26,178 nucleotides of DNA from a virus. This document shows positions 1-26,178 of the stretch, one piece after another. How positions within the stretch are numbered: the stretch's first letter is position 1; each line of letters opens with the position of its first letter. The stretch covers positions 1-26,178 of the IMG/VR virus record IMGVR_UViG_3300043773_000488. One strand, 5' to 3'. Below the pieces are notes generated by a model. It saw only the letters and a list, made by a program, of their open reading frames with translations, searched no databases and was not told the origin of the DNA. The position numbers were made by a program, and so were the translations under genes.

Positions 1-794
1 TACAATTGTGTGACTTGTGCATAGTTCATCCCCCTGCGATCTGTGAAGTGGATGAAGCCAATCTCTGCATGGTCATTGCGGCCCACCTCACCTATGGCAG
101 GATCCATCCCTAACTTTGCCAGGGCGCAATTCATGTATAGCTCATCTGGCTGCCCACCGCCCCACTTGGTGCGGAGTTTGGCAATCGGGATTGGATTATG
201 GTGGTAGTAATCTTGAGCCACCTTAAAAAGATTCAATGACTCGTTGCACTTCTTTATGTATTGAATGCTGCTGTTGATGGCAGGCAGCACAGTTGTATCA
301 TCAAAGTTATATTGACTCCAAATGTCATCGGCCCATGCCCACTGCATGGAGTCAATCTTTCGCCCCTGATCAATGGTGTGATATCCCACACAATGGCTTG
401 CATATTGCTTGCCACTTTGAATCAGCACATCAATCATTGGCTGAATGTCTTTTAAGGCCACTGCATCCACATCTAAATATACATTGTGTGTGAATGGCAG
501 GTAGTAATACAGATTGACCTTTGCCTTACCTGGATCAATCTTTTTATTGGTGTAAAGGTTCTCATGTAAGATGGGCCGGATCACATCCACCACCTCATGA
601 AGATCACCACAGTATTTGTCCACATCCTCCTTGCTCTCTACCAAGCAGGAAATCTGGATGGACTTATTAAACCTCTTAATTGAATAGGCTAAGTTATAAG
701 CAGCCCAATAATATTGCGGCCTGCCAAATGCCATGAGCACCACCCCTGTATCAGAGGCAGTGCTGTGGCTTATTTGTTGGCTTGGTTCCATCAT
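1..794 (-). CDS. Glycosyltransferase-like protein, GT-A fold, 3' end cut by window edge
   Basis: The open frame runs from an ATG at 794 (a second ATG follows at 791) to the left edge, about 264 codons without a stop. The N-terminal part reads VVLMAFGRPQYYWAAYNLAY (residues 18-37), like the first beta-alpha unit of nucleotide-sugar transferases. YLDVDAVAL follows, with a DxD motif at D108/D110 that in GT-A enzymes binds the metal and the nucleotide-sugar diphosphate. Later segments (SHCVGYHTIDQG, GGGQPDELYMNC) fit a GT8/GT2-like enzyme. The start overlaps the stop of the upstream tail gene by one base (TAATG), so it belongs to the tail operon. The sugar and acceptor cannot be read from sequence; a virion protein or a host surface glycan are both possible. 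The family is inferred from motifs only. Confidence 0.7.
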   Translation of the reverse strand, partial: MMEPSQQISHSTASDTGVVLMAFGRPQYYWAAYNLAYSIKRFNKSIQISCLVESKEDVDKYCGDLHEVVDVIRPILHENLYTNKKIDPGKAKVNLYYYLPFTHNVYLDVDAVALKDIQPMIDVLIQSGKQYASHCVGYHTIDQGRKIDSMQWAWADDIWSQYNFDDTTVLPAINSSIQYIKKCNESLNLFKVAQDYYHHNPIPIAKLRTKWGGGQPDELYMNCALAKLGMDPAIGEVGRNDHAEIGFIHFTDRRGMNYAQVTQL

Positions 795-1330
795 TAGAAT
801 ACACCTGGAGGAGCATCATACTGTGAAGGTATATTTTTATCCCTCCAAGAAAATGTTACCTCATAACGCTGAAGCTCATTGTTTTGCTCAGGTATGATGA
901 AGTTGGCAGATGTGGTTATGCCCACAGATGGATTGATGTAAATCACCTTACCAGAGTCGCAAGCATAGGCCAAGATCCAGGCTATCCTACGATTGTTTAC
1001 ATCATTCCAAAAAGCATTATTCTCATCTGTCACATTTGCATCATATAAAGTGGCAGTACGATCTTCATTGATACGGATTGGAGTCCCGCATCCGATTGGT
1101 GAATCAACTGTAACAGGCGAGCCTGCTGGTAAAGCAAAGCGGATATCTTGAATCAATTTAGCAGTGCCGGCTGATATTAAAGCATTGACCTCTGTCTCAT
1201 CAGAAGGATCAACTAATTCAGTACCGCAAGCACCCACAAGAATTGCAGACACACCGCCAAGCTTATAATCATTACAGTTGATCAGGTTGTGGTCAAGCAG
1301 CGACGAATCGCAATAACTAACGCATCCCAT
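794..1330 (-). CDS. Hypothetical Cys-containing tail-region protein (178 aa)
   Basis: I do not recognise a named family. The protein starts MGCVSYCDSSLLDHNLINC, so several cysteines lie in the first 20 residues, with more at ACGTE, GCGTP and YACDSG. The middle is rich in beta-type sequence (PAGSPVTVDSPIGCGTPIR) and the C-terminus has ELQRYEVTFSWRDKNIPSQ. There is no signal peptide or membrane segment. It lies between a large tail-tip/adhesion gene (across a 94-base gap with a promoter-like sequence) and the glycosyltransferase it overlaps by one base. The composition and position suggest a virion structural or tail-associated protein. The N-terminal cysteine style resembles the proteins at 9215-9559 and 1425-3059, which may share a small Cys-stabilised attachment domain; this is inference. 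Confidence 0.65.
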   Translation of the reverse strand: MGCVSYCDSSLLDHNLINCNDYKLGGVSAILVGACGTELVDPSDETEVNALISAGTAKLIQDIRFALPAGSPVTVDSPIGCGTPIRINEDRTATLYDANVTDENNAFWNDVNNRRIAWILAYACDSGKVIYINPSVGITTSANFIIPEQNNELQRYEVTFSWRDKNIPSQYDAPPGVF

Positions 1331-1410
1331 TTTTGTAAGAATTTAAAAATTGGCTCTGCCCGATTAAATAGGATGAGCAGATTAATCCTACATAGCTGCG
1401 ATGACTTTCA

Positions 1411-1439
1411 CAAAGATAATAAATTTATTGTTGATACAA
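1411..1439 (-). promoter_or_regulatory. Bacteroidetes-type promoter candidate upstream of the 178-aa gene
   Basis: On the minus strand, TTG (1439-1437), an 18-base spacer and TATCTTTG (1418-1411) match the Bacteroidetes consensus of a -33 TTTG/TTG element and a -7 TAnnTTTG element. The -33 is only a partial match. It overlaps the end of the upstream gene and would give a leader of roughly 75 bases before the ATG at 1330. The 94-base gap here is the largest between tail genes, which fits a separate promoter. Confidence 0.4.
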
Positions 1440-3059
1440 GTTAATGTTATTCTGAGTCAATAATCTGTCACCATCCTGTGCCAATATAAACGGCTCAGAT
1501 GTCAAGTCCAAGATTGATGGTAGGCAGTTGGCATCTGCTGCCACACATACTGTCTTACGCACAAGTGTATTCTTTTTAATCAGATCAATTGTGATGCTGC
1601 CTAAATTGTCTGCATCATTGTACTCAATTTCCGGAAAGGTATTCTCAGCCGGTGCATATACATCACCATTGATATACACATTATCGAAAAAGAAAACAAT
1701 GGATAAGAAGTCAAGCACATACTCTGGCATGCGCTCAAAGTAGAATGTCCACTTCTTTACAATGTCGGCATAAGGTGTTACTGTGCGGCCCGATGCATAC
1801 CTGAAGATGTCAGAGTCAACAACATACTGAGCCCTAAACTTGCGGCCCTGCAATCTGATGCCAGGCAAGAATGATGTGCCATTGAATGCAAGGCCAAATT
1901 GATTCTCAGCATTGCAGCCCTCAATCTTGAAGTATTTGCAATCATCAGAGTAATCTCCGATGTTCACCTCATCAGTGTACTTATCATACACAGCCCATTC
2001 CTTGTAGGCTCTGGCTGTAACATAAGTAAGTTCAATACCGCCCGGCACAGTGGCACCAAACTGAGCACCACTTATTCCAATTGGCCCCGATTGACTCGGA
2101 GTGACATTGAATGTATAGGTGCCTGGTGCCGTTATGAATGAGCCATAACCAATGCCATCCACTGTGAATCTCAATCTTGCATTGCTGATTGAGCTCACAA
2201 TGATAGTGACTGAATATTCAACATCTTCACAGAACTCAGTCACAGATGTCAAGGTTGCTGCATATCCCAATGTGGTGAATGTGATATCTGCCTGACCGCC
2301 TCCAATATTCCAATTGTTGGTGCCGCTTACGATTGCACCAGTCCACCCAATGGGCTCACAGCCGATGCACATCGGATCACCATTGAAGTATGGATTATAC
2401 ACATAATACTGTCCACAAGTGTTGGTGCAGTAATCGGCAATGGCTAAACGGTAGCAGCCTGCATCAATAGTGTAGTCTGCAAGGTTGATGGCAGCAGTCA
2501 GGTATTGATCAGATGTGGTGAGTACAGGATCAAACTTTTCCACCACAGCCAATGTCACCGGATCCACCAAGCCGACAAACAGCCCTCCATTAGGCACAGG
2601 TACAACTGAATCAATTGTGAATGATCCAGTGAATGCTCCAAAGAATGACAGGGTTAAAAGATTGGCAGAGCTGTTGGAAGTGCTCAAGTATATCTGATGT
2701 GTGCCTGGTGCAGTGATGGACAGGATGCCACCGCCAACCAATACCACATCAAGTGAGCCAGTGATGTCTGTCACTGTCACTGTAAGCAGCACATTCTGCA
2801 CCACATCGAATCTTCTATAATATTGAATGTACCCACCTGAGCCACCAGTGGAGCTGATGGTGCTGCCCGATTGAGTCCATGTGCCTTGCAGAAGCTCACT
2901 GTCAAATTCCAAGTTCCCACACTGCCCTGCCTCAAGCTGAAAGAATAGTTGATCATCAAAGTCAATGTACTGATTGTAATCTGTATTACAATTCGGGCAT
3001 GGCTCAGATAGTACGGTGTTAAATATTATTGGCTGATTAGGTATGGAAGTGTAGCTCAT
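1425..3059 (-). CDS. Cys-rich tail-tip/adhesion protein with duplicated beta-sandwich domains (544 aa)
   Basis: A large virion-type protein with no signal peptide. The N-terminus has a CPNC motif (EPCPNCNTDYNQYIDF). Two Gly/Ser/Thr-rich beta segments follow, about residues 48-155 and 237-345. Each contains a similar stretch, SITAPGTHQIYLS and FITAPGTYTFNVT, so they look like diverged copies of a carbohydrate-binding-type beta sandwich. Cysteine pairs lie between them (YCTNTCGQ, MCIGCEP). The C-terminal third (RLQGRKFRAQYVVDSD, MPEYVLDFLSIVFFFDNVYI) looks like a tail-tip or baseplate attachment domain. The start overlaps the stop of the 671-residue tail gene by four bases (ATGA). Placement after the tape measure and the duplicated beta modules suggest host surface binding. 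The function is inferred; no named family is recognised. Confidence 0.75.
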   Translation of the reverse strand: MSYTSIPNQPIIFNTVLSEPCPNCNTDYNQYIDFDDQLFFQLEAGQCGNLEFDSELLQGTWTQSGSTISSTGGSGGYIQYYRRFDVVQNVLLTVTVTDITGSLDVVLVGGGILSITAPGTHQIYLSTSNSSANLLTLSFFGAFTGSFTIDSVVPVPNGGLFVGLVDPVTLAVVEKFDPVLTTSDQYLTAAINLADYTIDAGCYRLAIADYCTNTCGQYYVYNPYFNGDPMCIGCEPIGWTGAIVSGTNNWNIGGGQADITFTTLGYAATLTSVTEFCEDVEYSVTIIVSSISNARLRFTVDGIGYGSFITAPGTYTFNVTPSQSGPIGISGAQFGATVPGGIELTYVTARAYKEWAVYDKYTDEVNIGDYSDDCKYFKIEGCNAENQFGLAFNGTSFLPGIRLQGRKFRAQYVVDSDIFRYASGRTVTPYADIVKKWTFYFERMPEYVLDFLSIVFFFDNVYINGDVYAPAENTFPEIEYNDADNLGSITIDLIKKNTLVRKTVCVAADANCLPSILDLTSEPFILAQDGDRLLTQNNINLYQQ

Positions 3060-5071
3060 GGCAGAAGTTTATTTGATCTCAATTCAAATTGTGTGTTCTT
3101 TCGCATCACAGATTGAATGTTGATGTTCTGGATGTATGTTGGTATGGTAGCCACAGGATCATCTTTGCGCCCCAACAGTATTGGCTTGGATGGCTCAGAT
3201 GTGATGGCATTAATCTCTTGCATTGATAGCGGCCTGTCAAACTTATAGGTGTATGCTTTCACATCATTGATGTCAATTGCCTCAAGTTCTAAAGGGACTA
3301 ATGGCTCCCCGAACCCTTGGAAATATGAATTGAATGTGGTGCCGTCAAAGTTTGTAAAGGTAGTCCTTAAGGTTACTGTGGTGGGATTATTATCATTGGC
3401 CCTTGCATACATATTGGTGCGCACAAGCTCTCCCTGATTGCAGATAAATTGAGCCTGCACAAATGCCACCAAGAAACCTGATGACAATGCACTACCAGGA
3501 ATAAATACCACAGATCCATCATAAGTACCTATTGGAGCACCACCAGAATCAAAGTGTTCAATCACTGCATAGGCATACTTATCCCAAACGGCAGGAGAAT
3601 AATTTAAAACAATCTGCATGCTGAAGGTGTACACTCCAGTGTATGGCACAGTGTAGGTGGTAAGGTTGAAATTGTTGCCGTTATCAGCAATCTCCTTCCA
3701 TTGCGGAAAGACACCGTTCCATCCTGTGAATGATTCATAAGCCGGCCAATTAACATCAAAGTCCTGAGTCGGGCTGTTAAGTGGAAACATGTCACAATTG
3801 AAGAAGGTATCAATTGAATTCCAAGGCTGCTCCAAAAATGAATAAAGTGAGTTAGGATATCCACTCAGCCAGTTTGAGCTGACCACATTATTGGCAAAGT
3901 TCCCATTGTAAACATACTGCCCGATTGAATAAGGATCAAACTGCTGCGACACCAAGCAATCAGGATTGACACCAAAGTCAATAAAGAATGTTTGAATCAC
4001 AAAGTTGTCAGTGTCGTAATCTTCCACCGCAAACCTCACCACATCCTCAATGGCATTGGTGTCAAATATAATTGCCGGAGTCTGAAGGTTAAGCTTGGCC
4101 GATGTATTGCACTCACCTGTGAATCCAAAGGTCTCATTGCGGAAGCCTCTAAAGGCTGTCTGATTGAATGTGCAATTGGTATTGCCACCATCACACTCAT
4201 GCGCCTCAAGCACCACCTCATTGCCAAAGTCCACAGCCTGATAAAGCATAGTCCTGTCAAAGCTCATCTCAATGCCCGGCTGATCATACAGATTGGCTGA
4301 TGGATTGGATTGCTGAAAGTATGCAATCGGCTCAATCCTTAGCAGTGGCCTGCCGTTGGCCTGCTTTTCAAAGCCCATCCCCAGATTTAGCTTGGAACGC
4401 ATGGCAGCATACAGGCTTTCAAAGGTTGCTGTCATCTGCTGAATGGTTCTGGTGCGCAGGCTCTTGCCCACAGTGTAGGCAGGCACATTGAAGTCAGGCT
4501 TTACAACCTTAAAATAATCTGACTCAAAGTCCACAAGATTGTCTGACATGCATCCAATCAGATGCTTAAACACATCATAAACAGGATATCCATAAGCACA
4601 CAGCGCCTCAATCACTCCTGTTGGTGGATTGAATATCTCAAGCCGCCTCAAGGTAGGTGGCACAATAGCCTGCCCATTCTTGGTGGTGGTAAGATCAAGT
4701 GAGAAAGGGATGGACTTATTATTGTTGATCTTGGTGCTGAATGTCTCATCATACATCTTTGTCTTAACCTCACATTTATCAAGTAAGAATAAGCACTCAG
4801 TCACTATGATGTAGCCATCCACCAATGGCTCCCAGGTACCGGCTGCACACTTGTACTGCACACTTAGCCGCACCAGTTCACAATATCCATTGACCTCAAG
4901 CTTGGTGTACAGGTAGTCATACACATCACCGCCAAAGATTAGATCATTGCCGAATGATACCACCCTTGCTCCTATGCTGTCCTCTGTATTGATGGTGATG
5001 GCAAACTCTTCCGGGTTTAATGGCTGGCCCCGATCAAGGCCATCAATAACAAACTTTAATTCTACTGCCAT
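3056..5071 (-). CDS. Large tail protein downstream of the tape measure (671 aa)
   Basis: The position right after the tape measure is that of distal-tail and tail-associated lysin/hub proteins in siphoviruses. The N-terminus (MAVELKFVIDGLDRGQPLNP, then SIGARVVSFGNDLIFGGD) is a mixed alpha/beta segment like a tail-ring or Dit-type domain. A region around residues 460-590 contains TYTVPYTGVYTFSMQIVLNY, the pattern of a C1q/TNF-like or carbohydrate-binding jelly roll, followed by aromatic beta sequence. No peptidase or lysozyme motif is visible. The start overlaps the tape-measure stop by ten bases and the end shares ATGA with the next gene. It is probably a structural tail-tip component with a receptor- or sugar-contacting jelly roll. 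The assignment is by position and composition, not a recognised family. Confidence 0.75.
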   Translation of the reverse strand: MAVELKFVIDGLDRGQPLNPEEFAITINTEDSIGARVVSFGNDLIFGGDVYDYLYTKLEVNGYCELVRLSVQYKCAAGTWEPLVDGYIIVTECLFLLDKCEVKTKMYDETFSTKINNNKSIPFSLDLTTTKNGQAIVPPTLRRLEIFNPPTGVIEALCAYGYPVYDVFKHLIGCMSDNLVDFESDYFKVVKPDFNVPAYTVGKSLRTRTIQQMTATFESLYAAMRSKLNLGMGFEKQANGRPLLRIEPIAYFQQSNPSANLYDQPGIEMSFDRTMLYQAVDFGNEVVLEAHECDGGNTNCTFNQTAFRGFRNETFGFTGECNTSAKLNLQTPAIIFDTNAIEDVVRFAVEDYDTDNFVIQTFFIDFGVNPDCLVSQQFDPYSIGQYVYNGNFANNVVSSNWLSGYPNSLYSFLEQPWNSIDTFFNCDMFPLNSPTQDFDVNWPAYESFTGWNGVFPQWKEIADNGNNFNLTTYTVPYTGVYTFSMQIVLNYSPAVWDKYAYAVIEHFDSGGAPIGTYDGSVVFIPGSALSSGFLVAFVQAQFICNQGELVRTNMYARANDNNPTTVTLRTTFTNFDGTTFNSYFQGFGEPLVPLELEAIDINDVKAYTYKFDRPLSMQEINAITSEPSKPILLGRKDDPVATIPTYIQNINIQSVMRKNTQFELRSNKLLP

Positions 5072-8058
5072 TGGTATCTGTTATCTGTGCCGTTTATATT
5101 GATGGTTGTCTTTTGCTTGCTCACTACCTTGGTAAGTTTGTCAAGCTTTTTCTCCACACCCTTTGCATTTAATGTGGCATTGACTTGCACACCACGATCT
5201 TTCTTGGCTGCAAAGTCAAGCAATGCAGGCCGCACATATCTCTGATCAATGTATTTCTTGAAGGCATCACTGCTGCGATTCATGGCATCCAATGCATCCC
5301 GGTGTCTGGTGGCAGATTGCTTATTCACCACAAACTCACCCTTCTCAGCTTCGATAATGGTACCGCCTGCCTCATGGCTGCGGCCTCCCACAATACCACC
5401 CTTCTTGAACTTAGGCAATGGCTGCGCTTGGATGGCAGCAAGCTGTATGGCACCACTGGCAGCGGCAAAGGCTGACCAAGGCAAACCAAAGGTGAGTGGT
5501 GATGCAGCCACAGCAGTATTGACCGCCTGTGCTGTCTTAATAATCACATCAAAGATTGCAATGCCTCTGTCAAGCTTTGCCTGCTTTAATTTCTCAGCAG
5601 CAATCTTTGCATTGGTTCGTTTCTCCAATGCCTCCCGTTGACGCTGCTTATCAATCTCGCTTTCCAATCCTTTGTTGATATTGTCAAGCTCTGCCTGGCT
5701 TGACTCTTGTATCTCAGTGATGCGTTGCTCTGATGCTGCACTTTGCAGATCGGCCAAACCTATAAATAAATCACCAACCTCTTGAGCCACCTTAAGGGCT
5801 CCATCAATTGCTTCTGAGTCTGTCTTTTGTCTCTCAGCCCTGATGGCCGCTTGTGTCTCTGCATTGATCAGCTCAATCTGTGCTGCTCTTTGCTTGGCAT
5901 CAACAATCGTATCTTCAGCAGCCTTGCGTCTGCGTTCTGCCTCCAGTTCGATCAAGGCAATTCTGCGATCAAGTGAGCTGCCCTCAATGATCTCAAGCCG
6001 CTTAAGGTTCGCCTCCCTGGTATTGAATTCGGACTCAATTAGCTGCTTGTTTAAATCATTGATTTGATTGTTATACTTCAATGCAATCTCCGCTTTGTCT
6101 TTACCTAATGCTTCTGCATCTTTAAGCTCTCTGTCACGCTGTGCTGCCAATGCATCAATCTGTTGCTGAAAGGTTGCATCTGCTGAAGCCTTAAGAGCCT
6201 CAAGATCTCTTTGAAGCCTATCCTCTAAATCTTTTTTATCAAGTTCGGCTATTTGCTTGGCAGCATCTTCTTTTATTTGAGCAATTGCTGTTTGCAGCTT
6301 TTTCTCCTCTTCCGTTCCTTTCTGGAATTTTGAATCAATGAAGTTCTGCTCAAGCTGTGCAATCTTATCATTGGCCTCATTTCTGATCTTATCTTGCGCA
6401 TCTAATGTGGCAACAAATGCAGCAAGCTCTGCCGCTGCCAATGCCTCTCTTGCGGCCTTTTGATCTTCGAGTGCTTTTTCGGATAATTCCTTTGCCTTAT
6501 CATTAGCCTCCTTTGCTGCTGCCTCTGCATTATCTTTACGCTCTTTTTCGATATTCTTTAAATCCAAAGTATATCCATCATTGGCGCTTTTTAATTCTGC
6601 CAATTTCTGTTTAGCCTCCTTAATAGTCTTGTCACCTTCAGCCTTGGTTGCCTCTGGATCAAACCCAATGATACTTAAAGCATCCCCATATAAATCAGCA
6701 CCGGCAGATGTTAAATTTGTGATCTGCTCATTTAGCGTACTTGTGATTGTATCTGATCCTACAATCTTTGCGAATTCATTATAGAGCAATATTGCTGCAT
6801 CAATGGGCAATGCAATGGCTCTGAATGTCAGAGCAAAGACTTCCAATGATACACGAGATATACCTTTGATTATGTCCAGGGCCAATTGCTCGTTGGCAAT
6901 TAATGCCTTGGATGTATTCTCAGCATTAGCGATATCTATTTCAGCCTGCTTAATACTTTGCTGAAGCACTATCTGCTTTTTCTTGATTATATCTTCTTGC
7001 GTTGCACCTTGCAGCTTTAAGGTATTCTCCTGCAATTCGATAAGCTTTAGCTGCTCATCAAGATCTTGGAGATTGTCTTTAGTGGATTGATTGAGCTTCT
7101 CTTGTTCTGAATTCACACCAGTGATTGCTCCTTTGATATCATCCCAATAAGCAATGGCTGTGCCTAATGCAATCACCAAAGCACCAATCCCTGTGGCAGC
7201 CAATGCCAATCTAAATCCCTTTAAGGCACCAGTGGATGTGCCCACCACAGTGGTGTAAATTCTTTGAGCCGCACTAAGCACCGCAAGCTTTACAGCACTC
7301 TGGCCTGTTAAGGTATTGGCTATCTCCCTCACTCCATTGGCTAATGCTGTCACTGCTGTGGTCTTAGCAATGATCTCATTGAGCTGCTCTGATTCACCAC
7401 CGAACAAAGCAGCCGCACCTTGTGCCGCCTCAAAGCCTGATGCCAATGTGCTCACTGCTCCCACCGCTGCATCAAACTTGAATGTGTCAGAGGCAAGCAC
7501 CCTCACACGCTCCCTGGTGTCTCCAATCTGGTCCTCAAGCTTTGCGGCTTGAAATGTTAATTTCTCAAACTCTTCGCCATTATCTTTGCCTGCCTGCTCA
7601 AGCAATGAGAGCTCCTGCTTCAATTGTCTGAGCTGCCCGGTTAATGACTTCTGTTTATCTTCTGATTGAACAAAGGTGTCATTGAGCTGCTTTTGTTGTG
7701 CTGTAATTTCAGCAATCTGCCCCTTAAGAGCAGCCTGTGCTGCTGCATTATCTTTGAAGGCCTTGCTCACCCGATTGCCAGAAGAGATAAGCTCAACCTG
7801 CTCCTCCTGTAATTTGCGCAGCCCTGATGTGAGCTTTGCGCTCTCCTTGTTCAATTGATCCAGTGCAGCCTTAACTTGCGCACTTCCAAATGCAGCAGGT
7901 AGTGACTCTCCTATCTTCTTTAAATTATCAGTGGCAGTCTTAGCAACTTTCTTGGTGCCCTCTTCAATCTCGTTATTAGCCTTAGTAAATACATCCACTG
8001 TGGCCTTAAGGCCCTCAGCACTTGACCTGTATACAATATCAACTTCTGCTGTTGCCAT
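5062..8058 (-). CDS. Tail tape measure protein (998 aa)
   Basis: The protein is long and helical, the usual character of a tape measure, which sets tail length and helps DNA pass into the cell. Residues about 25-190 and 310-820 are dense in Lys/Glu/Gln/Ala heptads typical of coiled coil, with repeated patterns such as AAEAAAK and DKAKELSEKALEDQ. A hydrophobic block at about 275-305 (LALAATGIGALVIALGTAIA) is a likely membrane-active segment, and another lies near 880-910. The C-terminal part has GGIVGGRSHEAGGTIIEAEK, a glycine-rich motif common near tape-measure C-termini. It directly follows the frameshifting chaperone genes, the classic order. By the usual tape-measure rule about 1000 residues would give a tail of roughly 150 nm, which is inference. 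Confidence 0.95.
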   Translation of the reverse strand: MATAEVDIVYRSSAEGLKATVDVFTKANNEIEEGTKKVAKTATDNLKKIGESLPAAFGSAQVKAALDQLNKESAKLTSGLRKLQEEQVELISSGNRVSKAFKDNAAAQAALKGQIAEITAQQKQLNDTFVQSEDKQKSLTGQLRQLKQELSLLEQAGKDNGEEFEKLTFQAAKLEDQIGDTRERVRVLASDTFKFDAAVGAVSTLASGFEAAQGAAALFGGESEQLNEIIAKTTAVTALANGVREIANTLTGQSAVKLAVLSAAQRIYTTVVGTSTGALKGFRLALAATGIGALVIALGTAIAYWDDIKGAITGVNSEQEKLNQSTKDNLQDLDEQLKLIELQENTLKLQGATQEDIIKKKQIVLQQSIKQAEIDIANAENTSKALIANEQLALDIIKGISRVSLEVFALTFRAIALPIDAAILLYNEFAKIVGSDTITSTLNEQITNLTSAGADLYGDALSIIGFDPEATKAEGDKTIKEAKQKLAELKSANDGYTLDLKNIEKERKDNAEAAAKEANDKAKELSEKALEDQKAAREALAAAELAAFVATLDAQDKIRNEANDKIAQLEQNFIDSKFQKGTEEEKKLQTAIAQIKEDAAKQIAELDKKDLEDRLQRDLEALKASADATFQQQIDALAAQRDRELKDAEALGKDKAEIALKYNNQINDLNKQLIESEFNTREANLKRLEIIEGSSLDRRIALIELEAERRRKAAEDTIVDAKQRAAQIELINAETQAAIRAERQKTDSEAIDGALKVAQEVGDLFIGLADLQSAASEQRITEIQESSQAELDNINKGLESEIDKQRQREALEKRTNAKIAAEKLKQAKLDRGIAIFDVIIKTAQAVNTAVAASPLTFGLPWSAFAAASGAIQLAAIQAQPLPKFKKGGIVGGRSHEAGGTIIEAEKGEFVVNKQSATRHRDALDAMNRSSDAFKKYIDQRYVRPALLDFAAKKDRGVQVNATLNAKGVEKKLDKLTKVVSKQKTTININGTDNRYQWQ

Positions 8059-8272
8059 TTTTTTGCTGCTTTATGAACAGCTCAAATTTAAGCAAATAAG
8101 TTGAAACATCAGAGGCCATCAGTTCTTTGAACTCCACAATGTTGCCACCGCAAAGATTGATCACCTGCTGCCTTAGCTCATCGGCTACTTTTTTCGACCT
8201 GTGTCCAGGTGAGTATTCAAGTGGGTTAGTGCTTGAATCAACTTTCGTTGCGCTTCCACGTTGTACTCCCAT
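8039..8272 (-). CDS. Tail assembly chaperone, C-terminal extension reached by -1 frameshift
   Basis: This frame overlaps the end of the upstream chaperone gene by 88 bases and the start of the tape measure by 20. Its first 28 codons, from the ATG at 8272, are an out-of-frame reading of the upstream gene, so independent initiation is unlikely. From the slippery site at 8194-8188 onward it continues VADELRQQVINLCGG and ends KQQKNGNSRS, a 49-residue extension. The predicted product is the upstream protein fused to these 49 residues, equivalent to the lambda GT product that binds the tape measure during tail assembly. The position, relative frame and slippery sequence all agree. I have not recognised a sequence family for the extension itself. 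Confidence 0.75.
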   Translation of the reverse strand: MGVQRGSATKVDSSTNPLEYSPGHRSKKVADELRQQVINLCGGNIVEFKELMASDVSTYLLKFELFIKQQKNGNSRS

Positions 8273-8814
8273 AATATCTGAAAGTCTTGCGGAGACATAT
8301 TTAGCAAGGGCATCAGTGGATCTATATCCAACTTGGTAAAAAAATCATGGGATGCCTCCTTGCACATCCCTTCGAATAAGGTGAGCTTCTGCTGATGGAT
8401 GTCAGGATCAATCTGCCCTGGATCTTCATCCTCTCTCACTACCCATGTGGCTGCAAGGTTAAGGAGTAGATCTCTATGGATCACAGTGCCCTGCCTTTCC
8501 CGGATCACATGGATGTAAGTTGCCACCACCGCTGCATTCTTTGGATTGGACAGTCCGGCACTCAGTGCCCTCTCCATGCCTGCCAGTATCTTCTCCATCT
8601 CCGAACCGCTTAAGCCTGAGCTTATGCGCTCCATCAATGACATGGACATGCTGAATCTTTCCAGTGGCAGATTCAACTCTTTCGGGAATCGGTAGTAAGT
8701 ATGGCCCTCATGCTTGAACAGTTCCACCATCGGGCGAAGTGGCTTGGGCTCTTTGCGTTTAATTGACCAGCCAATTAATTGCAGTCGCCTTACGAAGCTT
8801 GTTAATGATCTCAT
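8185..8814 (-). CDS. Tail assembly chaperone (lambda G-like position)
   Basis: This soluble alpha-helical protein (about 209 residues from the ATG at 8814) lies two frames before the tape measure. It has VELFKHEGHTYYRFPKELNL, then helices (MSLMERISSGLSGSEMEKIL, NPKNAAVVATYIHVIRERQG), ending NTHLDTGRKK just before a TAG. The slippery heptamer sits at its last codons, as in the short product of a tail-chaperone pair. The start is uncertain. The ATG at 8814 overlaps the upstream gene by 56 bases. An ATG at 8730 (MVELFKHEG) would avoid this, but the stretch before it (KRKEPKPLRP) also looks coding, so a rare start near 8766 is possible. The function is inferred from position and the frameshift; sequence similarity to lambda G is not evident. 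Confidence 0.8.
   Translation of the reverse strand: MRSLTSFVRRLQLIGWSIKRKEPKPLRPMVELFKHEGHTYYRFPKELNLPLERFSMSMSLMERISSGLSGSEMEKILAGMERALSAGLSNPKNAAVVATYIHVIRERQGTVIHRDLLLNLAATWVVREDEDPGQIDPDIHQQKLTLFEGMCKEASHDFFTKLDIDPLMPLLNMSPQDFQILWEYNVEAQRKLIQALTHLNTHLDTGRKK
8188..8194 (-). promoter_or_regulatory. Programmed -1 ribosomal frameshift site (A AAA AAG)
   Basis: On the minus strand the zero frame reads CGA AAA AAG TAG, which contains the classic slippery heptamer A AAA AAG, the sequence used in E. coli dnaX. Slipping back one base changes the reading to AAA AAA GTA GCC GAT and enters the downstream open frame exactly. The stop codon immediately follows the heptamer. I see no strong stimulatory hairpin just after it, only a weak GCC...GGC pairing. 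Confidence 0.75.
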
Positions 8815-9040
8815 CAAGATTGTCTTTTACTTTTAGTTCGGTATTATTCATGAGCACTATGGTGCTGTGCTCTTCATCATCAGGCTGATATGCATGACTG
8901 ATGTCATCGGTGTTAAGGAGGAAGTCTATCTCTTGCGGATTCCGGTTCAGCACTTCATTGATCTCATCATCGAATCTCAATGCCTTTACCAGTATGAATC
9001 CATGTAGCATATCACCAGAGATCAATCGGGCATTGCTCAT
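8759..9040 (-). CDS. Hypothetical protein in the tail operon (93 aa)
   Basis: A small acidic protein with no signal or membrane segment. It reads MSNARLISGDMLHGFILVKA at the start and ends with NNTELKVKDNLDEIINKLRK. That C-terminal pattern, a short beta strand leading into an 'EEI..KL' helix, resembles a widespread Bacteroidetes phage fold in which a displayed peptide precedes an amphipathic helix, but I cannot name the family. It overlaps the upstream zinc-ribbon gene by 29 bases and runs into the chaperone gene. Its place between the terminase and the tail chaperones suggests a minor structural or assembly role. No function can be assigned from sequence. Confidence 0.65.
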   Translation of the reverse strand: MSNARLISGDMLHGFILVKALRFDDEINEVLNRNPQEIDFLLNTDDISHAYQPDDEEHSTIVLMNNTELKVKDNLDEIINKLRKATAINWLVN

Positions 9041-9221
9041 CCTTTACTCTTGTTTTGGCAGGCAGGAAGCACCCACACTCCTTGCAAGTATTGGTGAGCT
9101 TAATCTTGTTCGGGCACAGGTTGCACATCGGCATCCTTGTCTCCATCAGGTCTCTGCTCTCCTTGCTGTCCAAGGCCCACAGCCACCATCCTTTGTAAAT
9201 TGATATTAACTTCTTTAGCAT
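9012..9221 (-). CDS. Small zinc-ribbon-like protein (69 aa)
   Basis: The C-terminal half has CNLCPNKIKL, then CKECGCFLPAKTRVKDEQC, then PIDLW, which gives two CxxC pairs plus a further Cys and predicts a zinc ribbon. This Cys pattern with a closing CP..W is common in small phage and plasmid proteins of Bacteroidetes. The N-terminus is basic and aromatic (MLKKLISIYKGWWLWALD). I chose the ATG at 9221; a TTG six bases upstream is also open. It overlaps the end of the preceding gene by seven bases and the next gene by 29. It may bind nucleic acid or serve in assembly; the sequence does not tell which. Confidence 0.7.
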   Translation of the reverse strand: MLKKLISIYKGWWLWALDSKESRDLMETRMPMCNLCPNKIKLTNTCKECGCFLPAKTRVKDEQCPIDLW

Positions 9222-9559
9222 GCGCAATCAATTAAGTTTATTACTCCAGTGTCACCTGGATCAATGTTGCTGTTCACCACACTGAAGCTTATGCAGGTAT
9301 ATTCCTGCTCACAGATGGTGAAGTTCTCACATGACATCAGGCTTATGGTGTAGCCTTGCAGTGGATCAATCTTTACTCCGCTGATGGTGATCATGCCATC
9401 CCCATCTGACTCAACAGGAAAGGATTGAATGCGATTGGTGGCATTGTGCCTGATGTTTACCTGGTAGCCTGTGTCTGGTGTCACCACACCAAAGGTGATG
9501 CCACTGGCACACTGATCAACTATAATTCCAGAATCAAAGCATGGACTGCATACGCTCAT
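9215..9559 (-). CDS. Cys-rich structural-type protein next to terminase (114 aa)
   Basis: The ATG at 9559 overlaps the terminase stop by four bases (ATGA), so translational coupling is likely. A longer frame to 9601 would lie inside the terminase gene and is rejected. The protein starts MSVCSPCFDSGIIVDQCASG and contains a beta-rich middle (TPDTGYQVNIRHNATNR, DGDGMITISGVKIDPLQGY). It ends with a second Cys cluster (SCENFTICEQEYTC, DCAC). Beta strands and Cys pairs resemble the tail proteins further along the operon. There is no signal peptide or membrane helix. It is probably a small virion protein, perhaps a tail terminator, connector or decoration component, but no family is recognised. Confidence 0.7.
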   Translation of the reverse strand: MSVCSPCFDSGIIVDQCASGITFGVVTPDTGYQVNIRHNATNRIQSFPVESDGDGMITISGVKIDPLQGYTISLMSCENFTICEQEYTCISFSVVNSNIDPGDTGVINLIDCAC

Positions 9560-10833
9560 AAGTAACGCTTTAGTATTGCGTTTACAAAGTAACGAAAACA
9601 ATCTAAAAAGTCAGCACGTTCAGTTAAGTTTTTACGATTGCTCTTTATGATCTGGCCATCAGCATTACATTGCACCTGCTTGGCATCGAACACAAAGCCC
9701 TTGCACCGCTTGCTGTTGACCTTGATATCAAGCTTGCGCAGTGCTGCATTGCAATCAATCCTGCTATTGTAGTGAGTAGGATTGGCTGGAATCAAGAATT
9801 GGCTGTCCGATAATTGCAGCCTCCGCTTGATCTGTGTATAGGCTGATGAGTTATCCCTTTGCTGCACTGTGCCACCTTTGCCCATCGCATCCCCTGTGAT
9901 CCTGATGAGGCCCATTGGCACACCTAGCGCAAGCACAGCATCACAGAACGCATCCACGCTGCCCCTCTCAATCTTGATCTCATCAACTACATTGGCCCCT
10001 CTGCCGGTGTGCTGAATCACCAGGGCACACAGTGGATTGATGTTGAAGTCAACACTGATGTGCACAGGCACGTTGCTGTTTAGCTGCACGCTGTCATCAA
10101 TGTGTTTCTCATCGGCCCACTCATACAGGAACGGATTAGACACCTCATCCATCACATCCCAATCACCCTCCACGAATCGGGCATACTGCACTGGTGGCAG
10201 CTCCTTTAAGCTCTCAAGGTACTCAGCAGGGATGTGCGGATTATCAGTGATCTTGGATGGTATGAATGTCCACCTTTGCGGCAGTGTGCCCTCCTTGTAT
10301 CTTTCGTAAATGATTGACTTCACCCAATTATTGGCAGGGTTGCAAGTTGCCAGGCAGATGATCGGTGGCTTGCCCTCTGCCTTGTTCCATGATCCAATTC
10401 TTTCCTGCACCTTGTAGAATGTTTGCTCCTGGAGCTCATTCACCTCATCCAATCCTGCCCCGTTTACCTCAAGCCCTTTGAATCGGTTTAAGTCCTTATC
10501 CTCATCGTAGGACTCAGCCATAAACATCAGCTCTGATCCATTGATAAACTGCACCACCTGTGTATCTCTATTCCATGAGCTCACATACTCATTGATGCCA
10601 TCGGCTAAGATGGAGCTAAAGGATGGAAAGGTGGTACGCTTAAGATCGGGCAGTGACTTACGGATGATCACCCACCGGCTCCTTGGATATTGCAAAGAAA
10701 GATAGGTTAATGTGAGCAGGAGCCAATATGTCTTACCACCTCTGATGGCCCCTCCGAATACAATCACCCGGTATTCTCCTGATGCTGCTGCATCAAAGGC
10801 AGTGCTCTGCCTGCCGGTTAATTCATACTGCAT
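9556..10833 (-). CDS. terL: Terminase large subunit (425 aa)
   Basis: This is the packaging motor, which pumps DNA into the prohead with ATP and cuts the concatemer. The ATPase half has Walker A GAIRGGKT (residues 28-35), a Walker B region GAGLDEV (D129/E130) and the coupling motif ATCNPANNW near residue 165. The nuclease half has an RNase H-like first acidic residue in HISVDFNINP (D262), a second in RITGDAMGKGG (D315) and a third in the C-terminal RADFLDCFRYF. The length is usual for the family. The ATG at 10833 shares one base with the stop of the small upstream gene (TGATG), with GGAGGAG just before it; a GTG one codon upstream is also open. The usual next genes, portal and capsid, do not follow. 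Confidence 0.95.
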   Translation of the reverse strand: MQYELTGRQSTAFDAAASGEYRVIVFGGAIRGGKTYWLLLTLTYLSLQYPRSRWVIIRKSLPDLKRTTFPSFSSILADGINEYVSSWNRDTQVVQFINGSELMFMAESYDEDKDLNRFKGLEVNGAGLDEVNELQEQTFYKVQERIGSWNKAEGKPPIICLATCNPANNWVKSIIYERYKEGTLPQRWTFIPSKITDNPHIPAEYLESLKELPPVQYARFVEGDWDVMDEVSNPFLYEWADEKHIDDSVQLNSNVPVHISVDFNINPLCALVIQHTGRGANVVDEIKIERGSVDAFCDAVLALGVPMGLIRITGDAMGKGGTVQQRDNSSAYTQIKRRLQLSDSQFLIPANPTHYNSRIDCNAALRKLDIKVNSKRCKGFVFDAKQVQCNADGQIIKSNRKNLTERADFLDCFRYFVNAILKRYL

Positions 10834-10949
10834 CACTCCTCCTCATCATCATAATCAGGCATGGTGTCCCTGATCATAACGAACATCACCAGAGCAATGC
10901 ATAAGATGCCGGCTGTAAGCATCAAGCCAATGATCAATCCTTTAAGCAT
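10833..10949 (-). CDS. 38-aa membrane peptide between the terminase genes
   Basis: This short ORF starts at an ATG inside the end of the upstream DUF5681 gene (overlap of eight bases) and ends with a TGA that overlaps the terminase ATG by one base. It encodes MLKGLIIGLMLTAGILCIAL then VMFVMIRDT and an acidic tail PDYDDEEE. Residues 2-26 form one strong transmembrane helix and the C-terminus is highly charged. The exact fit between two overlapping junctions and the clear helix/charge pattern support a real gene despite its size. The role is unknown; a small membrane-active or coupling peptide are both possible. Confidence 0.6.
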   Translation of the reverse strand: MLKGLIIGLMLTAGILCIALVMFVMIRDTMPDYDDEEE

Positions 10950-11253
10950 CGGGCTCCTTTGTCTTAATTATCACAAGTGGCTCGGTAGTCTTAAGAGTGG
11001 TCTCACTCGTCTGCTTTGGCTTGCCATAGCCACGATCAAGCAGGAGCTCGGCCGCCCTGGTGTCACCCTTCTTGGCCTTGGCATGAAGGGCCATCAGTAT
11101 TTCCTCAGCAGCAGTGAGCCCATCTTTGTTCTCCTTGCCCAATACATTGGCAAGCAGGATGTGAAGGTCTGGAAGCTTAGGTGGTCGGCCATTTGGATTG
11201 CCAGACTGTCCTTTCTTGAATTTATGTGGTATTATATTTTCAGGCTTTGGCAT
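10942..11253 (-). CDS. Small terminase subunit candidate, DUF5681-like (103 aa)
   Basis: The N-terminus PHKFKKGQSGNPNGRPPKLP is the hallmark of the DUF5681 family, found in phage and mobile elements just before large terminases. A helical segment follows, AAEEILMALHAKAKKGDTRA, and then AELLLDRGYGKPKQ, with the last part disordered and Lys/Thr-rich. The small size, basic DNA-binding N-terminus and position directly upstream of the large terminase make it the best small-terminase candidate, which would recognise the packaging site. The family is recognised; the terminase role is inferred from context. It overlaps the next small gene by eight bases. Confidence 0.75.
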   Translation of the reverse strand: MPKPENIIPHKFKKGQSGNPNGRPPKLPDLHILLANVLGKENKDGLTAAEEILMALHAKAKKGDTRAAELLLDRGYGKPKQTSETTLKTTEPLVIIKTKEPDA

Positions 11254-11271
11254 CGCTGTATTGTCGCTGTT

Positions 11272-11583
11272 TCAATTATCAAAGAATCTGGCTATTGCAT
11301 CAGTGAACTCTTCAATCTTATCAATCTGCTCCCGGCTATTGTCATAATGCAAGTCAATATCCAATCTGTCAATGGTGCGCCACTTATCTGCTCCATTGGT
11401 GAAGTAAACACGCAAACGAGGGATGTTAAGTTTTTGAGCTATCTCATACACCTCAGCAGATGCTCTGTCCTCATTTCGGGCCGTAATGATAAATACATCA
11501 TCACCTCTGTCAATTGCTCTTTGTGCGATTAACTGACCGGCCTCAGTGTCCAGGACTCCATCTATGTCAAAGCTAATTCTCAT
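11272..11583 (-). CDS. HAD-superfamily phosphatase/nucleotidase (103 aa)
   Basis: Four HAD motifs are visible: the DxD nucleophile in FDIDGVLDT (D6 and D8), the Thr of motif II in IITARN (T34), a lysine in NGADKW (K67) and the motif IV aspartate in DLHYDNSREQI (D81). The length is near the minimum for a cap-less HAD hydrolase, similar to phage 5'-nucleotidase or polynucleotide 3'-phosphatase relatives. The substrate is probably a small phosphate ester or nucleotide. The start overlaps the stop of the 46-residue gene by four bases (ATGA), and the end is 18 bases from the small terminase candidate. The enzyme class is well supported; the substrate is not. Confidence 0.85.
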   Translation of the reverse strand: MRISFDIDGVLDTEAGQLIAQRAIDRGDDVFIITARNEDRASAEVYEIAQKLNIPRLRVYFTNGADKWRTIDRLDIDLHYDNSREQIDKIEEFTDAIARFFDN

Positions 11584-11720
11584 TTGCGCCTTTTGCTTCT
11601 GTACTTCTCAGCCTCAGCATAAGCAATGGCTGTGGCCTGCTCAGGTGAATATCCTTCCTCAATGAGCTTGCGGATGTTCATCTGAATGATCTGTGGGCTG
11701 TCTCCTTGGAATAATGGCAT
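11580..11720 (-). CDS. 46-aa phage protein of the 'MPLF.G.S' type
   Basis: A short ORF in the gap between two longer genes reads MPLFQGDSPQIIQMNIRKLI, then EEGYSPEQATAIAYAEAEKY and a basic end RSKRRK. This matches a common small phage/mobile-element pattern (a start like MPL..GKS, a helix, an 'EAG.P..QA.AIA' stretch and a basic tail). The ATG at 11720 is two bases from the stop of the upstream gene, and the TGA overlaps the HAD start (ATGA). A -7-like TAAATTTG sits four bases before the ATG. The function is unknown; this type of protein is often found near structural or packaging genes. Confidence 0.75.
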   Translation of the reverse strand: MPLFQGDSPQIIQMNIRKLIEEGYSPEQATAIAYAEAEKYRSKRRK

Positions 11721-11721
11721 G

Positions 11722-12099
11722 TTACAAATTTAAAGATATTTTTTCAATTATCGCAGCCTCATTGATTGAGTTTACCTCAAAGCCTGCTCTCATCAATTCG
11801 GCGTACTGACTTGCGTAAATAACAAGGTTTAGGAATTTATGATTGTAATGCACCTTCACAGTAAAGACATCATTGTCTTGATCATCTGCACTCTGAAGCA
11901 GCAGGCCGAATCGGTATAGGTCATCTTCTGCATTGATCAGTGTCTTATTCGTTACCTCAAAGCTGCTTATCGAATGCTCAGGGATGGCAATGGCCACTTC
12001 ATACTCAAGGCCCGGATGTGTGAGATATCCGAACAAATAAGCCCTATCTTCAATCTCTGATCTGATGAGCACACCTGCCCTTAATCGCTTAGTCTGCAT
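11722..12099 (-). CDS. Hypothetical protein (125 aa)
   Basis: I chose the ATG at 12099 (MQTKRLRAGVLIRSEIEDRA), which overlaps the end of the upstream gene by 11 bases; a longer frame from 12132 would run further into that gene. The sequence is mixed alpha/beta and acidic (NAEDDLYRFGLLLQSADDQD, VHYNHKFLNLVIYASQYAE), with no membrane segment, signal or recognisable catalytic motif. It sits in the run of small genes between the methyltransferase and the packaging module, with neighbours overlapping on both sides. No function can be proposed. Confidence 0.6.
   Translation of the reverse strand: MQTKRLRAGVLIRSEIEDRAYLFGYLTHPGLEYEVAIAIPEHSISSFEVTNKTLINAEDDLYRFGLLLQSADDQDNDVFTVKVHYNHKFLNLVIYASQYAELMRAGFEVNSINEAAIIEKISLNL
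11725..11732 (-). promoter_or_regulatory. TAAATTTG, -7-like box four bases before an ATG
   Basis: The box matches TAnnTTTG exactly and lies four bases before the ATG at 11720. It overlaps the last codons of the upstream gene (TTA AAT TTG), so it may be coding coincidence. No clear -33 element is seen. Confidence 0.25.
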
Positions 12100-12316
12100 A
12101 GTTCTCAAATGTTGACATGAAGTATTGCTCACCTGGTGAAGTGTACTGCCTTGATGTGCTCTTGTTTAGTAGCTCATGCATCTGCCCATCATTGAAGGCA
12201 TCAATGATCATCTGCCGTTCAATTTTTTGAGCCTCCAATAAAAGCTCCAGGCTTGGCTTGCGGCCGTTTGTGATCTGGCTGAATAGCCACTCACTGACTC
12301 TTGTGTTAGCATCCAT
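12089..12316 (-). CDS. Small hypothetical protein with 'QMIIDAF..G' motif (75 aa)
   Basis: The ATG at 12316 (MDANTRVSEWLFSQITNGRK) overlaps the preceding gene by 11 bases. The longer frame to 12361 lies inside that gene and is less likely. The body ends with KIERQMIIDAFNDGQM and later SPGEQYFMSTFENYAD. The same arrangement (an 'IVDAF.EG' helix followed by GEQYF) occurs in the 97-residue protein at 18340-18633. Such short proteins recur in Bacteroidetes phages, so this pair is probably one family present twice. No enzyme motif, membrane segment or signal is present. Confidence 0.65.
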   Translation of the reverse strand: MDANTRVSEWLFSQITNGRKPSLELLLEAQKIERQMIIDAFNDGQMHELLNKSTSRQYTSPGEQYFMSTFENYAD

Positions 12317-12503
12317 AATGTTCTGATTTTTGTGTTTTAGTTTGGTGTGAGATTGTTTCAAGGTAGTTAGCCACCATCTTGTAAATGATTATCTTATGCG
12401 AGATAGGCACACGCAAGGTGATGTTGATGGTGGGCTCACCATACTTTGGCTTTCGCCCTGCCCCTGCCCGGACTCCACCTCTTGTGCTTTTGACTGTTTG
12501 CAT
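12306..12503 (-). CDS. Small DNA-binding protein candidate, basic GRKPKYG motif (65 aa)
   Basis: The N-terminus is Gly/Arg-rich: STRGGVRAGAGRKPKYGEPT. Next comes INITLRVPISHKIIIYKMVA, a beta strand plus helix typical of ribbon-helix-helix (MetJ/Arc) proteins; many Bacteroidetes mobile-element RHH proteins open with the same GGxRxGAGRK stretch. The GRKPK core also resembles an AT-hook. The protein probably binds DNA as a dimer and may regulate transcription of this operon. It starts 15 bases after the upstream stop, with TATCTTTG four bases before the ATG. The family is inferred from motif and size. Confidence 0.65.
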   Translation of the reverse strand: MQTVKSTRGGVRAGAGRKPKYGEPTINITLRVPISHKIIIYKMVANYLETISHQTKTQKSEHYGC

Positions 12504-12507
12504 GGTA

Positions 12508-12515
12508 CAAAGATA
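12508..12515 (-). promoter_or_regulatory. TATCTTTG, -7-like box four bases before an ATG
   Basis: An exact match to the Bacteroidetes -7 element TAnnTTTG lies in the 15-base gap, with TACC between it and the ATG at 12503. Such spacing would place the transcription start at or near the start codon. No convincing -33 TTTG is visible upstream. Confidence 0.35.
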
Positions 12516-12518
12516 AGT

Positions 12519-12755
12519 TTATTTGATTGCGTTGTGCAGTTTGATGTTGTTTTTTTTAAGAAGCTTTATCCAATCGTAGCATCTGAGCAGGTACCAATAC
12601 TCCACTGGAGACTGTGGCCGGGCATGATTAAGCTGCTGCTTGTAGCTGTCATGAGTCAACTTGGTGCTGTGGTATCTGATCGGCCCATCCAGAAGCGGCC
12701 CATCTTCTGGAATCAGCTCATTCATGGCCTTGCGGATTTTATCGGGTAGTGTCAT
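12519..12755 (-). CDS. Hypothetical protein (78 aa)
   Basis: A small basic protein beginning MTLPDKIRKAMNELIPEDGP and ending WYLLRCYDWIKLLKKNN followed by IKLHNAIK. It is helical at both ends with a Pro/Gly-containing middle, and has no Cys clusters, signal or membrane segment. It lies 48 bases after the methyltransferase stop and 15 bases before the ribbon-helix-helix candidate, so it is cotranscribed with them. I do not recognise the family. Its codon use looks like the phage background rather than the AT-rich methyltransferase gene. Confidence 0.6.
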   Translation of the reverse strand: MTLPDKIRKAMNELIPEDGPLLDGPIRYHSTKLTHDSYKQQLNHARPQSPVEYWYLLRCYDWIKLLKKNNIKLHNAIK

Positions 12756-12803
12756 GGCGAAAGTTTATAGCGGCTATAAGATAGTTACCAGCAATGCTAC
12801 CGA

Positions 12804-13490
12804 CTACCATAATCGAAGCTGTGCTGTAAAATTTTTAAACCTTGCTTCCTGTGCTTCAAAATAGGTTTTATCAATCTCAAAGCCAACAAAAGAAAAGCCG
12901 TTTTTATGACAAGCTATTCGACTACTTCCGCTTCCAACGTGGGTATCTAAAATCAAATCGCCTTCCTTTGCGTATTGTTTCAATAGCCATTCATATAAAG
13001 CAACTGGTTTTTGTGTTGGGTGTATTCGTTCCTCCTTATCTTTCATATTCTGTTGTATCATTCCGTTCCAAGTGTATTTGAAAATCTTTGCACCAGTTGT
13101 AAAAGTGGCAAAGGCTATTTCACAATCCGCAAAATTTCCACTATTATTCTTATCCCAAACTATCACACAAGGCGTTGAGTTTAGGTGTTCAATAAGGTAA
13201 TTTGCTCCCCACACAATTTGATTTTTAGATACCCTTTTCAGTTCATCCCAATACTCTTTTGTTGGCTTTGCGTTTGATAAGCTGTTATAGTGATAATCCC
13301 CTGCTTTCCCTTTGTTGCTTACACTAATCTGTTTCATACTATCATAGTTATCAGTATAAGGCACATCTACAATAGCAAGGTTAAAAAATTTATCAGGGTA
13401 TCGCTTCATTCCGATTATACAATCCTCCATATAAACCGCACTGCTGGTAACATCGGTTTGGCAAAATGGGGGCTGACTGCTTTCTATCAT
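12804..13490 (-). CDS. DNA (adenine-N6 or cytosine-N4) methyltransferase (228 aa)
   Basis: The order is that of the beta class of amino-methyltransferases. The catalytic motif IV is NLAIVDVPYTDNY (residues 37-49) and comes first. HPTQKPVALYEWLLKQ follows (157-172), then the AdoMet-binding motif I ILDTHVGSGSS (180-190) and FVGFEID. The catalytic tetrad reads DVPY (42-45) instead of the usual DPPY. The protein would methylate DNA using S-adenosylmethionine, probably to protect phage DNA from host restriction. No restriction enzyme is adjacent, so it is an orphan. The gene looks more AT-rich than its neighbours, which hints at separate acquisition. It begins three bases after a 36-codon ORF. The target sequence cannot be read from the protein. 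Confidence 0.9.
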   Translation of the reverse strand: MIESSQPPFCQTDVTSSAVYMEDCIIGMKRYPDKFFNLAIVDVPYTDNYDSMKQISVSNKGKAGDYHYNSLSNAKPTKEYWDELKRVSKNQIVWGANYLIEHLNSTPCVIVWDKNNSGNFADCEIAFATFTTGAKIFKYTWNGMIQQNMKDKEERIHPTQKPVALYEWLLKQYAKEGDLILDTHVGSGSSRIACHKNGFSFVGFEIDKTYFEAQEARFKNFTAQLRLW

Positions 13491-13493
13491 CTT

Positions 13494-13604
13494 TTATCTG
13501 TTATTGAACATTAGTAATTCTAATCGGCTTTTGTGGGTTAAATTCCCCCACTTCGCCAAGCCGTAAACGTTATCGGCAATTTGATTTTTTACTTTATCTA
13601 TCAT
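13494..13604 (-). CDS. 36-aa ORF upstream of the methyltransferase
   Basis: The ORF runs from the ATG at 13604 to a TAA three bases before the methyltransferase ATG. It encodes MIDKVKNQIADNVYGLAKWG, NLTHKSRLELL and MFNNR, with an A-rich stretch (AAAAGATTGAAAAC) before the start. The peptide has a plausible amphipathic helix and no membrane segment. The tight fit against the methyltransferase gene suggests translational coupling or a leader peptide. It is small and unrecognised, so it could be a chance frame. Confidence 0.4.
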   Translation of the reverse strand: MIDKVKNQIADNVYGLAKWGNLTHKSRLELLMFNNR

Positions 13605-13642
13605 GTTTTCAATCTTTTAATTGTTTTTAGGTTGGTTCAATC

Positions 13643-13931
<289 letters not shown>

Positions 13932-13932
13932 C

Positions 13933-16056
13933 TTAGGTTGGTATTCTGGTGACATAGTACATCATGACTTTTGAATTATCCTTTGTCCTGCGCTGCTTCT
14001 CGTAGCCTAAAGACGTTAAGATTGATCCGATGCGCTGCAAGTTCAGATGTGTGAGCTTGGTCTCTGCAATCAGTGATTGCTGAATATCGGTCAGTGACAT
14101 CCACTCCCCATACGATGTGGAAGAGCCAGGAGTCAGCTTCTTGTGGATTAGATCCTCCTCTGGTGTAGAGTGCTTAAAGATATCGGTGGCCTCATTAAGA
14201 TGCTCAATATCGTGCCTCAATATAGTGCAGTCATATCCAGCCCGGTACAGTGCATAGAGCTCCCTCCACAGATCAACCTTATTGACTTTGTTGTATAGCT
14301 CCTGATCAATATCATTGATGTGGATGGGGAGCTGCCGCCTGTTGCCGGTTGGATCGTTTAAGATCTGAGTCTCATTCGATGTGCCGCAAAATACTGCAAG
14401 CCGCCTCATGTCCACAGACACCCTGCCATACGGTTCCCGGATATTTATAAACTCCTTTGATGTTAATTCTTTAAGCCTCTTCTCCTCTTTCTTTGATTTA
14501 CCTCCGTACTCATCATCCAGGATAATCAATTTTTTACACATCAAGATCTCATCATCCTTGCCGGCATCCATCTTTGATTCTGCGAATAGGTAGCGCAGCT
14601 CCTTTGGTAGCAGATACCGGAACCAATGTGTTTTACCTGTGCCCTGCTTCTCTCCGCTAAAGATCAGCACCAATGGTGAGTGCTGACCGTATGCCGATGC
14701 AACCACCGACACCAACCACTTGCCAATCCATTTGTCAAAGTTTGGAGTATCAGATACCACGCTATTGATTAGCATGTCCACATTTGGATATTCGGTATCA
14801 GTGTGCAGCTCATCCTCAAAAAACTCATGGAGCGGATTGTAAGTCTCAATCCGATTGGAGAAAATGATGGATGTGATCAGGTCTTTAGTGGTCTCTTTAT
14901 AGATTGCTTTGCAGTCCAGAAAGATTGAATTAAGATCGGTGTCATCAATCGGCTTACCATCAAGCTCAACATTGCGAGTCACCACGTTTTTTCGCAGTGG
15001 GTAAGTCTTTATAAATGCAGCAATATCAGCACTTACGTTCTCACTTTTATATTTAATATCCTTGACAACTATCTCATTGACAACTTCAGCAGATTGCTGC
15101 TCCGATACACCCGAATCAGTTAGAGATTTCATGATATCCTCTGGAGACATTCCAGAGGCCCTAAGTGATGTCACTGAGCGCATTAGCTCCTTTGACTCCT
15201 CAGAGTAGATTGTGATGCCGTTTTGCTTCGCATGGTAATATAAACTACCAATTGTGGATTTCTTGCCTTTAGACTCAGAATGGTTCTTTAAGCATGCCGA
15301 ATATTGGGCATCACAATCTAAGCTGTTGTACTTAGATGAGTGGCTGCTTAATGTGTGAAAGTAGTCACGACCACCTTCACCAAACTCACTAACCAATGAA
15401 TAGGCAATTGAGATCCACTCAGAATAGTCCTCACAAAGATTTAGGCCCTTGCGATCCATTGCCTCAATCATGGCATCAAAGTCGGATTTGATCACTGCCA
15501 CCTTAGATATCTTACGATCCTTTGGTTTGGGCAGGTACTTCTTAAATATCACTGCCTTGGTGTTGATGTATATCCAGGGATCATAAGATATGAATCTGGC
15601 CCTGGAGACATTCTTGCCGGACTGATCAACAATGAGCTGATAGGAATTGTAAAGGTAGGATGCTATGCCGTTGAACGCATCTGCATGCCTGGTGCCATCA
15701 ATCTTGAATATCAGGCACAGCCCATTGCCACCGATGGAGACAAAGGCAGCATAAACGTGCGGATCAGCCTGCACTAACTTCTTGACATCTTCTGGCTGCT
15801 CCAGATTGTCAATGTCAATGGCTATAAATCCAGAGTGGGCACGTAGGCCATCATCATTTGGAGCACTGAAAGATCCAGAGACACGAACTAATGGAGCTGA
15901 CTTTTTTCGGTTTGCCTTCTTGTCTTTGTCTTTCTCGGCCCTTACATTGAGCACGATGTCCTGCCACTTTCCGGTGCGCACCCCTTCCAGGAAGGATGAC
16001 ACCTCAATGTCCACATCAGTGGTGTCATAGATATTGTTATACTGAGATATGATCAT
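13933..16056 (-). CDS. Primase-helicase: BT4734/VirE-type N-terminal, PriCT and SF3-like ATPase domains (707 aa)
   Basis: The probable replication initiator. Residues about 1-175 form an archaeo-eukaryotic-primase-like domain of the BT4734/VirE N-terminal type, with FIAIDIDNLEQ (D81/D83) and SIGGNGLCLIFKI. A PriCT-like helical domain follows at about 190-285 (YSEWISIAYSLVSEFGEGGR). The C-terminal helicase ATPase has Walker A GEKQGTGKT (468-476), Walker B LIILDDEYGG (510-519) and the VirE-type sensor FCGTSNETQILNDPTGNRRQ (556-575). A winged-helix-like tail follows (about 640-707). It would synthesise primers and unwind DNA, recruiting host polymerase. The start overlaps the VRR-NUC stop by four bases (ATGA). 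Iteron-like repeats lie just after its stop. Confidence 0.92.
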   Translation of the reverse strand: MIISQYNNIYDTTDVDIEVSSFLEGVRTGKWQDIVLNVRAEKDKDKKANRKKSAPLVRVSGSFSAPNDDGLRAHSGFIAIDIDNLEQPEDVKKLVQADPHVYAAFVSIGGNGLCLIFKIDGTRHADAFNGIASYLYNSYQLIVDQSGKNVSRARFISYDPWIYINTKAVIFKKYLPKPKDRKISKVAVIKSDFDAMIEAMDRKGLNLCEDYSEWISIAYSLVSEFGEGGRDYFHTLSSHSSKYNSLDCDAQYSACLKNHSESKGKKSTIGSLYYHAKQNGITIYSEESKELMRSVTSLRASGMSPEDIMKSLTDSGVSEQQSAEVVNEIVVKDIKYKSENVSADIAAFIKTYPLRKNVVTRNVELDGKPIDDTDLNSIFLDCKAIYKETTKDLITSIIFSNRIETYNPLHEFFEDELHTDTEYPNVDMLINSVVSDTPNFDKWIGKWLVSVVASAYGQHSPLVLIFSGEKQGTGKTHWFRYLLPKELRYLFAESKMDAGKDDEILMCKKLIILDDEYGGKSKKEEKRLKELTSKEFINIREPYGRVSVDMRRLAVFCGTSNETQILNDPTGNRRQLPIHINDIDQELYNKVNKVDLWRELYALYRAGYDCTILRHDIEHLNEATDIFKHSTPEEDLIHKKLTPGSSTSYGEWMSLTDIQQSLIAETKLTHLNLQRIGSILTSLGYEKQRRTKDNSKVMMYYVTRIPT

Positions 16057-16454
16057 GATCGGCCTGCAAGATAGTTATCAATTATGTCAATACACTGATC
16101 AAGGCCCACTCCGAATGTTGCCTTATAGCCTGCTTTGTGCAGCATGGTAAGAACCTCATCCTGCTGCTGAAGGTGCTGATCTGATCGTAAAGTTCCATCC
16201 TTTTTGAAGATTGCCACACCCTTCTTTTTAATCTCAATAAACAACCCGCAGTATGTGCCGTTTGGGTAGGCAATAAACAGATCAGGATATCCAGTCCAGG
16301 GATTTAGATACTTGTGGTGCTTCGCCTGGTACATGGACATCTTCATGCCTGCTGCGAAGTCAAAGCGGAAGATCACATCTGGGTACTTGATCAGCATAAA
16401 GTTTGAGATGGCCTCATAAATGTCAGACTCTCGGTGGGATAAGATTTTTTTCAT
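16053..16454 (-). CDS. VRR-NUC domain nuclease (133 aa)
   Basis: The PD-(D/E)XK core is visible as GYPDLFIAYPNG with D58, followed by LFIEIKKKG with E74 and K76. HLQQQDEVLTMLHKAGYKAT and GVGLDQCIDII then follow, the usual ending of VRR-NUC proteins. The length is typical of stand-alone phage versions. These are structure-specific endonucleases, often proposed to resolve branched DNA such as Holliday junctions during phage replication and packaging. It overlaps the primase-helicase start by four bases and the upstream gene by four, so it is translated with the replication genes. The catalytic residues are all present. Confidence 0.88.
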   Translation of the reverse strand: MKKILSHRESDIYEAISNFMLIKYPDVIFRFDFAAGMKMSMYQAKHHKYLNPWTGYPDLFIAYPNGTYCGLFIEIKKKGVAIFKKDGTLRSDQHLQQQDEVLTMLHKAGYKATFGVGLDQCIDIIDNYLAGRS

Positions 16455-16654
16455 GCTATTTTTTTATTGGCCATTTCGAAACCGTTGTAAAAAATCTCAG
16501 TGTGCTCTCTTTTTTCGATTGACTTACCTGTCTTAAATAAGAGCTCCAGTGTTTCAAAATTTATCTCACATATCACCAGTCCATCAGGGCCCTTTTTTAA
16601 TTCACACATCGAATGTAGCTTTTGCTCAAGCCATTGCATCGCTGTCTCTTTCAT
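16451..16654 (-). CDS. Hypothetical protein (67 aa)
   Basis: A small protein starting MKETAMQWLEQKLHSMCELK and ending EHTEIFYNGFEMANKKIA. The middle (KKGPDGLVICEINFETLELL) suggests a beta strand followed by a helix. The C-terminal 'FYNGF..A' is like many small phage proteins that accompany replication genes. It overlaps both neighbours by four bases. No motif supports a function. Confidence 0.65.
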   Translation of the reverse strand: MKETAMQWLEQKLHSMCELKKGPDGLVICEINFETLELLFKTGKSIEKREHTEIFYNGFEMANKKIA

Positions 16655-16863
16655 GCCTCAATCCTTTTATTCATTGGGATAAAATCCGATCCGTTGCCAT
16701 GTACTGTCTTAATGAAGTCCACCTCCACCTTTGCTGAGTTGATAATCACCTGGGCAATATCTGCTATTGCCTTGGCCTTATCAAGCTCCATGTCACCCTC
16801 TTTTACCATCTCAATTACTTCAAAAAGGTGATCTCTTAAATGTTCAATTTTGTTCTTTGCCAT
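16651..16863 (-). CDS. Conserved-type small phage protein (70 aa)
   Basis: The sequence MAKNKIEHLRDHLFEVIEMV, a KAKAIADIAQVIINSAKVEV helix and an ending GNGSDFIPMNKRIEA match a small family seen across unrelated phages near replication or recombination genes (LRDHLFE..E, then A..IA.VAQ.IINSAK.E...). It is predicted fully helical and has no membrane segment. The ATG overlaps the HNH gene end by 20 bases, and its own stop overlaps the next ATG by four. Its role is unknown; an accessory function in DNA metabolism is an inference from context. Confidence 0.72.
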   Translation of the reverse strand: MAKNKIEHLRDHLFEVIEMVKEGDMELDKAKAIADIAQVIINSAKVEVDFIKTVHGNGSDFIPMNKRIEA

Positions 16864-17449
16864 GATTTTTGATTATTTTTTTTAGTTTGGAAATTGCTTT
16901 TAATGATTGCTGCACCTCTTGTGGGTAGCGTTGTATTGAATTGCGTAGCATGTGCTCCTTGCGATCTACTAAGGTAAGATTCTCGATATCTAAATTGTTA
17001 CGATTGCCATTTTTAAATATCACAATTTTTCCATCTGGCACCGGACCATGCTCAATCTCCCAAGTCACCACATGGATCATCTTCCAGGTGCGGGGATCAG
17101 CAACCTTAATCCAATGATAGCCATCGGCATCAATCCTGCTCCATCCCACAGGTAGATAATTTTTAGGCATTTGCCCCTTCTGGAATTTGGTATGTGCAGG
17201 AATCTTGCTGCCATCCACCTTCTTACCTTTGTTCCAAGGTGTGTGCCCCTTACCGAATTGAGTCTTTAAACCTGTTAGATGATAGGTGTCTTTTGACATC
17301 TGCCTGATGGCCTCCAGTGGCTTTTTTAGGCCCATTGCAGTGGCTAATCGGTACACCCTTGATATTGGGATGTTAAGATGTGCCGCTATCTCTTTTGCCG
17401 TTTGTGTGGCATAGTGCTGCCTGATGTAATTACTTTCCAAATTCTCCAT
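16844..17449 (-). CDS. HNH endonuclease-like protein with N-terminal HTH (201 aa)
   Basis: The N-terminus has a helix-turn-helix, TAKEIAAHLNIPISRVYRLA (residues 17-36). A spacer with NUMOD-like FGKGHTPWNKGKK and KFQKGQMPKNY repeats follows. The HNH region has IHVVTWEIEHGPVPDGK (125-141), then IVIFKNGNRNNLDIENLTLV and KEHML. At the position where HNH_3 proteins usually have the first metal-binding His, this one has Phe (F145 in VIFKNGN), a variant that may change or weaken cutting. I used the ATG at 17449; a TTG at 17461 is also open. It overlaps the nuclease gene upstream by 20 bases. It could be a homing-type enzyme or a domesticated DNA-binding or nicking protein. Confidence 0.82.
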   Translation of the reverse strand: MENLESNYIRQHYATQTAKEIAAHLNIPISRVYRLATAMGLKKPLEAIRQMSKDTYHLTGLKTQFGKGHTPWNKGKKVDGSKIPAHTKFQKGQMPKNYLPVGWSRIDADGYHWIKVADPRTWKMIHVVTWEIEHGPVPDGKIVIFKNGNRNNLDIENLTLVDRKEHMLRNSIQRYPQEVQQSLKAISKLKKIIKNHGKEQN

Positions 17450-18020
17450 CGAATTGATCAATAAACTTCATGATTAATCCATAGGCATGCTCAATCTCCT
17501 GGGCATTGTGCCGGTATAAATACAGGTCTTTCATCTTGCCAGACTTCTTAACTTTAGGTGGCACCCCGATATAGTAAAAGTTTGCCGGATCATATCCCAT
17601 TATCATTGAATACCAAACTGCCTGCACATGATTGACATGCTTGATCATATCGGAGGCAAAGGCCTCCACATTCTTGGCTGTGGTAGTCTTAACATCGGCA
17701 ATGATCTGCATCTCCTTGTAGCAGATGTCCATCATGCCCTTTGCCAGTACCTTCTTTTCTCCAAAGGTTATCTCAGATACCACGATGAGCTCCTTTTCAG
17801 AGTCATCGAAAAGCATGGACATAAGCGGATGCTCATGGATGGCATCATAAACTTTTTGAGCATCCTTTGTCATGTCCTTGTAAGGTGTCTCAAGTAGCTG
17901 ATAGTGAAAGGAGGCCCCGGCATCCATGGCTCCTTTTACGTGGCTGATGTCTCCAGTGTAGTGGCGTTTGATTCTGGAGGCACTGATGGCCGGATAGTTG
18001 ATATATTCTTCTCTGGTCAT
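17430..18020 (-). CDS. PD-(D/E)XK exonuclease, RecB/Cas4-like (196 aa)
   Basis: The motifs of the RecB/Cas4/RecE-like nuclease family appear in order. A conserved His in DAGASFHYQLLE (H39), as in 'GtxxH', comes first. The metal-binding D98 in AKGMMDICY follows, then DVKTT with D109 and K111. The downstream Q133 and Y137 in VQAVWYSMI form the QxxxY motif. The protein probably degrades or processes double-stranded DNA ends, giving single strands for recombination with the ssDNA-binding protein encoded upstream. It ends 20 bases inside the HNH gene and overlaps the 108-residue gene by four bases. A recombination annealing protein (RecT/Erf-like) is not obvious nearby, though the 219-residue protein could be considered. 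Confidence 0.85.
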   Translation of the reverse strand: MTREEYINYPAISASRIKRHYTGDISHVKGAMDAGASFHYQLLETPYKDMTKDAQKVYDAIHEHPLMSMLFDDSEKELIVVSEITFGEKKVLAKGMMDICYKEMQIIADVKTTTAKNVEAFASDMIKHVNHVQAVWYSMIMGYDPANFYYIGVPPKVKKSGKMKDLYLYRHNAQEIEHAYGLIMKFIDQFDGEFGK

Positions 18021-18343
18021 TGGTTGATCAATCTTTTAAATGAGTCAGTAAAATCGCTTATTTGTTCCCAATCTTCTCCAGTTCTATAAGAAGATCCATT
18101 ATCACCACTTGAATCCACTGCAAATTTTACTTTGCCATTTTTATTAATAAAAAAGAATCTTATTGGATGATGATGTGGATTTTTATTAGTAATACTAAAA
18201 TCCATTACTCTTTCATCGTCTTGATTTTTATCATCATACATGCAGATCTCAAAAATAAAATCTTTGAACTCATGCTTTAATTCATAATACCAAACTTCAT
18301 CATCAGCATAATGAGTTATTAGTTTAATTAATTTATCGTTCAT
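18017..18343 (-). CDS. Hypothetical protein (108 aa), AT-rich gene
   Basis: An acidic, aromatic protein: MNDKLIKLITHYADDEVWYY, then ELKHEFKDFIFEICMYDDKN, with beta-like stretches FFFINKNGKVKFAVDSSGD. There is no signal, membrane helix or known motif. The gene uses A/T-ending codons far more than its neighbours, which is visible as long AT-only runs between 18120 and 18340. This may reflect recent acquisition from a lower-GC source. It overlaps its neighbours by four bases on both sides, so it is nevertheless well integrated in the operon. Confidence 0.68.
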   Translation of the reverse strand: MNDKLIKLITHYADDEVWYYELKHEFKDFIFEICMYDDKNQDDERVMDFSITNKNPHHHPIRFFFINKNGKVKFAVDSSGDNGSSYRTGEDWEQISDFTDSFKRLINQ

Positions 18344-18633
18344 GGCTTATAAACAAAATTAAAATATTGCTCCCCTAATTGCAGCCCATCAAGTGCTCCC
18401 TCATTGAAGGCATCTACTATCTGCTGCTTTTCGATGTCCAAAAATTGATGGAAGGTATTGACAAAGGTACGGCCTGTCTCGGTGTGCACATCGAATAATG
18501 ATGGATGTAATTCCTGCACTAAGCTGAATGCTTCCTGGAGTGCTGTCTTTTTTACCCTGTCTGCCTTGGCCTGCTCAATCGCTGCCCTGGCTGATTTAAG
18601 GATGTGTCCGATTGGTGTGGTGCGTTGTTTCAT
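18340..18633 (-). CDS. Small hypothetical protein with 'QQIVDAF.EG' motif (97 aa)
   Basis: The N-terminus is basic and helical (ILKSARAAIEQAKADRVKKT). The C-terminal half has EKQQIVDAFNEGALDGLQ and LGEQYFNFVY. The same arrangement is found in the 75-residue protein at 12089-12316, so the two are probably diverged members of one family. Proteins of this kind are frequent in Bacteroidetes phages and have no known activity. The gene overlaps the HTH gene by four bases and the next gene by four. Confidence 0.68.
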   Translation of the reverse strand: MKQRTTPIGHILKSARAAIEQAKADRVKKTALQEAFSLVQELHPSLFDVHTETGRTFVNTFHQFLDIEKQQIVDAFNEGALDGLQLGEQYFNFVYKP

Positions 18634-18992
18634 ATCTCTTCGTATGTTGTAACTGGTTTCTGAATTTTGTACCCTAAGCTCTTAAGATGTGATATCATAT
18701 CTTCCACATTAATCGGATTAAATTCAATCTTTGCTTGTGTGGTGGTGTCATAATTCAGCACCTTAAGGACTCTGCAAAACGCATCAAATGATTTGTTGCT
18801 TAACCTTGAGCCTCTTGCAATTTGATTGTAAGCACTGTCTCCATAACCTGCTTTCAAAGAAAGTTCTGCTTTGTTTAATCCTTTCTTGATTCTGGCTTTT
18901 TCAAAGATAGCCATGATCTCATGGTGGTTTAACTTGGTAAATGTGTAGTTAATTCCGTTTTTTTGGATTCCTGTTTGAGTTGATGTTTTCAT
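18630..18992 (-). CDS. Cro/C1-type HTH protein (120 aa)
   Basis: A helix-turn-helix of the XRE type is seen at about residues 28-77: IFEKARIKKGLNKAELSLKA, GYGDSAYNQIARG and SNKSFDAFCRVL. The pattern of 'ragls.aeLs..aG...ga..qi.rG..ls......i..aL' is typical. The first 25 residues (NGINYTFTKLNHHEIMA) and the C-terminal 40 (INVEDMISHLKSLGYKIQ) are not recognised. It likely binds DNA as a dimer and may regulate the early operon. There is no opposing repressor gene or divergent operator nearby, so it is not an obvious lysogeny switch. Confidence 0.78.
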   Translation of the reverse strand: MKTSTQTGIQKNGINYTFTKLNHHEIMAIFEKARIKKGLNKAELSLKAGYGDSAYNQIARGSRLSNKSFDAFCRVLKVLNYDTTTQAKIEFNPINVEDMISHLKSLGYKIQKPVTTYEEI

Positions 18993-18994
18993 TT

Positions 18995-19654
18995 TTATCT
19001 GATTGATTGAGATTTAACTTCTGTTAGTTCGATTCCTGCAATGTGATCCACTCCCATCTGCTTCATGGATGTGGCAAGGTTTTTAATCAGCTCATCAGGA
19101 TTGAGTTTGCCTGCTGCAAATTGGACAGATAGGACTCTTATCCAGTCCACCTCACCAACTATCTTGGCCTTGATGGTGGTTCTGATATTGGCTGTTTTAT
19201 TTGTTTCCACCGATGTGGCAAACAGCTTATCTGTGAAGGCTCCCATAATATCAGACACCGATTGAGATTGAGTGAGTGCTGCTGCTGCCTCTGCTTTAAT
19301 CTTTGCTTCTGCCTCAGACTTGATGCGCTCCTGCTCATTATGGTACTCCACCATCCGGCCCTTTGCCTTGGTGATGAAGTCAGCCATTGGCTCACAGGTG
19401 AACTGCTCTAAGCGGATCACCTCTTTTTTGTACAGGTCAAGCGGCTGAGTGACCTGCTTTCGTGCTGCTTCGATGTACTTAATAACATCATTAACAATCT
19501 TTATGGCATAGGCCATTTCATTGTACTGATCGGCAGAGTCCACTGGCTGCTCATGATACTTGACAATTACTGACTGTGCATGGAGCACTTGTGGATCATT
19601 AATTGCCTGGTAGATTTTCTCCACCGGAATTGTGATTTTTGCGATTGAATTCAT
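18995..19654 (-). CDS. Helical charged protein in the recombination cluster (219 aa)
   Basis: A mostly alpha-helical protein with a coiled-coil-prone centre (AKGRMVEYHNEQERIKSEAE then AKIKAEAAAA) and more globular ends. The N-terminal part has EAARKQVTQPLDLYKKEVIR and the C-terminal part IVGEVDWIRVLSVQFAAGKL and MKQMGVDHIAGIELTEV. The 'K.vt.PL...k' stretch and coiled coil recall a group of phage proteins (DUF1351-like) found next to recombination genes. This is suggestive only. It lies just after the ssDNA-binding-like gene, with a hairpin in between, and directly before the HTH gene. It might load or organise DNA-processing factors; no catalytic motif is visible. Confidence 0.68.
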   Translation of the reverse strand: MNSIAKITIPVEKIYQAINDPQVLHAQSVIVKYHEQPVDSADQYNEMAYAIKIVNDVIKYIEAARKQVTQPLDLYKKEVIRLEQFTCEPMADFITKAKGRMVEYHNEQERIKSEAEAKIKAEAAAALTQSQSVSDIMGAFTDKLFATSVETNKTANIRTTIKAKIVGEVDWIRVLSVQFAAGKLNPDELIKNLATSMKQMGVDHIAGIELTEVKSQSIR

Positions 19655-19688
19655 ATCTTTAAGGGTTCGTTATTTATGTGTTACTAAC

Positions 19689-19727
19689 AAGGGAGGGGAT
19701 GTCATGGCCCCTCCCTTTGTTTTTTTT
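19689..19727 (+). terminator. Canonical intrinsic terminator facing the plus strand
   Basis: Plus-strand AAGGGAGGGG (19689-19698), a nine-base loop and CCCCTCCCTT (19708-19717) form a perfect ten-pair stem, followed by TG and eight Ts (19720-19727). Read on the coding (minus) strand the hairpin has an A tract before it and no T tract after it, so it fits plus-strand transcripts best. It could also stabilise the 3' end of the ssDNA-binding gene mRNA. Confidence 0.75.
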
Positions 19728-20466
19728 AGAATGGCAAGCCAGTATCATTAGATGAGCCAAATAGATCATCAAGATCAGTGGCAGTATCATCCAGTGTTGA
19801 CTTACTCACGTATGGATTGCCTCCTTTGGGCACCTCAGCAGGCACAATGTTGGTGGCGAATCCGGTTCCGTACTCTTGAGCCACAGATAATTTGCTCTTG
19901 CTCTCTGCCGCTAATCTTTCAGCCCACTCATCGGACTTCACAATATCATCCTGCATAAACTCTGGAAGCTTATCGAATACCTCTTGATTATGCTCTGTGG
20001 TATCATAGCAGATTGACTCATTAATCTGGTCAGGGCAGGTCATGCCTTTAGGCAGCGGAGCAATGCTCATGATGTTTACAAAGGTTCGGCCATCGGCTAA
20101 GGTATTGTGTCCAAGGTTAAGCATGCAGGGCATGCCAACTAATTTAAAGAGGTCAAGATCTGATGCCTGCTTATCGGTCATCTTTTTGCCAAGCCATGAC
20201 TCAATAAACTTGCGCATGATTGACTTGTCAGACATTGACAAATTCATTATTGTCCTTGCCATGAATGGCTGCTCACCTTTATCTGGACTGAATGTGGTGA
20301 GCTCGTTTGGCAGCTCGAATGCAAACTGAACTTTGCGCTTCTTGTTCTGCCACTTCTCATCAAAGGTTGTTCCTTTGTCAATAATTGCATAGCATCTTGC
20401 GATGTGTGTACCTTCTGGTGCAAGCTGTTTCTGTCCGGTGCTACCGGTGTTTACTGGTGCTTTCAT
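19726..20466 (-). CDS. Phage single-stranded DNA-binding-like protein (246 aa)
   Basis: The N-terminus LAPEGTHIARCYAIIDKGTT, with KVQFAFELPNE and ARTIMNLSMSDKS following, matches a common phage replication protein in which a five-stranded beta barrel (OB fold) is expected. GMPCMLNLGHNTLADGRTFV and SIAPLPKGMTCPDQINES are also typical of it. The C-terminus is acidic and ends DLDDLFGSSNDTGLPF, like the DDDIPF tip with which bacterial SSB recruits partner proteins. It would coat ssDNA made during replication and recombination. It lies upstream of the nuclease and primase genes in the same operon. The role is inferred from similarity of pattern plus the SSB-like tip. An intrinsic hairpin follows it. 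Confidence 0.78.
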   Translation of the reverse strand: MKAPVNTGSTGQKQLAPEGTHIARCYAIIDKGTTFDEKWQNKKRKVQFAFELPNELTTFSPDKGEQPFMARTIMNLSMSDKSIMRKFIESWLGKKMTDKQASDLDLFKLVGMPCMLNLGHNTLADGRTFVNIMSIAPLPKGMTCPDQINESICYDTTEHNQEVFDKLPEFMQDDIVKSDEWAERLAAESKSKLSVAQEYGTGFATNIVPAEVPKGGNPYVSKSTLDDTATDLDDLFGSSNDTGLPF

Positions 20467-20487
20467 AAAATATAAGGGTTTAAAAGA

Positions 20488-20781
20488 TTACGATTGTAGG
20501 GCCTCAGACACACCTTGATGCACTGATTCAACAGCAAAGGTGTAAGCATGATGGAACTCTTCTATTGTGCAGGGATCAAAGATTCTGATGTCATGTGGCA
20601 CACCATACTGCTGCTCCCGGTTGAACTGCCTGGCAAGCTGTGCAGCCTTGGAGTCATATCGTACCATCATGCCCTTTCGAGGCCCATCATTGATGATAAT
20701 TGTGAGCACCCCTGCAAGGTGGTCATAATGGAAGTATTCTGTTGATTCGAGATTTTTAAAGATTGTTACTGCTTTTGTCAT
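20488..20781 (-). CDS. Hypothetical protein (97 aa)
   Basis: An alpha/beta protein beginning MTKAVTIFKNLESTEYFHYD, with IIINDGPRKGMMVRYDSKAA and an ending TFAVESVHQGVSEALQS. No enzyme motif, membrane segment or signal is visible. It lies second in the replication operon, 11 bases after the 74-residue gene and 21 bases before the ssDNA-binding-like gene. Such small early genes often modulate host or replication functions, but the sequence gives no lead. Confidence 0.65.
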   Translation of the reverse strand: MTKAVTIFKNLESTEYFHYDHLAGVLTIIINDGPRKGMMVRYDSKAAQLARQFNREQQYGVPHDIRIFDPCTIEEFHHAYTFAVESVHQGVSEALQS

Positions 20782-20792
20782 GGTTTCTAAAA

Positions 20793-21017
20793 TTAAAAAT
20801 AAGATTCAATAAGTTCGCCTGTTTCAATGTTGATTTTTTCAGCCCACACATTAATTATGGCAGGATAGTCCTTGGCTTTTTCTTTGGCATACTTGAGCTC
20901 CTCAAGATCATTGGCAGGAGCATCACGCTCGAAGCCAATAAAATCATTCATGCCTTCGTGCCAAACTAAGTTTTGGCCGGTTACGCTGTGCGCAAAAATT
21001 TGAATTTCTGTTTTCAT
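20793..21017 (-). CDS. Hypothetical protein, first gene of the early operon (74 aa)
   Basis: MKTEIQIFAHSVTGQNLVWH opens the protein; the rest is acidic (RDAPANDLEELKYAKEKAKD) and ends NVWAEKINIETGELIESYF. It starts 14 bases after the predicted transcription start of the promoter at 21068-21038, so it is the first gene of the replication operon. No domain is recognised. First genes of early phage operons are often host-takeover factors, which is only a contextual guess. Confidence 0.65.
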   Translation of the reverse strand: MKTEIQIFAHSVTGQNLVWHEGMNDFIGFERDAPANDLEELKYAKEKAKDYPAIINVWAEKINIETGELIESYF

Positions 21018-21037
21018 GATGTTTTGATTTTGTTCTG

Positions 21038-21068
21038 CAAATATTATAAACTTATTTGAATTCGCAAA
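21038..21068 (-). promoter_or_regulatory. Bacteroidetes-type promoter of the replication operon
   Basis: On the minus strand TTTG (21068-21065), a 19-base spacer and AATATTTG (21045-21038) fit the -33 TTTG / -7 TAnnTTTG pattern with one mismatch in the -7 box. It lies in an AT-rich 115-base gap, the longest gap outside the repeat region, before the first replication gene. Transcription would begin near 21031, a short leader before the ATG at 21017. Confidence 0.6.
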
Positions 21069-21132
21069 GCAGAATATAAATAAACACCAAAAAATTTATT
21101 AACTTATTGTAAATCAAAAATAAAAAAATCAC

Positions 21133-21810
21133 TTAAGGTGCTGCCACTGCCAGCCCAAATCCAAGCAACATCCCAACACCAACCTTGAATCCTGTTGTCT
21201 CATACCACCTTGGCGGCTTCCTTACCACAAAGTTGCTCATGCCAGTGACCACCACATTGGGATTGTCCACCCTGATGCGCACCACCGGATCACTCTTTTT
21301 AATTAACCTATTAAAGAAGCCATTTCTGACAGTGTCTCCAAAGGCCACAGTGTAAGATGTTGGAATGATTAAAGAATCGATCTGGAGGCTTCCCAATCGG
21401 TTTATCTCACCACCAATTGTGAGATGTTTATCTTTCTTAAAGAAGGGCCTTGGCAATGTTAAATGAGGCATTGAGTCAATATACACCGGATCGGCAAGCT
21501 TGATCTCTGTCTTTACAATTGTCTTGGTTTGATACTTCACCACCTCTGTTGGCTTGCGCATCTCCATGATCTCTATCTCCTTTCTTAAATCCTCCTCCAG
21601 TTGGGCAGATCGAATTAATCTAATGCCCTGGCTGGTTAAATTGGATGAATCCTCTGCCATCCTGCTGACCAGTTTATCCTTGTACTCAATCATGGTCTTA
21701 AGATCGGCCTCTGCTGCCATCTGATCCTGGCATGACTTAAAAGAAAATAAGAGCAGTGATAATATCACTAATGAATAGATGACATGATGCTTAAGTGAAG
21801 TCTCTGACAT
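21133..21810 (-). CDS. Two-membrane-segment protein with coiled coil, spanin-like (225 aa)
   Basis: The N-terminus MSETSLKHHVIYSLVILSLL with LFSFKSC is an uncleaved signal-anchor type helix (about residues 9-27); the Cys (27) lacks a standard lipobox. A charged helical region follows, residues about 28-90 (DLKTMIEYKDKLVSRMAEDS), then a beta-rich domain and a C-terminal hydrophobic segment, GFKVGVGMLLGFGLAVAAP. An N-terminal anchor plus a periplasmic coiled coil is the layout of inner-membrane or unimolecular spanins, and the gene lies in the lysis cassette. Similar architecture occurs in many unnamed Bacteroidetes phage proteins, so the spanin role is a hypothesis. It starts 20 bases before the end of the 61-residue gene. 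Confidence 0.65.
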   Translation of the reverse strand: MSETSLKHHVIYSLVILSLLLFSFKSCQDQMAAEADLKTMIEYKDKLVSRMAEDSSNLTSQGIRLIRSAQLEEDLRKEIEIMEMRKPTEVVKYQTKTIVKTEIKLADPVYIDSMPHLTLPRPFFKKDKHLTIGGEINRLGSLQIDSLIIPTSYTVAFGDTVRNGFFNRLIKKSDPVVRIRVDNPNVVVTGMSNFVVRKPPRWYETTGFKVGVGMLLGFGLAVAAP

Positions 21811-21976
21811 GGCTTAAAATTTCATTAAATTTAGCCAAATAACTTGATTTATCCTTGAGCTGATCCATCAATATCTGGCTTACCACATTAAGCGGCATGT
21901 CACGCTCAAGCACATACACCACCAATACCTTAACTAATCTCTCATCACATTCAATATCGGTTGCAGGTAGGCTCAT
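21791..21976 (-). CDS. Hypothetical protein (61 aa) behind the PAS/DHp gene
   Basis: The sequence is MSLPATDIECDERLVKVLVV, then YVLERDMPLNVVSQILMDQL and an ending KFNEILSHVRDFT. It is helical and amphipathic with no transmembrane run. It begins 13 bases after the PAS/DHp stop with TATCTTTG four bases before the ATG, so the two may be transcribed as a unit or separately. It is not a missing ATPase domain. No family recognised. Confidence 0.62.
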   Translation of the reverse strand: MSLPATDIECDERLVKVLVVYVLERDMPLNVVSQILMDQLKDKSSYLAKFNEILSHVRDFT

Positions 21977-21980
21977 GCAA

Positions 21981-21988
21981 CAAAGATA
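21981..21988 (-). promoter_or_regulatory. TATCTTTG, -7-like box four bases before an ATG
   Basis: An exact TAnnTTTG match in the 13-base gap after the PAS/DHp gene, with TTGC between it and the ATG at 21976. No clear -33 element. It is the same sequence and spacing as at 12508 and 22561. Confidence 0.35.
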
Positions 21989-21989
21989 T

Positions 21990-22556
21990 TTAAATTTGCC
22001 TTGTGGCTTTCTTAACCAACAATTTTACTACCTCATCAAGCCTGTCCACTGATGAGGCAATCATGATCATGATGCCGCTTTTTTCTTGCTCTGTGGCCTC
22101 TGGATGATCAAGCAGCATTCTCACCAATCCACCGATTGAAGTAAGCGGCTGCCTGAGCTCATGGCTTAACATGAATCTGAACTCTTCCAGAAGTACCTTC
22201 TGCCTCTCATGCTCATGTGCTGAAATGGATGTAACATCCACAAGCTGAATCCCAATAAAGTGCAGGCTGTCCATGATTGAATATACATTCCACATGTTGT
22301 ACCTCTCTGATCCAATTTTCTGCTTTGTTTTGGCATACACTCGGACTGCATCTGGAGTATTTTTTTTTGCCTTCTTGATGGCCCTTAGCAGCTCATCCTT
22401 ATCGGAGTCATGGGCAGCAATGTCCATTATATTAGATGGCTTGATGTGGCTGCTGTATTCCTTGAATAAATCATTGGAGGCCACTATTGCCCCATCCTGA
22501 TCGGATATGACATAGAATAGATCAATGGATGATTCCAGGATATGCAGGCTTGCCAT
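21990..22556 (-). CDS. PAS + histidine-kinase dimerization (HisKA) protein without ATPase domain (188 aa)
   Basis: Residues about 8-108 form a PAS-like sensor (LFYVISDQDGAIVASNDLFK, then LHFIGIQLVDVTSIS). The HisKA/DHp helix follows, with the phosphoacceptor motif FMLSHELRQPLTSIGG; H132 is the phospho-acceptor, followed by E133, R135 and P137 as in real kinases. The second DHp helix runs to about 185 and the protein then stops, so the HATPase_c domain with N, G1 and G2 boxes is absent. There is no receiver domain and no membrane segment. It may pair with host histidine kinases or relay phosphate. It lies between the lysis-type genes and is expressed with them. The domain call is strong; the mechanism is inference. 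Confidence 0.85.
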   Translation of the reverse strand: MASLHILESSIDLFYVISDQDGAIVASNDLFKEYSSHIKPSNIMDIAAHDSDKDELLRAIKKAKKNTPDAVRVYAKTKQKIGSERYNMWNVYSIMDSLHFIGIQLVDVTSISAHEHERQKVLLEEFRFMLSHELRQPLTSIGGLVRMLLDHPEATEQEKSGIMIMIASSVDRLDEVVKLLVKKATRQI

Positions 22557-22560
22557 ATCA

Positions 22561-22568
22561 CAAAGATA
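22561..22568 (-). promoter_or_regulatory. TATCTTTG, -7-like box four bases before the PAS/DHp ATG
   Basis: An exact TAnnTTTG match in the 30-base gap upstream of the PAS/DHp gene, with TGAT between it and the ATG at 22556. A TTG lies 24 bases upstream of the box, farther than ideal for a -33 element. It may provide separate expression of the PAS/DHp gene. Confidence 0.38.
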
Positions 22569-22586
22569 CGTTAAGCCATTGAACTT

Positions 22587-22988
22587 TTAAGACAATTCTT
22601 GCCTGAGCTCATTGAAGAGTGATGCCCATGATGGGCCACATGTGATGGCATACTTAGCAGCAACAGCAAGCATAAATGCGAAGGTAAGCGAATTGCAAAG
22701 TAAATCAATATTCATAGGCTCTTCAATTTCTGGCTGATTTCTTACTTGGTGAATCTTGATGGTGTGGTACGTTGATTCACTTAATAAAGATACATCAACA
22801 GGCTGAATTGAATCGGAAGCATAATGAATTATTTTTTTAACCGGTGCCACATCCACCATTGGCACTGTATCAATGTGTGCTGTGTCCACCTTTGCCACCA
22901 CCTTTGCCACTATCTTAGTATTCGGCCTATTTGGATGATTAGGGCAGTGGCCTGGACTTGCGCAATATATTGTGTCAATTGGTATCAT
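22587..22988 (-). CDS. Hypothetical protein with one hydrophobic segment, lysis cassette (133 aa)
   Basis: I chose the ATG at 22988, which overlaps the holin-like gene by 14 bases; a frame open to 23060 would lie mostly inside that gene. The N-terminus MIPIDTIYCASPGHCPNHPN has a Cys/His cluster. A low-complexity middle contains repeats such as KVVAKVDTAHIDTVPMVDVA. The C-terminal third has LLCNSLTFAFMLAVAAKYAI, a possible single transmembrane helix. No lipobox or signal peptide is seen at the N-terminus. Given its position between a holin candidate and the PAS/DHp gene, it may be a membrane accessory of lysis. No family recognised. Confidence 0.6.
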   Translation of the reverse strand: MIPIDTIYCASPGHCPNHPNRPNTKIVAKVVAKVDTAHIDTVPMVDVAPVKKIIHYASDSIQPVDVSLLSESTYHTIKIHQVRNQPEIEEPMNIDLLCNSLTFAFMLAVAAKYAITCGPSWASLFNELRQELS

Positions 22989-23178
22989 TGCCGTTGGTTT
23001 TAGGGATGTAGCCTGCTGCCACCATTGCTGCGACAATGCCGGCCAAAGTCTCGATCTCAATCTTTTTTAAGATCAGCAAAAATACAGATCCTAAAATCAC
23101 AAGGGAGCCAATGGTAGGCTTCCAATGTTTTAGGATGATATTGCAGATCTTACGTGCTTTGGTAGGCTTGCGACTCAT
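22975..23178 (-). CDS. Two-helix small membrane protein, holin candidate (67 aa)
   Basis: A basic N-terminus, MSRKPTKARKICNIILKHWK, is followed by two hydrophobic segments: about residues 20-37 (PTIGSLVILGSVFLLILK) and 42-58 (IETLAGIVAAMVAAGYI). The C-terminus is short and polar (PKTNGNDTN). Small size, two helices and a place 50 bases after a lysozyme gene are characteristic of class II-like holins, which open the inner membrane at the time of lysis. Sequence family is not recognised, so the call relies on topology and context. The next gene starts 14 bases before its stop. Confidence 0.65.
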   Translation of the reverse strand: MSRKPTKARKICNIILKHWKPTIGSLVILGSVFLLILKKIEIETLAGIVAAMVAAGYIPKTNGNDTN

Positions 23179-23228
23179 GGCTCAATTTACGAATGATTGG
23201 GCCAATGTGTTAATTTAATTTAGCCCCT

Positions 23229-23684
23229 TTATTTACAAAGTGAGAAATAAAGCTTTGCCTCTTCATTTCTGCGAGTCACCAATCCGGGCAACACCTTGCC
23301 ACCGCCTCTCACCCACTTTTGGAACTCATCCACAATAGATGGATCAGCAGGATTGACTTTGGCCTTCTTTAATAATGTGGACTTAATGAATGCACCTGTG
23401 CCCACATTGTATGTGAATGACACAAGTGCATCGAATTGGCACTGGTTAAGGTTGGGTAAATGTCTATTTACAGCAGCTTCATAAGATTCTAATGATGCAA
23501 GCAATAATTGAGTGGCCTCTTTTTCGCTGCTTAATTTTTCTCCAAGTATAACCTTGCGGCCATCAGCATGCCTGGTGTTGCCATAGCCAATTGTGGGCAC
23601 CCCTGCCGGGCACAGATAGCTGCTTAATCTTAAACCCTCATGTTTCTTAATAATTGATAAACCCTGAGCCGATGTAGAGCGCAT
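23229..23684 (-). CDS. Endolysin, T4-type lysozyme (GH24) with Glu-Cys-Thr triad (151 aa)
   Basis: This muramidase cuts peptidoglycan between N-acetylmuramic acid and N-acetylglucosamine. The catalytic region is KKHEGLRLSSYLCPAGVPTI with E16, C25 and T31 at the same 9- and 6-residue spacing as E11, D20 and T26 of T4 lysozyme. The Asp-to-Cys change is also found in P1 Lyz. GYGNTRHADG follows, and later FDALVSFTYNVGTGAF and GLVTRRNEEAKLY, both typical of the family. There is no signal peptide or signal-anchor, so a holin is needed for release; the holin candidate is the next gene. Length is normal. It begins three bases after the fibre-like gene. Confidence 0.93.
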   Translation of the reverse strand: MRSTSAQGLSIIKKHEGLRLSSYLCPAGVPTIGYGNTRHADGRKVILGEKLSSEKEATQLLLASLESYEAAVNRHLPNLNQCQFDALVSFTYNVGTGAFIKSTLLKKAKVNPADPSIVDEFQKWVRGGGKVLPGLVTRRNEEAKLYFSLCK

Positions 23685-23686
23685 GA

Positions 23687-24184
23687 TTACAATACTAAAT
23701 ATTGAACTGTGATGTAAATATACTGATATGCGTATGCTGTGCTGACTGATGTCAATCCAATGCTTGCTGTATTATTTACAGTATTGGCAGATAATGCCCA
23801 TCCAGGCAGCTCAGATGCATCGGCATCATGTGCAATAATACCCACTAAATCTTTAGAATTAACAAAGTTGGTGGCAACAGGTAAGCTCAATTCAAATGCT
23901 GCCTCAGTTTGTCCGGTGTCCAAAGCTACATCCAAAAAGAATGTGCAATTAACCACATCATTAACCCTGCTGTAATATGTAGCCAAAGGTGTTACAACTT
24001 CGCCATAAGTTTCATTAGTTACGGTAGGCGTAAAGCTGCCACTCTCAAACTGTGGCATACCTGAGTATAGATTCTGAAGCTCAATCTGCTTTGATTGGTT
24101 CGAACTTGTGTCCACAATGTACATCACATCGGCTGCATCTGCTGTGCCTAATGTAGTTAAGTCGGTTACTTTTACACCTGCCAT
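23687..24184 (-). CDS. Fibre- or spike-like structural protein (165 aa)
   Basis: The N-terminus VKVTDLTTLGTADAADVMYI with VDTSSNQSKQIELQNLYSG is a recurring attachment motif of phage tail fibres and spikes. FESGSFTPTVTNETYGEVVT then leads into a beta-rich body (YYSRVNDVVNCTFFLDVALD, AAFELSLPVATNFV), resembling C-terminal receptor-binding or needle-head domains. It ends AYQYIYITVQYLVL. It lies between the large fibre gene and the lysozyme gene. It is probably a short fibre, a decoration or a receptor-binding protein. No enzyme motif is visible. Confidence 0.78.
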   Translation of the reverse strand: MAGVKVTDLTTLGTADAADVMYIVDTSSNQSKQIELQNLYSGMPQFESGSFTPTVTNETYGEVVTPLATYYSRVNDVVNCTFFLDVALDTGQTEAAFELSLPVATNFVNSKDLVGIIAHDADASELPGWALSANTVNNTASIGLTSVSTAYAYQYIYITVQYLVL

Positions 24185-24198
24185 AATTTTGATTTTTA

Positions 24199-24206
24199 CA
24201 AATTTA
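24199..24206 (-). promoter_or_regulatory. TAAATTTG, -7-like box before the fibre-like gene
   Basis: An exact TAnnTTTG match lies 14 bases before the ATG at 24184. It overlaps the end of the 75-residue gene by a few bases, and no -33 TTTG at the right distance is obvious. Confidence 0.3.
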
Positions 24207-24431
24207 CAAAGAAATTAAATAGCTTATAGCTGCATCTGAGCTCTTATATTTATTGCCGTTTAATGTGTAGTCAGCAACAGTGATATTAAATATGCCTTGC
24301 TCAGTGTATAGACTAAAAGAGCTGTCATCATTACGCTCCCATTTCGGCTCAAACAAATTAGCCGTAATATCTGCTTGACTTACGTTGCTGTAAAAGGTGG
24401 CAACCTGTGATGTAATGTTAATGTTTATCAT
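24204..24431 (-). CDS. Hypothetical protein after the large fibre gene (75 aa)
   Basis: The sequence begins MININITSQVATFYSNVSQA and contains FEPKWERNDDSSFSLYTEQG and IFNITVADYTLNGNKYKS. It is beta-rich and soluble. The ATG overlaps the stop of the fibre gene by four bases (ATGA), so it is translated with it. Small proteins just behind a fibre gene can be trimerisation chaperones or capping proteins; this is inference from position. No family recognised. Confidence 0.62.
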   Translation of the reverse strand: MININITSQVATFYSNVSQADITANLFEPKWERNDDSSFSLYTEQGIFNITVADYTLNGNKYKSSDAAISYLISL

Positions 24432-26178
24432 GCTTTTTCGATTAAATAGAATGATGTGCGCACAGTATCAGCCGTTGCAGTTTGAAGCTGGCACATAAAT
24501 ATAATGTATTGGTCAACAGCCCAATTTACGTTAGCCGTAATTACGGCGGGTGTCGTAAATGAAAAATCTATACTTGCATTAACGTTTGAAAATGCCTCGG
24601 TATTAGTAGCCGATTTAATGGCTAATGTACGTTGCATCTGATTTGTAATATTTGTTGATGCTGCAATACTTAATAAACCAAGCTGTGTGGCACCTACCAA
24701 TGAAGCCGATGTATTAATATACAATTTAAATGTAGAGCCTGATGCCGTACCCGTTTTTCGAGTTCTCCAAGATATTCTGATGATATCTCCCACTGCGAAT
24801 GTATTGGCAGGTATTAATTGGCTTGCGCTAATTTGCTCGCTTGCGATATTAGTAATTGCAGTGCCATCGACTGTGCTCTTGTAAATTGTGGGAGCAGCCG
24901 GCAAGGTTGCAAGTGTGCCATCGCCCCGAATATATTGAGCCGTTGTGCCTGCTCCTGTCACAGCCAATGTGCCTGATCCTGTCACTGGACTATTGGCCAC
25001 ACTAAAAGCAGCCGGCATGGTTAGGCCCACAGATGTCACTGTGCCGCTTGGAATAGTTGGGAAAGTTGCAAGGCTGCCATCCCCTCTTACATATTGTGAT
25101 GTAGTGCCGCCAAGCACATTGCCCAAACTTCTATTTTTCCAAAGGTTATTTACACCAGTGGTATAAACTAAAAAGTCATTATTTACAGGTGTCACTGTGG
25201 TGATGTCCACATCTGACAGCTCATCAAGCTGAAATCCATTCTGCACAAATACATAAATCTGACCATTGCCTGCATTGGCCCTTTCTACAATTCCTATCCT
25301 GGTCAAGTGATTCGGTGCTAATGGCAGCACGTTGGTGAGTGAGCCTGCTGTATTGCCTACATAGACAGTGTTACCTGCCGTAAACATACCTGTGTTGATG
25401 CCATCCAGCACACCCTGAGTTATGATGTAGCCCTTTTGATTAGGCCCAATCGAGCTGCTAAACACAAGGCCAATTGTCTTTGATGATGTGGCTTCTGTGG
25501 TATTATTTGCAAGTTTGACAGTCATACGATCTCCAGTTGCACCAAATGCATAGACTGGCTGGCCTCTGTTAATTGTCACACTGTCTGCATTGGTGACATA
25601 AGCAAACATCTGATTCGGTGCTACTCCTAAAAGCTGAAAATTGGTACCATCATAAATGGCAATGAATTGCTGATTTGCAGCAATGTCTCCTCCAATAATT
25701 GGCACCACATTATTTTTTGATATATTGACAGCTCCAAGGCCGTTAATATTTAAAGTGGATGCACCTGTATTTGGATTTGTGAATCCAATCGCATAAGCAT
25801 CATTAGTGCCATAAGAAGTCACACCAGGAATTGATACGGTATATGTATCAGTGCCACTGGCTGTGCCACCTTGCATACCTGTTGCTGCTGTGCTGTCAAT
25901 GGTAAATGATGGATAGGTGCCGGTAATTGATATATCAGTGCCGGCTGTGAGGCTTACAATCTGATCTGGTGCTGTATTGTCAATGGTGAAATTTGGATAG
26001 GTGCCAGATGTGCTGATGCCAGTGCCTGCCGTTAATGATACAATCTGATCCGGTGCTGTATTATCAATTGTGACACCTGTTATACTTATTCCTGTTCCTG
26101 CTGTGAGCTGATCCTGCTTGCCATCGAATGTGGCCCAATCTGCCGAACTAAGATATCCATCAGTGGTGGCATCAGCCT
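24428..26178 (-). CDS. Tail fibre protein, 5' end cut by window edge (582 aa visible)
   Basis: The frame stays open to the right edge, so the ATG at 25876 is internal and the true start lies outside. The visible N-terminal part has GYLSSADWATFDGKQ, a common fibre motif, then copies of a 28-residue repeat (GTGISTSGTYPNF, TIDNTAPDQIVSLTA). A central domain has VTNADSVTINRGQPVYAFGA and GLVFSSSIGPNQKGYIITQG. Two copies of a YVRGDGSLATFPTIPSG / YIRGDGTLATLPAAP motif lead to a C-terminal beta-sandwich (TIYKSTVDGTAITNI to SFYLIEKA) that probably contacts the receptor. Repeats plus a distinct C-terminal head are the layout of an elongated trimeric fibre. Host range is likely set by the last 150 residues. 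Confidence 0.9.
   Translation of the reverse strand, partial: ADATTDGYLSSADWATFDGKQDQLTAGTGISITGVTIDNTAPDQIVSLTAGTGISTSGTYPNFTIDNTAPDQIVSLTAGTDISITGTYPSFTIDSTAATGMQGGTASGTDTYTVSIPGVTSYGTNDAYAIGFTNPNTGASTLNINGLGAVNISKNNVVPIIGGDIAANQQFIAIYDGTNFQLLGVAPNQMFAYVTNADSVTINRGQPVYAFGATGDRMTVKLANNTTEATSSKTIGLVFSSSIGPNQKGYIITQGVLDGINTGMFTAGNTVYVGNTAGSLTNVLPLAPNHLTRIGIVERANAGNGQIYVFVQNGFQLDELSDVDITTVTPVNNDFLVYTTGVNNLWKNRSLGNVLGGTTSQYVRGDGSLATFPTIPSGTVTSVGLTMPAAFSVANSPVTGSGTLAVTGAGTTAQYIRGDGTLATLPAAPTIYKSTVDGTAITNIASEQISASQLIPANTFAVGDIIRISWRTRKTGTASGSTFKLYINTSASLVGATQLGLLSIAASTNITNQMQRTLAIKSATNTEAFSNVNASIDFSFTTPAVITANVNWAVDQYIIFMCQLQTATADTVRTSFYLIEKA
25886..26136 (-). repeat. Tandem 84-bp coding repeats in the fibre gene
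   Basis: Two full copies of an 84-base (28-residue) unit and one shorter copy lie in frame. Each contains G-T-x-I-S-x-[ST]-G, then TYP.FTIDNT and, in the first two, APDQIVSLTA. They form a shaft-like segment. The copies differ mainly at third codon positions and a few residues, as expected of an old duplication, and recombination could change their number. Confidence 0.8.

Follow-up and report, generated by a model that had tools for sequence, protein, structure and literature searches.

The window analysed here, a stretch of 26,178 nucleotides of viral DNA, encodes the half of a HisKA histidine kinase that senses and accepts phosphate, a protein that phages have kept without the ATPase half. 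Hundreds of viral contigs carry this PAS-HisKA protein with a near-invariant phosphoacceptor box, and searches of open-licence papers turned up no account of such a phage histidine kinase. The gene and its parts are as follows.

21990..22556, minus strand: PAS-HisKA protein, 188 aa, without an ATPase domain (open reading frame and HisKA match; 186 distinct intact family members)
22239..22526, minus strand: PAS domain, residues 11-106 (AlphaFold2 model and its VIA-align 2 superposition)
21999..22220, minus strand: signal helix and DHp (HisKA) hairpin, residues 113-186 (PF00512 match and modelled helices)
22161..22163, minus strand: codon of the phosphoacceptor His132 (invariant, 186/186 intact members)
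22149..22151, minus strand: codon of Gln136 (H+4), the position of Thr or Asn in HisKA phosphatases

The two halves of the protein were recognised by different means. The Pfam HisKA profile (PF00512) matches residues 129-177 with E=8e-8 and 32.6 bits, above its curated cut-off of 26.9, and 29/29 family representatives gave a HisKA match. By sequence the PAS domain is weak, with a TIGR00229 match at E=0.004 (17.4 bits against a cut-off of 22.9) and a PAS_9 match in 3/29 family members (best E 0.007). Over a longer span, the NCBIfam PhoR and PnpS models reach 2e-9 across approximately residues 15-181, from the PAS domain through the DHp domain, at scores far below their equivalog cut-offs, and the PAS-DHp part of the sensor protein 3a0r is the top whole-length sequence match among solved structures (E=5e-6). 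The PAS domain, signal helix, DHp hairpin and H-box thus align nearly end to end with those of PAS-HisKA sensor kinases. The differences are that ours is a phage gene, that no member has an HATPase_c domain, and that Gln replaces Thr or Asn at H+4.

The AlphaFold2 model, a monomer built with 29 diverse family members as input, has a mean pLDDT of 80.6; 13 near-identical sequences gave only 57. It places a PAS domain at residues 11-106, with most blocks at 85-93, and two helices in the C-terminal half, 113-150 and 156-186, with H132 in the first (block pLDDT about 61-87). Residues 11-105 superpose on PAS domains with a VIA-align 2 Z of about 14 and an rmsd of 1.9 Å over 94 residues, a figure that covers the PAS domain and does not apply to the DHp part. 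The best Foldseek matches, at E values between about 4e-7 and 1e-6, are LOV/PAS-histidine-kinase constructs; their large rmsd probably reflects a hinge between the domains. The chain ends two residues past the second DHp helix, and hydropathy indicates no transmembrane segment. The first-pass annotation of this DNA had described a PAS-like segment, an intact H-box with H132 and a stop soon after the second DHp helix; all three features are borne out by the reading frame, the Pfam match and the model, in which the expected DHp helical hairpin is present.

Phage VqmA (7dwm) is also among the fold matches. In phage VP882, VqmA is a phage-borne PAS protein with which the phage senses its host and redirects its own programme (PMC10426928). 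VqmA is, however, a receptor-transcription factor of a temperate phage. The PAS-HisKA protein lacks a VqmA-type C-terminal DNA-binding domain, its C-terminal half being the HisKA DHp hairpin.

The family is large and uniform. A single scan found 324 IMG/VR stretches with relatives, and with divergent clades included the set comprised 341 loci and 187 distinct proteins, 50-100% identical to the window protein. All but one of the distinct proteins (186/187) are intact, with lengths of 185-189 aa. The sole broken copy, L163, is frameshifted to 101 aa, possibly by a sequencing error. A scan of viral contigs for the codon pattern FxLSHELR[QRH]PLTS gave at least 110 matches, and all the listed ones belong to this family. 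Among 83 non-redundant close sequences, pS was 0.58 and pN/pS was 0.19 overall and 0.10 across residues 125-146. Between the window and a relative, G001, identity is 78% for PAS-HisKA, 79% for the lysozyme, 79% for a primase-like ORF and 89% for TerL, against just 44-59% for the adjacent holin, 61-aa and transmembrane ORFs. By this comparison, PAS-HisKA is conserved at the level of core phage genes. The near-constant length and the purifying selection rule out a truncation or pseudogene, and with 186 intact relatives, none of which carries HATPase_c, the earlier description of the protein as a half-kinase, rather than a truncated copy of a full one, is upheld.

Outside these viral contigs, the searches found little. 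No match over most of the protein was found in 50,697 annotated phage records, which gave only four partial matches (33-34%), all in unannotated "Listeria phage" records. Two scans of genome contigs for a bacterial homologue, host kinase or regulator returned nothing clear, with one 35% match over 66 residues in a Vicinamibacterales MAG, and a plasmid search returned one partial match at 30%.

The catalytic half is likewise missing from the rest of the phage genomes. The first-pass annotation had noted that neither this gene nor the next carries HATPase_c motifs. Our profile searches confirmed this for the protein and the neighbouring window proteins, and found no HATPase_c domain at E<=10 in 45 phage records (the window and 44 others, 26-52 kb, many possibly incomplete). 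No receiver domain was found in 15 records. All 14 control genomes gave a signal in every HATPase_c, receiver and integrase search. Since both HATPase_c and receiver domains are absent from these records, the partners should be host proteins. A phage-encoded response regulator was rejected as the target on the same 15 records. A prophage or temperate regulator was also set aside, provisionally, as a search limited to integrases of the tyrosine type gave no match in 35 records, fragments among them.

Some full kinases, FixL and DctB among them, naturally have Gln at H+4 (HELNQPL or HEINQPL), and the Gln of the phage family may be inherited from an ancestral kinase. Because that ancestor may have had Gln, this residue does not prove that phosphatase activity is absent. 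The H-box as a whole, L-S-H-E-[LI]-R-Q-P-L-T, is essentially invariant, with synonymous sites near saturation. In the 186 intact proteins, H, H+1 Glu, H+3 Arg, H+5 Pro, H+6 Leu and H+7 Thr are invariant and H+2 is Leu or Ile, so that the pattern HE[LI]RxPL holds in every one; H+4 is Gln in 185 and His in one. The Thr or Asn that marks a bifunctional HisKA kinase/phosphatase at H+4 is absent. In mutagenesis of CrdS and other HisKA kinases, the His, the H+1 Glu and a hydrophobic H+2 were essential for autophosphorylation, a basic H+3 was required for full activity and a Pro at H+5 was helpful (PMC3510030). Work on CrdS, HK1190, HK4262 and HK853 assigned the H+1 acid to kinase activity and the H+4 Thr or Asn to phosphatase activity, and the N375Q mutant of CrdS, an Asn-to-Gln change at H+4, had no measurable phosphatase activity and retained ~60% of its kinase activity (PMC3510030). 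The family therefore appears to be frozen in a phosphorylatable form, without the residue expected for a DHp-only phosphatase. The combination of fixed acceptor residues and Gln at H+4 favours phosphorylation in trans by a host catalytic (CA) domain over phosphatase or decoy action.

The PAS-HisKA protein likely acts on host two-component signalling through its DHp domain. It would dimerise through the DHp helices with a host histidine kinase, His132 would take phosphate in trans from the catalytic domain of that kinase, and the phosphate would pass to the host response regulator. Lacking the usual phosphatase residue, such a heterodimer would bias the host pathway to the phosphorylated state, or otherwise reset it; the PAS domain would gate the effect, probably with help from the co-encoded ~60-aa protein. 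A trans-phosphorylated, phosphatase-defective heterodimer with a host kinase stands only a little short of even odds. To the complete reading, in which a widespread phage module of the PAS-DHp half-kinase and the ~60-aa protein, expressed from a leaderless promoter, would hijack a conserved host kinase, be phosphorylated by the host ATPase, be unable to dephosphorylate and so lock the pathway in a PAS-gated signalling state while the infection runs, we assign a probability of roughly 0.35. We infer heterodimer formation, the identity of the host kinase and regulator, the direction of the effect, the PAS signal and the role of the small protein. Among the options listed in the first-pass annotation, the heterodimer phosphorylated in trans fits best, as the residues for phosphorylation are all fixed, with the host partner supplied by inference. 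If this reading is true, host two-component systems routinely receive a phage protomer that can be phosphorylated but is phosphatase-dead, which would amount to a natural experiment on DHp heterodimer signalling and on the resetting of host physiology by phages. With a fixed H-box and a coupled small protein, the idea is testable with two genes.

Two systems offer precedents. RetS takes the place of one GacS protomer by way of DHp-DHp contacts (PMC12148439), and a ChrS protein frameshifted in its CA domain heterodimerises with HrrS and raises target output by cross-phosphorylation (PMC9491836). Both likewise act through DHp-DHp contact or heterodimer formation rather than their own catalysis, and they show such a mechanism to be physically reasonable. 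Unlike the phage protein, they are bacterial full-length or laboratory-evolved proteins, and the likeness comes without a sequence link.

The strongest alternative, possible but distinctly less probable, is an HPt-like shuttle or sink, in which the protein's own DHp homodimer would take phosphate from a phosphorylated host receiver or hybrid kinase and pass it on or hold it, with no host-kinase protomer involved. An invariant His and H-box, and phage records without an ATPase or a receiver, would fit such a role, as would the near-constancy within the family of H+7, H+11 and H+12, which we take to be kinase-regulator specificity positions. The phosphotransferases Spo0B and ChpT have a DHp domain followed by a degenerate CA-like domain; the phage protein, which ends so soon after its second DHp helix, has no CA-like domain. 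Against the shuttle, conservation is higher in the segment preceding the His (mean entropy 0.39) than in residues 140-149 below it (1.09), and the H+1 Glu, which matters for autophosphorylation rather than for phosphatase action (PMC3510030), is also invariant.

It is unlikely that the protein is a PAS-gated phosphatase that dephosphorylates a host response regulator, or a decoy that merely sequesters it. On their own, the DHp domains of EnvZ and NtrB are enough for phosphatase activity (PMC3510030), an example of a lone DHp domain acting on a response regulator. However, they need the Thr or Asn that is Gln in nearly all members of this family, which in addition has an attached PAS domain, and the same exchange from Asn abolished the activity in CrdS. 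The drainage of phosphate from a host regulator, suggested by the first-pass annotation, is accordingly less likely if it is to occur by phosphatase action. Its PAS-gated decoy is disfavoured as well, since the invariant His and Glu would be superfluous in a pure decoy.

The surroundings of the gene contain the following features.

22561..22568, minus strand: TATCTTTG, a Bacteroidota -7 promoter box, 12 nt before the PAS-HisKA start codon
21981..21988, minus strand: a further TATCTTTG box, 12 nt ahead of the partner ORF, found in the window-like subclade (at -12 in 6 relatives)
21791..21976, minus strand: 61-aa obligate partner ORF, family not recognised
21133..21810, minus strand: ORF with an N-terminal transmembrane segment by hydropathy, spanin-like by anatomy only
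22587..23060, minus strand: ORF between holin and PAS-HisKA, read as an open frame, with no assigned function and an uncertain start codon
22975..23178, minus strand: holin-like ORF with two hydrophobic segments by hydropathy
23229..23684, minus strand: lysozyme (PF00959, E=2e-39)

The motif TAnnTTTG lies exactly 12 nt before the PAS-HisKA start in 100 of the 187 members and at -13 to -15 in 8 more, about 58% in total; in a wider set, 117/203 PAS-HisKA starts have it at -12 or -13. It is absent from the MSA- and MAT-starting clades and from nearly all MSS-starting members; immediately ahead of the start, the MSS clade has a sequence similar to the 3' end of the upstream ORF. In F. johnsoniae, the TAnnTTTG element lies at -12 to -5 from the transcription start (PMC6847099). 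With that spacing, a box 12 nt before the start codon implies that transcription should begin at the start codon itself. A leaderless transcript of its own is therefore predicted for PAS-HisKA, and the two TATCTTTG boxes of the window predict leaderless phage transcripts in a Bacteroidota host. A scan for sigma-70 promoters and terminators gave results at chance level, as expected if the host promoters are of the TAnnTTTG type. GGAG-type Shine-Dalgarno motifs are absent, and the terminase resembles that of Flavobacterium phage 11b, with 32% across 60% of its length. On the grounds of the promoter box, the absent Shine-Dalgarno motifs and the terminase, these phages probably infect Bacteroidota.

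In all 121 loci with enough flank, the holin, lysozyme, PAS-HisKA and transmembrane ORFs occur together, and the 61-aa gene was detected in 120 of them. The earlier remark that the gene sits in the lysis cassette thus stands, and relatives do share its neighbours. The link to lysis timing that the same remark drew has position as its sole basis, and is countered by the gene's own promoter box, its partner gene and the same-strand downstream ORFs, some of which look replication/recombination-like by sequence and position. PAS-HisKA adjoins lysis genes, yet it may not be one, and its own promoter may instead mark the start of an early unit. Control of the holin or envelope proteins by a PAS-gated dimer, outside host two-component signalling, would account for the constant neighbours, and we consider it improbable. 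The promoter box was found within 60 nt of 0/137 lysozyme starts and 0/200 holin starts, the protein has no transmembrane segment, and a purely structural role leaves the invariant phosphoacceptor box unexplained.

Another box, TAHHTTTG, lies upstream of position 24184 (minus strand) of the window. In many relatives it precedes the g23687 gene by about 22-24 nt, and it occurs within 60 nt of 105/189 g23687 starts. It is a probable leadered promoter of the lysis unit.

The closest associate of PAS-HisKA is the small gene that follows it. Of 179 distinct members with sufficient flanking sequence, 176 gave a ~60-aa ORF 3' of PAS-HisKA. Among the other three, two carry the partner ORF in a D[DQ]RL variant form and one is the frameshifted copy, so that the ORF follows PAS-HisKA in 178/178 intact members with enough flank. 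Conversely, 72/72 newly fetched loci found through the small protein also hold PAS-HisKA. The two genes share a 4-nt ATGA overlap in 154 relatives and lie 13 nt apart in the window. The partner appears to be obligate and, in the relatives, usually translationally coupled. Its protein is 52-69 aa long, with invariant positions that include D, RL, Y, E and MP, and gave no convincing match to known families, solved structures or annotated phages.

Coupling of this kind marks out the 61-aa protein as a good candidate for a small protein that binds kinases. It also counts against the host heterodimer, in that the real partner of PAS-HisKA could be phage-encoded. Sda and KipI, small accessory proteins predicted to block the CA-DHp interaction (PMC12189002), are possible analogues, with no detectable sequence relation; that the 61-aa protein may bind the DHp domain as Sda does is only an idea. 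Natural split kinases are conceivable and an obligate gene is a phage-encoded companion, but a split kinase with a phage-encoded ATPase subunit too divergent to recognise is very improbable, as the partner is too small for a CA domain and the control-backed search found no HATPase_c in the 45 records.

Two further observations concern the genomes at large. At 13637-13846 of the window, 3' of the primase-like ORF, a simple-sequence run reads IYIYIHTHTHT in spurious ORFs. G001 (L149:10744-12840) has three extra ORFs between its tail and portal-like genes, which by eye are glycosyltransferase- and methyltransferase-like and form a possible modification cassette.
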